Source of the DNA: an uncultured Alphaproteobacteria bacterium
Lineage (GTDB): Bacteria > Pseudomonadota > Alphaproteobacteria > Rs-D84
Assembly: GCA_944389495.1 (NCBI GenBank)
Contig: CALXMN010000004.1
Coordinates: 1-64,000, forward strand
Length of the DNA stretch: 64,000 nucleotides
Reading direction: 5' to 3'
The translations under genes and the position numbers were made by a program. The notes under the pieces are model-generated. The model was given only the letters and a program-made list of their open reading frames with translations. It was not told the origin of the DNA and searched no databases. Every line of letters starts with the position of its first letter. Position 1 is the first letter of the stretch. Positions 1 to 64,000 of this stretch are shown here, piece by piece.

Positions 1-95
1 GCCGTTTTGACAGTTGAATAGCCCGTTGGACACGCATCGTTCGCAAGTATTAAATGTTCTTCTTCTATTGTTGTGAACCGCGTGGGGATGATGTT
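1..95 (-). pseudogene. Fragment of small secreted family A protein
   Basis: Read on the minus strand, this stretch encodes a segment containing EEEHLILANDACPTGYST, a close match to the middle of the family A proteins at 3360-3695 and 15840-16121. There is no signal peptide and no ATG, GTG or TTG start: the frame opens directly after the TAA stop at 96-98 of the upstream small ORF. The 3' part lies outside the window. It is most likely a remnant whose first third was lost by recombination. Confidence 0.6.
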
Positions 96-392
96 TTATC
101 TTTGGCGGCGCGTGTTGCGCAAAATATCACGCGCATTAAAATAATCTTGGTATGTTAAAAACAGTTCGTGGCGAAATCTGCGCATTGCGTGTGAACGGTG
201 TTTGATTTCTTTGATGCCGCAAAGCAGTGAAATAATCCCGGTTGTATCAATGCGGCGCAGTGCCAATAGTAATTGTGAATAATATGTGGCGCTTTTTTGT
301 GTTTGGGTGCGGCGGGCAATAATCTCGTTGGTTGCATTTTTTGCGCGTGTCATTTCTAGTATATAAAATCCAGGTGTGTGTTCGTTTGTCAT
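96..392 (-). CDS. Small basic protein of unknown function
   Basis: A 98-residue ORF with no signal peptide, a basic composition and no family I recognise. An AAGGA ribosome binding site lies about ten bases before the ATG, and the gene diverges from clpP, which gives room for its own promoter. Its stop codon sits in frame directly before the truncated family A segment at the window edge, so the 3' end may have been reshaped by that rearrangement. It could be a real small gene or a chance ORF. Confidence 0.45.
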   Translation of the reverse strand: MTNEHTPGFYILEMTRAKNATNEIIARRTQTQKSATYYSQLLLALRRIDTTGIISLLCGIKEIKHRSHAMRRFRHELFLTYQDYFNARDILRNTRRQR

Positions 393-553
393 CTGTATAA
401 ATCCTTTTTTGTTATGTTATACAAAATATTTGGTTTGTCAAATCTGGGTTATGTCTTGTATTTTTTGTATGCAGAACTATATATATGATAAATTCGCGAA
501 TCGGGTTTTTGTGTGATATAGTTTTATGTGTAAAAAAGTAAGGATTAATTGTT

Positions 554-1135
554 ATGGCGTTGATACCTGTTGTAATCGAGGAATCGCCCCGTGGTGAACG
601 TTCCTTTGATATTTATTCACGATTGCTGCGCGATCGTATTGTTATGATTAATGGTCAGATTGAGCCAAATATGGCCAATATAGTTGTGGCGCAATTGTTG
701 TTCTTGGAATCTGAAAATCCAAATGCGGAAATTTCACTGTATATTAATTCACCCGGGGGGGATGTGTCCGCCGGTTGGGCAATTATGGATACTATGCAGT
801 ATATTAAATCGCCGGTTTCGACAATTGGTATGGGGTTGGTGGCCTCAATGGGCTCGGTTCTGTTGGCCGCCGGTGAACGGGGCAAGCGATTCGTTTTGCC
901 AAATACGCAAATTATGATTCATCAACCATTGGCCGGTGCCGAAGGACAGATTACCGATATGGAAATTCGTATGGCACAATATCAAAAAAATAAAAAGACA
1001 TTAATTAAACAAATGTCTGAATTTACCGGCCGCAAAGAAAAAGAATTATTCGATGCGATGGAACGTGATAACTGGATGACCCCGGACGAGGCCAAAGACT
1101 TTGGACTGATTGATGGGGTGTTGAAACGTAAATAA
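554..1135 (+). CDS. clpP: ATP-dependent Clp protease proteolytic subunit
   Basis: The protein has 193 residues, the normal length for ClpP. It forms the tetradecameric serine-protease chamber that degrades substrates unfolded by ClpX or ClpA in the cytoplasm. The catalytic triad is visible as Ser98 in GLVASMGS, His123 in MIHQP and Asp172 in ERDNWM. An AAGGA site precedes the ATG at normal spacing. clpX follows after 33 bases in the same direction, the usual clpP-clpX operon of proteobacteria. Confidence 0.97.
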   Translation: MALIPVVIEESPRGERSFDIYSRLLRDRIVMINGQIEPNMANIVVAQLLFLESENPNAEISLYINSPGGDVSAGWAIMDTMQYIKSPVSTIGMGLVASMGSVLLAAGERGKRFVLPNTQIMIHQPLAGAEGQITDMEIRMAQYQKNKKTLIKQMSEFTGRKEKELFDAMERDNWMTPDEAKDFGLIDGVLKRK

Positions 1136-1168
1136 TTTTATCCGAATTTATCGGGGGATTTTTGGATT

Positions 1169-2443
1169 ATGAGTGACGATAAAATTAAAACATCAGATAC
1201 AAATACAGAAAACAATACGCCACAATTCTGCAGTTTTTGTGGCAAGGCTGTATACGAAGTAAAAAAATTAGTCAGCGGTCGAAATGTATGTATTTGTGAC
1301 GAATGCATAAATCTGTGTAATGATATTATGGCGGATGATATGCGACGCGAGGTTGGTGGCGATACATCAAAATTGCCAACCCCACGCCAGATTTATAATT
1401 TCTTGAATGAATATATCGTTGGCCAGGATGACGCAAAGCGTACATTGTCGGTGGCGGTTTATAACCATTATAAACGGCACAGTGTTGCACAAAATACCAG
1501 CGTTGAAATTCAAAAGTCTAATGTGCTGTTAATTGGTCCAACGGGTACAGGAAAAACGTTGTTCGCGCAAACTTTGGCGCGGATTTTGGATGTGCCGTTC
1601 GCAATCGCAGATGCAACCACATTGACCGAGGCCGGATATGTCGGTGATGATGTGGAAAGTGTTTTAACGCGTCTGTTGCAAAATGCGAATTTTGATGTGG
1701 AACGCGCGGGACGCGGAATTATATATATCGATGAAATTGATAAAATTGCGCGCAAGTCTGAAAATCCATCGCTTACCCGTGATGTGTCGGGTGAAGGCGT
1801 GCAACAGGCATTATTAAAACTGGTCGAGGGAACCGTTGCAAATGTTCCGGCCGGTGGGGCGGGGCGGAAACACCCGGGCGAGGCCACCGTTCAACTGGAT
1901 ACATCAAAGATTTTGTTTATTTGTGGCGGGGCGTTTGATGGACTGAATAAAATTATCGGCGCGCGTACAAATGAACGTGCGGGTATTGGATTCGGGGCAA
2001 ATGTTCAGTCAAAAAAAGAACGTGAATCAAAAAATCATCTGGCGGATGTTCAACCCGAAGATTTGGTGAAATTTGGAATTATTCCTGAATTGGTGGGGCG
2101 TTTGCCCATTGTAACCACGTTACAGGATTTAGACGAAGATGCGTTGGTTAAAATTCTGACGGAACCGAAAAATGCAATTGTAAAGCAGTATGCCGCAATG
2201 CTGGAAATGGATGGTGTAAAGTTGACCATCAAAGATGATGGTTTGCGGGCGATTGCAAAACGGGCGGTTGAACGTAAAACGGGTGCACGTGGTCTGCGCA
2301 GTATTTTGGAAAAGATATTGTTGCAACCGATGTTTGATGCGCCGGATAAAGACGATTTGGCCGAAATTGTTATTGACAAGGATGTCGTTGCCGGTAAAAA
2401 ACCGCCGGTGGAAATATTAAAAGAAAATAAAAAGGCCGCTTAA
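1169..2443 (+). CDS. clpX: ClpX unfoldase, ATP-binding subunit of ClpXP
   Basis: A 424-residue AAA+ unfoldase that recognises tagged substrates and feeds them into ClpP. The N-terminal zinc-binding domain has Cys21, Cys24, Cys43 and Cys46. Walker A is GPTGTGKT at residues 123-130 and Walker B is YIDEID around Asp188-Glu189. Length and motif order are normal. It follows clpP closely and is closed by a strong intrinsic terminator, so the two genes form a complete transcription unit. Confidence 0.97.
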
Positions 2444-2444
2444 A

Positions 2445-2473
2445 AAAACACCCGCATTATTGCGGGTGTTTTT
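2445..2473 (+). terminator. Intrinsic terminator after clpX
   Basis: A nine-base-pair stem, ACACCCGCA with TGCGGGTGT, is followed by a run of T. It lies five bases after the clpX stop codon. Confidence 0.9.
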
Positions 2474-2482
2474 ATATAATTC

Positions 2483-2511
2483 TTGTATTTATTTTTTACA
2501 TAATTTATAAT
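2483..2511 (+). promoter_or_regulatory. Promoter of the structured leader RNA
   Basis: A -35 box TTGTAT at 2483-2488 and a perfect -10 box TATAAT at 2506-2511 are 17 bases apart. Transcription would start near 2517, exactly at the first hairpin of the leader. The same arrangement, TTGTGT-17-TATAAT, precedes the related leader of the autotransporter. Confidence 0.75.
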
Positions 2512-2516
2512 TTTTT

Positions 2517-2768
2517 TGAATCCAAATGGATTTTGGGTTCGGGACTTAGAAAATCCCATAAATACGCGATGTGCCACCGCACATTGTTATCCATATGAAA
2601 GAAAATAAGTATCAATGTTAAGTTGATCGTTTTCTTTTGTCCCGATATTAAAATGTCGGGAAGCCACGATTATACAACAGGGTTCCCCCAAAAGTCGTGG
2701 GGTCATTCGTATTTATGATTTTTCTAACTTCCCGACCACCAAGGTTTTTGGTGGTTTTTGTTTTTTAC
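2517..2768 (+). promoter_or_regulatory. Structured leader RNA, motif 1 copy 1, switch-like
   Basis: A 5' hairpin at 2519-2532 (AATCC, GGATT) is followed by a long closing helix P1. P1 pairs 2540-2544 with 2730-2734, 2546-2554 with 2718-2727, and 2557-2566 with 2708-2717. Inside are hairpins 2569-2584, 2597-2638 (with an inner stem 2611-2627), 2640-2661 and 2664-2700. The last has the loop sequences TTATACAACAGGGTTC and CCAAAAG, conserved in the autotransporter leader. A terminator-like hairpin at 2735-2755 plus T-run follows. The P1 3' strand (2720-2732) can alternatively pair over 12 base pairs with 2776-2787, which covers the ribosome binding site. Pairings were found by eye; the regulatory role is inferred. 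Confidence 0.75.
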
Positions 2769-2788
2769 AAATCAAGGAGTTAGAAAAT

Positions 2789-3352
2789 ATGAAAAATTGT
2801 GTAAAATATATAGTTTTTGTTTTGGGGTTTGCGCTGGTTGGGCCAGAAAGCAGGGCAGATAATTATTTCCCATCAGATGATTTATTATATGCAATCAATG
2901 ATTGGGTAGCAAACGTTTTTCACAGATATAAATATCCGGGACTTCTTTTTGAACAGCCGTCTAAATTTATAGAACCGTTGACGGATGATGATGGAATAAA
3001 AGTAAAATTTGATCTCATCTTTTGGATGGATCAAGAGGAAGGGGAAGGAGTATGTTTTTACAAGTGTCCCGATGATATGTACGAGGCCAAGGCAGGTCCA
3101 GACACGGTTGTTTGTTATGACTGCAGGTATCAAGATTGTGAAAATCTGCCGTTTTCGGGGTATTGCCAGCCGTGCCCTGAATTAGAAGGTTCTTTGATTC
3201 CAAGAAAAATTCTGCCAACAAAAGAACTTAGCAGTCCCTATGATGGTATATACTACTATGATATTCGTGCCTGTGCCATACCCAAAGATGTAGTGGGTAC
3301 GGACGAGTCGGGAACATTCTTTTTTACGGAAAATTGTTATTATTCAGAGTAA
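2789..3352 (+). CDS. Secreted Cys-rich protein, unknown function
   Basis: A 187-residue protein with an N-terminal signal sequence (basic start, hydrophobic core, probable cleavage near Ala23) and ten cysteines in the mature part, many in CxxC-like pairs such as CYDCRYQDC and CQPCPELE. It is probably exported and disulfide-bonded. I recognise no family. The start is fixed by AAGGAG ten bases upstream. That site is within reach of an anti-Shine-Dalgarno strand in the leader, so expression is probably switched by the RNA. It stands alone, with family A and B genes convergent to it. Confidence 0.75.
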   Translation: MKNCVKYIVFVLGFALVGPESRADNYFPSDDLLYAINDWVANVFHRYKYPGLLFEQPSKFIEPLTDDDGIKVKFDLIFWMDQEEGEGVCFYKCPDDMYEAKAGPDTVVCYDCRYQDCENLPFSGYCQPCPELEGSLIPRKILPTKELSSPYDGIYYYDIRACAIPKDVVGTDESGTFFFTENCYYSE

Positions 3353-3359
3353 AAAAGAT

Positions 3360-3695
3360 TTAAAACAAATCGTCATCGCGCGAGATGAAAAAAGCCGATC
3401 GTGATTGACGGGGCGTTATTCCAATGGGCAGGCCCGTGAATTTATATGCGCCACTGATGTCGCTGTATTCTGTGTTTGCGGGCGCGTACATTATACACGA
3501 TGCGGCGGGCGGGGTGCCAACAAGACAACTTTCCGCCGTGCCGACGGATGTATAGCCCGTTGGACACGCGCCGTCCGCAAGTATTAAATGTTCTTCGTTA
3601 ATTTGGGTATAATCTGATGGATTTGATGTTGATGGTTCGGTGGCAATTGCCGCACAGGGGGTTAATATTAAAAATGAAATCAGAATTTTTTTCAT
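3360..3695 (-). CDS. Small secreted family A protein
   Basis: A 111-residue protein with a clear signal peptide ending near Ala17-Ile18-Ala19. The family A core runs ADGACPTGYTSVGTAESCL, then SCIMYAPANTEYSD, then SGAYKF, and recurs at 15840-16121 and 57841-58119. Function is unknown; conserved cysteines suggest disulfides in the periplasm or outside. It is the last gene of a B-B-A cassette read on the minus strand, 13 bases after the preceding gene. The tail after YKFTGLP is unlike the family: the TGGAATAA that ends the 15840 gene is also present here but out of frame, so the protein reads about 20 residues beyond it. That suggests a small indel. Confidence 0.75.
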   Translation of the reverse strand: MKKILISFLILTPCAAIATEPSTSNPSDYTQINEEHLILADGACPTGYTSVGTAESCLVGTPPAASCIMYAPANTEYSDISGAYKFTGLPIGITPRQSRSAFFISRDDDLF

Positions 3696-3708
3696 ATCAA
3701 ATACCTTT

Positions 3709-4167
3709 TTAATCGGTTAGATTGCTGAATATTGCAGATATAAAATCAAAATCTTGTGTCAGGCCGCTCATACAATAAGATGTGCAACTTTGGTTACATT
3801 GAAAATAGTTTGAACTGTTGTACACAAATACCCAGCGGGAAACGGCGGGTGATGTCATTTTGCACCAACAGTTGTGATTGTCGGCAACTGTGGCACTTGT
3901 TTCAATGGTGTCGGATGTTGTGCCGGTGGCGGTGCCGGTTTGTGATGAACAGATGGCAACACCGCTTATCGGGGTGGTTATTCCATTTGTTGTACAATTG
4001 GACGACCAATCTATGTTGCGTTGGTCTGTGCCGCTGCCGCTATTCCAGGTACAACGTGTATCGAGCAAATTGGGGGTTAATGCGACGCATTTGGAAACCG
4101 CAATTGCGGGTGATGTTATTGTCGTATATGCTGATACCAATACAGATAATATAAATATTCGTTTCAT
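3709..4167 (-). CDS. Small secreted family B protein
   Basis: A 152-residue exported protein with a signal peptide ending in SPAIA. The start at 4167 gives the signal peptide and is preceded by GGGAAT; upstream in-frame codons belong to the neighbouring gene's frame. The family B signature CWCKMTSPAVSRWV lies two thirds along, followed by Cys-xxx-Cys-xxx-Cys and the ending FSNLTD. Family B has five members in this window and no family that I recognise. It is the middle gene of a B-B-A cassette and probably a disulfide-rich periplasmic or surface protein. Confidence 0.75.
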   Translation of the reverse strand: MKRIFILSVLVSAYTTITSPAIAVSKCVALTPNLLDTRCTWNSGSGTDQRNIDWSSNCTTNGITTPISGVAICSSQTGTATGTTSDTIETSATVADNHNCWCKMTSPAVSRWVFVYNSSNYFQCNQSCTSYCMSGLTQDFDFISAIFSNLTD

Positions 4168-4186
4168 AATATTATTCCCATTGTGT

Positions 4187-4631
4187 TTAGTCGGAAAGAC
4201 TTTTGAACATATTTTTTCGAAAGTTTGAATTTTGTCGAATGGCAACCCCACAGGAAGTGTTGCAATTTTCGACACAGGTGCCATAGTCGCCCAGGCCGCT
4301 GGTATATACCCACGATGATACGGTGGGGACCGTCATTTTGCACCAACAGTGTATGTTGTCGTCGATATTTATTGTAACTGGCGGTTATTTTATCTGATGT
4401 ATCGCTATAGCCGGTGCCGCTTTGGTTTGAACAGGCGGCAATACCGAATATCCGTAAACTTGGGGTATCTGTGGTTTGTTGAAAGCATTCTGCAACCCAA
4501 TCCGCGTGTCCATATGGGGATACGTGTGCGCACGATAAGTATTCGTTTATTGCGATGTTCTTTATAATTGCCGATGCGGGCAGAGTGGTGGCGGCGCAAA
4601 TAATTGTTGCGATTAATAAGTGTCTTTTCAT
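4187..4631 (-). pseudogene. Family B gene with a frameshift
   Basis: The first 80 or so residues form a signal peptide and a family B N-terminal half. In the starting frame the family signature is lost. One base shifted, the sequence continues with CWCKMTVPTVSSWVYT, the Cys-rich tail and FKSLSD, ending at TAA 4187-4189. The frames exchange near 4374-4383, consistent with one extra base. The downstream frame ends correctly 20 bases before the next gene, so decay is recent. Alternatives are translational frameshifting or a sequencing error. It is the first gene of the B-B-A cassette. Confidence 0.7.
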
Positions 4632-4660
4632 ATTTTTATTTTCCCCATTGGTAATAGGTT

Positions 4661-4812
4661 AAAACGACCGTTTGGATTCGGCAAAAAAGGAAAATAAAAA
4701 ATCCCGGAAATCCGGGGATTTTACAGGTAATAAAAAAGCCACCTGTAAACTGTGGTTTGTTTTCGGCATTTGTTTATATAATATTTTATCTGAAATTTTG
4801 TGTCTGTGTCAA
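4661..4812 (-). promoter_or_regulatory. Promoter and structured leader, motif 2 copy 1
   Basis: On the minus strand, TTGACA (4812-4807) and TAAAAT (4788-4783) are 18 bases apart. The box ATGCCGAAAA follows 13 bases later, then AAACCACAGTTT (4758-4747). A 9-bp hairpin TTTACAGGT/ACCTGTAAA comes next, then an intrinsic-terminator-like hairpin at about 4690-4722 followed by TTTTTTATTTT. The segment GCCGAATCCAAACGGT at 4682-4667 closes the element. The terminator lies between promoter and first gene, so the cassette is probably controlled by attenuation. The same box and inverted-repeat pieces precede the genes starting at 20337 and 56888. Confidence 0.6.
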
Positions 4813-4815
4813 CAA

Positions 4816-4846
4816 GAAATCCCCGGATTTATTCCGGGGATTTTGT
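4816..4846. terminator. Hairpin terminator after the autotransporter
   Basis: AAATCCCCGGA and TCCGGGGATTT form a strong stem about 25 bases beyond the autotransporter stop codon. T-rich sequence follows on the plus strand and a weaker T-rich stretch on the minus strand. Confidence 0.65.
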
Positions 4847-4870
4847 TTTTGTATAAAATTCAGTGTCCTT

Positions 4871-7800
4871 TTAGAAATCATATCTGAATTTCAACATACC
4901 GGTTTGGGATGTATAGTGTTCGTGTAAATCCAAATCATAATTTACAGAAATTTCCAAACCGTTATATATTGCGGATAATCCGATACCGAATTCGCCGCCA
5001 AAGCGTGACAGGCGATCGCCACTGACCACGTATGATGCCGAGCCCGGCAATATAACTGTGGATAATGCTTCGTCTGACATAACATCATATGTTGCCGCCG
5101 CGCGCAGTTCCGGACGGAATTGCAGGCGTGCATCCGATTCGATTGTGAATGCATATTTTGCACCAATCACACCGGTCAGATAGTCTGTATCGGCACCTTT
5201 GATTTCCCACAGGCCATTATTATAATCGTCTTGGGAAATATGCAGGTAACGGATTCCGACCTCGGGCGTTATGCCGGCCGCAAAGTCATAACCGGTCATA
5301 ACCTGGCCACCGAACGAATCGACATCATATTCGGCATCCGCGCCAACACCAAACGCAACCTTTTCTTCGGTATAGTTCGCCATTGTATAATTCAACGCGG
5401 CATTTACATACCAATCGTTTGGTTTATATTGGCCATAGACAAACAAACTGTTGCTGTCGATGGTTGTATCACGATTGGAATCAACATCCGTTTCGTTATA
5501 CGCATAACCAATACCGATTGTGTATTTGCCGTTAACCAATGCATCCGCACCAACGGATATACCCTTGGTATCGCCGGTGAATTTGTCGGAATACTTGGAC
5601 CGATTAACCAGACCTTGGGCCCACACGCCATAGTCAATGTTGGCGGCGTCACCACCACTGCGTCCGGCCATTGTGGCACCACCGGCCATACGATTTGCGG
5701 CCACGGACAGAACCTGGGTTTGTACCGCAGATGCCACAGATTGTGCAATTGGTTTATCTTCGGGCATTAACTTTTTCGATTCGGTTTCGATATAGTCTGT
5801 ATCCCCGGCCAACAATGCATTTTGGGCATTTAATGATGCCACATTCATTGTATAGTTTGTACTGTTGCTTAATCCGAACAGTGTTGCCGCGGCACCAGAA
5901 GACAGATTTGTGTTTTCTGCGATTTCCGCAATCGATTTCGTTTCAACAACCATCAAATTATCGTTATTAAACGAAACGTTATACAATGCATCGTTGTACA
6001 GGATTTTATCCGTTGGAACAATTACGCCAAAGTCATATGTTCCAACTGAACCCAACGCCAGATCCAATTTACCGTTTTCGCCGACGGTTATTTCATTCGC
6101 CCGGACACGCGCAAATGAATCAGGGTTAACAATTGATGCAACCAGTGTGCCGTTCAAATCAACAGATGCCTGTTGTATTGTTGTGGCACCAATATCCAAT
6201 GTTGCGCCATTGGCAATGGTCAATGTTCCATTACCGGTAATTCCACCACCAAGTGTCGTTTTTCCATTTGTGATGGTTAACGCCCCAAGGTTATGGATAT
6301 CGTTTGCGACATTGTTTGCAGTATTGCCCGCAAATGTGTTATCGCCGGCAATTTCCATAACGCCATATGCATCGTTATAAATTGCACCGCCATTTTCGCC
6401 GGCACTGTTGCCAGACATATTAACGTTTTGGAATTTTATATACGATGTTGCATCGCTTTGTTGTGGTTTAACATTTGCAAATGCACCGCCAATTTTGCTG
6501 GCCCGGTTCCCGATAAATTCGGCATCCGAAATCAGCGAGATTTTGCCCGCATTAACAATTGCACCACCGGCACCTTCGCCACCTTCGGCGATATTGTTCA
6601 AGAAATCGGTTTCAATGATTGCCTGTATGCTGCCGTTGCCAATTGTGCCCCAGGTGCCGTTATTAATCGCGCCACCGTTCCCAGATGTGTTTTCGCGGAA
6701 TTGAACGTTTTTAATTGTGCCAATTCCACCCTGGTTACGGATTGCGCCACCCTGGGATGTGCCGGCATTATTATTGGCAAACAATGAATATGATATTTCG
6801 CCAATGTATCCGCCTTGGTCCGCGCCAATCAAATTAGAGTTATTGATTGCGCCGCCCTGGGCCGCGTTATTTTCTTGGAACAAAATGTGCGATAATTTAT
6901 CAATTTTACCCTTGTTATAAATGGCGCCGCCGGCACTGGATGTAGTGTTTTTGCCGAATGTGATTTGTTCGGTATTGGCAAAATACATTTCGCCTTCGTT
7001 CCAGATTGCACCACCAAATTTGGCCGTGTTATTTTTGAACGATGTGCCATTGCCAATTGTGGTTTTTACGCTGTTATACAATGCGCCACCCCACAGATCG
7101 GCCGAATTACCATCGAATGTTGATGCATTCAATGTCAACGAAGAATTTTCTGCCGATGCGCCGTTACGTGTTGCAATCGCGCCACCGTATGTGCCGGATG
7201 TGTTACCACTGAACTCGGAATTTTCCACCGTTGTCTGTGAATGGTCATACAGGAATATTGCACCACCACCATTGTCACCATAGTATGCAGGATTACCATC
7301 CGCCACCGCATCATCAAATGTCATATCGCCGGTGGTCTTGTTTCCTGTAAAGGTTGAATTTTTGACCAACATTGTGGCATCAGAAACAACCGCGCCACCT
7401 TCGGCAACGGCCTTGTTTTCAGTGAAGTTTGAACCATCAATCGTGATCGTCCCCGTAGAACCGCTGCCTTGCAGGATTGCGCCACCACTGGCGTTGGCGG
7501 TGTTACCGGTAAACACAGACCCAACAACGTCCAAGTTTGCCGCGGTACCTTTGCCTTGGGCATCATTGGCGGCCCCCTCAAGCACAATGGCACCACCATA
7601 CGTATTGGCTGTATTTCCTGTAAAGGCAGATTCATTAACATTTATGTTGCCTTTGACAGAGTTCTTTACAAACAATGCACCGCCATTTGTTGCATTATTT
7701 GTAGTAAACGTATAATCGTTTAAACTTAATTCCGGATTGTCAGACGATACTTGGTAATATATCGCGCCACCGTTTGTTGCGGAATTTTGTTCAAAAACAA

Positions 7801-9385
7801 AACCATTACCCAATTCAAAATTATTGGCCATTAACGCCAACGCGCCCCCTTTGCCATTTGTATTGGTCGTTTTGTTATTAATAAATTTGGCACCATCGCC
7901 CAATTTAAATTCTGTATTGTTGCCCGTACCAGTATAAATTGCACCAAAGGCCGCACTGGACGTATAATTTTCAAACAAGGAGTTTTTACCAATAATTGTA
8001 CTTTTTGCACCGCTCAAGTTTAACGCGGCTGCAGAACCATTTCCGCCCGACACGATGAAATTATCACCAATGGTTAACGTTCCTTTAGTTCTATTGGACA
8101 ACACCCCCGCACCACCGTCATTGTCAATTATAGAAACATTGTTACCAATGTTCATTGTGCCTTTGTTATACAATGTAGCCTGGTTTGCACTGAACGAAAC
8201 ATTATCTTCAATGGTAACTGTGCCTGTGTTATAAATTGCACCACCTGACGCTGATTTATTGCCAGTAAACGCGGACCCAGATTTAACCGTTAAAACACCG
8301 GTATTGTAAACAGCACCGCCCGCACTAGTCGCATTGTTTTCGGCGTATTCACCATTAATTTCCATTGTTCCGGCGTTATACAGCGCACCGCCATACCCCT
8401 TACCCTTGGTGGCCGTTGCCGTATTTTTGCTGAAATCACCAGTAACTTTTATCGTACCTTCGTTATAGATTGCGCCACCAAATGCATTCGTTGTATTTGT
8501 TTGAACACTGTTGTCTGTAAAATTACCAACAATTTCGTCAATAACAACGTCGCCATTTTGACCGGCATCTGCATCTATCTTAACAGAAATCGCACCACCG
8601 GTTGAATCTTTCTTGTTTTTGGTTGTACCGGTTGTACCGGTTGTGGCGGTCGCTGTGTTGCCGGTAAAATCACCCTCTATCTTATCAATATGAACGGCAT
8701 ATTTATCGGAAATATCACGGTCACTTGCACCACCCTTGATATAGATTGCGCCACCGTTGGCATATCCATCACCGTTGGCACTGTTATTTGTAAAATCGCC
8801 AGTAATTGTACCAATTGTTACACCGCTATCGCCAAACGCACCCTGAATATGCATTGCGCCGCCACCGGCGGAAATTTGATTCCCATCAGCATAATTGGTT
8901 GTACCATCACCCGAATATTGCGCCGTAACAGAATTTCCAGTAAAATCAGCCTGTATACTGCCTATGTCCGTGCCGGCATACAACGCGAACGCACCACCGT
9001 TTGCGGTTGCCTTGCTGGCGGTGGCAGATGTATTAGTAATAGAATTATTTTCAAATGTACCAGTAATTTTACCAATTGTTCCATTATTGTATAAAACAGA
9101 ACCCTGACCAAAAACTTCACCATTATGTCCATCTGTTTTTGTCAGGGTTATGGAATTATTCTTTACTTCGCCCGCATTAATTTCATCAACGGTGTCGCCC
9201 TTTGCAACCTTTAATACGCCACCTGTGCGGTCGGAATCTTCGGCTTCATATTTATTATTGGACCAATTTTTCACGTCCGCCGGATTTGTATATTGCGCCG
9301 TATCCGCCATCGCAGGCATAATTGCCAACGCGGGCAGCACAGAACAAATCTTTAACAAATCTGCTAAATGCTTGTATGTAGACAT
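4871..9385 (-). CDS. Pmp-like autotransporter adhesin
   Basis: A 1,504-residue type V secreted protein. The start at 9385 is chosen because GGGGG lies nine bases upstream and a signal peptide ending in PAMA follows; a start at 9490 would add 35 residues without these features. The passenger contains about 26 GGA[ILVFM] motifs alternating with FxxN motifs (for example FTGN then GGAIVLEG), the repeat type of chlamydial polymorphic membrane proteins, and should fold as a right-handed beta-helix. The last 280 or so residues, from about YGVWAQGL, form the autotransporter barrel and end in FRYDF with a terminal Phe. Adhesion or surface variation is inferred from the family. It is preceded by a 350-base structured leader. 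Confidence 0.9.
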   Translation of the reverse strand: MSTYKHLADLLKICSVLPALAIMPAMADTAQYTNPADVKNWSNNKYEAEDSDRTGGVLKVAKGDTVDEINAGEVKNNSITLTKTDGHNGEVFGQGSVLYNNGTIGKITGTFENNSITNTSATASKATANGGAFALYAGTDIGSIQADFTGNSVTAQYSGDGTTNYADGNQISAGGGAMHIQGAFGDSGVTIGTITGDFTNNSANGDGYANGGAIYIKGGASDRDISDKYAVHIDKIEGDFTGNTATATTGTTGTTKNKKDSTGGAISVKIDADAGQNGDVVIDEIVGNFTDNSVQTNTTNAFGGAIYNEGTIKVTGDFSKNTATATKGKGYGGALYNAGTMEINGEYAENNATSAGGAVYNTGVLTVKSGSAFTGNKSASGGAIYNTGTVTIEDNVSFSANQATLYNKGTMNIGNNVSIIDNDGGAGVLSNRTKGTLTIGDNFIVSGGNGSAAALNLSGAKSTIIGKNSLFENYTSSAAFGAIYTGTGNNTEFKLGDGAKFINNKTTNTNGKGGALALMANNFELGNGFVFEQNSATNGGAIYYQVSSDNPELSLNDYTFTTNNATNGGALFVKNSVKGNINVNESAFTGNTANTYGGAIVLEGAANDAQGKGTAANLDVVGSVFTGNTANASGGAILQGSGSTGTITIDGSNFTENKAVAEGGAVVSDATMLVKNSTFTGNKTTGDMTFDDAVADGNPAYYGDNGGGAIFLYDHSQTTVENSEFSGNTSGTYGGAIATRNGASAENSSLTLNASTFDGNSADLWGGALYNSVKTTIGNGTSFKNNTAKFGGAIWNEGEMYFANTEQITFGKNTTSSAGGAIYNKGKIDKLSHILFQENNAAQGGAINNSNLIGADQGGYIGEISYSLFANNNAGTSQGGAIRNQGGIGTIKNVQFRENTSGNGGAINNGTWGTIGNGSIQAIIETDFLNNIAEGGEGAGGAIVNAGKISLISDAEFIGNRASKIGGAFANVKPQQSDATSYIKFQNVNMSGNSAGENGGAIYNDAYGVMEIAGDNTFAGNTANNVANDIHNLGALTITNGKTTLGGGITGNGTLTIANGATLDIGATTIQQASVDLNGTLVASIVNPDSFARVRANEITVGENGKLDLALGSVGTYDFGVIVPTDKILYNDALYNVSFNNDNLMVVETKSIAEIAENTNLSSGAAATLFGLSNSTNYTMNVASLNAQNALLAGDTDYIETESKKLMPEDKPIAQSVASAVQTQVLSVAANRMAGGATMAGRSGGDAANIDYGVWAQGLVNRSKYSDKFTGDTKGISVGADALVNGKYTIGIGYAYNETDVDSNRDTTIDSNSLFVYGQYKPNDWYVNAALNYTMANYTEEKVAFGVGADAEYDVDSFGGQVMTGYDFAAGITPEVGIRYLHISQDDYNNGLWEIKGADTDYLTGVIGAKYAFTIESDARLQFRPELRAAATYDVMSDEALSTVILPGSASYVVSGDRLSRFGGEFGIGLSAIYNGLEISVNYDLDLHEHYTSQTGMLKFRYDF

Positions 9386-9489
9386 ACGTTCCCCCTTTTT
9401 ATTATGAAGTAAAAACCTTTCTGTGATTAATAGCGTATCATAGTTTTGGTGGCTTGCAACAAAAATGGTTGCGAATTTTTTCCCAAACA

Positions 9490-9742
9490 AAAATACACCG
9501 CCAATCCAAATGGAAATGGCGGTCGGGTGGGTTCAAAAAATCACATAACAGTATGACCCCGCCAGCTTTTGGGTCAAGAACCCTGTTGTATAACTGGCGG
9601 CCCCCCGACCAATGTGGCGGGGAATCACACAATAAACGGCGCAGATGCGCCGCAACGAATACCGTGTGCGGATCTGATACACGTGTGTATCACTGTTATG
9701 TGGGATTTTTGACGTCCCCGAACCCAAATCCCTTTGGATTCA
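9490..9742 (-). promoter_or_regulatory. Structured leader RNA, motif 1 copy 2
   Basis: Read on the minus strand, this has the same order as the leader at 2517-2768. A 5' hairpin AATCC/GGATT (9740-9727) comes first. Closing helix P1 pairs 9702-9692 with 9552-9542 perfectly, extends through an A/T-rich block with the same two-base CC bulge and extra T, and ends in TCGGG/CCCGA. Inner hairpins are TGATACAC/GTGTATCA, CACAC/GTGTG around GGCGCA/TGCGCC, a CCCCG/CGGGG stem, and CCGCCAG/CTGGCGG (9600-9559). The last has loop TTATACAACAGGGTTC and CCAAAAG. A CCGCCA/TGGCGG hairpin and T-rich stretch follow. Stem sequences differ from copy 1 while pairing is kept. Confidence 0.75.
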
Positions 9743-9748
9743 GAAAAT

Positions 9749-9777
9749 ATTATACGCGCCAATATACGAAAACACAA
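9749..9777 (-). promoter_or_regulatory. Promoter of the autotransporter leader
   Basis: On the minus strand, -35 TTGTGT (9777-9772) and -10 TATAAT (9754-9749) are 17 bases apart. Transcription would start near 9742, at the first hairpin of the leader, as for the related leader at 2517. Confidence 0.7.
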
Positions 9778-9830
9778 ACAAAAAAATAGATTGCAAAATC
9801 ATATTATCCAATATATAATGACCCCCGCAT

Positions 9831-9904
9831 TGGGGCATAGTTTAACGGTAGAACTCCGGACTCTGACTCCGTCAGTGTTGGTTCGAATCCAGCTGCCCCA
9901 ACCA
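9831..9904 (+). tRNA. tRNA-Gln (anticodon CTG)
   Basis: A complete cloverleaf with acceptor stem TGGGGCA/TGCCCCA, anticodon loop CTCTGAC giving CTG, T-arm GGTTCGAATCC and an encoded CCA end. Confidence 0.92.
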
Positions 9905-9910
9905 AAAATT

Positions 9911-9939
9911 AAAACGCCCTGTGTGGCGTTTTTATTTTT
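9911..9939 (+). terminator. Terminator after tRNA-Gln
   Basis: AACGCC and GGCGTT pair around a six-base loop and are followed by a T-rich run. The same 27 bases occur again at 10097-10123. Confidence 0.8.
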
Positions 9940-10123
9940 GGTCTGTGGTGCGATGGTTCAACCACGCAACCAACGGTTGCTGGTGCGACAATGAGTAAGT
10001 GAAAACAAGCAATGCGCAGTTTGAACGCTAACGAATGCCCCACAGGACATATATTTATATATGTCCGAGGGAATCAGCTGCCATACTTCTCTGCACCGCC
10101 CTGTGTGGCGTTTTTATTTTTGG
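9915..10123 (+). repeat. 27-bp direct repeat of the tRNA-Gln terminator
   Basis: Bases 9915-9941 are repeated exactly at 10097-10123. The segment just before the second copy also resembles the tRNA 3' end (GAATCAGCTGCC against GAATCCAGCTGCC), so a tRNA tail plus terminator seems to have been duplicated and partly decayed. Between the copies I see only a small hairpin, GGACATATA/TATATGTCC near 10046-10067, and no gene. This covers the gene-free stretch 9905-10242. Confidence 0.7.
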
Positions 10124-10242
10124 ATGTGGTCCGCGCAGTTCGCCCATACGACGAAAGTCGTTTGGTTCGACCACCCGGTGTTGCAATTTTTGTTGACACC
10201 TTTCCTGTGGATTAAAATTTTCAAATATCACATAATGATGAT

Positions 10243-11331
10243 ATGGGTAAGAGAGAATTATTTTCTGCGCTGGGTGTTATATTGGGCATCGTTTGCGCAA
10301 ATGGGGCCAATGCCTGTACGGGTATTACCCTGGAATCATCGGATGGTGGTGTTGTCGCCGCACGTTCAATCGAATGGGGCGAATCAGAAATGGAAAATTT
10401 GTACACCATTGTTCCACGTGATTATATCCAGCAATCTATGTTGCCGGGTGGGGATGCCGGGGGAATGACTTTTTCCAGTATGTATGGATATGTCGGGTTG
10501 GCCGTGGTGCAACCAGAATGGGTCGTTGACGGTATGAACGAGGCAGGCCTGTCCGCCGGGTTATTTTATTTCCCCGGATATGGCGAGTATCCTGAGTATG
10601 ATCCAGAACAACGCTCAAACACAATATCTGATTTTCAATTGGTTTCGTGGATTCTGTCACGCTTTTCCACCGTTGACCAGGTCAAGAATGCAATCCAGAA
10701 TATACGCGTTACCAGTATCGATCCGCGCGCATCCACCGCGCATTGGCGGGTTACAGAACCGTCCGGAAAGCAAATTATTATCGAATTTATTGATGGTAAA
10801 CCAAACGTCTATGACAGTAAGTTGGGTGTGTTGACCAATTCGCCGGAATATCCGTGGCAATTAAAAAATCTTAATAATTATGTGAATTTGGCGCCGGGTA
10901 CGGCCGGCCCCATAAAATTTGGTGCAATTACATTGCGCGCATTTGGTGCGGGTTCCGGGTTGCTGGGACTGCCCGGGGATTTTACCCCGCCATCGCGATT
11001 CGTTCGTGCGGCGTTTCTGCAAACGTATTCGATTAAACAGGATACGTCTTATGATGCCGTATTGCAGGCGTTTCATATTCTGAATAATTTTGATGTTCCG
11101 TTGGGAACAGAATTTCCCGCGGGTGGGGCGCCGGTAAATATGCCGTCTGCAACCCAGTGGACGGTCGCCGCCGATATGCACGACAGAATTGTTTATTATC
11201 ATACAATGTATAATCGTACATTGCGTTCAATCGATTTAAATAAAATAGATTTTGCAACCATCGCATTCCAGTCTTATCCGTTGGACGCGACAAAGGCAGA
11301 AACAATTATACCGGTCCAGATAACCAGATAA
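10243..11331 (+). CDS. Choloylglycine hydrolase family Ntn hydrolase
   Basis: A 362-residue exported Ntn hydrolase of the bile salt hydrolase / penicillin V acylase family. The signal peptide ends in ANA and the next residue is Cys25, which would become the N-terminal nucleophile. The family Arg is Arg41. The following acid is Glu (RSIEW) instead of Asp, as in Gram-negative members. TNSPEYPW and SRFVRAAF match the substrate-side Asn and Arg blocks. The substrate could be conjugated bile acids, N-acyl homoserine lactones or penicillin V; sequence does not decide. The ATG has no obvious Shine-Dalgarno. It is probably a single-gene unit in the periplasm. Confidence 0.88.
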   Translation: MGKRELFSALGVILGIVCANGANACTGITLESSDGGVVAARSIEWGESEMENLYTIVPRDYIQQSMLPGGDAGGMTFSSMYGYVGLAVVQPEWVVDGMNEAGLSAGLFYFPGYGEYPEYDPEQRSNTISDFQLVSWILSRFSTVDQVKNAIQNIRVTSIDPRASTAHWRVTEPSGKQIIIEFIDGKPNVYDSKLGVLTNSPEYPWQLKNLNNYVNLAPGTAGPIKFGAITLRAFGAGSGLLGLPGDFTPPSRFVRAAFLQTYSIKQDTSYDAVLQAFHILNNFDVPLGTEFPAGGAPVNMPSATQWTVAADMHDRIVYYHTMYNRTLRSIDLNKIDFATIAFQSYPLDATKAETIIPVQITR

Positions 11332-11414
11332 ATATTTTCGTTTGTTATTTACCTTTTGTTTTTTGGGGTATATAATTTTTATATTCTTGCAAAATTCAAC
11401 AAGGAGAAATATTA

Positions 11415-12653
11415 ATGAAAATTAAACCGTTTGCAGGTGTTCGGCCACCGCGTGAATTTGCCGCCGATGTTGCATCACGCCCATATGATGTTCTTAATTC
11501 AGCCGAGGCCCAGGCCGAAGCCGGTGAAAAATCATTGCTGCATATTATAAAACCAGAAATTGATTTTAATCCAATCGCAGATGAACATTCAAAACCGGTA
11601 TATGACAAGGCAGTCGAAAATTTTAAACTGTGGCAGGAACGTGGATGGTTGGTCCAGGATGATAAAGAAATGTACTATATCTATGCCCAAACTATGGATG
11701 GACGTACCCAGTATGGTTTGGTTGCCGCCGCAAATGTTGATGACTATATGACCGGAAAAATAAAAAAGCACGAACTGACCCGGCGTGATAAAGAAGACGA
11801 TCGTATGATTCACGTTCGTATTCAAAACGCAAATATTGAACCTGTGTTCTTTGCGTATCCGGATGTTAATGAAATGGATAAAATAATATCGGATTATGTT
11901 GCTTCACACGAACCAGAATATGATTTTGTCGCCCCCGATGGATTTGGGCATACGTTCTGGAAAATAGACGACGATAAAATTATAAATCGTATTACGGAAA
12001 TATTTCGCGATATTCCTGCAATGTATGTGGCCGATGGACATCACAGAACGGCCGCCGCCGCACGCGTTGGTGCAGAAAAGCGCGAACAAAATCCAAACCA
12101 TACCGGTGATGAAGAATACAATTATTTTCTGGCCGTGATTTTCCCAGAAAGTCAATTGCACGTAATCGATTATAATCGTGTTGTGCGTGACCTGAACGGT
12201 TTAACACCGGTGGAATTTTTGGATAAATTGCGCGAATCGTTTGACGTCGTTGAAATTGGAACAGAAATATACAAGCCAAATAAATTGCATAACTTTGGGA
12301 TGTATCTTGATGGAAAATGGTATTCGTTGACCGCCAAACCCGGTACATATAATGATAATGATCCAATCGGTGTGCTGGATGTAACGGTATTATCAAATTT
12401 GGTATTTGATAAAATATTAAACCTGGGCGATTTGCGTACCAGTAAACGTATTGACTTTGTCGGCGGTATACGCGGTTTGGGTGAATTGAAAAAACGCGTT
12501 GATTCCGGTGAAATGGCGGCGGCGTTCGCACTGTATCCGGTAACAATGCGCCAAATTATTGATATTGCAGACACAGGAAATATTATGCCGCCAAAGACAA
12601 CGTGGTTTGAACCAAAACTGCGCAGTGGTTTGGTAATTCACAAATTATCATAA
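11415..12653 (+). CDS. DUF1015 family protein
   Basis: A 412-residue cytoplasmic protein matching DUF1015 from the N-terminal MKIKPFAGVRPP, SRPYDV and the later YVADGHHRTAAA motif, the family's most conserved block. Some DUF1015 members are linked to serine or phosphoserine metabolism, but function is not settled and I assign none. AAGGAG lies at good spacing before the ATG. A strong terminator follows directly, so it is a single-gene unit. Confidence 0.88.
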   Translation: MKIKPFAGVRPPREFAADVASRPYDVLNSAEAQAEAGEKSLLHIIKPEIDFNPIADEHSKPVYDKAVENFKLWQERGWLVQDDKEMYYIYAQTMDGRTQYGLVAAANVDDYMTGKIKKHELTRRDKEDDRMIHVRIQNANIEPVFFAYPDVNEMDKIISDYVASHEPEYDFVAPDGFGHTFWKIDDDKIINRITEIFRDIPAMYVADGHHRTAAAARVGAEKREQNPNHTGDEEYNYFLAVIFPESQLHVIDYNRVVRDLNGLTPVEFLDKLRESFDVVEIGTEIYKPNKLHNFGMYLDGKWYSLTAKPGTYNDNDPIGVLDVTVLSNLVFDKILNLGDLRTSKRIDFVGGIRGLGELKKRVDSGEMAAAFALYPVTMRQIIDIADTGNIMPPKTTWFEPKLRSGLVIHKLS

Positions 12654-12668
12654 ATTATACTGTAAATA

Positions 12669-12695
12669 AAAATCCCGCGTCCGCGGGATTTTTAT
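12669..12695 (+). terminator. Terminator after the DUF1015 gene
   Basis: AATCCCGCG and CGCGGGATT pair with a two-base loop, followed by TTTTATTT. Confidence 0.88.
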
Positions 12696-12777
12696 TTGTT
12701 CCGAATAACTACAATTTTGTGTAAATTGATATGATACCCGCGGGTTCGGAAATATTTGTATTTGTTGGAATATAAAG

Positions 12778-12811
12778 GTAAATAAAAACACACCAAAATG
12801 GTGTGTTTTAT
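12778..12811 (-). terminator. Terminator after tRNA-Leu (CAA)
   Basis: On the minus strand, AAAACACACC and GGTGTGTTTT pair around a five-base loop and are followed by more T, just beyond the tRNA 3' end. Confidence 0.8.
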
Positions 12812-12813
12812 TC

Positions 12814-12898
12814 TGGTGGCCCTGGTCGGACTCGAACCGACACTCCTTGCAGAACTTGATTTTGAGTCAAGCGCGTCTACCAATTCCGCCACGGGGCC
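12814..12898 (-). tRNA. tRNA-Leu (anticodon CAA)
   Basis: A class II tRNA with a long variable arm, anticodon loop CTCAAAA between TTGA/TCAA stem bases, T-arm GTCGGTTCGAGTCCGAC and an encoded CCA. The acceptor stem GGCCCCG/CAGGGCC has one C-A mismatch. Confidence 0.92.
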
Positions 12899-12916
12899 AA
12901 AAGGCATCGCAACAAA

Positions 12917-13297
12917 TTATTTCGTTTTGGTTGCGGTTTTGCGGGCCTCTACCTTTTTAATCAGGCGTGCACTGCGATTAGCCTTGTGCGCCGGTTTCTT
13001 GGCAGGTTTTTCCGCCGCACCAATTTTTTTATTAATTTCTTTTTTTATTGCCGCCATTTCCGGGGTTAAGCGGGATGGTGACTTGGACATTACGTACGCA
13101 TCCAGACCGCCGTGCTTGGTCAATGTACGCAGACCAGCCGTCGAAATGCGCAATGAAAAATCACGATTTAATATATCGCTGTGAAATTTTAATTTTTGCA
13201 AATTCGGCAGAAAAGTGCGCTTGGTATGGCGCATAGAGTGGGAAACGTTCATCCCAACCTGTGTTTTCTTACCTGTAACTTTACATACGCGTGGCAT
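12917..13297 (-). CDS. rpmB: 50S ribosomal protein L28
   Basis: A 126-residue protein whose first 75 or so residues are L28 (start MPRVCKVTGKK, then MRHTKRTFLPNLQ). It binds 23S rRNA in the large subunit. The start at 13297 is fixed by AAAGGA upstream. The C-terminal 45 residues form a Lys/Ala-rich extension, longer than the compact 77-residue L28 of E. coli. It is transcribed alone, with tRNA-Leu downstream on the same strand. Confidence 0.93.
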   Translation of the reverse strand: MPRVCKVTGKKTQVGMNVSHSMRHTKRTFLPNLQKLKFHSDILNRDFSLRISTAGLRTLTKHGGLDAYVMSKSPSRLTPEMAAIKKEINKKIGAAEKPAKKPAHKANRSARLIKKVEARKTATKTK

Positions 13298-13456
13298 ATT
13301 ATAATCCTTTAATAACTGGGGCATAATTTATAATAAAAATCCACAAAAGTCAAGGATTGTTTTATTATTTTTTGCAGACAGTCAACCGTGTAATTATATC
13401 ATAAAAAATTTTTTTATCCAATGCGTTATGATAAATCAATGTTTTGATTCCTGTAC

Positions 13457-13487
13457 CTTGAAATTACGTAAAATGCTACTATATATA
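13457..13487 (+). promoter_or_regulatory. Possible heat-shock promoter of clpB
   Basis: CTTGAAA at 13457-13463, followed about 12 bases later by CTACTATATA, resembles an RpoH-type promoter. The match to the -10 consensus is only partial. Confidence 0.4.
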
Positions 13488-13513
13488 GTGAAAAATAAAG
13501 GAGATACATATCT

Positions 13514-15571
13514 ATGAATCCAGAAGAAATGCAAGAAACGCCCGAACAGGCGATTGCAAAATATACCACTGATTTTACCAAGTTGGCGGCAGATGGCAAA
13601 TTGGATCCGGTTATTGGGCGTGACGAAGAAATTCGGCGTACAATCCAGGTTCTGTCGCGTCGTACGAAAAATAATCCCGTGCTGATTGGTAATCCGGGCG
13701 TTGGTAAAACCGCCATAGTAGAAGGCTTGGCCGAACGAATCGTGTCGCGCGATGTGCCTGAAAATTTATTAAATAAAAAATTGTTGTCGCTGGATATGGG
13801 GGCGTTGATGGCCGGCGCAATGTTTCGTGGCCAATTTGAAGGCCGGTTCAAGGCTATATTAAAGGCGGTCAAGGATTCTGATGGACAAATTATTTTGTTC
13901 ATAGATGAATTGCATACGCTGGTTGGGGCCGGCAAGGGCGAAGGTTCAATGGATGCCGGAAATTTAATCAAACCGATGTTGGCACGTGGCGAATTACACT
14001 GTTTGGGGGCAACGACTTTGGACGAATATCGTCAATATATTGAAAAAGACCCCGCGTTGGCGCGACGTTTTCAGCCCGTGTATGTTGATGAGCCAAGTGT
14101 TGACGATACGATTTCAATTCTGCGTGGACTGAAAGAAAAATATGAAGGACATCACGGTGTTCGCATTTCTGATGCGGCGTTGGTGTCTGCGGTGCGTTTG
14201 TCCAACCGGTATATCACGGACAGATTCTTGCCGGATAAGGCAATTGACCTGATTGACGAAGCCGCCGCACGTGTTCGTATCGAGGTCGCGTCAAAGCCTG
14301 AAAAATTGGACGAGGTTGACCGTCATTTAATGCAATTGAAAATCGAACAACAGGCGCTGAAAAAAGAAAAAGACGAAGATTCCAAAAAACGGTTAAAGGA
14401 ACTGGATGGAATTATTCGCCAAACCGAAGATGAGTCTGCAAAACTTACCGCGGAATGGCGCAAGGAACAGGAAAAAATGCGTGCATTATCCGATGCAATG
14501 GCGGCACTGGATTCTGCCAAGGCCGAAGTAGCCAGTGCTATGCGTAACGGTGATTATGAAAAGGCATCGGCATTACAATATGGCAAGATTCCAGAATTGG
14601 AAGAAAAAATTCAAAAAATGAATGCAGATGCGCGCGAATATAAAACCGTTTTGCCGGAACATATCGCGGCCGTGGTCAGTAAATGGACCGGCGTTCCCGC
14701 CGATAAGTTAAGTATGGAAGAACAATCGAAACTGTTAAATATCGAAGACGAATTGCGCAAACGTGTCGTTGGACAGGATCACGCCTTGGCCGTGATTGCA
14801 CGTGCAATACGGCGCAGTCGGGCGGGGCTGTCGGATCCGCATCGGCCAATGGGCAGTTTTATGTTCTTGGGACCAACCGGTGTCGGAAAAACCGAGGTTG
14901 CCAAGGCATTGGCGGAATATCTGTTTAATGATGATACCGCGATGACGCGGATTGATATGAGTGAGTATATGGAATCACATTCTGTGTCACGTTTGATTGG
15001 CAGTCCCCCGGGATACGTTGGATATGAACAGGGCGGGGTGTTGACCGAAAGTGTGCGCCGGCGCCCGTATCAGGTGTTGCTGTTTGATGAAATCGAAAAG
15101 GCAAATCCAGATGTGTTTAATGTCTTTTTACAGATATTGGACGATGGACGTTTGACCGATGGCCAGGGACACGTGGTGAACTTTACAAACACAATTATAA
15201 TAATGACCAGTAATTTGCCCGATATGGATGCTGTTAAAAAGAATTTCCGTCCGGAATTTATAAACCGTATCGACGAAATTGTATTCTTTAACCCATTGGG
15301 CAAGGATGTTATGGCCGGTATTGTGCGGATACAACTGCGCAATTTGGAAAAGCGTTTGGCCGAACGTCGTATAACATTGGATGTGTCAGACAAGGCCATT
15401 AAATGGTTGGGCGATAATGGGTACGACCCGGTTTTTGGGGCGCGGCCATTAAAGCGACTGATAACATCTGCGGTCGAGGATAAAATAGCAGACTTGATTT
15501 TATCCGGTCGTGTGGGCGAGGGCAGCACCGTATATGTCGATGTTCACGGCAAGGATTTAATCGTACAATAA
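13514..15571 (+). CDS. clpB: ClpB disaggregase without the N-terminal domain
   Basis: A 685-residue Hsp100 disaggregase against about 860 in typical ClpB. It starts directly at the first AAA+ module ([22 protein letters not shown]), so the mobile Clp_N domain is absent. Walker A motifs are GNPGVGKT at 59-66 and GPTGVGKT from residue 453. The coiled-coil M-domain, needed for work with DnaK, is present between them. A segment after MTSNL is about 17 residues shorter than in E. coli. AAGGAG fixes the start; the 216 bases upstream hold no coding remnant of the N-domain. Strong terminator follows. Confidence 0.93.
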
Positions 15572-15572
15572 T

Positions 15573-15597
15573 AAACGGGGCTTTTGCCCCGTTTGTT
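15573..15597 (+). terminator. Terminator after clpB
   Basis: AAACGGGG and CCCCGTTT pair around CTTTTG, followed by a short T-rich stretch. Confidence 0.8.
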
Positions 15598-15647
15598 CAG
15601 AGAACAGATAACAGAGTACAAGGGTGGGGGACAAAGGTCAAAGCATA

Positions 15648-15762
15648 TTGTCATTGCGAGTGAAACGAAGCAATCCAGGTTTATTATGTCTGCGGGCTGT
15701 GCGCCCGCGGTACTTTTTTATTTACTGGATTGCCGCGCCACTAACGTGGCTCGCAATGACAA
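15648..15762. repeat. Palindromic interspersed repeat, complete copy
   Basis: The ends TTGTCATTGCGAG and CTCGCAATGACAA are inverted repeats. Inner parts GAAGCAATCCAG and CTGGATTGCCGCGCCAC follow the pattern of the short palindromic elements scattered in many bacterial genomes. It encodes no protein. Related copies are clustered at 62438-63065. Confidence 0.85.
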
Positions 15763-15839
15763 AAGAAGATTATTGCCACGGTCGGGTGGGCGCCATCCCT
15801 CGCGATGACAAGGGTGGGGCGCGTTACGGGATGACGGAA

Positions 15840-16121
15840 TTATTCCAGCGGACAGGGGAGTTCAAATTCATACGACCCCGTGTTATCGGTATATGTTGTA
15901 TTTGCCGGCGCATACATTATGCACGAAGTATCAACGGTGGATTCAAGGCAACTGGTCGTGGTGCCGACGGATGTATAGCCGGCGGGACACGTGTCGTCTG
16001 CAATTGTTAAATATTCTTCTTGTATCGTACTGTGGTTTAGCGGGCACGATGTTGATAATGTGGCGGCAAATGTGATACTTGGTGTAATCGCCGAAATAAA
16101 AATCAATAATTGTTTCTTCAT
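15840..16121 (-). CDS. Small secreted family A protein
   Basis: A 93-residue exported protein. The start at 16121 gives a signal peptide ending in ITFAA; upstream in-frame codons have no signal. The family A core is ADDTCPAGYTSVGTTTSCL, SCIMYAPANTTYTD and SGSYEF closed by ELPCPLE (close paraphrase of the 3360-3695 member). A tract of ten G on the coding strand (16139-16130) lies nine bases before the ATG and serves as the Shine-Dalgarno; such a tract could vary in length. It follows a family B gene by 20 bases. Confidence 0.75.
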   Translation of the reverse strand: MKKQLLIFISAITPSITFAATLSTSCPLNHSTIQEEYLTIADDTCPAGYTSVGTTTSCLESTVDTSCIMYAPANTTYTDNTGSYEFELPCPLE

Positions 16122-16141
16122 AAACGTCACCCCCCCCCCGT

Positions 16142-16553
16142 TCAGTTTGAAAGGTTGCCAAATAATGATTGTGTGAATGCGCTGGTATAAGATGCGCGGC
16201 TTACACATTGTGATGCGCAATTGATTACACAAGAATTGGTGTTTGTACCGGAATATCCGGCGTATACCCAGGGGGATACAGCGGGCGAAATCATTCGGCA
16301 CCAACAATATTTATTCATATCACCTGAACTGAAAACGGGTACGCTGTCACGGGTTGCGCCGCTGGTGCCGCCGCTGGCGGAACCGCAAAATGCAACGCCC
16401 TGGATCGGTATATCGCCCCAATTTGAACCCGAGGCGGAATTACCCGGGGTACAGGTTGTTGATGATGTTAATTTGACGCACTTTACAACGGCACCCGCCG
16501 GCAGAATTGTGGCCATACACATCAATCCTGTGATTAACAAATATTTTTTTCAT
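16142..16553 (-). pseudogene. Family B gene, out of frame at an A7 tract
   Basis: The family B body, with signal sequence core LLITGLMCMATILPAGA, signature CWCRMISPAVSPWV, Cys-rich tail and ending FGNLSN, runs to the stop at 16142. The natural start is ATG 16553-16551, directly followed by seven A (16550-16544). With seven A the ATG is out of frame; with six it would read MKKYLLITG and give a perfect signal peptide. So the gene is off, phase-variable by slippage, rescued by translational slippage, or mis-sequenced. Internal starts exist but truncate the signal peptide. SD GGAG precedes the ATG at 16553. Confidence 0.65.
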
Positions 16554-16554
16554 A

Positions 16555-16790
16555 TTCTTATCTCCTGTTTTTCCTTTAAAAGAAAAACCACCGAAAATAT
16601 TCAGGTGGTTGGAGTTTAAGAACAATTGAGTGAATTGCGTGGCTTATTCAATATATTCACCCTATGGTTGGATTTATTTTTTACGTCTGTTCCCAGACGC
16701 ACCCAATGGGTTCTTAAGCCCAATGTGGAAACACCCCACATCAAATTAATAATATCATACGCGTGGGGTAAATCAACATAAATAGTTTGG
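16555..16790 (-). promoter_or_regulatory. Switch-like leader of the second B-A cassette
   Basis: On the minus strand a 5' hairpin ATGTGG/CCACAT (16741-16723) overlaps the start of helix P1. P1 pairs TTGGG (16723-16719) and TTAAGAAC (16717-16710) with GTTCTTAA (16623-16616) and CTCCAA (16614-16609). Inside are CGTCTG-GGAA-CAGACG and a GGGTGAAT/ATTCACTC stem. A hairpin AACCACC/GGTGGTT followed by TTTTT comes next. The P1 3' strand can instead pair TTCTTA and CTCC with TAAGAA and GGAG of the ribosome binding site (16565-16555). The layout equals that of the leader at 2517-2768 with a different core sequence. Confidence 0.6.
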
Positions 16791-16818
16791 CGGGCGGTTG
16801 GGGGTATCAGTTAACCAT

Positions 16819-17003
16819 TTGCAATTTAATATGCGTATGTTATAATTAATGGGCATTGGATGATTACCAATGCGGGGTATCAAAGCCCTGAAAGACAAGA
16901 AATTCCAACACGGGTTGGAGGGTCGTGAATATCCAATAAACGACACTACTAGTCTTTGTAGCTTTGAACCTCCAACCGCCTTTCATCACGGCGGTTTTTT
17001 GTT
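16819..17003 (+). promoter_or_regulatory. Promoter and switch-like leader of the HTH gene
   Basis: TTGCAA (16819-16824) and TATAAT (16841-16846) are 16 bases apart. The transcript would begin with hairpin GCATTGG/CCAATGC (16853-16873). GGTTGGAGG (16913-16921) pairs with CCTCCAACC (16969-16977) around hairpins GTCGT/ACGAC and CTAC/GTAG, but GTTGG can also pair with CCAAC at 16905-16909. The 3' strand overlaps by two bases the terminator stem CCGCC/GGCGG (16976-16994), which has six T after it. TCAAAG (16880-16885) and CTTTGA (16962-16967) could form a pseudoknot. The competing pairings suggest transcription attenuation; no known riboswitch class is recognised. Confidence 0.6.
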
Positions 17004-17028
17004 TAATAAAACAATGGTGGATAAAAAT

Positions 17029-17256
17029 ATGATGGTAATATTGTTTGATTCACGCGTGTTGGGCGTTGCAATGGCACACGGTCGTAAAAATGCACGCCTG
17101 CGTCGTGGTGATGTGGCACGAATGTTAAAAATACCATATAAAACATTACGAAAATATGAACTGGGTCAACAAATTATATCAGATTCGATACTGGAAAAAT
17201 TACTGACATACGGTTTTACATTACTGTACGCCAAACGTACTGATTTAAAGCAATAG
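17029..17256 (+). CDS. Small helix-turn-helix protein
   Basis: A 75-residue protein with an XRE-like segment (RLRRGDVARMLKIPYKTLR, then KYELGQQIISDSILEKL) typical of DNA-binding helix-turn-helix domains. The ATG at 17029 is chosen since TGGTGGA lies nine bases upstream; ATGs at 17014 and 17032 are alternatives. It is expressed from a leader with a terminator. A GC-rich hairpin and a possible 17-residue peptide gene follow. It may regulate nearby genes or its own transcript; sequence gives no target. Confidence 0.7.
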   Translation: MMVILFDSRVLGVAMAHGRKNARLRRGDVARMLKIPYKTLRKYELGQQIISDSILEKLLTYGFTLLYAKRTDLKQ

Positions 17257-17343
17257 ATTTGCAATCACAATTGTGCCTTTCTGAGGGGGGGTAACCCCAG
17301 AAATGACACAATATTATTAAACAGATTTAAAAAGATAAGGATT

Positions 17344-17397
17344 ATGAACGAACTGGCCGTAAGTACGTACGCATTGAATGGTGCAGCAAATAATTGA
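17344..17397 (+). CDS. Possible 17-residue peptide
   Basis: The ORF reads MNELAVSTYALNGAANN and is preceded by AAGGAT at normal spacing. It lies 87 bases after the HTH gene, beyond a hairpin (ATTGTG and TTTCTG pairing with CAGAAA and CACAAT, about 17268-17314), and ends 18 bases before the convergent ABC transporter stop. Only the good ribosome binding site and position support it; it may be chance. Confidence 0.35.
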   Translation: MNELAVSTYALNGAANN

Positions 17398-17415
17398 TGG
17401 GTAATTATTGTTCAA

Positions 17416-19263
17416 TTATGCGGTCTTTTTTGATGTACGTTTACGTTTATTTGCAGGACCGTTTTTTTGTTCTGGTTTAAATTGAATATCGCGCAATTTT
17501 TTATATTCGCCATTTAATTTTACCAATTCTGCGTCGGTTCCACGTTCTATGATACGACCATCTTTGATTACGCATATTATGTCCGCGTCCAATATTGTCG
17601 ACAGGCGATGTGCGATAACAAATGTTGTTCGTCCGCGCATCAAATCACGCAGTGCCGATTGAATTAATTTTTCACTTTGTGTGTCCAGTGCCGATGTTGC
17701 TTCGTCCAGCAGTAAAATAGGTGCGTCTTTTAATATTGCACGGGCAATCGCGATTCGTTGTTTTTGGCCCCCCGATAACAGTGCGCCGCCTTCGCCAACG
17801 TTGGATTTATATTGATGTGGGAATGACATAATAAAATCGTGTGCGTTTGCGGCACGTGCCGCGGCAATAACCTGGTCAGATGTGGCGTTGGGGGCGCCGT
17901 ATTTAATATTATCTTCGATTGTGCCGTTGAATAGAAATACATCCTGGGATACTTCGGCAATATTATGACGCAGCGATTGCAGGGTAAAATTTTTGATGTC
18001 TGTGTTATTAATTTCCACCCGGCCGTGTTGGGGTTCGTAAAAGCGGCCAATTAAATTAAACATCGTTGTTTTTCCGCCGCCCGATGGGCCAACCAATGCA
18101 CAAACCCGGCCCGCCGGAACAGTCAGATTTATGTCGCGTAAAATGGGTTCGTTTGGAACATATTCAAATGAAACGTGATTGAACTTGACAGACATTGGAC
18201 CGGATTTTAATTCGCGGGCATTGGGGGCGTCTTGGATGTCCGGTTTGCTGTCAAGAAAGTCGAACAAAACCTCGGCCGCAAGCAGGCCGTGCTGTATTGT
18301 GTTGCTGGTGCTGGTAATGCTGCGTGCCGGTTTGTATGCCGCGGTTAATGCCAACAAGAATGCCGTAAAGTCACCGGTTGTTATCGCACCCGTTACAATA
18401 AAGTGGCCGCCCGCAATCAATGCCAGACATAATCCAATCGAAATCATTAATTCCAGTAATGGCGATTGAAGGGCGAATGCCTGGGTACCTTTGTATGAAT
18501 TCACGATGGACGAATTTAATACACGGGCAAAACGTTTTGTTTCTGCGTCTTCGTTTGCGAATGCCTGGATCGTTTTTATTCCGTGCAATGTTTGGTTTAA
18601 GTGTTGGGATACGTCGTTTGCAATACCAAACGATTCGCGCGATAATTTGCGACGACGACGCATAATCAGTACCATCGGAATCATAATTGCCGGTACCAAG
18701 AATATTAATACCGCGCATAATTGTGGAGCATAATATATCATTAATCCCAATGTCATCGCCAGGGTTGCAATTTGTTGAACCGTGTTGATAAGTGTGCCCG
18801 TAACCAGGTTTAATACCGCGCCCGCCTGGACATTGAAATAATTTAAATGTTTGCCAATGCCATCGCCATAGAAGCGCGAAATGTTCATTTTTACCATATG
18901 ATTATAAATGCGGCGTTGTAAATCCGCACTGGCGTTCAGGCCGGCCTTGGCCATAATAAGTGATTTAGCGTAACTGAAAATGCCTTTGAATCCGAATGCG
19001 GCAATGACCTGGAGGCCGAAGAAATATATATGTGTCATACTTTTTTGTATGAATGCCTTGTCCACAACCTGTTGAACAAGGGTAATTGTATATGCCTCGG
19101 CCCCGGCGGCACAGATTGTTGCGATAACGCCACCAATCAACCATTTTAACTGGGGGCGGCCAATTTCACGCCATACGCGTCCATATAATGACCATTTTAT
19201 GCGGCCGTTGTTTTCGTCGCCCTTGATTAACTTTTTGATGCTTTTTTTTATTTTCTTGAACAT
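17416..19263 (-). CDS. MsbA-like ABC exporter (fused TM and ATPase)
   Basis: A 615-residue half-transporter with a six-helix membrane domain in the first 340 residues and a C-terminal ATPase. The ATPase has Walker A GPSGGGKT, a Q-loop in AEVSQDVFLF, signature LSGGQKQR, Walker B ILLLDEATSALD and switch His in VIAHRLST. It would work as a homodimer in the inner membrane. MsbA-type lipid A/phospholipid flipping is the likeliest role by similarity, but multidrug or peptide export is possible. The start at 19263 is chosen by its basic N-terminus; an ATG at 19317 would add 18 residues. Neither has a clear Shine-Dalgarno. Confidence 0.85.
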   Translation of the reverse strand: MFKKIKKSIKKLIKGDENNGRIKWSLYGRVWREIGRPQLKWLIGGVIATICAAGAEAYTITLVQQVVDKAFIQKSMTHIYFFGLQVIAAFGFKGIFSYAKSLIMAKAGLNASADLQRRIYNHMVKMNISRFYGDGIGKHLNYFNVQAGAVLNLVTGTLINTVQQIATLAMTLGLMIYYAPQLCAVLIFLVPAIMIPMVLIMRRRRKLSRESFGIANDVSQHLNQTLHGIKTIQAFANEDAETKRFARVLNSSIVNSYKGTQAFALQSPLLELMISIGLCLALIAGGHFIVTGAITTGDFTAFLLALTAAYKPARSITSTSNTIQHGLLAAEVLFDFLDSKPDIQDAPNARELKSGPMSVKFNHVSFEYVPNEPILRDINLTVPAGRVCALVGPSGGGKTTMFNLIGRFYEPQHGRVEINNTDIKNFTLQSLRHNIAEVSQDVFLFNGTIEDNIKYGAPNATSDQVIAAARAANAHDFIMSFPHQYKSNVGEGGALLSGGQKQRIAIARAILKDAPILLLDEATSALDTQSEKLIQSALRDLMRGRTTFVIAHRLSTILDADIICVIKDGRIIERGTDAELVKLNGEYKKLRDIQFKPEQKNGPANKRKRTSKKTA

Positions 19264-19385
19264 AGCAAGTATTATAAAATGTGCAAAAAAATCTGTCCAG
19301 TGAAAGATTTTATTCATATTTTTTCATTTTTAGTTTGACAATATTGGCAAAAGTGTATAAAATTTGTGGGCTTTCAAAGAGTTTG

Positions 19386-19461
19386 GGGGTCATAGCTCAG
19401 TTGGTAGAGCACCTGCTTTGCAAGCAGGGGGTCGTCAGTTCGAGTCTGATTGGCTCCACCA
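19386..19461 (+). tRNA. tRNA-Ala (anticodon TGC)
   Basis: Acceptor stem GGGGTCA/TGGCTCC with one G-T and one other wobble, D-arm AGCTCAGTTGGTAGAGC, anticodon stem-loop CCTGCTTTGCAAGCAGG giving TGC, T-arm GTTCGAGTC and encoded CCA. It lies 28 bases before rpsU and may be co-transcribed with it. Confidence 0.95.
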
Positions 19462-19489
19462 AAAAATGCGTAAAGGGGGTGAATGTACG

Positions 19490-19696
19490 ATGGTAAAGGT
19501 TCTGGTTCGCGATAATAACGTCGAACAGGCATTGCGTGTCGCAAAACGTAAATCGCAGAAAGAGGGTCTGTATCGCGAAATGAAAGAACGTCAGCGTTAC
19601 GAAAAACCAACAACAAAACGCAAACGTTTAAAGGAAGAGGCCGTACGCAACGAAAAAAAACGTCAATCAAAACAGCGTATGGTTTTCGGATTCTAG
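19490..19696 (+). CDS. rpsU: 30S ribosomal protein S21
   Basis: A 68-residue, strongly basic protein with the S21 start [16 protein letters not shown] and the family KREG-like [14 protein letters not shown]. It helps mRNA binding on the 30S subunit. The start at 19490 follows GGGGGTG at about ten bases. tRNA-Ala directly upstream and a terminator directly downstream suggest a tRNA-rpsU transcript. Confidence 0.94.
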
Positions 19697-19708
19697 TACG
19701 CTTACATA

Positions 19709-19739
19709 TAAAAAAATCCCGCGTTGCGGGATTTTTTTT
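19709..19739. terminator. Terminator shared by rpsU and the convergent gene
   Basis: AAAATCCCGC and GCGGGATTTT pair with a short loop. A-run and T-run on both sides allow use from either direction. Confidence 0.85.
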
Positions 19740-20337
19740 ATGTACCTGGGACAACATGGATTGGCGAATCGTCGTATGGACATATACCATTTACAATCTT
19801 GAATATACCACTGCCATCCAAAACTTCTTCATCAATCATAATAAAACAATCTGTGATGTCGGTGGCGTTGGGGGTGGTTAAACCATATGCGGTTGTTGTC
19901 GTAACACCCCCTGTGCCCAATCCGCCCGTACCGGTTACCTTTCTATAACTTGGGCATCGGGTGCAACCATATTCGTATGTTGTGGTGCCACCGCGGGTTT
20001 CAATATTTGTTTCCAGGTAATATCCAATGTTACACGTTACAGTGGTTTGGTTACATTGATCTGCCTCGGTCGGGCACGGCCAACAGGCGTCAACTTCAGC
20101 GTATTGCGCACCAAATGGATCGGTTTTTGTTGTGGTGCTGTATACATAGTAACCCGCCTGACACATATAGTTGCAACGTGCAAAGGTGCCTTTGGTTATA
20201 CATTGGCCCATTCGATATGTGCCATCGGTTTGTGGCGTAAAAGATGTTTCACTGGGGCAATTTGCTGGGCACGATGCTGCATAGGCGCCTGGTGTATAAC
20301 AAGTGATAATTATTGCAAGAATAAACAGTTTTTTCAC
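19738..20337 (-). CDS. Secreted Cys-rich protein with VSP/EGF-like repeats
   Basis: A 199-residue exported protein starting with GTG (GTGAAAAAACTG) after GGGGGA. The signal peptide ends near AYAAS. About 16 cysteines fall in short repeats such as CQAGYYVY and CNIGYYLE, the CxxGYY pattern of growth-factor-like and variant-surface-type modules. A Gly/Thr-rich linker leads to a C-terminal DCFIMIDEEV block. Function is unknown; a disulfide-bonded surface or periplasmic protein is likely. It is preceded by a long inverted repeat with terminator character. Confidence 0.72.
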   Translation of the reverse strand: MKKLFILAIIITCYTPGAYAASCPANCPSETSFTPQTDGTYRMGQCITKGTFARCNYMCQAGYYVYSTTTKTDPFGAQYAEVDACWPCPTEADQCNQTTVTCNIGYYLETNIETRGGTTTYEYGCTRCPSYRKVTGTGGLGTGGVTTTTAYGLTTPNATDITDCFIMIDEEVLDGSGIFKIVNGICPYDDSPIHVVPGT

Positions 20338-20364
20338 GAATTCCCCCTGTGGTTGTTATATCAA

Positions 20365-20512
20365 AAACCACCGTTTATATTCGGCCTTTTTAGTACCTAT
20401 AAATTACCAGTTCCCCGATATTTTTTATTCCCAGCCTTGCCGAATCCAAACGGTGGTTTATTTTCGGCATTTGTTTGTTCTTATTTTAACTTAAATTTTA
20501 TATTTGCGTCAA
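20365..20512 (-). promoter_or_regulatory. Promoter and structured leader, motif 2 copy 2
   Basis: On the minus strand TTGACG (20512-20507) and TAAAAT (20488-20483) are 18 bases apart. The box ATGCCGAAAA follows after 12 bases. The arms at 20459-20439 and 20385-20365 form a 21-position inverted repeat with two mismatches, AAACCACCGTTT-xx-ATTCGGC against GCCGAAT-xx-AAACGGTGGTTT, around a 53-base loop. The 3' arm is followed by TTTT. The TTCGGC of the first arm can also pair with the upstream GCCGAA box, which would compete with the long stem. Confidence 0.6.
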
Positions 20513-20581
20513 TATTATTTTATGATTTTTGCCATAAAATTTTATTTGTGATATAATGCCTATGAAAGAAAAGGGGTTTAT

Positions 20582-21061
20582 ATGCCAAACAGAAATGTCA
20601 AACAACGTAAAAAAATTTTGGACAGCAAAAAGTATACGAATATGTTCGCTGCATATGCTGCTTATTGGCGGCGCGGGTATTCCGAATGGGCGGGAACATC
20701 TTCGCGTTCGGAATATTGGTTTTCTTATCTGGCAAATCTGTTGTTGATGTTGGTGTGGGGGTTGCTTGGGACGGTTATTTTTGGCGTGGAATCTTATGTT
20801 TATGCAAGTTCGGATGCCGGGCCCGGTTTTGTATTGTGGTTTATTGCGATGATATTCTATGGAATCGCGGCCTTTATTCCCTGGGTTTCAATGCTGGTAC
20901 GGCGAATGCACGATGCGGGGCTTAGTGCGTGGTGGCTTATGCTGTATATCGCGGGGGTGGTGCCGGGATTGATGTTCGTTATAAGTATTGTGTTTTTTGT
21001 ATTTGTGCTGTTACCGACCAAGGTGGCGGATAATCCGTATCATAAATTTAATAAAGAATAA
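20582..21061 (+). CDS. DUF805 family inner membrane protein
   Basis: A 159-residue membrane protein with four predicted helices. The DUF805 hallmarks SRSEYWFSYL near the first helix and RRMHDAGLSAWWLML after the second are present, and PYHKF ends the domain. DUF805 proteins such as YhaH are widespread in bacterial inner membranes without a settled role. A possible GGGG ribosome site precedes the start. It is a single gene with its own terminator. Confidence 0.88.
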   Translation: MPNRNVKQRKKILDSKKYTNMFAAYAAYWRRGYSEWAGTSSRSEYWFSYLANLLLMLVWGLLGTVIFGVESYVYASSDAGPGFVLWFIAMIFYGIAAFIPWVSMLVRRMHDAGLSAWWLMLYIAGVVPGLMFVISIVFFVFVLLPTKVADNPYHKFNKE

Positions 21062-21097
21062 AAAAATCCGCCATTATGGCGGATTTTTTTATTTTCC
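21059..21097. terminator. Terminator between DUF805 gene and polA
   Basis: AAATCCGCCA and TGGCGGATTT pair with a short loop and are flanked by A- and T-runs. It can serve both convergent genes and overlaps the polA stop region. Confidence 0.85.
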
Positions 21098-23872
21098 CCA
21101 ACATTTTCCGATGACATAATCCGCCGCCAACGGAACAGACAGGGTTGTAACAGTTTCCATTGCGTGTTCTATTTTTTTTGCAAATTCATCCGCAACTTGT
21201 TCATCGCATTCAAATATGATTTCATCGTGTACCTGCATTATCATACGGATTTTGTCGGCGTTCGGTTGCACAATGTCGTGTTCCATATTAACCATTGCGC
21301 GACGCATTAAATCAGCCTCGAATCCTTGGATGGGGGCGTTTATCGCAGCACGCAGTGCATATGCGCGTGTGCGCGGATTTTTTACATCGGGTAATTCTAT
21401 GCGTCGCCCCCAGGGGGTGTATACGCACGCGTGTGTAATGGCAAAGTTTTTTATGTATTCGATGTATTCACGAATCTCGGGCAGGCCGGCCATATATGAA
21501 TCTATGATTTTTTGTGCCGCACCACGTGAAATACCCAATTGGCCCGCCAGGCCAAATGATGAAATCCCATATATAATTGAAAAATTTACCGTTTTTGCCG
21601 CACGTCTTAAATCGCGTGGAACCGGTGCGTCCAGTGAAAGATTAAAAATTTGTCGGGCGGTTTGTTCGTGAATGTCTGTGCCGGCGTTAAATGTTTCTTT
21701 GAATGTACGAACATTTGCGACGTCCGCCAATAATCGTAACTGTATTTGGGAATAGTCCGCAGATATTAAAACACGACCCGGCGGCGCGATAAAGCATTTG
21801 CGGATTTCTTCGCCCAATTCCGTTTTAATGGGTATGTTTTGCAGGTTGGGATCACGACTGGATAAACGGCCGGTGTTCGTACTGGTTTGTAAATATGTTG
21901 TGTGTATACGGCCATCAGATGCAATTTGGCGTGGCAATGCGTCGGCGTATGTGCCCGCCAATTTAGCAATCGAACGCCAATTTAAAATTTTTTCAATTAT
22001 TGGATGGGCGTCAATCATATCGTTTAATGTTTCCGCATCTGTGGAACGTTTTTTATTCGCCGGCAGGTTTAGTTCATCAAATAAAACGGTGCCAAGTTGT
22101 TTGGGGCTGGCGATATTAAATTCGTGCCCGGCCAGTTGCCATATTTCTGATTCCAGTTTGGTTAGTTGTTCGTGAAACACCCCCGATAATTTGGCCAGTC
22201 CGTTGCGATTTACCAATACACCTGTGCGTTCCATCTGCATCAAAATGGGCATTAACGGTAAATCACACGTTTCGTATAAATTGCGTAATTTTTCATTCTT
22301 GTTCAATTGGGGACGCATCAGATTATAAAGGGCCATACATATTGTTGCGTCTTCGGCCGCATATGGCGTGGCGGCAGAAATTTCCAATGTATCAAAGCGC
22401 ATATCTGAATCGCGGGTCTTGGGCGGAAACAGCGATGCAAACGGTATGTTTATATGTGCCAAATATTTTTTTGCCAATTCGTCCAATCCGTGCCCGTGCA
22501 GCGTGCCGTGTAATATATATGACAGCAACATTGTATCGTCAATTGGGGCAATTTCACGGGTTGGCCAATTCTCGTTCTCGAAAATGTGCAAGTCGTATTT
22601 CAGATTATGTCCAATTTTTATAATTTTTTTGTTTGTAAGTATTGGCCATAATTTTTGACGTACTGTATCTGGAGATAACTGGTTGGGGGCAATTTTGTTT
22701 TCTGAAAATAAGTCGTCGGATGCGGTGCGATGACGAATCGGGATATATACACCGTGGGTATCATTCGTTGCCAAAGATATTCCAACAATTCGTGCATCCA
22801 AATTATTAAGCCCCGTTGTTTCTGTATCTAATGCGATTTTATCCGTTACCGTCGCCAGAAATCGGTCCAATGCATCCGATGTTGTTATTGTTTCAAATGT
22901 TAAATTTTTTGTGGCGTATTTCGTATCTGGGGGCAATGTGTTTGAATCTTGTGGAAATGGGCATACAGAACCCGCGTATTCAAAATGTTCGGGTTTCGGA
23001 CCGGAATTAAATTTATTTATTGGAAATAATTTTTCTATTTTTGCAACCAATGAATTACTTTCCAATTTGTCGCGCACAAATGCGATTGCCGCCGGTGTAT
23101 TAAATATAAATGGTGTTATTTTCAGCCCGGATAAATCCACGTCCGTCTTTAATGTTACCAATTGTTTGGATATATATGCACTGTCGCGATTTTCACGCAG
23201 TAAATTTCGAATTCGTTCATTCTTGACTTCGTCCAGGTGGCTGTATAATCCATCCAGTGATTCAAATTGACCAATTAATTCGGCCGCTTTTTTGGGGCCT
23301 ATACCCGGGACACCGGGAACATTGTCGGATGCGTCGCCCATTAAACTTTGGACATCAATAACCTGATCTGGGCGAACGCCGAATTTTTCAAATACCTCTG
23401 GGGTGCGAATTTCGCGTTGTTTCATTCCGTCGTATAAAAATACACAATCGGATACCAGTTGCATTAAATCTTTGTCGCTGGTGATAATGCGGGTGGCGTC
23501 TGTGGCGGTGCAATTTTCGTGCGCCAATGTTGCAATTACATCGTCAGCCTCGACCCCGGGAATACACAAAACAGGTATGCCCATTGATGCAACACCCTCG
23601 CGGACCAGGTATGACTGGGATATTAAATCCGGTGGCGTTTCTGTGCGATTTGCCTTGTACGCGGGATAAATATCCTGGCGAAAAGATATGCGCGACGCGT
23701 CAAATATACATATAAACGAATCGTTCGGGCGTGCCGCCGCCAAGATAGGTAAAACCATATTAAAAAATCCATAGACCGCACCCGTTGGTGTGCCGTCACC
23801 CCGGGTCAGGCGACTGTGCACACCATAATATGCACGAAATAATATGGAATTCCCGTCAATCAGCGTCAGCAT
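21089..23872 (-). CDS. polA: DNA polymerase I
   Basis: A 927-residue three-domain polymerase used in Okazaki fragment processing and repair. The 5'-3' exonuclease domain covers about residues 1-290. The 3'-5' proofreading domain has its Exo I motif intact (ALDTETTGL). Polymerase motif C is MQVHDEIIFE. Motif A reads ADYSQIQLR: the Glu that normally follows Ile and acts as the ribonucleotide steric gate (Glu710 in E. coli) is Gln711 here, read directly from codon CAG at 21742-21740. Motif B reads KTVNFSIIYG, with Ser where Gly is usual. No other truncation. Confidence 0.96.
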   Translation of the reverse strand: MLTLIDGNSILFRAYYGVHSRLTRGDGTPTGAVYGFFNMVLPILAAARPNDSFICIFDASRISFRQDIYPAYKANRTETPPDLISQSYLVREGVASMGIPVLCIPGVEADDVIATLAHENCTATDATRIITSDKDLMQLVSDCVFLYDGMKQREIRTPEVFEKFGVRPDQVIDVQSLMGDASDNVPGVPGIGPKKAAELIGQFESLDGLYSHLDEVKNERIRNLLRENRDSAYISKQLVTLKTDVDLSGLKITPFIFNTPAAIAFVRDKLESNSLVAKIEKLFPINKFNSGPKPEHFEYAGSVCPFPQDSNTLPPDTKYATKNLTFETITTSDALDRFLATVTDKIALDTETTGLNNLDARIVGISLATNDTHGVYIPIRHRTASDDLFSENKIAPNQLSPDTVRQKLWPILTNKKIIKIGHNLKYDLHIFENENWPTREIAPIDDTMLLSYILHGTLHGHGLDELAKKYLAHINIPFASLFPPKTRDSDMRFDTLEISAATPYAAEDATICMALYNLMRPQLNKNEKLRNLYETCDLPLMPILMQMERTGVLVNRNGLAKLSGVFHEQLTKLESEIWQLAGHEFNIASPKQLGTVLFDELNLPANKKRSTDAETLNDMIDAHPIIEKILNWRSIAKLAGTYADALPRQIASDGRIHTTYLQTSTNTGRLSSRDPNLQNIPIKTELGEEIRKCFIAPPGRVLISADYSQIQLRLLADVANVRTFKETFNAGTDIHEQTARQIFNLSLDAPVPRDLRRAAKTVNFSIIYGISSFGLAGQLGISRGAAQKIIDSYMAGLPEIREYIEYIKNFAITHACVYTPWGRRIELPDVKNPRTRAYALRAAINAPIQGFEADLMRRAMVNMEHDIVQPNADKIRMIMQVHDEIIFECDEQVADEFAKKIEHAMETVTTLSVPLAADYVIGKCWGK

Positions 23873-23898
23873 TTTTACCCCAATTTGTTTAGTTGTGT

Positions 23899-24438
23899 TC
23901 AGAATACATAACGCAGTTTCAAGCGCGCTTCGTATTGCAGGAAATCCGGGGCAATACCAGAATACTCATAAATATCCGGTGCGTACAGAACACGACCTTC
24001 GACATCGACGTCAATTGGTAATACAGGTATGTCAAATGTTACCCCCAGCATTGCCTGGTATGCGGCGGCGGAATCAAGGTCGATAAAGTCTGTGTCTTGA
24101 CCGCTGAATATATTGCCGATTCCAACGCCGATGTACGGCTTTACCGCGGGCAGGGGCATCTTTGCATATGCGTTTATCATTCCAATATGCATTTCAATGC
24201 TGTCTGCGTGCAGGTAATCATATTCCAATTCAAAACGAAATACAGGAATGTCCAGGCCCAAAACGGCACCGTATGATTGGGCGGAATGGCTGACATCATT
24301 GTCATTGGCAAACATTGTGGCCCCGCCAACACCAATCGTTGCGCCCGCGTATACGTCCATTAACATATTTGCACTTGCAGATGCGCCGGAAAATAAAATG
24401 GTAATTGCCGTTAAAATACCTGTATATTTTAATTTCAT
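23899..24438 (-). CDS. Small outer-membrane beta-barrel protein
   Basis: A 179-residue exported protein with signal peptide ending in ASASA. The mature part begins MLMDVYAGATIGVGG and consists of alternating hydrophobic strands, ending YEARLKLRYVF with a terminal Phe. This is the pattern of eight-stranded OmpA/OmpW-type barrels. The exact family is not recognised; it could be a porin-like or adhesin barrel. SD AGGAG lies before the ATG. polA follows on the same strand after 26 bases. Confidence 0.75.
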   Translation of the reverse strand: MKLKYTGILTAITILFSGASASANMLMDVYAGATIGVGGATMFANDNDVSHSAQSYGAVLGLDIPVFRFELEYDYLHADSIEMHIGMINAYAKMPLPAVKPYIGVGIGNIFSGQDTDFIDLDSAAAYQAMLGVTFDIPVLPIDVDVEGRVLYAPDIYEYSGIAPDFLQYEARLKLRYVF

Positions 24439-24483
24439 ATTTTTCTCCTTTATATGGTATTATAATAGAAAAAAGAGATATAT

Positions 24484-25005
24484 ATGCAAGAAAATAAACC
24501 GATTTTAATTGTCGGATTGGGAAATCCGGGGGGACAGTACGAGCGCACGCGACATAATGCAGGTTTTATTGCTGTGCGGCATTTTGTTCCCGATGATGTT
24601 GCGTGGCGTACGGAACATAATGCGTTAACATATACCGAAAATATAAATGGACGGCGCGTTATATTTGCCTTGCCCCAGACCTTTATGAACAACAGTGGGG
24701 TGGCGGTTGGTGCGCTGGTGCGGTTTTATAAAATTCCAATCGAAAATGTCGTCGTAATTCACGACGATATGGATATAAAGCCCGGTATGGTGCGCGAAAA
24801 AATTGGCGGGGGCAGTGCGGGACACAATGGTATTAAATCTGTTGATGCCGCAATTGGACCCGAATATCGACGAATCCGTATTGGAATTGGGCACCCGCGT
24901 GATTTTGGTTTACCAATTAATCCGGCGGACTGGGTATTGGGAAAATTTTCAGATACAGAAATTACATTGGTTAAAGATGCAATTTCAAAAATAAAATTGT
25001 TTTGA
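24484..25005 (+). CDS. pth: Peptidyl-tRNA hydrolase
   Basis: A 173-residue enzyme that releases peptides from prematurely dropped peptidyl-tRNAs. Family blocks IVGLGNPGGQYERTRHNAGF (active His24), PQTFMNNSG, VIHDDMDIKPG and GSAGHNGIKS are all present. Length is slightly below the usual 185-195. No general stress gene precedes it, unlike the common rplY-pth pair. Terminator follows at once. Confidence 0.95.
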   Translation: MQENKPILIVGLGNPGGQYERTRHNAGFIAVRHFVPDDVAWRTEHNALTYTENINGRRVIFALPQTFMNNSGVAVGALVRFYKIPIENVVVIHDDMDIKPGMVREKIGGGSAGHNGIKSVDAAIGPEYRRIRIGIGHPRDFGLPINPADWVLGKFSDTEITLVKDAISKIKLF

Positions 25006-25008
25006 TGT

Positions 25009-25041
25009 AAAAAAATCTGGCATAACGCCAGATTTTTTTTA
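25009..25041. terminator. Terminator between pth and the 1,060-aa gene
   Basis: AAAAATCTGG and CCAGATTTTT pair around CATAACG with A- and T-runs on either side. It can serve both convergent genes. Confidence 0.85.
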
Positions 25042-25052
25042 CGCCATTATTT

Positions 25053-28000
25053 TTATGGTGTTGGTTCTTCGGATGTATCCAACGGGCTGTATGTCATTAA
25101 CCAATTGGTTGGCGTTTGATTCTGACATTTGTCACCGGTGGATGTGGCCCATTCCCAAATGTTGTCATAGTCCTTGACGCAACGGGCGGAATTTTCTTCC
25201 AGTGCCTTGCGATAGAAACTTTGCGGGTATTGATTATATTCTTCTTGATATTGCGGTGTCATATAGATTCCCGATTTTGTCACGATAATATAATCGCCAC
25301 TGCATTTGATTGTACGGCTGGTCTTGAATTTTTCGTTGCTATCGTCCCCGGCGGATATTTCGCCCGTACAGAACAGATAACCAATACCACTGCCATAGTA
25401 TGTGCCACTTAACGGGAACGCCATAACAAACGTTGCACTTTCCGGCAGGCATAATCCGCCATTTGGGCCCACCGTGCCGACAATCGTTTTGTCGGATATA
25501 GGCAGTGTGGTTGTGCGGTGATTGCGGTTCCAATAGCCCCGGGTTGCATTCATATCGACACCGTTAATATTACGGCCGGTTAAATTATCCAGACAGCAAT
25601 TTCCAAACGAATCGCGGCCGCCGGGGGTATTATCAGGCATTTTGCAGCAATTATAGTAACCGCCAATATTAACCTGCCATAATGAATTTTGGGGGCATAT
25701 TTCACCATCGTCAGACACGGATGATCTGGAAACGCAGGCCGTTGATTGGGTGGTGCTGTCCCAAATTGCTATATAGCCCGGACCACACGATGTGTCGCGA
25801 CAGCTGTCGATGGCATCTTCGGTATTTGTATTTTTTGCAAACCAAGACATTAATGTTTCTTCGCCATTGGTTGGGATTTTGATTTTGTTATGGGTGTTTG
25901 TCGCCTGGAGGTTGGATGCAGGATGTGCCTCGCAATTGCCCCATACCTTTTCGGCAAGACGGCATACCTGGCATTCATCAGATTCTGATTTTGTATATCC
26001 AGTATTACCATCAAATCCACATTCTTCTGCGCAAATGTCGTATATGCAAATTCCGCGATTTCCAACAATACAGGAGTTTTCAGGTTCAAAATCATCAGAT
26101 AATTCGTCGTTTGTAACGTCATATGGTGCGCCGTACAGAACGCTATAGAATGAACCGTTTTCGTCAATAACATTACGGTCGGATTCTTGGGTGGTAATTT
26201 TATTAATTGATTCAATACCCGCAGATGCAACGCAATCAAGAACCTCGTCCCAACAGGCCGTCCGATTAATAATAGATTTGCGGTTAACCGATGTTTGAAT
26301 GTTTTCACATAAACCAAAGTTACCCGAAATAGATTTGCAGGATTGTATGATACAGGCGCGTCCAACCTCGCGACAGGTTTGCATAATTGTTTCATATGTT
26401 TTGTCGGTTGCGATTTCTGACATTCCGGATTCCCACTGGGTGCCGCCTTCGGTTGTGTTAAGTAATGCAACACAGGCATTTTGAACCTCGGCACACATTT
26501 GGTTGACGGTTTTGTCGGCTTCGACACCAAAGATAGACAGGGCGCGCGCATCAAAATCTTCAAGCGAATCGGCGGACTTGGTTAAGCATTGTGTTGTCAG
26601 GGTTGTGCAACTTTGTCGAACCTCTTCCATTTTGGATTCTTGGGCCAATTTGATTTGGGCCAATGCATCTTCGATAAATTCATTCCATACATAGTCGGCA
26701 ATATCCTGGCAATTTTCTGTGGCGGATTCTAAAAACATTTTCTTGGAATTTAAATATGATACAAATTTGTCGTTCCCCGGCGCACCAGTCCAGGTTTGAT
26801 TCGGACCCGGGCGGGTTATCAAATTTTCAAGGTTAACCAGTTCAGATGTTAAGATAGCCTCGCCAGTTGAAGGGTCTATGTATTGGCCACTGATATCCAG
26901 ACATTTTTGCAGGTTTTCGCCACATACCGACGTGTTAGTTAACATATCCAGCATTTTCTTTTTACAGGTTAGTATGTCGTCGGAATTACGTTCTTGGTAT
27001 ATGTCAAGACGTGATATGTCCAACAGGGCACTGCCTTCGCGGATCTTTTCGCGTGCCAAATCTTGTTGGGTTTTATATGTTTTGGCCACAGTATTACAAT
27101 CCTGTTCAATCGCCATTTGATAACCACTTTCTACTATGTCCAGTTCGTCGGATGTACATACCTCCATCGCCATTTCACGACATACGGGCAGGGCGGCCGC
27201 ATATAAATCCGTACCGCTGCGGGTTGTGGTTGATGCACCGGCCATTGAATCAACACTGTCGAATGCCGCGTCAACATTTAATGATAAAGATATTGGCGCC
27301 AGGTTTGCATCAAATGTGCTGGTGTCAAAAGTGTCGTTCAGTTTTTCAGAAATTTCATCCAATAATTCTTTGGATGCGGATGTGTCTTCTTGTTGAAATG
27401 CCAATTCACCTTCGGTTGGGGTAAATATAGCCTCGGCATCTTCTTTGTCCATATTTACGGTTAAAAGGCGTTGGTTGAAATCCAATAGGCGTTCTTCTAT
27501 CTCGACCAATTGTTCTTTGACATCATCAAATTCATTTATGCGCGAAGAACAAGCACAACGTTTAAGCTGGCTGTCTTTGTTGGCACAAAATTCATCCATA
27601 CAACTGTAATACACCTCGCGACAGGTGGTGTAATCGCGTTGTATAATTTCGTTCGCGGCCGCAGCATCGGTCGCGATTCGCGATACGCGGTTGGTGGTTG
27701 GGGCAACCGTACGTCGGGACGTGTTGGTGGCGTGCGTCGTCGTGGCCGTGCGTGATACCGATGCGCCACGTGATGCGGCGGCGTTTTGTGATGCGGTGCG
27801 CGCCGGTGTGGTTGTGCGTGTTATTGTTGCGCCACGGGTAACGGCGGTGCGTGATGGTGCGGATATAACCGAATGCTGGGACGTGGTGGCGCGTGGTAAT
27901 ACCATTGCACCCGTGCGTGCAGATACAGATTGTGATGTTGTTGTGGCGGTGCGGGTCGTATCGCGTGTTACAACGTTGCCGTCGCGGGTGCCGGATGATT

Positions 28001-28235
28001 GTGTGCGTCCCCTTGTCCCGCCAGATGTCGGTGTAACATTTGTTGCGCGTGAAATTCCAGACGAAGAATTTGATTGTGTGGATGTGACATTTGATTGTGT
28101 ACGGGATACGGTCGTTGTTGCGGTACGACGTGTTGCGGCGCGCGCCACATCCGCCGAATCGTCGGCGTATGCACCGTATATGCATAACCCCAGTACACCC
28201 AGGAAACATAAAAAAATTCGTTTAATTCCCGTCAT
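25053..28235 (-). CDS. Large secreted Cys-rich protein of unknown function
   Basis: A 1,060-residue exported protein with a signal peptide ending in AYADD. Residues 25-190 are a low-complexity Thr/Ser/Arg/Ala-rich region without cysteines. From REVYYSCMDEFC on there are more than 50 cysteines. A helical stretch near residues 235-300 is rich in Glu and Leu. Blocks such as CREVGRACIIQSC and CIYDICAEECGFDG look disulfide-bonded. I recognise no family. The ATG lies almost directly after AAAGGA, an unusually short spacing. The gene is single and could be a surface or cell-envelope structural protein. Confidence 0.72.
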   Translation of the reverse strand: MTGIKRIFLCFLGVLGLCIYGAYADDSADVARAATRRTATTTVSRTQSNVTSTQSNSSSGISRATNVTPTSGGTRGRTQSSGTRDGNVVTRDTTRTATTTSQSVSARTGAMVLPRATTSQHSVISAPSRTAVTRGATITRTTTPARTASQNAAASRGASVSRTATTTHATNTSRRTVAPTTNRVSRIATDAAAANEIIQRDYTTCREVYYSCMDEFCANKDSQLKRCACSSRINEFDDVKEQLVEIEERLLDFNQRLLTVNMDKEDAEAIFTPTEGELAFQQEDTSASKELLDEISEKLNDTFDTSTFDANLAPISLSLNVDAAFDSVDSMAGASTTTRSGTDLYAAALPVCREMAMEVCTSDELDIVESGYQMAIEQDCNTVAKTYKTQQDLAREKIREGSALLDISRLDIYQERNSDDILTCKKKMLDMLTNTSVCGENLQKCLDISGQYIDPSTGEAILTSELVNLENLITRPGPNQTWTGAPGNDKFVSYLNSKKMFLESATENCQDIADYVWNEFIEDALAQIKLAQESKMEEVRQSCTTLTTQCLTKSADSLEDFDARALSIFGVEADKTVNQMCAEVQNACVALLNTTEGGTQWESGMSEIATDKTYETIMQTCREVGRACIIQSCKSISGNFGLCENIQTSVNRKSIINRTACWDEVLDCVASAGIESINKITTQESDRNVIDENGSFYSVLYGAPYDVTNDELSDDFEPENSCIVGNRGICIYDICAEECGFDGNTGYTKSESDECQVCRLAEKVWGNCEAHPASNLQATNTHNKIKIPTNGEETLMSWFAKNTNTEDAIDSCRDTSCGPGYIAIWDSTTQSTACVSRSSVSDDGEICPQNSLWQVNIGGYYNCCKMPDNTPGGRDSFGNCCLDNLTGRNINGVDMNATRGYWNRNHRTTTLPISDKTIVGTVGPNGGLCLPESATFVMAFPLSGTYYGSGIGYLFCTGEISAGDDSNEKFKTSRTIKCSGDYIIVTKSGIYMTPQYQEEYNQYPQSFYRKALEENSARCVKDYDNIWEWATSTGDKCQNQTPTNWLMTYSPLDTSEEPTP

Positions 28236-28321
28236 TCCTTTGCTTTATATGTAAATGTTAGCAAAATTTTAAAAAGTCGGGCAAGCGTTTTATTAGAGAA
28301 TAAAAAACAGATTTCAAAGAT

Positions 28322-28405
28322 TGGTGCGGATAGGGGGACTTGAACCCCCAAGGTGTTAACCACAGCATCCTTAGTGCTGCGCGTTTACCGTTTCGCCATA
28401 TCCGC
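28322..28405 (-). tRNA. tRNA-Leu (anticodon AAG)
   Basis: A class II tRNA with acceptor stem GCGGATA/TATCCGC, anticodon stem CAGCA/TGCTG with loop CTAAGGA, a long variable arm, T-arm GGGGGTTCAAGTCCCCC and encoded CCA. U33 is followed by A34-A35-G36, so the anticodon is AAG for CUU. A34 in a leucine tRNA is uncommon in bacteria and usually calls for conversion to inosine. Confidence 0.85.
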
Positions 28406-28473
28406 ACGATGTACAACACAACGTTCCGCGACGTGGCGGCACTTCGCTTCGCTGCGTAGTCGCCATATCCGCA
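28398..28473 (-). repeat. Duplicated 5' end of the tRNA-Leu gene
   Basis: TGCGGATATGGCGA, the first bases of the tRNA, recurs at about 28473-28460, some 67 bases upstream on the same strand. The rest of a tRNA does not follow. It looks like a remnant of a partial duplication or an integration scar. Confidence 0.5.
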
Positions 28474-28583
28474 TTATAATGCAAATCGTGCATATTTTCT
28501 TGTTTTATTCTTACAAGAAGCGTTTTTATTTTCAACCTTTTTGTGATAAAATAGTTTTGATAGTAAATTAAAAGGAAGGAAAT

Positions 28584-30053
28584 ATGAAAAAAGTTTCATT
28601 ACTTGCGTTGATGTTGGTGCCTTTTGCGGCAAATGCAGCCGGAACATATTATTCTGGTTATACCGGGGTTTATCAGTCGCCCCAGTCGCCGTATGCCGCC
28701 CAAACGTATGCCAGTCGCCAATCTGGGTATGCAAATCGGTATAATACGTCTTCTTCGTATACTTCGCGGTATAATACAGGTACACAAAACGCCGGTGCCC
28801 AGCGTGCAACAACGGGGACGGCCACCACAGGTGCCACAACGCAAAATACTGCATCAAATGCCAGAACGGGATTTTGGTTGGATGCAGGAATTACACACCA
28901 GATCGGGCAATGGCATATGGAAATGAACCAGTCTGGCAGTATTTTAAGTTATGATAATTTGGCCTGGAATGTGTTCGATTTATCCGCAGGATATGCGTTT
29001 AATGCGGGTAATACGACGTTACAGTTTGATGCCGGATTGCAATACGGAATGCAATGGGGCGAAAGTCCAATGTATGATGACGATATTTCCAATGGTGGGT
29101 TCTTGGTAACCACGTGGGTTGATGCAAATAATAACAATAATGTTATTGGTGACCAGATTGGACACGCAATGTCAATTGGTACCAGCCAAGGTGGAAATAT
29201 GCTGGGCTTTAATGTTGGATTTGGACTGACCGATATATTCAAGATTGGCAATGTTACATTTACGCCTTCTATTGGGTATCGTTATTTAAAGTACAAGGTG
29301 GAAACCGAAAATAACTATGGGTTATCGGTTGATACAACCGCGTGTTTCCAGGTGGATGGCAGCGATGAAATTCAATGCGATCCGGCCATCGTTGTTAACT
29401 TAAGCGATGGAAAACAACAAATCATTTGGCGTGGTGATATAAATGACAGTATGGATGTGCCCGGAAATGCAACCAGTATAAATACCGGCAGTACGTATTA
29501 TTATCATCAACCGGGGGTCAGCCACTCCTATGAAACAACGTGGGCCGGGCCGTATATCGCGATGGATATGAATTATTTAATTAATCAGAATAATTCTGTA
29601 AATGGACGTATAGAATTTGGGTTCCCGGGATATGCGTCGACCGGTGACCAGCCATATCGTTTTGACTGGGCGCATCCAAAGAGCGTAGAGGATGAAGCCG
29701 GTATGTTTAGTGCGTTCCATTTTGGTGCGGGTGCAAATTGGGTAACCGCAATAACAGATTCGGTTGCATTATCACTGGGGGTGACGTATGATTATTATAC
29801 CGTTGGTGATGTTGATGCAAAAACATATCTGAACGGGAACTTTTATACCGATTGGTATAACCAGATTTTGAATTCGGATCCGTGGCTTGGTGATGAAACC
29901 GCAATGCTGAATCCGGATGGGGGCGATGCAACCGCGATTAATATCAAAAATCTGGAATCAGAATGTCCGGGTTGGGTATGTTCGACCAGTGGCGAAATAG
30001 AATCTTTCTATAAATCATTGGGTGTTCGTGTCGGTATTAATGCAAAGTTTTAA
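28584..30053 (+). CDS. Outer-membrane beta-barrel protein with Tyr/Ser-rich head
   Basis: A 489-residue exported protein: signal peptide ending in ANAAG, then about 75 residues rich in Tyr, Ser, Gln and Thr (for example SPYAAQTYASR), then a long barrel of alternating strands and loops ending VRVGINAKF. The terminal Phe fits recognition by the BAM machinery. The family is not recognised. AAGGAAGG before the ATG marks the start. Two further exported-protein genes follow closely in the same direction, suggesting a three-gene envelope operon. Confidence 0.75.
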   Translation: MKKVSLLALMLVPFAANAAGTYYSGYTGVYQSPQSPYAAQTYASRQSGYANRYNTSSSYTSRYNTGTQNAGAQRATTGTATTGATTQNTASNARTGFWLDAGITHQIGQWHMEMNQSGSILSYDNLAWNVFDLSAGYAFNAGNTTLQFDAGLQYGMQWGESPMYDDDISNGGFLVTTWVDANNNNNVIGDQIGHAMSIGTSQGGNMLGFNVGFGLTDIFKIGNVTFTPSIGYRYLKYKVETENNYGLSVDTTACFQVDGSDEIQCDPAIVVNLSDGKQQIIWRGDINDSMDVPGNATSINTGSTYYYHQPGVSHSYETTWAGPYIAMDMNYLINQNNSVNGRIEFGFPGYASTGDQPYRFDWAHPKSVEDEAGMFSAFHFGAGANWVTAITDSVALSLGVTYDYYTVGDVDAKTYLNGNFYTDWYNQILNSDPWLGDETAMLNPDGGDATAINIKNLESECPGWVCSTSGEIESFYKSLGVRVGINAKF

Positions 30054-30069
30054 ACTTTATTAAAGTAAA

Positions 30070-30687
30070 ATGTGGTTCATTAAAAAGATTTTGTTCGCAT
30101 TGTATGTTGCGGTGGTGCCGATTGTGGCGCGTGCCGCAACGGATTTGTCCGGGGTGGCCGCCGTTAATGTTACCAGTGATACCGCCGCCGCTGCCAAAGA
30201 TATGGCGTTTGATGAGGCGCGACGACAAATTATCGCCGATGTTTTGGGGCAATATGCGATACCGGATCAACTGGATATGGCACTGAAAAATGCAAAATCT
30301 GATGATTTAACGAATTTGATTGCCTCTTCTTCTATTGATGGCGAACAGCAATCTGATACAACGTATTCTGCAAATATAACAATGGTTGTTGACAGAAATG
30401 CCGCCAGAATGTGGATGATGGACAATAATGTTCAAAATTGGCTGACCGATGGAAATTCAGGCGACAAATTTTTGGTCCAGGTGGTAATGTCTGATAAATT
30501 GGCCGGCTGGATCGAATTAAATGCAATCGCACGGAATGAAGGAATTAACCTGGATACAAAATATATAAATGGTAATCGGGTAACGTTGGAAATACCAACG
30601 TCAGAACGTGGGATATTTACCGCCGCCATTGGCGCGGCCGGATGGCGCTATGCCGATCAAAATGGTGTTTTACATATAATAAAGTAA
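30070..30687 (+). CDS. Periplasmic protein of unknown function
   Basis: A 205-residue protein with signal peptide ending in ARAAT. The mature part begins with a helical segment (AFDEARRQIIADVLGQYA) reminiscent of the conserved start of DUF2066-type or FlgT-like periplasmic proteins, then a beta-rich part (TYSANITMVVDRNAA). The match is too weak to name a family. It lies 16 bases after the barrel gene and 7 before the next, so the three are probably co-expressed and might act together at the outer membrane. Confidence 0.65.
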   Translation: MWFIKKILFALYVAVVPIVARAATDLSGVAAVNVTSDTAAAAKDMAFDEARRQIIADVLGQYAIPDQLDMALKNAKSDDLTNLIASSSIDGEQQSDTTYSANITMVVDRNAARMWMMDNNVQNWLTDGNSGDKFLVQVVMSDKLAGWIELNAIARNEGINLDTKYINGNRVTLEIPTSERGIFTAAIGAAGWRYADQNGVLHIIK

Positions 30688-30694
30688 TTTATCT

Positions 30695-31582
30695 ATGTTT
30701 AAAAAATTGTCTGTGGTTTTGTTGTGTATGATGCCTTTGGTGGCGATGGCCGATGATTCGGCAACAACAAATTTATCTTTGTTGGGGGTGTCGGATGATG
30801 CCCAAACATTAAAATTATCTGTGCGGCGTATCGGACTGGATTGGTCCAAAACCCAGGTGCGTAATGCCGCAGAGTATCAGGATTCGCCTGTGTCGGCATT
30901 GAACGCAACCAGCCAGGATTATATCAAAGGGGTGTTTGATACAATTCTGGAATTTACTAAAAATAAATTCAAGTGGGATAACAGTTTGGTTATGGAATAT
31001 GGTAAAACAACGCTGAAACCATATAATGCCCCGGCAACCACAGATGAAAATGCAGATAAAATTCTGTATTCCAGCGATTTGTCTTATTCGTGCTGGGAAT
31101 TTGCAGGATTAAAGTTCGGTCCAACCGTACGTGCCGCATATGAAACACAATTCGCCGATAGCGATGATTCACCGCGTCAGAATATTATTCGTTCCAGTGC
31201 AGGTATATCTTTGTTCGATCACGATATTATTAAAAGTTTATATTTAACCGGAATACACGAATATGATTTTACCTTTGCAGGAAATCAAAATAATAAAATT
31301 GGTGCCGAATTTGGATGGCGGTTAGAATATTTAATTCGAGAAGGGGTCAAGCTTTCTTCGGATGGATATTATCGTGAATATTTTTCTTATTCTGGGTATG
31401 TGCCAACCGATTTGGAACGCGATCTGAGTGCGGTTATGCGGTTGGATACGAATTTGTGGGGGCACTTTACAATGGGGCCATATGTGCAATACAGATTGGC
31501 CAAGGCACGCGAGGCCGAGCATTATGGCAGTAATTTAATTGTTGGAATTTCTTTTAATTATATAACCGATTTCTTGTTGTGA
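30695..31582 (+). CDS. Probable outer-membrane barrel protein, operon partner
   Basis: A 295-residue exported protein with signal peptide ending in AMADD. The mature part has the amphipathic strand pattern of a barrel (WEFAGLKFGPTVRAAYET, IGAEFGWRLEYLIREG, FTMGPYVQYRLA) and ends in SFNYITDFLL. The family is not recognised. It starts 7 bases after the preceding gene and ends 3 bases from the convergent pbpC stop. Confidence 0.68.
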   Translation: MFKKLSVVLLCMMPLVAMADDSATTNLSLLGVSDDAQTLKLSVRRIGLDWSKTQVRNAAEYQDSPVSALNATSQDYIKGVFDTILEFTKNKFKWDNSLVMEYGKTTLKPYNAPATTDENADKILYSSDLSYSCWEFAGLKFGPTVRAAYETQFADSDDSPRQNIIRSSAGISLFDHDIIKSLYLTGIHEYDFTFAGNQNNKIGAEFGWRLEYLIREGVKLSSDGYYREYFSYSGYVPTDLERDLSAVMRLDTNLWGHFTMGPYVQYRLAKAREAEHYGSNLIVGISFNYITDFLL

Positions 31583-31585
31583 TTA

Positions 31586-33997
31586 TTATCTTACAACACT
31601 GAAATTTATCGACGTTGCCGCACCCATTTCGTCCATTATTCTTACCGTATGATTTCCAATTGGGGTGGGGTATGTTAACGTTTCGCCGGATGTTGTTGTG
31701 CCAATCATCTTGTCGTTTAAAAACCAAAATATTTTTGCGTCTTTTATATCTGATACTGCGCGGAATGCGATGAGTTCATAATTTTTGTCCGATAAAATAA
31801 CTGTTTTGGTGCCGTCTGTTGGCGATAATATTATTGGTACGGCCCGGGTTGCGACAATTGTGTCCAAATCACAGCCCGGCATAAATGGTGGTGGGGTATT
31901 GCGGGTAATGCCGGCGCGCATAAACATATCAAGATATTCGGCGTCCCAGAATTCAAAAACCTTGCTGTGGGTGGTTCGGGGATCGTTGGTGCACGCACGC
32001 AGTCCCGTTTCATTATCAATTGGCACCGCACGATAAATTGATGATGTTGCAATTGGTGATTTGCCGGGAATAAAATATGCCTTTGTTGTCTTGGGACAAT
32101 ATTTCCCGGCCAGTCCGCCAACACCATCGCACATTTCTATTTCTGATATATTTAAATCATCGCGTAAGAAATTATTGTTCTTTATAGGGGTTCCGTGGGC
32201 GGCATAATATTTTTCTGTTGCGGCCGCCAATGCAAAATAAATTGGGGCCGCGGCACGTGCGCCACTGAACGCGTTGTTGGGGGTGCCATCGAAATTGCCA
32301 ACCCATACGATTAATACGAAATCGCCAAATATCCCCGCCGTCCACGCATCGCGATATGATGATGATGTGCCCGTTTTCCAATAGTGGCGCAGTCCAGATG
32401 TCGTACGACGGGCAAATGGTATGTTTTTGGTTGGGGCGTGCTGGTGCGCCAACATATCAAGGGTTATAAAAAAAGCCTCGGGCGAAAGTAATTGATAACC
32501 TTTGTTGTGTGGCTGGGTTGTGTCTGTGCGGATCGGATATCGCATCCCCAGATTTGCCATCGTTGCGTATATGTCCGCCAATTCCAGCATAGAAACCTCG
32601 GCCCCGCCAAGTGCAACCGAAATGCCATAATAATCCGGGGATTTAAGATTTGATATGCCGGAATCAACCAAAATTTTGTAAAAATTTTTGGAACCAATTT
32701 GACGCAGTAAATTTATAGCAGGAATGTTGCGCGAATGTGTTAATGCATCTCGTGCCAATATCGGACCAAAAAATTCATTGTCTGAATTTTCGGGGGCATA
32801 TACACCAAAATTTATTTTTGCATCCTTTAATAATGTCATAGAATGTATCAGACCCATATCAACCGCGGCCGTGTATATCAAAGGTTTCAAAGTGGATCCG
32901 GGACTGCGACGGGCACGAACGCCATCGTTTTGTCCGTATATCGTTTTATCAAAATAGTTCGCGGAACCAATGTATGCCAATGTTTCCATTGTTTTATAGT
33001 TTATTAATATTGCGGCGGCGTTTTTTATGCCTTGGTTATGACGGTGTGTAATTTCATTTACTAATGTTTTTTCCAGCGTGTTTTGTAATGCCAAATCAAG
33101 TGTTGTGTGAATGTATGCGTTATGTGGCCCGATGTCCGTCCAATAATTATTATTTTGTGATATTTCATAGTTTACAAAATGGGGGGCCACAAATGGTAAT
33201 TCGTGTGTTGTGCGTACGTTTAATGGCATATTAGATAACGTAACCAGATTTTTATCATTCGGATTTTCTTGAACCCAACGGCGGACCAAATCGCCACGCA
33301 TATTCATTATATTGTTCAGACCCGATGGGGTATTTAATCCGCGCTTGGTGGGATTTTGTGGCACTGTGGCCAGGGTGATTGATTCTATTTTTGTTAAATT
33401 GTGTGCGGGCTTGTCAAAATATATTAATGATGCAGCACCGATGCTTTCAATATTGCCGCCGTATGGCGCTAAATTTAAATATGATTCCAGAATTTCATCT
33501 TTGGAATAAAATAAATCAATATAAATTGCCGCGGCAATTTGTTTCAGTTTACCCGGGATTCTTCGTGTGTCCAGGTCGTATTTTATGCGTGCAACCTGCA
33601 TCGTAATCGTGGATGCGCCAATGGGGCGTGTGGTGGCGGTAAAATAATTTATTGTTGCACGTATCAATGCAATTGGATTTATTCCGGGATGATAGTAAAA
33701 ATATTTATCTTCGTATAAAATTGTCGCGCGGCGAATGTCGGGGCTGATTTCATTCAGTGGCGTATACAGGCGATATTTATCATCCGCCGCCAATGTTATT
33801 CGTAACAAGTGACCGTCTTTGTCAAGATATGCACGCCCAAAATGTGTCGCAGATAACAGGGGCGGGGTAAAAAAAATCTTGATTATTATCCACAGCAATA
33901 CCAGTGTAAAAATTACACAGTATAAAATTCTGTGGCGACGCAGTTGCGTCGCCATTATTGTATGAAATTTGTGTAATTTAATTTTGCGATGTTGCAT
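31586..33997 (-). CDS. pbpC: Penicillin-binding protein 1C
   Basis: An 803-residue bifunctional-type peptidoglycan synthase: one membrane helix (about 25-45), a glycosyltransferase domain with EDKYFYYHPG and GASTITMQVARI, a transpeptidase domain with the SxxK serine in SPGSTLKPL and the KTGTS box, and a C-terminal BiPBP_C-like domain. The start overlaps the upstream alpha-2-macroglobulin gene by 20 bases, which suggests translational coupling; an ATG at 33955 is an alternative. The pairing with an alpha-2-macroglobulin gene is the same as pbpC-yfhM in E. coli. Confidence 0.94.
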   Translation of the reverse strand: MQHRKIKLHKFHTIMATQLRRHRILYCVIFTLVLLWIIIKIFFTPPLLSATHFGRAYLDKDGHLLRITLAADDKYRLYTPLNEISPDIRRATILYEDKYFYYHPGINPIALIRATINYFTATTRPIGASTITMQVARIKYDLDTRRIPGKLKQIAAAIYIDLFYSKDEILESYLNLAPYGGNIESIGAASLIYFDKPAHNLTKIESITLATVPQNPTKRGLNTPSGLNNIMNMRGDLVRRWVQENPNDKNLVTLSNMPLNVRTTHELPFVAPHFVNYEISQNNNYWTDIGPHNAYIHTTLDLALQNTLEKTLVNEITHRHNQGIKNAAAILINYKTMETLAYIGSANYFDKTIYGQNDGVRARRSPGSTLKPLIYTAAVDMGLIHSMTLLKDAKINFGVYAPENSDNEFFGPILARDALTHSRNIPAINLLRQIGSKNFYKILVDSGISNLKSPDYYGISVALGGAEVSMLELADIYATMANLGMRYPIRTDTTQPHNKGYQLLSPEAFFITLDMLAHQHAPTKNIPFARRTTSGLRHYWKTGTSSSYRDAWTAGIFGDFVLIVWVGNFDGTPNNAFSGARAAAPIYFALAAATEKYYAAHGTPIKNNNFLRDDLNISEIEMCDGVGGLAGKYCPKTTKAYFIPGKSPIATSSIYRAVPIDNETGLRACTNDPRTTHSKVFEFWDAEYLDMFMRAGITRNTPPPFMPGCDLDTIVATRAVPIILSPTDGTKTVILSDKNYELIAFRAVSDIKDAKIFWFLNDKMIGTTTSGETLTYPTPIGNHTVRIMDEMGAATSINFSVVR

Positions 33998-36900
33998 TTA
34001 ATACCGTAAATGTTCCTGGGGCGTTTGTGGCATTTATTGTGGGATTGTACATAGATTCCGCCGCAATTCCCGGAATTGTGAATTTGCCGGATGTTCCCAA
34101 TTGGGCCCTGTATGTGAATTCGCATCCGTCGCGGGATAAATCGGTGTATATTAATACGCGATCTTCACGAAATTCTGTAAATTCCGAGTTGCCTGTAAAG
34201 GATTCTGAATCCGGGATAAAGCCGCCGGGTAATAAATCTGTTATTACGACATTATCCGCAATATCAACATTGCCGCGTGTACGCGCAAAGATTTTTACCG
34301 TGACGATGTCGCCAATGTTACCGGATGTTATACGATTGCCATCGGAATCATAATATTCACGTATAATTTCAATGCCGTTTGATGTGGTTTCTGATTCTGT
34401 TGGATACCCTTGTTGTAACAGTGTATAAAATGCATTTTCATCGCGTGTGCAATCGGAACACGTAATTTCAATTTTTGTCGCATCGGCGGGAATGTCCGCG
34501 ATTATTCCAGATTTTGTTTTATGTATTGTGGGCGTGGTTCCCGCATCGGTTGTAATTTCTGACACGGTGGGTGTCACATCGGTTGAATTAGACATTGCCA
34601 TTATTACCGTCGCGGATGTATAGGCGCCAAATGCGCCGGACGCGATATATTCGCGTAATGCATCCGATTCCATCGGATTTTGTGTCCCAAAGTATTTGTT
34701 GTAAATGTAATAATACATAGCATCGTTTGCAATGTTGTTGTCAAACAGACCGCGATATTCAAAATCTGGCGTGGATAATTTGTATTCCGATATTAAATTG
34801 CGGGCCAAATCATCCTGTTTCAAGATTTTATAAGATGCGGCGATATACGTTCCCATCAGTTGTGTTTTCCAATCATCAATATTTTTGTCTGCGTATTGGG
34901 TTAATGTATCAATGTAACTTGTGGTAACAAAGTCATTCGCAGATATTACGTATATTGCATACGCCACGGCGCGGGCATAGTTTTCATCTGTTATTGTACC
35001 GCCCGCAAATGTGCGCAGAAAATCCAGGGCCCGTGATAACATTTCATTTGGTACGGTAAAACCGGAATTGCGCGCAATTGTTAAAAATTGTACAACGTAC
35101 GCGGTTAAATTTGCGGTATCTGTGTTGGTTTGGTTCGTGCCGTATGGTGTGTTAGTACCGGGCCACAGTGCAAATGAACCGTCGTCATTTTGACGATTCT
35201 TTAATGTATCGATGGTTTCTGAAATCTTTGTTGATGACATATTAAATGTTATGCCCAATATGTCACTGGTTGGGGAAATAGCATACGGCATTGCGCGTGA
35301 AATTAATTGTTCTGTGCACGGAAATTCGTAATTTTCCAAGTATTTTAACAATGGCATTACCATTGCATCTGCGCCGCGTGATATATACAGACGACGCGTT
35401 GCATATTCGGGGTACATATTAATCTGAAATTTGGATATTTTGGTTTTATCCGAATCGATTATATCAGATTTTATATATGTGTGGAACGTCGTTGCGGGAC
35501 GCAATGATATTGCAGTATGTGATGTACGTGTGATTGTATCAGCCCCATCCGAAGATAAAGATGCGTTGATAATAACGTCTGGATTGCCAAGCGTGTTTGT
35601 TGACCGTGCATTAAAGATAAACAGTTTTTCGGCACCAGAAGATATTTCCGATTTAATTTCGTGCGGGGCGGCGATTTCTATACCTTGGGTTGCAGATGCG
35701 GTAATCGCAACGGTTCCGGGAATGTTTAATCCAGTCATATTTGTTACAACGGTGTTTATATCGAATACATCATTTGGTGCGACCACCAATGGGGCAGATG
35801 TAGATATTACAATCGGTGATTGCACCAATGTTTTTGTGTCTGCGCCGCCAACGGCCGTTGTATTTGCCGCCACGGCAAATATTTTTATTTCACCATTGAA
35901 ATATTCAGGAATTTCAAAATCCACCGTACCAGATACATTTGCCCGGGTGTTCAATATCTTGGAATAAAATGCAACCGGGGGCAGGTTGTCGCGTGCAAAC
36001 GGATTGCTCAGAATTTGATTAACGCCATCAGATGCGCCAAAATCGCCGCCGCCTGTTTTGGCATATTCACGTAAAATATTATATTCGGGTAATAATAATG
36101 ATAAAATTTGAAATGTATCAACCTGGAGTGCGGCCTTTTGAAAAAAGTACGTTAATGGGTTGGGAATGTGATATTTTGCCACCTGGAGTATGCCGGTATT
36201 CACGGCAAATATCATCATCCGAGAATCTTTGTTTGTTGTGTATTTAATAGATAATTTGTTATCTTGAACCGTTTCGGGAACGTCAAGTTTTATATCGATT
36301 TTGCGGGCCGATATGTCCGAAGAAAATGGTGCAACTGCGTACGCATATGGGGTCGTGAATATATCACGACTGTTAATATCACGAACAAAAGATACATTGA
36401 CGTAACCGGTACCTTCAAATCCGGCGGGAACGGTTATGGTTTGTTCAGATGTGTTTGATTTTGTGTTAAACCATTTATAGGCATATACCTTATCCCGTTC
36501 AATGGTTATTAGACCCGCACCAGTATACGGGGCCGTTATGCTGACCTTGATATTATCGCCCGGGGCATATTCTGTTGAATCCAGATTTATTTTTAACTCG
36601 GCCGTGGTGTCGGTGGTCAGTGCAGAATTTTCTGTGCCTGCGACATAATATTCTGCATTTGCAAGTATTTTTTCCGATGCGTCCAGTATCTGTAATACAT
36701 ACGTGCCGCCATTGGATGTGTCCAATGTTATATCCGTTCCTTGTTCTGGGATGCTGATCTGGCGCTGGGAAATAATTTTATCGTGCGATACCGTTTGATA
36801 TTTATAGTAATTGTTATAATCTTTGACCAATGTGGTTTGATTTTCGCGCTTTATTATTCTTAATGTCAAATCGTTTGTTGTAATTGGTGTTGCGGTATGA

Positions 36901-39755
36901 TCAACAGAAACCAAATTTATTTTTCGCGTCGCGTTACGATTGATGTATGCCAAATCGCCGTTTGCGTGCCACCCAATTAAATATTTTGCATCAGATACGC
37001 GGGTTGTAATGTTGGTTTGAACGCTGCGACCGGATTCCGATTCAAAGCCACGAATGTTAAGCGTTAATATATATGTTCCGGCCGTAATATTGTTGTCAAA
37101 GCGTATGTCCAGGTTTGCGTTGCCGTTATTATCGGTGCGTGCATCTTGTAAATCGACCGTGTATGTTTGTGCACGGATTGCCGTATTTTCAGCCAGGCCC
37201 GTATTTGATATAAAGTTCGGTGTAAATTTATATCCTGCAAATTTATCAAATGAATATTCGGTTGGCGTCAATGTTGCGTGTGCCGTTATGCGCCGGTTCG
37301 TTGCCGCTGTGCCAAACAGATTACGTAATGAAACCGTTGCCGACAGATTATTTGGTGCAATCCAACCGCCTTTGTCGGATGCGCCCACAATTTGTGCGGT
37401 TATTTTCATTGTGTCGGGAACAAATTCTTGGACATCAAATGTTGCCGTGCCCAGCATATCATTTAATTGATCGTTTGATGTCAGGGAATATAAATATGCA
37501 TTCCAATTACCCAATGCGGCGTCATTGGGTATACTATATTCTGTGTCAAACATACCGTCTGAATTTAATGAAAATGTTTTTTCCAGTGCGATACGACCAC
37601 GTGAATCATAAATCTGTAATTTTACAGGAATCCCAGATAATGAATTAAATGTTTTGTTTTTTACAATTCCACCAAGTATTAATTTTTCGCCGGGACGATA
37701 AATTCCACGGTCTGAAAATATAAATGCGCTTAATGGGGTTGTTGATGCAGCATATGTGCCGTCTATATCAAATTTGGAATATTCAACGCGTTGGTTATAT
37801 GCGTTGTATGGAATAAATGATACGTCGTTACCGTGGCGGGCAACAATCGCAACTGGTTCGCGCGCGTTTTTATATTCAGACCACGGCAGAGCAGGAATTT
37901 CTGCACGGCCGTCTTGATCCGTGCGACCCGCCCAGACCGCGTTGCCGTTCCGTCCCAAAACGCTGATTTCAATATCGGATGCCGGTAATCCAGATGACAA
38001 TTTTGATACAAATACCGTTGAAGATGAATCAAGGTTTACTTTACGTATTATGCCAAGGTCTGTTAATAAAATCAGGCGTTTGTCATTAAATTCTGTGGTG
38101 CTGTTGGATGTGCCGGTTTGAATTATAAATATGCCTGTGTTATCGCCATATGTTCGGTCAAGGTAATCGCCCAAATCGATGGATGCATAATTTGCAATCT
38201 TGGCCGATGGGTTAACAAAAGAAATGCGCTTTTGAAATACGACCGACATATCATATACGCCAAAGGCCCACGATTTGAATTCCATATTAGATGCAAATAC
38301 GTTATATGTTTGCGATATTAAATGATTTATTTCAGATGATTTTACTTTGTATAAATTTACGTATCCTGTATCAACCCCACCACGTGCGACAATGCCCAAT
38401 TCACGATCGCCCGCCAGTGATAGCAAGGCACCACTGCCCGCAATTTGGACAGACTTTGACGGGTATGGTACCCGCATTACAGATGATATGCCATTTTTCA
38501 TTATAAATCCGTTTTCAGATACGGCGCCGCCACGAATGTTGACATATATGTATCGCGGATTTTCATCATTCACATCATAGGAAAATGCATATTGATGTAC
38601 GCCATTTGGTACAGAAAAATCCATTTTATTAAATGTTAATTTTTCAGATTCATTTAATACCGTATCGGTTATTTCGTCGGCCGCCCAGATGTGCGGTTGA
38701 TTATTATTGCGTTCGTCGGGGGTGCGATATGTTGGCAACAGGTACACCGTTATATATTTATTCCAATCCGTATCATTTTGCGCGTCTGTTGTTGTGTTTA
38801 CCAATATTAACTGTTGTGCATTGCCGTTTGTGTCATCGGCCGTTATGGTTTCAATGGATGAAATTTTAAAAATGTTATCTGCAGATTCAACCGTTACATT
38901 TGCGGTTAATTTTTCTGTTTTTGAATTTTTGCCAATTGCAGGTATTCGATTTAACTTAAGGCGTATATTTTGTGGTGTGTTGGTAACAGTAACAGGTTCA
39001 GAAATAATAAACGCTGTGCGATGAAACCGATCAAATTTTATATCGAAATTCAATTTGTTGCCATCAACTTTTAATGTTACCTTGTCTTTAAAGTTGGTTG
39101 TGTCGATTTTATCGCTGAATGATATTACGGCGATGCCAATAACAGATTTTTTGTCGTCCGGGGCCGGGTACAGGTTAAAATTATCCACCCGGGCAAGAAT
39201 ATCCGGTGTTTCAAAAGTAATGCGTGTTGTGTCCGGTATAACATCCGGATTAAATAAATCTGAATCCAGTTTTATTGTGAATTTTGTGCCCGATGGCCAC
39301 GCGCCGTCCGGATTAAATGCGATTGTGTCATCGCCATATTTATACCACGTGCCGCGAATAAACGGGGTTATTTTTATTTTGTCGGTCAAATCATTATTGC
39401 CCAGATTCATTTTGAAAGCCGGGGCGTATGTGCCGGATTCAACAAAATATGATATTGTTACCGGGGCGGGGGATGTTAAATCGCGGGCGTTGTTTGGTTC
39501 AGGCAAAGATTTTTGCGTTGCAAAAAACATAGTATTGTCATCAGTAAATGTTACCGCGTCGGGTTGGGATACATTTGCAATCAGTTTTGTTTTGTCGTTG
39601 TTCGTTGCGGTAATCGCCCACCAAATAAATGCAATCAGCGCCACGGTTATGATTGCGCCCGTTGCCCACAGTGCGATTTTTCCCCATCTTGGTATACGGG
39701 CACGTACCGTGGATGTTTTGTTTGAACGATTTTTGGATTGATGTTTTTGCCGCAT
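33978..39755 (-). CDS. Bacterial alpha-2-macroglobulin (YfhM type)
   Basis: A 1,925-residue protease trap. The thioester motif CTEQ is present with Cys1480 and Gln1483, followed by an alpha-alpha toroid-like region. MG-type beta domains fill the first 1,200 residues. A bait region would lie before the thioester domain. The E. coli homologue is a periplasmic lipoprotein; here the N-terminus is basic with one hydrophobic helix (about 27-50) and no lipobox Cys, so it is held by a signal anchor. AAGGGG fixes the start. It is co-transcribed with pbpC, fitting a role in guarding or repairing the envelope. Confidence 0.92.
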   Translation of the reverse strand: MRQKHQSKNRSNKTSTVRARIPRWGKIALWATGAIITVALIAFIWWAITATNNDKTKLIANVSQPDAVTFTDDNTMFFATQKSLPEPNNARDLTSPAPVTISYFVESGTYAPAFKMNLGNNDLTDKIKITPFIRGTWYKYGDDTIAFNPDGAWPSGTKFTIKLDSDLFNPDVIPDTTRITFETPDILARVDNFNLYPAPDDKKSVIGIAVISFSDKIDTTNFKDKVTLKVDGNKLNFDIKFDRFHRTAFIISEPVTVTNTPQNIRLKLNRIPAIGKNSKTEKLTANVTVESADNIFKISSIETITADDTNGNAQQLILVNTTTDAQNDTDWNKYITVYLLPTYRTPDERNNNQPHIWAADEITDTVLNESEKLTFNKMDFSVPNGVHQYAFSYDVNDENPRYIYVNIRGGAVSENGFIMKNGISSVMRVPYPSKSVQIAGSGALLSLAGDRELGIVARGGVDTGYVNLYKVKSSEINHLISQTYNVFASNMEFKSWAFGVYDMSVVFQKRISFVNPSAKIANYASIDLGDYLDRTYGDNTGIFIIQTGTSNSTTEFNDKRLILLTDLGIIRKVNLDSSSTVFVSKLSSGLPASDIEISVLGRNGNAVWAGRTDQDGRAEIPALPWSEYKNAREPVAIVARHGNDVSFIPYNAYNQRVEYSKFDIDGTYAASTTPLSAFIFSDRGIYRPGEKLILGGIVKNKTFNSLSGIPVKLQIYDSRGRIALEKTFSLNSDGMFDTEYSIPNDAALGNWNAYLYSLTSNDQLNDMLGTATFDVQEFVPDTMKITAQIVGASDKGGWIAPNNLSATVSLRNLFGTAATNRRITAHATLTPTEYSFDKFAGYKFTPNFISNTGLAENTAIRAQTYTVDLQDARTDNNGNANLDIRFDNNITAGTYILTLNIRGFESESGRSVQTNITTRVSDAKYLIGWHANGDLAYINRNATRKINLVSVDHTATPITTNDLTLRIIKRENQTTLVKDYNNYYKYQTVSHDKIISQRQISIPEQGTDITLDTSNGGTYVLQILDASEKILANAEYYVAGTENSALTTDTTAELKINLDSTEYAPGDNIKVSITAPYTGAGLITIERDKVYAYKWFNTKSNTSEQTITVPAGFEGTGYVNVSFVRDINSRDIFTTPYAYAVAPFSSDISARKIDIKLDVPETVQDNKLSIKYTTNKDSRMMIFAVNTGILQVAKYHIPNPLTYFFQKAALQVDTFQILSLLLPEYNILREYAKTGGGDFGASDGVNQILSNPFARDNLPPVAFYSKILNTRANVSGTVDFEIPEYFNGEIKIFAVAANTTAVGGADTKTLVQSPIVISTSAPLVVAPNDVFDINTVVTNMTGLNIPGTVAITASATQGIEIAAPHEIKSEISSGAEKLFIFNARSTNTLGNPDVIINASLSSDGADTITRTSHTAISLRPATTFHTYIKSDIIDSDKTKISKFQINMYPEYATRRLYISRGADAMVMPLLKYLENYEFPCTEQLISRAMPYAISPTSDILGITFNMSSTKISETIDTLKNRQNDDGSFALWPGTNTPYGTNQTNTDTANLTAYVVQFLTIARNSGFTVPNEMLSRALDFLRTFAGGTITDENYARAVAYAIYVISANDFVTTSYIDTLTQYADKNIDDWKTQLMGTYIAASYKILKQDDLARNLISEYKLSTPDFEYRGLFDNNIANDAMYYYIYNKYFGTQNPMESDALREYIASGAFGAYTSATVIMAMSNSTDVTPTVSEITTDAGTTPTIHKTKSGIIADIPADATKIEITCSDCTRDENAFYTLLQQGYPTESETTSNGIEIIREYYDSDGNRITSGNIGDIVTVKIFARTRGNVDIADNVVITDLLPGGFIPDSESFTGNSEFTEFREDRVLIYTDLSRDGCEFTYRAQLGTSGKFTIPGIAAESMYNPTINATNAPGTFTVLNATSQN

Positions 39756-39937
39756 AAAATTTACCCCTTCCTGATGATGTTTTCATATTAGATGCGAAAT
39801 GGTGAAATTACAAGTCAATAATTAAATTTTTGCGACGCGGTTTTTTAACTTTAGGATTTTCGTCATAACAACCAGGGTGCCCAATATCGGGGGAAAGAGA
39901 TACGTGTATTTGCCGCAAACAACCAAAGGAGGATACC

Positions 39938-40558
39938 GTGATATATGGCTATATACGTGTGTCGACAGATCATCAGACGACGGAAAATCAACGGTTCGAG
40001 ATTCAAAAATTTTGTGAAAAACAAGAATTATCAATTGATTGCTGGATAGAAGAAACAATTTCTGCAACCAAGGATTTGAATAAAAGAAAACTGGGGCGAT
40101 TAATTAAACGTATTCAAAAAGATGATTTAATAATTGCATCGGAACTATCGCGATTGGGGCGAAATCTGTTACAAATTATGAGTATTTTACATCATTGTAT
40201 GAATATTGGTGCGCGGATATGGACAATCAAAGATAATTATAGATTGGGGTCGGATATAACCAGCAAGGTTTTGGCCTTTGCGTTTGGTTTGTCGGCGGAA
40301 ATCGAACGAAATTTGATTTCCCAGCGCACCAAGGAGGCTTTGGCACGTGTTCGCGCAGAGGGTAAGCGTGTCGGCCGGCCCCGGGGCAGTCGTAATACGT
40401 CGAAACTTGAGGGGCGCGAACGTTATATCAGTCAAAAGCTGGCCGATGGCAGCAAGAAAAAAGAGATTGCACGGCGGTTGCGTGTACATCGGGATACTTT
40501 GGCAAAATTTATTGAAGAACGAGGGTTGAATTCTGATGATATGGATCAGGAATGTTAA
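39938..40558 (+). CDS. Mpi-like serine recombinase (DNA invertase)
   Basis: A 206-residue resolvase/invertase with catalytic Ser9 in YIRVSTD, the Arg block SELSRLGRNLLQI, the long helix AFAFGLSAEIERNLISQRT and a C-terminal helix-turn-helix (KKEIARRLRVHRDTLAKF). The sequence resembles the Bacteroides master invertase Mpi strikingly, which flips many capsule promoters. AAGGAGG precedes the start at ATA/GTG-near ATG 39938 (read as GTG at 39938 with following ATATATGGC). It overlaps the convergent protease gene by four bases. A source outside the alphaproteobacteria is likely. No clear invertible segment is adjacent. Confidence 0.88.
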   Translation: MIYGYIRVSTDHQTTENQRFEIQKFCEKQELSIDCWIEETISATKDLNKRKLGRLIKRIQKDDLIIASELSRLGRNLLQIMSILHHCMNIGARIWTIKDNYRLGSDITSKVLAFAFGLSAEIERNLISQRTKEALARVRAEGKRVGRPRGSRNTSKLEGRERYISQKLADGSKKKEIARRLRVHRDTLAKFIEERGLNSDDMDQEC

Positions 40559-42432
40559 AACACGATGCGGCCGTGTGTTAAAATATACACCTCGTCCCGA
40601 CCATATGGGTTATCAACAAAGCCGGCGGAAAATGATTTATAGGATACGAAATATTCTAATGATGGGCGCATACGCATATCTATGTTATAATCTTTATATG
40701 TTATTGCACCGGTTGTTGCACGACCAATCGGCAGGTGTAAATTCATATCGCCATATACGATGGTGTCCGGAATGCCCAGACCGAATGTTATGTCGCCAAT
40801 CTGGGCGCCAATGTTCAACGATGACGTATATATGTTTGAAAAATTATTTATCATTGAATTTTGGGCCGGTGTGGGTTTACCAAATGATATACGGGTATGA
40901 TGGAATAATTTTATTTTATTATTGATTTCTAATTCGCCGTGGGCCCCAATAAATGTAAACAGATTGTTGGCGTTTGTTTGTAACAGTCCGTCACCAACAA
41001 TAATGTCGCCGGCCATCATACCCAGTTCAAGGTTACCAAGGTTCACGGATTGTGTGTTGTGGTCTTGGCGTAATCTTTGCAGGCCGATGCCGCGATTTTT
41101 AACAGAAATAATATTTGATAAGTCGGTGTTAAATGCACGACCGTATTTGTCAAAGTATGCAAATTGCGGGTTGGTATTCTTTATATTATGTGCAATTGCG
41201 CCGGAAATGCGTGCAGATTGCAAAGGTTGCATTATATTAGTACCGGCCAGCGGGATAAGTGGGGCGCCAACGGGACGGGTTGCGCGTTCAAGATCCAACA
41301 TTCCGTGTCCATAAATCGCGTCAATGCCCGGTTCGCCCAAATCGCGTGCCGTTTCAAACAGCAAGCGGGTTATTTCAGGGGCGGTCATATATGGAAATGC
41401 TTCTCGTATTACGGCAATGGCCGCGGATACAATTGGGGTGGCAAAACTGGTGCCGGTGGCAATGGCGGTGCCTGTGTCCAGTTTTGTGCCCGGTGCGGTT
41501 ATGCACCAATTGCTGGTTATGCCGCACGCATTACTGTAATCGGCCAATTTACCCGTTTGGGTGTCCCACGCGACAACGTTTACAAAGTGTCCCCGCATTT
41601 CTGGCATAACAACAGGGATGGCGGACAGGGCGCTGCTTTGAATGTCAGAATCGTTTCCGGCGGCCCATACAAATATGGCGTCGCGGGCGGCGGCATTTGA
41701 TAATTGATCTGTGAAATTTTTATCGGTCAGGTTTATTAACTGTTGTCGTGAACGCAAATCGTTGGCGCGCATTGGTACCGACCAACTGGCGTTAAAAATA
41801 TTCGCATCGTGGGCGGATGCAATTGTGTTGCCAATTTCGTGGTATGATACAAAATTCATATTATTTGCGATTTTATATGATTTTACGATGGCGTTTGGTG
41901 CAATTGGTCCAGATGCAATTGATGCAACCGTTGCACCGTGCCAAGAATCCATACCGGCATCCAATATCGCAATCGTTGAACCGTGTCCGGTATATCCACG
42001 TGCAAGTGAATATCCAAGGCGTATTTCATTATATTGGTTAAAATTGCGGCTGTATTCGGGGGTGCTGGTTACAGATGCAAGGTTGATTGAATCTATGTCG
42101 CCGCCAACCATATCATAATTATTTGTCGGCAGTGTTGGGTGTGTGGTTTGGTTGATGGGGGATGTTGCTGTCTGGGAGGCATATGGTGTTGTGTCTGTGT
42201 TGGACATACCAATTAATGCAATTGTGCCACCCAATATGGCCGCGCCCGATAATATTGATATAGATGTCGTTCCTAAAAATCCGGGGCATTTATCGGGGTG
42301 GGCCTTGCTGTAATCGGAATTTGTACAGTTTTCATATTGGTCGGATGTCGACGACAGTGACCAAAACGCGTTTGCGCGTATGGGGGCCACCGTTGCCAAA
42401 AGCAAAAAAAGAAATACGTGTACTTTTTTCAT
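40555..42432 (-). CDS. Secreted subtilisin-like (S8) protease
   Basis: A 625-residue exported protein with signal peptide ending in RANA. The S8 triad is Asp158 in AILDAG, His165 in SWHGATVA and Ser329 in GTSFATP, with oxyanion Asn260 in AAGND. Asp and His are only seven residues apart, far closer than in subtilisins, so the loop between them is deleted. The last 250 residues are strand-rich and end in HGRIVF with terminal Phe, which suggests a small barrel as in autotransporter serine proteases. The substrate is unknown. It ends overlapping the invertase gene. Confidence 0.85.
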   Translation of the reverse strand: MKKVHVFLFLLLATVAPIRANAFWSLSSTSDQYENCTNSDYSKAHPDKCPGFLGTTSISILSGAAILGGTIALIGMSNTDTTPYASQTATSPINQTTHPTLPTNNYDMVGGDIDSINLASVTSTPEYSRNFNQYNEIRLGYSLARGYTGHGSTIAILDAGMDSWHGATVASIASGPIAPNAIVKSYKIANNMNFVSYHEIGNTIASAHDANIFNASWSVPMRANDLRSRQQLINLTDKNFTDQLSNAAARDAIFVWAAGNDSDIQSSALSAIPVVMPEMRGHFVNVVAWDTQTGKLADYSNACGITSNWCITAPGTKLDTGTAIATGTSFATPIVSAAIAVIREAFPYMTAPEITRLLFETARDLGEPGIDAIYGHGMLDLERATRPVGAPLIPLAGTNIMQPLQSARISGAIAHNIKNTNPQFAYFDKYGRAFNTDLSNIISVKNRGIGLQRLRQDHNTQSVNLGNLELGMMAGDIIVGDGLLQTNANNLFTFIGAHGELEINNKIKLFHHTRISFGKPTPAQNSMINNFSNIYTSSLNIGAQIGDITFGLGIPDTIVYGDMNLHLPIGRATTGAITYKDYNIDMRMRPSLEYFVSYKSFSAGFVDNPYGRDEVYILTHGRIVF

Positions 42433-42519
42433 TTCTGTCGAATGTTAGTGTAGTACATATTATTGTTTTGTCAAATTTTAAAATAGGATTTTGTTTATTT
42501 GAAAATTGCCAAATTTTAC

Positions 42520-42632
42520 TTGATTTTTGTACAAAATTGGTCTATTATCTGGGCACGCGTTTCGGCGTGAAGAACACAGTCGTTCAGTAAACGATTTTCT
42601 GTCCAAATGAAAATTTGGTTTTTCCGAACGAC
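42520..42632 (+). promoter_or_regulatory. rpsB promoter and structured leader
   Basis: TTGATT (42520-42525) and TATTAT (42543-42548) are 17 bases apart. The transcript would begin at a CACGC/GCGTG hairpin (42554-42569). GTCGTTC (42579-42585) pairs perfectly with GAACGAC (42626-42632), enclosing CCAAAT-GAAA-ATTTGG, a stem with a GNRA loop (42603-42618). rpsB leaders of other proteobacteria are autoregulated by S2; the fold suggests the same here. Confidence 0.6.
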
Positions 42633-42664
42633 GAGGATAACAACAGAAAACAAAGGATATTAAA

Positions 42665-43522
42665 ATGGCACTGCCAACTTTTACTATGCAACAGTTGATG
42701 GAGGCCGGCGTACATTTTGGACATCATACACGTCGCTGGAATCCGTTAATGACACCATACGTCTATGGCGTAAAAGATAAAATTCATATTATTAACCTGA
42801 ATAAAACAGCACCGTTGTTGCATCGTGCACTGGTCGCGTTGGAGGCAATCGCCGCCGCCGGTGGCAAGATTTTATTTGTCGCAACCAAGCATCAGGCCAA
42901 AGATATTGTCAAAGATGCAGCCGAACGTTGCGGACAATTTTATGTCAATAATCGTTGGTTGGGTGGAATGTTGACAAACTGGACAACGGTTTCACAATCA
43001 ATTCGCCGTCTGAAAAAGATGGAATCTGATATTGAAAATGCCGATAAGTTGGGCCTGACCAAAAAAGAAGTCGGCGTTATGACCAAAGAAGTTGAAAAAC
43101 TGCGCGATATTTTTGGTGGTATTCTGGAAATGCACGGTACGCCCCAGGCAATGATTGTAATTGATGTACCGCGCGAAATTAATGCAGTACGCGAAGCAAA
43201 AATCCTGGATATTCCAACAATTGCAATTTGTGATACAAATGCAAATCCGGAATTGGTTGATTATCCTGTGCCGGGTAATGATGATGCCGCGCGCGCAACC
43301 CAATTGTATTGTGATTTGTTCGTGGATGCAATTTTATCCGGTATCGAAAAACGTCTTGGTGGTGCGGCCGGTAAAAAGGTTGAATCTGATATGGCCGATG
43401 TTGCCGATGATTACGAGGCGGATATCAAAGATAAAGAGGCTTTGCAAAAATCTAAGATGTCCGAAGCACGCGCAGAACGTCGTGGTAAATTGATGGACAA
43501 GGCCGATAAGGCGGATAAATAA
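42665..43522 (+). CDS. rpsB: 30S ribosomal protein S2
   Basis: A 285-residue protein with the S2 blocks LMEAGVHFGHHTRRWNP, NNRWLGGMLTNW and PVPGNDDAARA. It binds the 30S head-body junction. A charged Lys/Ala/Asp-rich C-terminal tail of about 45 residues exceeds the E. coli protein. AAAGGA precedes the ATG. tsf follows, the universal rpsB-tsf pair. Confidence 0.97.
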   Translation: MALPTFTMQQLMEAGVHFGHHTRRWNPLMTPYVYGVKDKIHIINLNKTAPLLHRALVALEAIAAAGGKILFVATKHQAKDIVKDAAERCGQFYVNNRWLGGMLTNWTTVSQSIRRLKKMESDIENADKLGLTKKEVGVMTKEVEKLRDIFGGILEMHGTPQAMIVIDVPREINAVREAKILDIPTIAICDTNANPELVDYPVPGNDDAARATQLYCDLFVDAILSGIEKRLGGAAGKKVESDMADVADDYEADIKDKEALQKSKMSEARAERRGKLMDKADKADK

Positions 43523-43549
43523 TATCCCGTTTGGATGTTAATTTAAATC

Positions 43550-43578
43550 GGTGTGGTTAACCTTTTTGTAACCACACC
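43550..43578 (+). other. Strong hairpin between rpsB and tsf
   Basis: GGTGTGGTTA and TAACCACACC form a perfect ten-base-pair stem without a T-run. It may act as a processing or stability element that sets S2 and EF-Ts levels. Confidence 0.65.
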
Positions 43579-43610
43579 AAGTCAAAAACAAAAAATTATG
43601 GGGGAAAATA

Positions 43611-44480
43611 ATGGCAGAAATAACCGCAAAATTAATTCAAGAACTGCGTGAAAAAACATCCGCGGGTATGATGGATTGCAAAAAGGCCCTGGTTGAAACA
43701 AATGGTGATATCGAGGCCGCCGCCGATTGGTTGCGCCAAAAGGGTATTGTCAAGGCCGCGTCCAAGGCCGGGCGTGTTGCTGCGTCGGGATTGGTTACAG
43801 TTGTAAAATGTGATGATATGGGCTGTGTAGTAGAGGTTAATGCCGAAACAGACTTTGTCGCGAAGAATGACAAGTTCCAGAAGTTGGTTTCTGATATTGC
43901 CGCCAAGGCCGCAGAATTAAAAGGTGATTTTGATGCAACAATGAATGCGGTCAAAGATGATATTGCCGCAACTATTTCCACAATTGGCGAAAATATGAAC
44001 CTGCGTCGTATTGCCAAGGTTACAGGTGATCATATTTATTCTTATATTCATAATGCTTTGGTGCCGGGTATGGGCCAGATTGGCGTCGTGGTTGCCATTA
44101 ATGGTGATTCTGATAAAATCGATGAAATCGGTAACAAGGTTGCAATGCATATCGCGGCAAATAAACCGGAATTTATGACAATTGCAGATGTTGATCCGGA
44201 TGCCGTTGAACGCGAAAAAAAGGTCTTTATCGAATCTGGCGCAACCGCGGGAAAACCAGAACAGGTTGTTGAAAAAATGGTTCAGGGACGTATTCATAAA
44301 TACTATGCCGAAACCGTTTTGGAAGAACAGCCCTTTGTTATGGATCCATCCAAAACCGTAAAACAAGTCGTAGAAGAAGCCGGTGGTAAATTGGCAGGTT
44401 TTGCATATTTCGTTTTGGGTGAAGGTATCCAGAAACGTGAAGACAATTTGGCCGATGAAGTTGCGAAAATGTTGTCGTAA
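43611..44480 (+). CDS. tsf: Elongation factor Ts
   Basis: A 289-residue nucleotide exchange factor for EF-Tu. The N-terminal UBA-like domain has REKTSAGMMDCKKAL; the core carries the EF-Tu-contacting NAETDFVAKND block. Length is typical. It follows rpsB and has a hairpin 28 bases after the stop. Confidence 0.97.
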   Translation: MAEITAKLIQELREKTSAGMMDCKKALVETNGDIEAAADWLRQKGIVKAASKAGRVAASGLVTVVKCDDMGCVVEVNAETDFVAKNDKFQKLVSDIAAKAAELKGDFDATMNAVKDDIAATISTIGENMNLRRIAKVTGDHIYSYIHNALVPGMGQIGVVVAINGDSDKIDEIGNKVAMHIAANKPEFMTIADVDPDAVEREKKVFIESGATAGKPEQVVEKMVQGRIHKYYAETVLEEQPFVMDPSKTVKQVVEEAGGKLAGFAYFVLGEGIQKREDNLADEVAKMLS

Positions 44481-44507
44481 GTTTTGTCGTAAAATTGTAT
44501 GAAAGTA

Positions 44508-44533
44508 AAATCCGGCGTATGTTCGCCGGATTT
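44508..44533 (+). terminator. Hairpin after tsf
   Basis: AAATCCGGCG and CGCCGGATTT pair around a six-base loop. The T-run after it is short, so termination may be partial. Confidence 0.6.
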
Positions 44534-44572
44534 CTGTGTCGTGGTATTTTTTTTAGTTCTTGGATTGAAAAA

Positions 44573-44968
44573 ATGGAAAAGTACAAGGTACATTCTGTGC
44601 GTGTAACCGTAAACCAAATGGTGTCTGTGGATATGGTGCGGGCCGGAAATAAAATTAATGCATTGTTCCCCGCAAAATTTGCCCAGATTTTATCAACGGG
44701 AACCACGGTAAAAGTGTTCTCGTCTAAATTTGACAAGAATTTGCAACTGGCATTTGTGTTTGAATCAAATGTATTGTTTTGTTTGTCGCCAGATGGTGTG
44801 TTTCGTGCACGAATTATGTTTGATTTAATTCCGGGGCTTAGTGATTTCAGTTTGGATAAATTCAGATTTTGTCGCGCGATTCAGGATTCTTTGCGTAAGT
44901 GCGGGATTAAGTCAACCGGGTCTTTGTTTTTAGATATTGCGTTGATTCAAAAACAAAATCAGAAATAA
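44573..44968 (+). CDS. Unknown cytoplasmic protein, paralogue 1
   Basis: A 131-residue protein without signal or membrane segment. The start at 44573 avoids the upstream terminator. It has no clear Shine-Dalgarno. Its C-terminal half (KFRFCRAIQDSLRKCGIKST) resembles the corresponding region of the next gene (RYALFRALWARGIMPT), and both have a beta-rich middle, so the two look like distant duplicates. I recognise no family. Confidence 0.6.
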   Translation: MEKYKVHSVRVTVNQMVSVDMVRAGNKINALFPAKFAQILSTGTTVKVFSSKFDKNLQLAFVFESNVLFCLSPDGVFRARIMFDLIPGLSDFSLDKFRFCRAIQDSLRKCGIKSTGSLFLDIALIQKQNQK

Positions 44969-45046
44969 TTTTATATCCCGCCAACGGGATATTATTTTAT
45001 GGAAATGTCGTCTTGTCGGTGGTACCGTTGTGGAAACGGAGTTATT

Positions 45047-45427
45047 ATGGACATATACAGAATTAGTTTTATAAAATATTATGATTTGGGCGCGAATTTG
45101 TTCTTGGAACAAAAGGGCCAGGTTGTTCGTAATCAAATTGTGCCATTGGATTTTTCTGATGGGGTCAGGCCGGGTGACGTAATATATGCTTTGGGGTGCC
45201 GTGATACGATGATGACCGCGGCGTGGGTCTGTCGTGACAGGTTGTATTTAACTTTGGTTCCAATCAGCGATTATAGACTTAAACACTTTATTTCACAAAA
45301 TTTTGATTTTGATGACGGGCTGTTTTTTCGATACGCGTTGTTTCGTGCGTTGTGGGCACGCGGCATTATGCCCACTTTATCTGGGGCAAATAATTTACGA
45401 TTGTTCTTGGGACAGCGGGTGCGTTGA
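45047..45427 (+). CDS. Unknown cytoplasmic protein, paralogue 2
   Basis: A 126-residue protein. The start at 45047 is chosen for the GGAG six bases upstream; an ATG at 44999 lies next to the hairpin TATCCCG/CGGGATA and is less likely. It appears distantly related to the preceding gene. tyrS begins 20 bases later, so it may be expressed with tyrS. No family is recognised. Confidence 0.62.
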   Translation: MDIYRISFIKYYDLGANLFLEQKGQVVRNQIVPLDFSDGVRPGDVIYALGCRDTMMTAAWVCRDRLYLTLVPISDYRLKHFISQNFDFDDGLFFRYALFRALWARGIMPTLSGANNLRLFLGQRVR

Positions 45428-45447
45428 GAATATAAAAAGGAAAAATT

Positions 45448-46662
45448 ATGCAGAACGAATTATTACGGGAACTGGAATTGCGCGGATTTATTAATCAATC
45501 ATCAAATCTTGATGGGTTGAATGACGCATTAAATGCGGGGCGTGTTGTTGGATATTGGGGGACAGATCCAACCGGCGATTCTTTGCACGTTGGGCATTTG
45601 GCGTCTTTGATGTTAATGCGCTGGTTCCAAAAATACGGGCATAAACCAATTTTGTTGGTTGGTGGTGCAACCGGACGTATCGGGGATCCGTCCGGTCGTG
45701 ACAAGGGGCGACCGATGTTAACCGATGAACAAATTGAGCATAATTGTGCAGGGCTGCGGAAATCTATATCGAAATTTATTCGGTTTGGTGATGGCGATGA
45801 TGATGCCATTATGGTTGATAATAATGATTGGATGAAAAATTACGGCCATTTGGAATTTTTGCGTGAATATGGAACAGATTTTACCGTGCCGCGTATGTTG
45901 TCAATGGAAAGTGTGCGCAGACGTTTGGAAAATGGTATGACTTTTTTGGAATTTAATTATATGACGTTCCAGGCGGTGGATTTTTTAACACTGAATAAAA
46001 AATATAATTGTACATTGCAATTCTGTGGGGCCGATCAATGGGGCAACAGTATTATGGGGGTTGAATTAATACGTAAAAAGTTGTCCAAAGAAGTTTTTGT
46101 TTTGTCAACGGCGCTGATTACAGATTCGCGTGGCGAAAAAATTGGAAAGTCCGCCGGAAATGCCGTTTGGGTAAATGAAGATAAAACCACACCGTATGAA
46201 TACTATCAATATTTTCGCAATACCCCGGATGATTTGGTGGAAAAGTTTTTGAAAATCTTTACAGAAATTCCATTGGATGAAATTGCGCGTCTGGCGAAAT
46301 TGCAGGGGGCGGAATTAAATTCTGTAAAGCGTATGTTGGCGTTCGCGGCAACGGAAATTGCGCACGGGCGCGATGCGGCAATGGCGGCGGAAAGTGCGGC
46401 CGATGCTTTGTTTTCCGGTGGTGGAAATTCTGAAAACGTTCCAACGACGGAATTGAATATGACAGATGCGATGGGGGTGGTGGATTTTTTGGTTGCGATA
46501 AAGTTGTTCGCGTCTAAGTCCGAGGCCCGGCGTATGATTGAACAGGGCGGTATTCAAATTAATGGGGAAAAAATTACCGACTGGAAATCAAATGTTCTGC
46601 CCGCCGATGATATAATGGTACAAAAGGGTAAAAAAACATTCTTGCGCGTTGTGTGCAAATGA
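45448..46662 (+). CDS. tyrS: Tyrosyl-tRNA synthetase
   Basis: A 404-residue class I synthetase that charges tRNA-Tyr. The HIGH motif is HVGH at 47-50 and the KMSKS-type motif KIGKS at 231-235. GADQWGNSIMG binds substrate. A C-terminal S4 RNA-binding domain (KSEARRMIEQGGIQINGEKI) is complete. AAAAGGAAA precedes the ATG. Confidence 0.97.
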   Translation: MQNELLRELELRGFINQSSNLDGLNDALNAGRVVGYWGTDPTGDSLHVGHLASLMLMRWFQKYGHKPILLVGGATGRIGDPSGRDKGRPMLTDEQIEHNCAGLRKSISKFIRFGDGDDDAIMVDNNDWMKNYGHLEFLREYGTDFTVPRMLSMESVRRRLENGMTFLEFNYMTFQAVDFLTLNKKYNCTLQFCGADQWGNSIMGVELIRKKLSKEVFVLSTALITDSRGEKIGKSAGNAVWVNEDKTTPYEYYQYFRNTPDDLVEKFLKIFTEIPLDEIARLAKLQGAELNSVKRMLAFAATEIAHGRDAAMAAESAADALFSGGGNSENVPTTELNMTDAMGVVDFLVAIKLFASKSEARRMIEQGGIQINGEKITDWKSNVLPADDIMVQKGKKTFLRVVCK

Positions 46663-46663
46663 T

Positions 46664-46692
46664 AAAACGGGCCCTTGGGGCCCGTTTTATTT
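46664..46692 (+). terminator. Terminator after tyrS
   Basis: AAAACGGGCCC and GGGCCCGTTTT pair, followed by ATTTTTG. Confidence 0.85.
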
Positions 46693-46740
46693 TTGTGTAT
46701 GGTTTGCAATTTTTCGTGATTTTGTTACAATATGCTAAAT

Positions 46741-47841
46741 ATGAAAAAAAGATTTTTTTATTTTATTTGTTTGTTGGGGGTTGGCGTCGTTGTCGGGAAT
46801 TTTGTGCCAACATCGTTGTTTGCCACCAGTGAATTGGATAATATCCAGGCACAGATAAAAAAGACTGAGCAGCAAAATAAAAAACTGAAGCAACAGGTGG
46901 CATCTTCGGATAAAGAGGTTGAATCCACAAAAAAGAAACTTGTTCGTGCCGCAGACCGGGTTAGCACATTGGAAGAACAACGTGGCGCAGTTGCAAAAAA
47001 AATTCAAGAACTGGATTCACAACGTGATAAATTAGAGCGAGATTTACAAGAAAACCGGGAACATATTGCCGATGCGGCGTCTGCGATTTTGTTTGTTGCA
47101 TCGCACCCCAGTTTTGATTCAGAAAATATGCACGAATATGTTTTAACGTCTGCAATTTTGTCGGGAACCGCGGATACGTTTGATAATGAAATTCAACGTG
47201 CAACCGAACAGATTCGCGAACTGGAAAAAATACGCGAAGAACGTGCCATCGAAAAAGAAAAATTGGACAGAACCGCAAAGCGCTATGCGGATGAAAAGGA
47301 TGAATTGGATAAGTTGTTGCGTACACGTTCGGCCCAAAATCAAAAGTTGCGTACACAACAATCTGAATTGCAAAAAAAATTGCGCGAATTGTCGGCGCGC
47401 GCAAAAACAATTTCGGAATTATCAGCCGGCGTGGGGAGTTCGGAAATGTCCGCAGATTCACGTTTTTCTGTTCGCAAGTTAAATAAACCTGTGCGGGGTA
47501 ATGTTGTTGTACGGTTTGGCGAAAAAACAGCGTTGGGATTAAAGTCTGATGGATGGCGCATCCGCGTTCGGGGAACGGCGCTGGTTATGGCACCCGCCGA
47601 TGGGGTTGTGAAATTTGCCGATAGTTTCAAGGGATTTGGCAAGGTTGTAATTATGTCCCATAAAAACGGGTATAATACGGTTATGACAAATCTTGGTGAA
47701 ATAAATGTTATGCTGGGCCAGGAGGTGTTGGCCGGTGAACCAATTGGACGTATGGATTCGGACAAACCCGAAATGTATCTTGAGGTACGACGTGGTGACA
47801 AGGCCGTCGATCCGGCTCGATTGTTTCGTGAAGAAGACTAG
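46741..47841 (+). CDS. EnvC-like murein hydrolase activator
   Basis: A 366-residue exported protein: signal peptide, a coiled coil over about residues 30-225 rich in Lys, Glu and Gln, and a C-terminal LytM (M23) domain. The LytM metal ligands are missing: SHKNGYNTVMTNLG has Asn where catalytic domains have His, and MYLEVRRG has Tyr where HxH is expected. This fits EnvC-type activators, which switch on cell-division amidases and do not cut murein themselves. The ATG at 46741 gives the best signal peptide; an ATG at 46732 is in frame. No Shine-Dalgarno is evident. ctpA lies nearby, as in many proteobacteria. Confidence 0.85.
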   Translation: MKKRFFYFICLLGVGVVVGNFVPTSLFATSELDNIQAQIKKTEQQNKKLKQQVASSDKEVESTKKKLVRAADRVSTLEEQRGAVAKKIQELDSQRDKLERDLQENREHIADAASAILFVASHPSFDSENMHEYVLTSAILSGTADTFDNEIQRATEQIRELEKIREERAIEKEKLDRTAKRYADEKDELDKLLRTRSAQNQKLRTQQSELQKKLRELSARAKTISELSAGVGSSEMSADSRFSVRKLNKPVRGNVVVRFGEKTALGLKSDGWRIRVRGTALVMAPADGVVKFADSFKGFGKVVIMSHKNGYNTVMTNLGEINVMLGQEVLAGEPIGRMDSDKPEMYLEVRRGDKAVDPARLFREED

Positions 47842-48770
47842 GCCTGTTTGGAAAACTGTTTTTCCAACATTGTGAAATTTTGCATCTGGCGACGCATAAA
47901 GAATATTTTTTCCAGATTGTTGTCAATACCTTTTTGACTGGCGGGGTTCAGACGTAAATCGTCCGCGGCCTTGATAAATCGGCGCAGCCATACAACCATA
48001 ATTCTGTATTTCATTATTTCGCGCAGATTTTCGTTTTTGATGCTGGGCATCGAATATAGTGTCTTGTTATGCAATTGACAGTATGTTTCGTATACGCGTT
48101 TGTATATTTCCAATTCAACCTGGAGTGGGGCGAATATGTCGCGATATATGAATTTATAGCTTGTTTCGGCAAAATCAATAAATGATAGTTTATTGGTTTT
48201 GGTATCGTACAGTACGTTGCCGGAATTTAAATCGCCGTGCGACCACGCCGGTCGCGTTTCGTATTCAAATGTTCCGATTGCGTCACGAATGTCGGCCATT
48301 TGTTTAACCTCGGCACGGGTAAACCATACAGACATTTTGTTTTCTATGAAATTATCAAGGCGATTGAATTTTAATTCATATTGGATTTTATGTAATGTCA
48401 AATCACCAATTGGATTTAATTCATTCATATCAACCAAAAAACTGGCGATACCGGTAATGATTTCGAATTGTTGACGCTTGGTTAATTTATTGTACAAATT
48501 TGGGGTAAGTGGCTCGCCCGGGGCGCGTTCTTCCAGAATTTGATATTCTTCGTCGTTAATGAACCTCATCGCCGGAATATTATACAACGGGTTGTTAATG
48601 GTACGGATTGCGTCAATAAATGACTTGGTTTTATGTTGTTTGGCCAGCCATAAATCCTTGGCTTTGTCGTTAAATGTCGGCAATGGGCGTTTTAATACAA
48701 AATCGTCACCATAATATACCGCATAGGTTTCGCGTCCGTGATTCTTAAGATTTTTGATTTTGTCCGCCAT
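47838..48770 (-). CDS. Kinase-fold protein of the APH type
   Basis: A 310-residue cytoplasmic protein with an aminoglycoside-phosphotransferase-like kinase core: Brenner motif WSHGDLNSGNVLY and metal motif FIDFAE. The lysine of VLKRP may hold ATP. The substrate may be a sugar, choline-like molecule, antibiotic or protein. The start at 48770 gives a compact product; the upstream frame overlaps the Fic gene. It begins 17 bases after that gene's stop and is probably co-transcribed. Confidence 0.72.
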   Translation of the reverse strand: MADKIKNLKNHGRETYAVYYGDDFVLKRPLPTFNDKAKDLWLAKQHKTKSFIDAIRTINNPLYNIPAMRFINDEEYQILEERAPGEPLTPNLYNKLTKRQQFEIITGIASFLVDMNELNPIGDLTLHKIQYELKFNRLDNFIENKMSVWFTRAEVKQMADIRDAIGTFEYETRPAWSHGDLNSGNVLYDTKTNKLSFIDFAETSYKFIYRDIFAPLQVELEIYKRVYETYCQLHNKTLYSMPSIKNENLREIMKYRIMVVWLRRFIKAADDLRLNPASQKGIDNNLEKIFFMRRQMQNFTMLEKQFSKQA

Positions 48771-48786
48771 TTGATATGTCTCGATT

Positions 48787-49512
48787 TTATAACATTTTGG
48801 AATTACGCAGTAATGATATGATTTCCTTCTGGGTGCGTACCAGGCACGACGACATATATGATATGTATGCCTTTTGGTTGCCAGATGCCCCGGCAATAAT
48901 TGCATCGCGGTATTTTTGTTTATCTGTGCGCTGGTTAAATATTACCGGGCGATAGCCATTTTGAATCAAAATCCAATTCATAATCAGGCGCGATGTACGT
49001 TTATTGAAGTCATCAAATGGCTGTAACATAACCAAATCATAATGCGCATTAAATGCACGCGTTAATGGATCAATGCTGGTGTCGTGCATTTTAAATACAA
49101 TTTCATTTATTTGCGGCAATATTTCCGATGCGTCCGGTGCGTGTACACGATGACCGTTTATGTTTATTTCAATTATTTTTTTTGTCGTGCGAAACAGGCC
49201 ACCCTGGATATGGGTGCCGGTGCACAGAATGCTGTGTATTTTACATATTTCGGATATATCTATGGTTTGGTCTTGGTTGGATATGATGTAATCATATGCC
49301 TCGCCCAGGTTGCGCATAGAGTTAAAGTCCAAATAATGTAATTGCTGTTTTGTGGGCATATAGAACAGCATTTTTGGTTCTGTATCGGAAATTTCGTGTC
49401 TTACCCAATTTAAGTTATTCAGGCGTTTGACAGTATCGGCACCCGATAACATTTGGGTTATCTTTATACGATTTTCCTCTATCTGTTTTTTAAATTTAGG
49501 TGTCTTGGTCAT
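48787..49512 (-). CDS. Fic-fold protein with degenerate active site
   Basis: A 241-residue protein with the Fic core around residues 85-185. The motif expected as HPFxDGNxRTxR reads QPFDDFNKRTSR at 164-175: the catalytic His is Gln164 (codon CAG) and Gly is Phe169, whereas Asp168, Asn170 and Arg172 are kept. Classic AMP transfer needs the His, so this may be an inactive regulator or use another chemistry. NKR resembles the Doc branch. It is paired with a kinase-fold gene 17 bases downstream. Confidence 0.82.
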   Translation of the reverse strand: MTKTPKFKKQIEENRIKITQMLSGADTVKRLNNLNWVRHEISDTEPKMLFYMPTKQQLHYLDFNSMRNLGEAYDYIISNQDQTIDISEICKIHSILCTGTHIQGGLFRTTKKIIEININGHRVHAPDASEILPQINEIVFKMHDTSIDPLTRAFNAHYDLVMLQPFDDFNKRTSRLIMNWILIQNGYRPVIFNQRTDKQKYRDAIIAGASGNQKAYISYMSSCLVRTQKEIISLLRNSKML

Positions 49513-49679
49513 TGTTATTACCTGCTTACTTATTCTCTATAAATATAACCCTTAAATTAAATTTGTCAATATTTTTGTGAAATTTAGGCCGATTTATGCA
49601 AAAACGGGCTTGCGGGCGGGCGGTTTTTGTTTTATGCTGAGTTCAGCAGATTTTTTATATCGTGACGAAAGGAATAATA

Positions 49680-51119
49680 ATGTTAAGAAAGTTACTGGTT
49701 TTAATGGCTTTGATGATGCCGGTTGTTGCGTTCGCCGCAGACAAGGTCAAAGATGACGAACCGGTTGAACATCTGACCGACGAACAGATTTATGAACAGT
49801 TGAAAAAATTGGCATTGGTGTTCGAAACTGCACGGGATAATTTTGTCGAAGATGCGGACGAGAAAAAAATGCTCGAAGCCGCAATGAACGGTATGTTACA
49901 GGCATTGGATCCGCATTCTTCGTATTTGTCGGCGGATGATTTCAAGGAATTTAATGATAAATCACTGGGCGAATTTGGTGGGTTGGGAATTCAGATAACC
50001 AGTGATCGCGGTGCGGTGCGCGTTATTTCGCCCATTGATGATACCCCCGCAGACAAGGCGGGTATCAAGGCCGGGGACTATATAACACATATTGATGATG
50101 AACCGGTTTTTGATTTGACACTGAATCAGGCAACAAAAAAGATGAAGGGGCGCCCGGGAACCAAGGTTAAATTAACCGTTATTTCCGAAGGCCAGGAACC
50201 ACGCACAATTACGCTGAAACGCGCAATTATCAAGGTGGAATCTGTTAAATATGAAGAAAAAACAATGGCCGGAATGGAGGATGACGAAGATGCCGAAAAA
50301 ATAGGATATATTCGTATTTCTGACTTTGGCGCCACAACGTCCAAAGAATTGAACAAGGCGTTGGAAAAACTGGAAGATAAAGATGTTATTGGGTATGTTT
50401 TGGATGTACGTAATAATCCGGGTGGATATTTAACCGCGGCAATTGATGTATCGGATGCTTTCCTTGATGCGGGTGAAATTGTATCAACCCGTGGTAAACG
50501 ACCGACTGATATTGAACGTAACTTTGCTACACCGGGGGATTTGGCTAATGGTAAACCGGTGGTGGTCTTGATAAATCACGGTTCGGCATCGGCGTCTGAA
50601 ATCGTCGCCGGGGCATTGCAAGATAATGGACGTGCGCTGGTTATGGGGTCCCAGTCTTTTGGCAAGGGCAGTGTACAACAGCAAAAACCATTGGGGGATG
50701 GAACCGCGATACATATTACCATTGCACGGTACTATACGCCATCGGGACGTTCAATTCAGAATGAGGGTATTACCCCAGATATAGAGGTTCTGCAAAGTAA
50801 AATAGAGGTTTTAGAGCGTCGTGAAAGTTTGTATTCCGAGGCGTCGTTTAAAAATTCGCTGAAAAACGAGGCGGCAGAAAAGAAAAATAAAGATAAATCT
50901 GATGATGATGAAGAAGAATTAACGGATGAAGAAAAGGACGCATTGGATTATCAATTGCAACGTGCAATGGATATGGTGCGTGCGATGGCAACATTACAAG
51001 AACGCGCAAACTTTGTTCCCGCGACGTCGGATGATATGCCAATTGCAATGGAAATAGATGCCGATTCCGATGCGGATGAATCAAAAAAGTCGGAAGATGA
51101 AAATTCATCGGAAAAATAA
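49680..51119 (+). CDS. ctpA: C-terminal processing protease CtpA (S41)
   Basis: A 479-residue exported serine protease. The start at 49680 follows AAAGGA and gives a signal peptide ending in AFAAD. A PDZ domain (GGLGIQITSDRG onward) precedes the S41 domain, with catalytic Ser304 in SASASEI and Lys329 in SFGKGS, 25 residues apart as in the family. The last 80 residues form an acidic, low-complexity tail (DDDEEELTDEEKD). It processes or degrades periplasmic proteins. It lies near the EnvC-like gene, though separated by two opposite genes. Confidence 0.95.
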   Translation: MLRKLLVLMALMMPVVAFAADKVKDDEPVEHLTDEQIYEQLKKLALVFETARDNFVEDADEKKMLEAAMNGMLQALDPHSSYLSADDFKEFNDKSLGEFGGLGIQITSDRGAVRVISPIDDTPADKAGIKAGDYITHIDDEPVFDLTLNQATKKMKGRPGTKVKLTVISEGQEPRTITLKRAIIKVESVKYEEKTMAGMEDDEDAEKIGYIRISDFGATTSKELNKALEKLEDKDVIGYVLDVRNNPGGYLTAAIDVSDAFLDAGEIVSTRGKRPTDIERNFATPGDLANGKPVVVLINHGSASASEIVAGALQDNGRALVMGSQSFGKGSVQQQKPLGDGTAIHITIARYYTPSGRSIQNEGITPDIEVLQSKIEVLERRESLYSEASFKNSLKNEAAEKKNKDKSDDDEEELTDEEKDALDYQLQRAMDMVRAMATLQERANFVPATSDDMPIAMEIDADSDADESKKSEDENSSEK

Positions 51120-51120
51120 A

Positions 51121-51149
51121 AAATCGGGGCTTTGTCCCGATTTTTTATT
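51121..51149 (+). terminator. Terminator after ctpA
   Basis: AAATCGGG and CCCGATTT pair around a seven-base loop and are followed by a T-run. Confidence 0.85.
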
Positions 51150-51236
51150 TGTCAAGCGTTTTTTATAGGTCTTGCCTTGTGATAATTTTCGGGGTATGAT
51201 ATAGCCCATACGAATTTTGTTTAAGGGAATAAAGAA

Positions 51237-54200
51237 ATGGCAAATTTAATTGTTGATGGTAACTGGGCCGCGGCAGATGTCGCGTACCGGTGTGTTGATT
51301 TTGCAGCGATTTATCCAATTACCCCAAGCAGTACAATGGGTGAATTGGCGGATGAATGGTCGTTCCAGCATAAAAAAAATATTTGGGGCGCAATTCCACA
51401 AATTATTGAAATGCAATCCGAAGGTGGGGCGGCCGGCGCAATGCACGGGGCGTTGCAGATGGGAACCTTGGCAACGACATTTACCGCATCCCAAGGCTTG
51501 TTGTTGATGATTCCGAATATGTATAAAATCGCCGGTGAGCAAACGCCATTTGTTATGCACGTTGCGGCACGTGCATTGGCGACGCACGCGTTGTCTATTT
51601 TTGGTGACCACAGTGACGTTATGGCCGTGCGACAAACAGGCTTTGCAATGTTGGCCAGTCATAATGTGCAACAGGCGCACGATATGGCCGCAATTGCGCA
51701 CGCGGCAACATTGCGGGCACGGGTGCCGTTTTTACATTTCTTTGACGGGTTTCGCACCAGTCACGAAGAATCACGTCTGGTGCGCATCGAAGATGATGTG
51801 CTGCGTCAAATGATTCCGGATGATTTGGTTTTACAAAATCGGGCACGTGGTATGACGCCGGATAATCCGACAATTCGTGGTACGGCGCAAAACCCCGATG
51901 TGTTTTTCCAGGGACGCGAGGCCGCAAATCCGTTGTATATGAAAACGCCGCAAATCGTTCAAGATTGTATGAATTTGTTCGCAAAATTAACCGGGCGTAA
52001 ATATAATCTGGTTGATTATGTCGGTGACCCAAATGCAGAAAATGTTATCGTTGCAATGGGCAGTGCCTGTGAAACAATCGAAGAAACTTTGGCGCATTTG
52101 CCGGCGGGGATGGGACTGTTAAAAATTCATTTGTATCGGCCATTTCCACGTGATGCCTTTTTGGCCGTGTTGCCGAAAACGGTCAAGCGTATCGCCGTTC
52201 TTGACAGGTGCAAAGAACCGGGCAGTTTGGGCGAGCCACTGTACCAGGATGTAAAAACAATCGTTGGCGATTCGATTGCTGTCTTTGGCGGGCGATACGG
52301 ATTGGGCTCTAAGGAGTTTAAGCCCCGTGATGTCAAGGCTGTGTATGAAAATCTGATGCGGAACACATTGCATCATAATTTTACCGTTGGTATCGAAGAT
52401 GATTTGACCGGGTTATCGTTGAAAACAGACCCGGCATTTGCGGTCCAGGATGCAAACTTTAAAACCGCAATTTTATATGGTATCGGATCCGATGGTACGG
52501 TTGGGGCGGTAAAAAATATTGTAAAAATTGTTGGCGAAAATTCTGATTTATACCCGCAATCTTATGCCGTATATGATTCAAAAAAATCTGGTGGATTGAC
52601 CGCGTCGCATATACGTTTTTCGGACAAGCCCATTAAAAGTCAGTATTTAATAGAAGTTGCGGATTTTATCAGTGTTTCAAACTTTATGATTGCCCAGCGG
52701 TTTGATGTATTTCGCGGATTACGTCCGGGTGGAACAGTAATGATAAATACGTCTATGGCGCCCGATGTTGCATTTGCAAATCTGCCACGTGAAAGCCAGG
52801 AACATTTAATGCGTTTGCGCGCGCGTGTGTTCTTTTTGAATGCAAATGCGGCGGCGGCCGAATTGGGATTGGGCAATCGCATTAACACATTTATTATGTT
52901 GAATTTCTTTAATTTAACACAGGTGATTGAACCGGCTGTTGCGGCCCAAAGTGCCAAGGTCGCAATCGAAAAAACATATAAAAAGAAGGGTATGGAAATT
53001 GTTCGGGCCAATTGGGCCGCGGTGGACAAGGCGGCCGAATATCTGCACGAGTATGTGTTGCCGTCTTCTGTGTCAAATTTTGCGCCCGATTTTATGCCGG
53101 CAATGACGGATGCGGCGCCCGCAGAAATTGCCGGAACCTTGGGTGAAATGGCCGCCCAGCGTGGTGATGCGTTGCCGGTTTCGCGTTTTCGTGTTGGCGG
53201 TGAGTTTGGGGCGGGTCAATATCCGGTTGGTACCGCAAAATATGAAAAGCGCGCAATTTCTGAACGCGTTGCAACCGTTGATTTGGAAAAATGCATCCAG
53301 TGTGGCAAGTGTTCCACATTGTGCCCACACGCCGCGATTCGTATCAAGGCAATGACACCGGACCAGGCCGAAGCCGCCCGGGCGGATGGTGTAATTGTTG
53401 TTCCAATGAAAACACCGGAATTGGGACCGGATATGTACTTTACGTTGAATATTTCGCCGGCGGATTGTACGGGGTGCAATGTTTGTGTAAAAAATTGTCC
53501 TGTGCACGCATTGTCTATGATGGCGTTGTCGGATGCCGGTGACCAACAAAAGCGTTTTGATGCCGCCCAGAAAATACCAGATGTGCCACGTGAAAAGTTA
53601 AACCTGAATATACCAAAACACGTAGAGTTATTGCCGCATTATTTCGAATTTCCGGGTGCCTGTGCGGGATGTGGTGAAACGCCATATATAAAAATGATGG
53701 CGCATTTGTTTGGTGATCGGATGGTTGTGGCAAATGCAACGGGATGTTCGTCAATATATGGGGCGAATTTGCCGACCACACCGTGGACCAAGGATGCAAA
53801 TGGACGCGGGCCGGCGTGGTCTAATTCTTTGTTCGAAGATAATGCCGAATATGGTTTGGGAATGCGAATCGCATTAAATCAAAAACGCGAAACACTTAAG
53901 GGACTGTTATTCGAATTAAATATTCCAAACATAGAAGAAATGTTTGCTGAACGTGACCCAGAAAAACAGCGTATAATAGAAGAAAATTTGCGCACTCAAT
54001 TGGACAAAATCGATTCGCCACGGGCGGCAATGGCGCGCAGTTTGGTTGGTGAAATCGTGGATAAATCTGTATGGATTATTGGTGGTGACGGATGGGCGTA
54101 TGATATTGGATATGGTGGACTGGATCATATTTTACACAGTGGCGAAAACGTAAATGTCTTGGTTCTGGACACCGAAGGATATTCCAATACCGGTGGCCAA

Positions 54201-54743
54201 CAGTCCAAGGCAACGCCGTTCGGGGCCAGTATGAAGTTTGCCATCGGGGGTAAAGAGCACGCCAAAAAAGATTTAGGTATGATTGCAATGATGTCGGGTG
54301 CATACGTTGCACAAATCGCGTTGGGCGCAAACCAGGCCCAGGCAATTCGTGCATTCCGCGAGGCCGCCGCATTCCCGGGACCTTCAATAATATTGGCGTA
54401 TGCACCGTGTATTGCGCACGGGTTCCCATTGCAAAACGGTGTGGAACATCAAATGCAATTGGTTAATACGGGTGCGTGGCCGTTGTATCGGTTTGATCCG
54501 TCGTTGGTACTGGATGGGCACACGCCTTTGACAATGGATTCAAATGCCGATGAAGTGACACCGTTGGAAGATTTCTTGAAAACGGAAAGTCGTTTTGGCG
54601 CAGCGCGTGCGGCAAATCCGCACTTTGATCGGTTGGTTGCCGAAGCCAAGGAAAACAATCATTATCGTGCGGAATTGAAAAAGTATATTGCGCATTTTGC
54701 AATGATGAATTCGCCCGAGGTCAAAGAAAACGGCGAGGGGTAA
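51237..54743 (+). CDS. nifJ: Pyruvate:ferredoxin (flavodoxin) oxidoreductase
   Basis: A 1,168-residue single-chain PFOR that converts pyruvate and CoA to acetyl-CoA, CO2 and reduced ferredoxin. Domains follow the usual order: pyruvate-binding N-domain (YPITPSSTMGELAD), gamma domain, a two-cluster ferredoxin domain with Cys686/689/692/696 and Cys744/747/750/754, and the thiamine-diphosphate domain (GDGWAYDIGYGGLDH, EGYSNTGGQQSKATP). All key residues are there. It points to an anaerobic or microaerobic fermentative lifestyle, unusual among alphaproteobacteria, which mostly use pyruvate dehydrogenase. Single-gene unit with its own terminator. Confidence 0.97.
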   Translation: MANLIVDGNWAAADVAYRCVDFAAIYPITPSSTMGELADEWSFQHKKNIWGAIPQIIEMQSEGGAAGAMHGALQMGTLATTFTASQGLLLMIPNMYKIAGEQTPFVMHVAARALATHALSIFGDHSDVMAVRQTGFAMLASHNVQQAHDMAAIAHAATLRARVPFLHFFDGFRTSHEESRLVRIEDDVLRQMIPDDLVLQNRARGMTPDNPTIRGTAQNPDVFFQGREAANPLYMKTPQIVQDCMNLFAKLTGRKYNLVDYVGDPNAENVIVAMGSACETIEETLAHLPAGMGLLKIHLYRPFPRDAFLAVLPKTVKRIAVLDRCKEPGSLGEPLYQDVKTIVGDSIAVFGGRYGLGSKEFKPRDVKAVYENLMRNTLHHNFTVGIEDDLTGLSLKTDPAFAVQDANFKTAILYGIGSDGTVGAVKNIVKIVGENSDLYPQSYAVYDSKKSGGLTASHIRFSDKPIKSQYLIEVADFISVSNFMIAQRFDVFRGLRPGGTVMINTSMAPDVAFANLPRESQEHLMRLRARVFFLNANAAAAELGLGNRINTFIMLNFFNLTQVIEPAVAAQSAKVAIEKTYKKKGMEIVRANWAAVDKAAEYLHEYVLPSSVSNFAPDFMPAMTDAAPAEIAGTLGEMAAQRGDALPVSRFRVGGEFGAGQYPVGTAKYEKRAISERVATVDLEKCIQCGKCSTLCPHAAIRIKAMTPDQAEAARADGVIVVPMKTPELGPDMYFTLNISPADCTGCNVCVKNCPVHALSMMALSDAGDQQKRFDAAQKIPDVPREKLNLNIPKHVELLPHYFEFPGACAGCGETPYIKMMAHLFGDRMVVANATGCSSIYGANLPTTPWTKDANGRGPAWSNSLFEDNAEYGLGMRIALNQKRETLKGLLFELNIPNIEEMFAERDPEKQRIIEENLRTQLDKIDSPRAAMARSLVGEIVDKSVWIIGGDGWAYDIGYGGLDHILHSGENVNVLVLDTEGYSNTGGQQSKATPFGASMKFAIGGKEHAKKDLGMIAMMSGAYVAQIALGANQAQAIRAFREAAAFPGPSIILAYAPCIAHGFPLQNGVEHQMQLVNTGAWPLYRFDPSLVLDGHTPLTMDSNADEVTPLEDFLKTESRFGAARAANPHFDRLVAEAKENNHYRAELKKYIAHFAMMNSPEVKENGEG

Positions 54744-54747
54744 AAGA

Positions 54748-54774
54748 AAAACGGGGCAATGCCCCGTTTTTTTG
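54748..54774 (+). terminator. Terminator after nifJ
   Basis: AAACGGGGC and GCCCCGTTT pair with a two-base loop, followed by a T-run. Confidence 0.88.
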
Positions 54775-54887
54775 TGTGGAATAAAAAATGTTCGTTCGGG
54801 CGGCGTGTGATGACGGTGGTAAAGTAATTTGTTGTGGAATGCCTTTTTATGTTGCATATGGGGCGCGGTTTGGTGTACATTTGGGGT

Positions 54888-55316
54888 ATGAAAAAATTTG
54901 TTTTATTTTTTGCAGTGTTAATGACGGCGTGTACTTTTCAGACCAAACATCGCGGATATGTTTTTCCGGATAATCTGGATTCAATTGTTGCCGATATAAA
55001 AACAACACGGCAATTAACAGATGAAATTGGCGCGCCCCAGGTTAAAACAATCTATGGCGATGAATTTTGGATTTACTATGGCGCGGATGAAAATTACCGT
55101 GGGCCATTGCCGTTGAAGTATGATAATCAAACCGTTTTGTTGGCCAAGGTTGACGGGACGCGTGTTACGGATATTCGGGTGCTGTACGATGAAGATTTGC
55201 CGGATGTTATTATTTCCGAAGACGAAACCGAAATACCGGCCGCAATAGAACTGAATGCTTTACAGGAATTGTTTAATAATGTCGGACGTTTTTCGCCGGC
55301 GGGATTGGGGCAATAG
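54888..55316 (+). CDS. bamE: Outer membrane assembly lipoprotein BamE
   Basis: A 142-residue lipoprotein with lipobox LMTAC and lipidated Cys15. The mature part starts TFQTKHRGYVFPD and has the SmpA/OmlA fold pattern (DEIGAPQVKTIYGDEFWIYY). It is a small subunit of the BAM complex that inserts barrel proteins, such as the several encoded in this window. The start at 54888 gives the lipoprotein signal. Confidence 0.88.
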   Translation: MKKFVLFFAVLMTACTFQTKHRGYVFPDNLDSIVADIKTTRQLTDEIGAPQVKTIYGDEFWIYYGADENYRGPLPLKYDNQTVLLAKVDGTRVTDIRVLYDEDLPDVIISEDETEIPAAIELNALQELFNNVGRFSPAGLGQ

Positions 55317-55379
55317 TGTAAAAAGGTATTTGCAATACTTGTATAAAACGTGTAAAATAAAAATAAAAGAGAATTAGGA

Positions 55380-55934
55380 ATGAAACGAATTTTGTTTTCT
55401 TTGTTTATAATGAATTGCACGTTTTTGGCGGGCGTTGGTGTGGCGCGGGCCACGGATTTTTCTTGTGGGCCGGGGTATATATTGGCGTCGCACAGTGATA
55501 TTGATGATATTAAGGCCGCAGAATGCCAGAAATTGTGGTGCCGTGATTTGGAAACGGGTAAACCAATGGGAAGTGGGGACCGCGCAAATACCGGGTATAA
55601 ATCGACGTCTTATCCGATGGAATTGTGTGATGCCGATGGAAATTGCATAGAATGCTTTGGCGATCGTAAATGGTGCAGTGGCCAGCCCGAGGGATTTTGG
55701 AACCCGGAATATGGCGCATATACGTATAATGGTGATGACAATGCGACATATACGTCATATCAGCGGGGCAGTTGTTGGGCCTGGAATCTGGAAAAGCCAA
55801 ATTGTCCGGATGGCCAGACCGCAATTTTACAGGATGGACAATGGGTTTGTGCGGTGTCAACCGGAACCACAACGGGCAGTCGTGAATCCAGTATTCGCAG
55901 AACGTCCGGGTCTTTGCGGCGTGCCATCAGATAG
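55380..55934 (+). CDS. Secreted Cys/Trp-rich protein, unknown function
   Basis: A 184-residue exported protein with signal peptide ending in ARATD. It has about 13 cysteines and many aromatic residues (CRDLETGKPMGSGD, CIECFGDRKWCSG, GSCWAWNLEKPNC) and a basic Ser/Arg-rich tail (SSIRRTSGSLRRAIR). No family is recognised. It may belong to the same secreted, disulfide-rich repertoire as the family A and B genes. GAGAATTAGGA precedes the ATG, a short spacing. Terminator follows. Confidence 0.7.
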   Translation: MKRILFSLFIMNCTFLAGVGVARATDFSCGPGYILASHSDIDDIKAAECQKLWCRDLETGKPMGSGDRANTGYKSTSYPMELCDADGNCIECFGDRKWCSGQPEGFWNPEYGAYTYNGDDNATYTSYQRGSCWAWNLEKPNCPDGQTAILQDGQWVCAVSTGTTTGSRESSIRRTSGSLRRAIR

Positions 55935-55940
55935 GTTTAT

Positions 55941-55969
55941 AAAATGCCCCATATGGGGCATTTTTATTT
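55941..55969 (+). terminator. Terminator after the 184-aa secreted protein gene
   Basis: AAATGCCCC and GGGGCATTT pair with a short ATAT loop and a T-run. Confidence 0.85.
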
Positions 55970-56027
55970 TTTGGGTCATTTATTTGTTTTTCGTGTTTTT
56001 TGTGCTATAATATACGGGACAGAGAGA

Positions 56028-56615
56028 ATGGCAACTGTAAAAGGTATCCAGATTATGCCAAGTAAAAAGTTAGATTTTAAAACGGGTCAGTATGTGGTCT
56101 ATCCAACCCAGGGGGTTGGAAAACTTGTTCGCGTGGAAGAGCAGGTTGTTGCTGGACAAAAGGTAAAAATGCTGGTCATTGATTTTGAACGTAACCATAT
56201 GACATTGCGTGTGCCGGTTGAGCGGGCCGAAATTTCCGGGTTGCGACCATTAACGTCCGTCAAAAAAATGGACGAGGCCATTGCATCCGCCAAGGGCAAG
56301 GCCGGCGCAAAACGTATGATTTGGGCACGACGCGCCGCCCAATACGAAGAAAATATTAATTCCGGTGACCCAATGAAATTGGCCGAGGTGGTACGTGATC
56401 TGCAACGGCGAAATCCAACGGATACAATGACGTTTTCCGCGCGCCAGTTGTATTTGCGGGCACTTGAACGTATGGCCCAGGAATTTGCCGTTCTGCATAA
56501 AATAGATTTGGATGCCGCGTCCGAAAAAATAGAAGATATTTTGGGTGTGCCAAAGGAAATCGATTTGAATGCCGTTGATATTGATGATGATGATGAAACG
56601 GATGATGAAGAATAA
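56028..56615 (+). CDS. carD: CarD-family transcriptional regulator
   Basis: A 195-residue regulator with an N-terminal RNA-polymerase-interacting domain (KTGQYVVYPTQGVGKLV) shared with Mfd, and a helical C-terminal domain (MIWARRAAQYEENI, LYLRALERMAQEF) that contacts promoter DNA. It stabilises open complexes, typically at rRNA and other promoters. The start at 56028 follows AGAGAG; upstream codons overlap the preceding terminator. The C-terminus is very acidic (DIDDDDETDDEE). Confidence 0.93.
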   Translation: MATVKGIQIMPSKKLDFKTGQYVVYPTQGVGKLVRVEEQVVAGQKVKMLVIDFERNHMTLRVPVERAEISGLRPLTSVKKMDEAIASAKGKAGAKRMIWARRAAQYEENINSGDPMKLAEVVRDLQRRNPTDTMTFSARQLYLRALERMAQEFAVLHKIDLDAASEKIEDILGVPKEIDLNAVDIDDDDETDDEE

Positions 56616-56645
56616 GAAACGGGGCGAAAGGCCCGTTTCTTATTT
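56614..56645 (+). terminator. Terminator after carD
   Basis: GAAACGGGC and GCCCGTTTC pair, followed by TTATTT. Confidence 0.85.
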
Positions 56646-56745
56646 ATAAATTAAAAATTTGTGGGCGAATTTATTTATTGATTTATATATTTTGCCCATT
56701 TTTTGTTTTGTGGCCCAGAAATCAGGGAAAAAATCTAAAAAAATA

Positions 56746-56848
56746 ATGCCGAAAAAAAACGGACGTTTATATTCTGTTTTTTCTTGGTCATATTTTAACT
56801 GATTTTTCGGTAATTCGTCAACAATATTTTTGCCGAATATAAACGTCC
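56746..56848 (+). promoter_or_regulatory. Structured leader, motif 2 copy 3
   Basis: The box ATGCCGAAAA (56746-56755) is followed by GGACGTTTATATTC (56761-56774). Its perfect inverted repeat GAATATAAACGTCC lies at 56835-56848, around a 60-base loop. The two other copies (4661-4812, 20365-20512) have the same box and arm positions, but their arm bases differ and pairing is kept. A promoter is less clear here (possibly TTGTTT near 56703). The first cassette gene starts 40 bases on. Confidence 0.6.
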
Positions 56849-56887
56849 CTTTGGATTGGGCGTTAAATCAAGGATGGGTTTTACAAG

Positions 56888-57343
56888 ATGAAAAAAAATT
56901 CGTTTTTTTTAATCGTTTGTTTGGTGGGGGGGCTGGCAATGGGGCAACCCGGCTGGGCCGTGAACAAGTATGTAAACTTATATCCCAATTCCCAATGTCA
57001 GGCACCAGAATATACTGAGTTTGGTTCAGAGTGGTCTGTGTGGTGTGCGGGATATGGTTCGTGGTCTAATGGTTCACAAGTTAGTGGTATTGGGATTTGT
57101 ATCGATGGCAGCGGTGGTACTGATTATGGCTACTCTACGAGTTATTTAGTCCCCAGCAGTGGTAATGGTACAGACTGTTGGTGCAAAATGTTGACGCCGG
57201 CCGTATCACAGTGGGTGTATGCGTGGTCAACCCGTAATGAGTCGCCGGGGGCAAACTGTTATCGTGATTGTTCACGTAAGTGTGCAGAAAAATTGGTAAG
57301 TCGTGAATTGCAAAGTGGAATGTTTTCGGGGCTTAGCGATTGA
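56888..57343 (+). CDS. Small secreted family B protein
   Basis: A 151-residue exported protein with signal peptide ending in GWAVN. It carries the family B signature CWCKMLTPAVSQWVYA, then DCSRKCAEKL and the ending FSGLSD. First gene of the complete B-B-A cassette on the plus strand. The ribosome site is weak (CAAGGA is 16 bases upstream), so translation may depend on the leader. Function unknown. Confidence 0.75.
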   Translation: MKKNSFFLIVCLVGGLAMGQPGWAVNKYVNLYPNSQCQAPEYTEFGSEWSVWCAGYGSWSNGSQVSGIGICIDGSGGTDYGYSTSYLVPSSGNGTDCWCKMLTPAVSQWVYAWSTRNESPGANCYRDCSRKCAEKLVSRELQSGMFSGLSD

Positions 57344-57359
57344 TGGGGGGGGGTAAAAA

Positions 57360-57818
57360 ATGAAAAAGATAACGTTTTTTTTGATTGTGGGCGCATTGGT
57401 GGCCGCGGTGGGTGTTCCGGCAATTGCCGCCGCGTATAAATGTGTAAAACCACTGGAATACAACGGGTATAACAGCGCTAATTATAATTGCAGCTTAGCA
57501 ATGCCGCACTATGCGTCAATGGATTGGGGGGTTACGTGCAGCAATGTCGGTGGTGTCAGTGTAAGAATGACGGGGGTTGGTGTTCTGGCGTATTCGGGTG
57601 CACACTATCCCAATGGTGGGACACGTTCAGAAATAGAGTTTTCGACAGATGTCAGTGAGCATTCATCCTGTTGGTGCAGAATGTTTACCCCGGCCGTATC
57701 ACAGTGGGTGTGTATTGGGGTAGCCGCTGATGCGGCTGCCTGTGGAAAACGATGTGCAGAGCAAATGGCGTCCGATACCCCATTAAGAGGTTTAATATTC
57801 GAAGGCATTTTGTCATAA
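57360..57818 (+). CDS. Small secreted family B protein
   Basis: A 152-residue exported protein with signal peptide ending in AIAAA. It has the family B signature CWCRMFTPAVSQWV and a shorter Cys-tail (CGKRCAEQM). It follows the previous gene by 16 bases. A run of nine G (57345-57353) in that gap, seven bases before the ATG, is the only Shine-Dalgarno candidate; its length could affect translation. Function unknown. Confidence 0.75.
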   Translation: MKKITFFLIVGALVAAVGVPAIAAAYKCVKPLEYNGYNSANYNCSLAMPHYASMDWGVTCSNVGGVSVRMTGVGVLAYSGAHYPNGGTRSEIEFSTDVSEHSSCWCRMFTPAVSQWVCIGVAADAAACGKRCAEQMASDTPLRGLIFEGILS

Positions 57819-57840
57819 AAACAGATGGGGGTGGATAAAT

Positions 57841-58119
57841 ATGAAATATGTTTTTATGTGTTTGGTATTTCTGGGGGTGTGTATGGGTCGTGCAATTGGC
57901 GCGGAATTGATTACATCGTGCCCGGGGGATTATATTATGGTTTATGAACCATATATTTATATCGGCCCCGGAAGTTTGGCGATTACAGAGGTTGGCACGG
58001 CAACCAGTTGTTTGGTGCAATCACGTGGTGAAGCGTGTATTATGTATGCGCCGACGGGTATGGAATTTTCCGATGCAAGTGGCGACTTTGAATTTGATAA
58101 TATATGTGTGATGAATTAA
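57841..58119 (+). CDS. Small secreted family A protein
   Basis: A 92-residue exported protein with signal peptide ending in AIGAE. It is the most divergent family A member: the GYTSV block reads ITEVGTATSCL, followed by ACIMYAPTGMEFSD and SGDFEFDNIC. GGGGGTGG before the ATG is the ribosome site. It closes the third cassette in the same order as the others, with a terminator after it. Confidence 0.72.
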   Translation: MKYVFMCLVFLGVCMGRAIGAELITSCPGDYIMVYEPYIYIGPGSLAITEVGTATSCLVQSRGEACIMYAPTGMEFSDASGDFEFDNICVMN

Positions 58120-58132
58120 AACAAACGGGGTA

Positions 58133-58161
58133 AATAAAAATCCCGCATTGCGGGATTTTTT
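58133..58161. terminator. Terminator between the third cassette and lptB
   Basis: AAAATCCCGC and GCGGGATTTT pair around ATT/ATT-like loop bases with A- and T-runs, usable from both sides. Confidence 0.82.
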
Positions 58162-58888
58162 ACATTACAAAATCTTCGCCAAGGTATACCTTTTTTACCA
58201 TTTCGTCTTTGACAATTTCGGGTGTGGTGCCGTGCTTTAATATTTTGCCGTCGTGCAGGACGTAACTGCGATCCGTTATGCCCAATGTTTCACGTACGTT
58301 ATGGTCGGTAATAATCACCCCCAGACCACGGTTTTTTAACTGGGACACCAGATCACGAATTTCATTTACCGCAATTGGGTCAATCCCAGCGAACGGTTCA
58401 TCCAGTAATATAAATTTGGGATCATTCGCCAATGCACGTGCAATTTCCACACGACGACGTTCGCCACCCGATAATGCCGTTGCCGGACTGCGTCGCAGGG
58501 CGGTAATCGAAAATTCATCCAATAATGCGTCCAATTTTTTTTGACGTTTCTTGCGGCTGGGTTCGACAACCTCCAGAATGGCCATAATGTTTTGTTCAAC
58601 CGTTAAACCGCGGAATACACTGTTTTCCTGGGGCAGGTAACCGATGTGCAGGCGGGCCCGCTGGTAAAACGGCAGGTGGGTTATATCCTGGGAATTTAAG
58701 AATATTTGCCCGCGCGTCGCGCTTAATTGGCCCGTTATGCAATAGAATGCGGTGGTCTTGCCCGCGCCGTTTGGCCCCAACAGACCAACCGATTCGCCTT
58801 GGTGTGCCTCCATCGAGATGTCTTTGATAACCATACGTTTACCGTATGACTTTGACAGGTGTTCAACACGTAGTACAGATTGTTTCAT
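58160..58888 (-). CDS. lptB: LPS export ABC transporter ATPase LptB
   Basis: A 242-residue ATPase with Walker A GPNGAGKTT, signature LSGGERRR, Walker B FILLDEPFAGIDP and switch His in ITDHNV, all typical of LptB. It powers lipopolysaccharide extraction from the inner membrane with LptF, LptG and LptC. Its start overlaps the lptC stop by four bases. lptA, usually between lptC and lptB, is not here. Confidence 0.93.
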   Translation of the reverse strand: MKQSVLRVEHLSKSYGKRMVIKDISMEAHQGESVGLLGPNGAGKTTAFYCITGQLSATRGQIFLNSQDITHLPFYQRARLHIGYLPQENSVFRGLTVEQNIMAILEVVEPSRKKRQKKLDALLDEFSITALRRSPATALSGGERRRVEIARALANDPKFILLDEPFAGIDPIAVNEIRDLVSQLKNRGLGVIITDHNVRETLGITDRSYVLHDGKILKHGTTPEIVKDEMVKKVYLGEDFVM

Positions 58889-59370
58889 AATTTTATCACC
58901 AATTCTTCTGTTCTGATTTTGTCACCGTTGCTGGAATCAACGCGAACATTGTCCGTCAGTGTTATTGTGCGGGTCGTTCGATTATATTCGCCCGCGTTCG
59001 CAGTTATGTTATCACGTATGCGGGTGCCATCCGATATGCGCGTTGTTGTGCCAGAAACGTAATCCAGTAATATTATGTCGGGATTTTCGTATTCTTGGCG
59101 GCCGCTGCGTGCGTGAATTTGGAACGGTTCACCGTTTTTGTCGGTGCCCGAAAATGATGCGTTTGACATTTTAAACTGGTTACTTACAATATCCGTCATA
59201 TTTATTGCAGATATTGGTGTCCATAATAACTGGCGCGTGAATAGTGATCCCGCAATCAGCGCCGCAACCATAACCAGACCCCAACCTGTAAAGAAAAATT
59301 GCCACAGACGCTTTAGACGTCTGTGTTTTGTGAATATTATAAATGTTCTTTTGTCGCCTTGCACGCGCAC
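58885..59370 (-). CDS. lptC: LPS export protein LptC
   Basis: A 161-residue bitopic protein: basic N-terminus, one membrane helix at about 27-48, then a periplasmic beta-jellyroll (FKMSNASFSGTDKNGEPF, ITANAGEYNRTTRTITLTDN). It passes LPS from LptB-FG to LptA. Overlap with lptB (ATGA) shows tight coupling. Confidence 0.85.
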   Translation of the reverse strand: MRVQGDKRTFIIFTKHRRLKRLWQFFFTGWGLVMVAALIAGSLFTRQLLWTPISAINMTDIVSNQFKMSNASFSGTDKNGEPFQIHARSGRQEYENPDIILLDYVSGTTTRISDGTRIRDNITANAGEYNRTTRTITLTDNVRVDSSNGDKIRTEELVIKL

Positions 59371-59450
59371 AGTGTAGCGCGAAGAGAATCAAAATGCAAT
59401 TTTTATATTTATTCTGGATTTTTTTTATGTTATAATTCTTGCCAAGAGAG

Positions 59451-60269
59451 ATGAAGAAATTTTTGCTGATTTTTACTGGATTGGCGGTGTGCCTGGGCGG
59501 AACAACGGCAAATGCCGTTACTATTAATAAGGCCGCACCCGTTGCACCCGTGGAATCATCAACGTCAAACGCCACGGCCAGTTTGGTGCCAACCGTGCTT
59601 GGGATTATCAGTGGTGTTCAACAACTTAGCGCAAAGCAAAAAGAACTTACGGCGGAATGCATCCCAAGTAATCAAGAAATAACCTTTGTTGATAATGTCG
59701 TTAAAGAATGGGCAAAAACCGGGGCTATGACCGCGGACGAGGTGCAAAAACGCTTGGGACGGCAACGGTGCAGCGTGGCGGTTGGTGGATATCGAAGCGC
59801 GGTTGAGGTTGCCGCCGGTACCGATATGGATGATTTGATTTGCTATGATTATTTTGCAGGTGATGGAAATGCCGGAATGGTGTGGGAAAATTTTCCCAAG
59901 GTCGGGGTTGCCACATATTGTTCAGATGGCGGACCGGTAAGTTCGTGTGCAAGCAAAAATCGCATAACTGTTTCTGATATTTATGACATATTTAATTTGG
60001 TCGATTTTTCCGAGGCCGATTATTCCGCGTCGGAATTAACAATGGCCGCACGATTGATGTCGAAAATAGAAAAATGTTCTTATTCCAGATTAAGCGCACA
60101 AAAACGTCAGTTGTGGGGCGAGTTTTTAACCGATACTATAAACTCTTTGGGTGAACCGACAAATACCGGAACAATTATGCAATCTGTGTCCGGACTGACC
60201 GGTGGCGGTGGATTGGGGACCTCTTTGGGATCGATTGGGTCGTTGGCAACTTCTTTGTTTGCAAATTAA
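59451..60269 (+). CDS. Secreted protein of unknown function
   Basis: A 272-residue exported protein with signal peptide ending in ANAVT. The mature part is mostly helical with six or seven scattered cysteines (CIPSNQE, RQRCSVAVGGY, YCSDGGPVSSC) and a Gly/Ser-rich end (GGGGLGTSLGSIGS). No family is recognised. AAGAGAG precedes the ATG. A weak promoter TATAAT lies 20 bases further upstream. It is followed by the OmpA-type lipoprotein gene and could be an envelope partner. Confidence 0.68.
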   Translation: MKKFLLIFTGLAVCLGGTTANAVTINKAAPVAPVESSTSNATASLVPTVLGIISGVQQLSAKQKELTAECIPSNQEITFVDNVVKEWAKTGAMTADEVQKRLGRQRCSVAVGGYRSAVEVAAGTDMDDLICYDYFAGDGNAGMVWENFPKVGVATYCSDGGPVSSCASKNRITVSDIYDIFNLVDFSEADYSASELTMAARLMSKIEKCSYSRLSAQKRQLWGEFLTDTINSLGEPTNTGTIMQSVSGLTGGGGLGTSLGSIGSLATSLFAN

Positions 60270-60367
60270 AGCAAATTAAATGCCCGGGTGGTTTGTTGGG
60301 CGTTTTTTTGTCTTTACTAATATTGCAAAAAATCGTATAATACAAGGGATTATAAAAAGGAAGTTTT

Positions 60368-61954
60368 ATGAAAAATAAATCTTTGACATCAACGTTTATT
60401 ATTTCACGTATGTTGGCCGTGGCGTCTGTTGCGGTGTTGGCTGCCTGTGCCGGCGGTAATAATAATGATGAATATGTGGCGGCAACAACCCCGACGGTTG
60501 ATTATGTCGAAGGTCTGGATGTTTATTCGGCACCGCACCAAGATTCCTTTTTAAATCAATTGGCGATGAATTATCGTTCTTATGCAATTTATAATGCACG
60601 GACCAGTGGATATCCCGATATGGGGGAATACTTTGCGCAAAAGGCCGTCGCCGCATTCAGTGGCGAATTGCCTTTCCCAGAGGTTTTGGATAATTGGCCC
60701 GTGGCGGATGAACAAGAATCTTTTGAACTGCATACCGCGTATAACGATTTGTTGGATCAATTGAAAAATGATGCCAGTATGACAAACCCAGAATTGGCCG
60801 CCGAGGCCCAGGCAAAATATGACTGTTGGTTGTCTGCGTCGGCCAGTGGTCAGACCGGTACCGCAAATGAATGCCGTGACAGATATTATAAAACTATGAC
60901 GGCCTTGCGCGATTGTACAGGTGGCAAGATTGTAAAAAATAAAACTTTGGAAACGGTAACCGAAACAACCCAAACGTCTGTGACAACAAATGGTGATGTT
61001 ATGGTGGCCATTGAACGGGGCGCAGATGCGTCAACACAACGCTATTATCCGGATACGCGTAATATGTCGGCAATGAATGGTACCGGCAAGGCACGCGAAG
61101 GTGTTATTATTGTTAATAACGTTAATGTGCCAGAGCACTTGATTAACCCCGTACCGGTTCAGCCGATGGTCTTTAACCAGAATATTTATGGCGGGGACAA
61201 GACAATCAGCGACAGCAATAATGTTAACGATAGCAGTGTGCGCGAGTGCCTGCGCGAGGGGGATGTTAACTGTGTGCCACCCGCACAGCCGGTGGAACCG
61301 GCGGCAGAACCGCAACAGGAAATTCCCCAGGTCAGTGACGAACTGGTTACGCGTGAAGAATTTATCAATATGATGATGGCTATGCGCGCAGAATTGGCGG
61401 CAATAAATGAACGCCTGGATAAGTTGCAGGCAAATGCGTCGACTGAAAAAACATATGAAAAAACCTTTATCAAAGTGCAACAAATTCCGTTGGAACCAAA
61501 ACAGCACGTGATGGAGGAAGTTTTTGAAATTATGTTTGACTTTGACAAGGCGACAATTAAACCAGAGTATGAGGAAATTATTAAACAATTGGCCGCCGCA
61601 ACCCAAGATAGTAAAAATATCAAGGTGTCTGTAATTGGGCATACTGATACAATGGGAAGTACGGATTATAACTATGCTTTGGGTGGGCGTCGTGCCGAAG
61701 CCGTTCAAAAAATGCTGATTAAATACGGTATCCCCGCAGGTCAAATTGTTGCCGTTTCTGCAGGTGAAGAAGATTTGGCGGTGCCAACAGGTGACGGGGT
61801 TGCAAATGCCGCAAATCGTCGCGTTCAGGTTATAAAAGAAGTGCACTATACAGAAGATCCAGGCAAGCAAGTCCAGGTTCCAATTGCCGTGGTTGAAGAG
61901 TATGTTACACCGGAACAGGCGGGCGTCTGTGGTATGTATGGATGTGGACAATAG
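60368..61954 (+). CDS. OmpA-family outer membrane lipoprotein
   Basis: A 528-residue lipoprotein with lipobox LAAC and lipidated Cys27. Residues 40-200 are helical, a middle segment holds a short coiled coil (ELAAINERLDKLQA), and residues 395-490 are an OmpA peptidoglycan-binding domain (FDFDKATIKPEY, VIGHTDTMGSTDYN, NRRVQV). It tethers the outer membrane to the wall. It is much longer than Pal, with unusual Cys residues near the end (GVCGMYGCGQ). AAGGAAG precedes the ATG. Confidence 0.88.
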   Translation: MKNKSLTSTFIISRMLAVASVAVLAACAGGNNNDEYVAATTPTVDYVEGLDVYSAPHQDSFLNQLAMNYRSYAIYNARTSGYPDMGEYFAQKAVAAFSGELPFPEVLDNWPVADEQESFELHTAYNDLLDQLKNDASMTNPELAAEAQAKYDCWLSASASGQTGTANECRDRYYKTMTALRDCTGGKIVKNKTLETVTETTQTSVTTNGDVMVAIERGADASTQRYYPDTRNMSAMNGTGKAREGVIIVNNVNVPEHLINPVPVQPMVFNQNIYGGDKTISDSNNVNDSSVRECLREGDVNCVPPAQPVEPAAEPQQEIPQVSDELVTREEFINMMMAMRAELAAINERLDKLQANASTEKTYEKTFIKVQQIPLEPKQHVMEEVFEIMFDFDKATIKPEYEEIIKQLAAATQDSKNIKVSVIGHTDTMGSTDYNYALGGRRAEAVQKMLIKYGIPAGQIVAVSAGEEDLAVPTGDGVANAANRRVQVIKEVHYTEDPGKQVQVPIAVVEEYVTPEQAGVCGMYGCGQ

Positions 61955-61984
61955 TTTTTCGAGATAGGGGATTATACAAAATAC

Positions 61985-62013
61985 TTGACAAAAAACAATT
62001 ATTAGTATATATT
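61985..62013 (+). promoter_or_regulatory. Consensus promoter of a small gene
   Basis: TTGACA (61985-61990) and TATATT (62008-62013) are exactly 17 bases apart, the best sigma-70-type match seen in the window. Confidence 0.8.
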
Positions 62014-62051
62014 CCCATTAGTCCGAGAGATGTTTGTAAAGAGGCATTGAA

Positions 62052-62210
62052 ATGACGGAAAATACAAAGAATTTTATCCAGGCTGCGGCGGCATTACAGG
62101 GTAAATCGCGTGGCGCCGGATACAAAAAGGGTATTGCGGCGGTAAATTTGGCGGCCGAGTTTAAGGCGCGTGGTGTGAATGTGCACGATAATGGCCAGAA
62201 TGAAAAATAA
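62052..62210 (+). CDS. 52-residue protein of unknown function
   Basis: The ORF encodes MTENTKNFIQAAAALQGKSR and continues to RGVNVHDNGQNEK: an Ala/Lys-rich helix-forming protein without signal peptide. A consensus promoter is 39 bases upstream, GAGG is eight bases before the ATG, and an intrinsic terminator follows 25 bases after the stop. These three signals together make a complete small transcription unit. No family is recognised. Confidence 0.7.
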   Translation: MTENTKNFIQAAAALQGKSRGAGYKKGIAAVNLAAEFKARGVNVHDNGQNEK

Positions 62211-62234
62211 CAATTTATAATTATACTATTATGT

Positions 62235-62271
62235 TACAGGGGGCGGTTTTTTGTCCCCTGTAATTTTTTTC
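62235..62271 (+). terminator. Terminator after the 52-aa gene
   Basis: TTACAGGGG and CCCCTGTAA pair around a 12-base loop, followed by seven T. Confidence 0.82.
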
Positions 62272-62437
62272 GGCGTGCAAACGGCAATGTGCAAATGTTG
62301 CTGGTAATTCGTGACTAAATAATGCCGGGGTGGGCGGGCGATACTGGTACCGCGCGACGTTTTGCGTGGGCGGTTAACCAACATCCTATAAACATATTTA
62401 TATTTGTGGGGGCCACGCGGCACGGGATGATAAGAAT

Positions 62438-62517
62438 TTTTATTATGTCTGTGGGCTGTGCCCGCGGTAGTTTTTTTTACTGGATTGCCACGCCACTGAC
62501 GTGGTTCGCAATGATAA
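62438..62517. repeat. Palindromic repeat, right part only
   Basis: This matches the inner and right part of the element at 15648-15762 (TTATTATGTCTG, CCCGCGGTA, GGATTGCCACGCCAC, CGCAATGAT). The left terminal inverted repeat is missing. Confidence 0.75.
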
Positions 62518-62577
62518 GTGGAGGGTACGGGAATGACAAAAGAGAGTGTGTGATGTGGGGATTGTTCGTGGGGGGCC

Positions 62578-62614
62578 TGGATTGCCACGCCACTAACGTG
62601 GCTCGCAATGACAA
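62578..62614. repeat. Palindromic repeat, right end only
   Basis: TGGATTGCCACGCCAC and GTGGCTCGCAATGACAA mark the right end of the same element family; the rest is absent. Confidence 0.75.
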
Positions 62615-62705
62615 GGATTATGGTCGTTGATTTATACTCCCTCGTGATGACAGGGTGGGGTATAAAAGTCGAACAAGTATAAGAAACAACAGCCGTACAA
62701 GTATA

Positions 62706-62810
62706 TTGTCATTGCGAGCAAAGCGAAGCAATCCAGTTGCTATAAACTTATTTGTGGCGGCAAATACGCATTATGGATTGCCACGCCACTGACGTGGCTC
62801 GCAATGACAA
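62706..62810. repeat. Palindromic repeat, complete copy
   Basis: A 105-bp element with terminal inverted repeats TTGTCATTGCGAGC and GCTCGCAATGACAA. It is identical, apart from one base, to the copy at 62961-63065. Identity extends 20 bases to the left (from 62686). Confidence 0.9.
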
Positions 62811-62960
62811 GGGTGGGAACTCGTTATTAGTTATGGGCAACAAATTACCAGTAACCAGAAATTGGTAACTATTATCTCCTTGTCGTGCATAGGCACGGCT
62901 CGTAATGACAAGGGTAATACAAGTCATACAAGGACGGGACACAACAGCCGTACAAGTATA

Positions 62961-63065
62961 TTGTCATTGCGAGCAAAGCGAAGCAATCCAGTTGCTATAA
63001 ACTTATTTGCGGCGGCAAATACGCATTATGGATTGCCACGCCACTGACGTGGCTCGCAATGACAA
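62961..63065. repeat. Palindromic repeat, complete copy
   Basis: This differs from 62706-62810 by one base over 105, and identity begins at 62941. A degenerate right end (GGCTCGTAATGACAA) lies between the copies near 62897-62911. The whole stretch 62272-63103 holds these repeats and no gene that I can support. Confidence 0.9.
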
Positions 63066-63102
63066 GTGGGGCCCGTTGTGGTGCGCGGGGAAATGGTGAG
63101 CA

Positions 63103-63136
63103 TAAAAAATCCCCCAAACGGGGGATTTTTTATTTT
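63103..63136. terminator. Terminator before the immunity-like gene
   Basis: AATCCCCC and GGGGGATT pair around AAAC with A- and T-runs. It can end transcription of the minus-strand gene that follows. Confidence 0.82.
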
Positions 63137-63336
63137 TTTGATGACCAAAATAATGACCACAGCCACCCGATAATTGTCCAACCGAAAATCCAACTGGCCA
63201 ATCGAACAAGAATCATATCCTGTTTGTTTTTTCCGGTTTGCCGTGCCAGCCACGCCGGTGCCAGCACTATGACCGTAACAATGCAAAATGCCAGTGCGTA
63301 TTTAATTATCAACAAAATATCAGGTGTTGTAATCAT
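63130..63336 (-). CDS. Superinfection-immunity-like membrane protein
   Basis: A 68-residue protein with two membrane helices around a short basic loop (LARQTGKNKQDM) and the pattern FGWTIIGWLWSLFW. This is the layout of the Imm_superinfect family named after phage T4 Imm, which blocks DNA injection. Many chromosomal copies exist and a defence role here is not shown. It lies directly downstream of eno on the same strand. Confidence 0.7.
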   Translation of the reverse strand: MITTPDILLIIKYALAFCIVTVIVLAPAWLARQTGKNKQDMILVRLASWIFGWTIIGWLWSLFWSSKK

Positions 63337-63345
63337 TTTTGGTTT

Positions 63346-64000
<655 letters not shown>

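Follow-up and report, generated by a model that had tools for sequence, protein, structure and literature searches.

Multicopy leader RNAs related to sRNA-Xcc1 before surface and secreted protein genes in an alphaproteobacterial order: a probable c4-type antisense system

Two homologous RNAs of about 220 nt, which comparison of their sequences confirms to be strongly covarying, precede a secreted protein gene and an autotransporter gene in the window analysed here, a stretch of 64,000 nucleotides from an uncultured Alphaproteobacteria bacterium. They are best read as c4-type antisense leaders, chromosomal relatives of the phage sRNA-Xcc1/c4 RNAs that have been multiplied to control surface and secreted genes, and we put the probability of this reading at about 0.74. 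Homology, structure and its covariation, the ordered unit of promoter, leader, terminator and gene, the gene context, and complementarity to the start region were all demonstrated by computation. Antisense control of the c4 type goes beyond the interpretation given in the original prediction for this DNA, an interpretation that is itself partly supported by the evidence set out below.

The original prediction had placed two leaders at 2517-2768 (+) and 9742-9490 (-), each behind a TTGT(A/G)T-17-TATAAT promoter, and had proposed a selected RNA structure in front of surface genes. Both leaders were found, with the RNA spans given in Table 1, the promoter is present in each case with its -10 box ending 6 or 7 bases upstream of the leader, and the proposal of a selected structure is strongly supported by covariance-model matches, covariation, and gene context. 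Across all 905,540 bases of the genome the loop TTATACAACAGGGTTC is found only twice, in these two leaders. A single covariance model (R1), built from eight full-length copies including the two of the window, matches both at 175-196 bits, which bears out their homology; the view that there are two copies did not hold, as the genome carries about ten. The product of gene 1 has no Pfam family above its cut-off. The ATG of gene 2 (9385) lies about 135 nt past the end of the copy 2 leader, and the interval contains a promoter-like block that is likewise found in related autotransporter copies.

Table 1. Positions of the two leader RNAs, their parts, and the adjoining genes in the 64,000-nucleotide window.
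Feature	Position	Strand	Remarks
Leader RNA, copy 1	2518..2737	+	R1 175.5 bits; RF02221 38.5 bits
Leader RNA, copy 2	9521..9741 (9741 -> 9521)	-	R1 195.7 bits; RF02221 36.4 bits
Copy 1 promoter, TTGTAT-17-TATAAT	2483..2511	+	
Copy 2 promoter, TTGTGT-17-TATAAT	9749..9777	-	
Copy 1 P0, 5' hairpin GAATCC...GGGTTC	2518..2540	+	covariation, helices 1-2
Copy 1 putative decoy half	2541..2566	+	PA, PB 5' strand, P1 5' strand; covariation
Copy 1 P2 hairpin and variable P3 region	2568..2639	+	covariation
Copy 1 P4 hairpin, Z (TCCCGA) with X (GTCGGGAAG)	2640..2663	+	covariation
Copy 1 putative antisense domain (X, P5, P6, a', b', Y)	2655..2737	+	sRNA-Xcc1/c4 relative; RF02221 38.5 bits against a cut-off of 53
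Copy 1 P5 hairpin, conserved TTATACAACAGGG...CCCAAAAG	2664..2700	+	covariation
Copy 1 antisense stretch	2708..2736	+	complementary to 5' half and to start region
Copy 1 intrinsic terminator, ACCACC...GGTGGTTTTTG	2735..2766	+	
Copy 1 putative target start region: SD GGAG, spacer TTAGAAAAT, ATG	2773..2791	+	-15.2 kcal/mol duplex with b'/Y
Gene 1, 187-aa secreted Cys-containing protein	2789..3352	+	
Copy 2 putative antisense domain, starting with X	9610 to 9521	-	
Copy 2 terminator, CCGCCA...TGGCGG, then T-rich stretch	9488..9522	-	
Gene 2, autotransporter with PMP-type repeats	4871..9385	-	Pfam PF03797, PF02415

The leader begins with P0, a 5' hairpin with an AGGGAU-type loop, and with PA, a hairpin of the form GGGN...NCCC whose loop (TTAGAAAA) pairs with TTTTTCTAA near the 3' end to make the long-range helix PB, so that the RNA is pseudoknotted. 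What had been described as a two-base CC bulge in P1 proved to be the 3' arm of PA; the pseudoknotted architecture and the copy number had been missed in that description. In copy 1, the putative decoy half consists of PA (GGGA/TCCC) with the b1-like 5' strand of PB as its loop, followed by the a1-like 5' strand of P1 (ATAAATACG), and the antisense stretch is made up of the P1 3' strand (a'), the PB 3' strand (b'), and Y (CTTCCCGAC). Between these halves are the hairpin P2, the variable region P3, the hairpin P4 (CCCCG...GGTCGGGG), P5 with its TTATACAACAGGG...CCCAAAG, and P6 (TCAT...ATGA), which is nearly invariant and hence says little by itself. Double changes are seen in all nine pairs of P1 and all eight of PB. 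Across 99 aligned rows, two of which are reverse-strand echoes of true hits, 56 of the 60 pairs have changed on both sides, and double-change cells number 1140 against 290 in shuffles and at most 232 when partners are slid by 1-3 columns; these counts lean towards the nested R1 structure to which the alignment was fitted, a structure that does not contain PA, P6, or X-Y. X, the 3' strand of P4, pairs equally well with the downstream strand Y (CTCCCCGACC), in 95.5% of cells and with 37 double changes at one pair, and X-Y covaries as P4 does; in copy 1, Y lies at 2728-2736. The alignment thus indicates that P4 and X-Y are alternative pairings, equally conserved.

The RNA is widespread in the order. 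A search of 59 relatives with the window loop, allowing one mismatch, returned seven further clear homologues among its matches, as well as three matches (L003, L005, and L006) attributable to chance; when viral contigs were searched for exact occurrences of this loop, the four matches all proved to be chance ones in unrelated sequence. The covariance-model search of related genomes that the original prediction had called for detected the RNA in 174 of the 201 genomes of the order, and a full scan with R1 counted 10 copies in the genome of the window and 14, 18, 29, 6, and 2 in five relatives. The order of elements in this lineage is promoter, leader, terminator, and start codon: 69 of 99 copies have a -10 box 6-7 nt upstream of the leader, and 85 of 96 have a terminator-like sequence behind it (compared with 1% of shuffles). 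A start codon could be assigned for 79 of the 96, at a median distance of 48 nt from the leader end and within 37-59 nt in all except two. Signal-like N-termini are found in 63 of these 79 downstream proteins (80%) but in 63 of 241 other genes at the same loci (26%; p 4e-17), and the Pfam families represented include family-2 glycosyltransferases, outer-membrane barrels, autotransporter anchors, and YadA anchors. None of 70 downstream proteins of the window lineage is an antirepressor by Pfam.

The original prediction recognized no Rfam class, and at curated thresholds this is correct, as the standard Rfam search of the window returned only tRNAs. At relaxed cut-offs, however, RF02221 (sRNA-Xcc1) matches the 3' part of eight of nine leader loci, the best at 45.7 bits against a cut-off of 53 bits, so that a hit to a known family, which had been named as grounds for abandoning the proposal, exists in half measure, below the cut-off; by score neither window copy (Table 1) reaches membership. 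Matches to RF02221 occur in 37 of 289 genomes of the class Alphaproteobacteria, R1 aligns over its full length to distant alphaproteobacterial RF02221 loci (best E 2.4e-13), and one intermediate locus scores 56.2 bits with RF02221 and is also matched by R1 over its full length. Several of the distant loci have the same 5' half as the leaders, and often the terminator-SD-ATG arrangement too. Common descent of the leader and sRNA-Xcc1 is supported by these intermediate sequences, and the 3' 85 nt of the leader is a divergent relative of sRNA-Xcc1 that scores below the family cut-off. The two have in common the outer X-Y stem, P5 with (A)TACAA..., P6, and the b' strand; the leaders differ in their length of ~220 nt, in possessing P0, P2, P3, and a strong terminator, and in preceding surface genes where sRNA-Xcc1 relatives mostly precede antirepressor genes. 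In Rfam, sRNA-Xcc1 is an 87-nt sRNA without a clan. Its RACE-mapped length of 88 nt (PMC2996969) is close to that of the model. At its 5' end the model begins with the outer stem, near the position corresponding to the one at which c4 is cut by RNase P.

Elements of the Xcc1 type also occur outside the order. The exact Xcc1-core pattern was found in 78 stretches of bacterial genomes (Pasteurellaceae, Neisseria, Desulfovibrio, Xanthomonas, and others), a few of them by chance, and in at least 120 viral stretches. The genes behind such elements mostly encode phage antirepressors: among 83 proteins, Pfam assigns Bro-N to 17, P22_AR_C to 12, P22_AR_N to 10, pRha to 10, KilA-N to 10, and AntA to 7, with overlaps, and the ant gene of Haemophilus phage Aaphi23 has an Xcc1-type element upstream (86.1 bits). 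In this set the antisense stretch pairs with its own start region at a mean of -21.2 kcal/mol, compared with -13.4 kcal/mol for swapped genes (z -25), with a contribution from part of the terminator hairpin at some loci, and it is complementary to an upstream copy (z 22). At one locus of Neisseria weixii, C4 and Xcc1 elements alternate, with target copies both upstream and at the start codon. The C4 and Xcc1 models each comprise 87 positions with an outer stem, two hairpins, and a b' strand; C4 and c4-a1b1 belong to one Rfam clan, from which Xcc1 is absent. RF02221 elements before antirepressors appear to silence these genes, and their complementarities follow the logic and topology of the c4 antisense RNA of phages P1 and P7. 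No paper linking sRNA-Xcc1 to c4 antirepressor control was found among open-licence full texts.

According to the published logic of c4, decoy copies (a1/b1) lie upstream and target copies lie at the ribosome-binding site (PMC5320573; PMC12197685), and the leaders can be laid onto this scheme part by part. The topology of c4 (RF01695) recurs as the outer stem X-Y around the two hairpins P5 and P6; the a' sequence in the second loop of c4 and its single-stranded b' have counterparts in the 3' strands of P1 and PB; the upstream decoys of c4-a1b1 (RF03163) correspond to the 5' half, to which the antisense stretch is complementary (z 32 in the window lineage) and whose helices with it, P1 and PB, covary; and complementarity of a'/b' to the ribosome-binding site of the target is likewise present, though weak in copy 2. 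The leaders depart from c4 in that the C4 covariance model has no match up to E 10 in the nine loci, nor any in 59 genomes of the order in a search run without a positive control, in that P5 is conserved in sequence rather than a plain hairpin, and in that their targets would be chromosomal surface genes; the antirepressor targeted by c4 is found behind the Xcc1-type relatives but not in the window lineage. A gene for RNase P RNA is present, and the GG expected of an RNase P site occurs at the start of X in only 56 of 99 rows. A precedent is known from Acinetobacter baumannii, whose C4-derived Group 1 sRNAs represent a phage c4 RNA that has been co-opted in many chromosomal copies with a variable a' region. 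No downstream targets were assigned to these sRNAs (PMC5320573), whereas each leader copy precedes, and tends to match, its own gene.

In the window lineage the antisense stretch fits the start region of its own gene better than the start regions behind other copies (z -5.7, n=74), and the preference persists within single genomes after removal of similar genes and leaders (z -5.3 to -6.3, n=52). The match is mainly one block including CCCC, without which z falls to between -2.6 and -3.2, and own and other start regions differ by just 1-2 kcal/mol. Scored in successive segments, the preference is strongest near the start codon (z from -5.7 to -6.8, with about -6.6 for the start region) and is absent from the coding sequence (z between -0.7 and 1.1). 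Duplex energies over long segments were insensitive as a test even in the phage set, and it was exact runs and start-region windows that resolved the signal. In copy 1, ATTTTTCTAACTTCC lies opposite GGAGTTAGAAAAT (-15.2 kcal/mol), and the start region is predicted to be paired in the read-through RNA, with a mean unpaired probability of 0.36, or 0.19 with the 3' domain alone; the autotransporter copy has a weak match to its own start region (-8.3 kcal/mol) and nothing convincing. The start-region match is weaker here than in the phage set; the window lineage keeps the c4/Xcc1 logic, if more weakly.

The following mechanism is suggested by these features. Transcription would start at the leader from its promoter, and most transcripts would end at the terminator behind it, releasing a short RNA; RNase P might also trim it at the X strand, as happens with c4. 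The 3' domain (X-P5-P6-b'-Y) carries an antisense stretch, for example CATGATTTTTCTAACTCCCC, complementary to the SD, spacer, and AUG of the downstream gene, and decoy strands of the 5' half (P1, PB) would compete for this stretch by pairing with it in the alternative. The short RNA would base-pair, in cis or in trans, with the start region of mRNAs that extend past the terminator, and so block their translation. A broader reading, to which we give somewhat better than even odds, is that an order of bacteria with reduced genomes has domesticated a phage lysogeny antisense RNA of the c4/Xcc1 type as a chromosome-wide switchboard, in which up to 29 leaders per genome each silence the start of their own surface gene, with cross-talk, in cells without detectable Hfq or GGDEF proteins; neither was found in four genomes, in searches that detected their controls. 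Co-option of C4 RNAs in many copies is already known from A. baumannii (PMC5320573), and the c4 system is a classical one. Within the scope of the search, two points are new: the scale and register, since a genome of ~1 Mb can hold as many as 29 leaders, each ahead of its own, mostly surface or secreted, gene; and the interpretation of sRNA-Xcc1 as an antirepressor antisense RNA of the c4 type. If the c4-type reading is true, bacteria with fewer than a million bases choose their surface proteins by an RNA device common to temperate phages, and the widespread Rfam family sRNA-Xcc1, which has been discussed as a virulence sRNA acting in trans, gains a target and a mechanism as well as a link to phage lysogeny control; under the switchboard reading, the family as a whole would form a second large branch among antirepressor antisense RNAs of the c4 type. 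Each prediction takes the form of a defined pair of short sequences.

The large size of the leader, its pseudoknot, its alternative pairings (P4 or X-Y), its terminator, and its many copies before diverse surface genes would also suit a ligand-sensing riboswitch, for instance one for a second messenger, acting through the terminator and the start region. GEMM riboswitches, which respond to c-di-GMP, likewise occur in many copies per genome before surface genes. Their fold differs from that of the leaders, the lack of GGDEF proteins in four genomes weakens the idea of a second messenger, and no Rfam riboswitch matches the window or the nine loci. The sequences of P1 and PB vary freely, as befits specificity loops rather than a binding pocket, and with relatives among phage antirepressor elements and copy-specific complementarity to the own start codon, a riboswitch is an unlikely explanation. 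With a promoter and a terminator of its own, the element could also be an independent small RNA that stops at the terminator and regulates numerous surface mRNAs in trans, its position before a gene being secondary. The start regions of other leaders do pair better than control genes (-9.0 versus -7.9 kcal/mol), and in the autotransporter copies a promoter-like block separates terminator and gene; the fixed distance to the start codon in 77 of 79 copies, the preference for the own start region, and the lack of a detected Hfq in four genomes, though c4 need not use it, make this improbable as the whole account. As c4 acts in trans, such action is compatible with the c4-type reading.

A simple attenuator or protein-binding leader, working by processive antitermination or terminator override with no antisense action, would fit the terminator directly behind 85 of 96 copies but leaves start-codon complementarity and c4-like relatives unexplained, and is considered very unlikely. 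Relatives in phages and in integron cassettes (PMC12444791) could bring to mind a chance similarity or a DNA-level repeat, such as the end of a mobile element, with no RNA function. This is scarcely credible and already contradicted by compensatory changes between very divergent copies and by a promoter, terminator, and start codon held in fixed register.

The promoter-like block TTTTTG/TTTATTG ... TGTGATA/TATGATA, which separates the leader terminator from the ATG of the autotransporter gene, is conserved in the window (9385-9490, minus strand) and in the related stretches L059, L111 and L019, and is missing in leader copies other than the autotransporter ones. The autotransporter-gene leaders that carry this block (the second window copy, L059, L111 and L019) may be free-standing RNAs. 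Beside the 187-aa gene, three ORFs in 3360-4631 (minus strand) appear to encode small secreted proteins in series, and a Pfam search with the ORF at 3360-3695 returned no family.

Divergent leaders also occur in pairs spaced 0.6 to 1.8 kb apart, each leader with its own gene behind it, and at L121:4072-4480 a single gene is preceded by two leaders in direct tandem.

Features located in the window and in related stretches
Feature	Stretch	Positions	Strand
ORF adjoining 187-aa gene	window	4164-4631	-
ORF adjoining 187-aa gene	window	3709-4284	-
ORF adjoining 187-aa gene	window	3360-3695	-
Divergent leader pair	L097	4219-5304	
Divergent leader pair	L086	4008-5655	
Divergent leader pair	L078	3604-5832	

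The divergent member at L088:3743-3936 (minus strand) has a strongly reduced P5 hairpin; its alternative-pairing strands X and Y are altered together (GGTCAGGAGG and CCTCCTGACC). A possible phage-borne member close to the window lineage lies upstream of a helix-turn-helix gene at L335:1101-1309, matching the leader covariance model R1 at 51.4 bits, in a human faecal sequence record labelled 'unverified bacteriophage' (MT835708.1).

Among the seven sRNA-Xcc1 homologues tabulated for Xylella fastidiosa Temecula1 (PMC12189769, Table 4), five form a tandem array on one genomic island, at intervals of about 381 nt; under the c4/Xcc1 antisense reading, these may be c4-type elements. In Neisseria weixii (L208:4610-5651), the elements alternate in the order C4, Xcc1, C4, Xcc1, with isrK-like and c4-a1b1-like stretches, both below cut-off, and the last element of the series is followed by an AntA-type gene.
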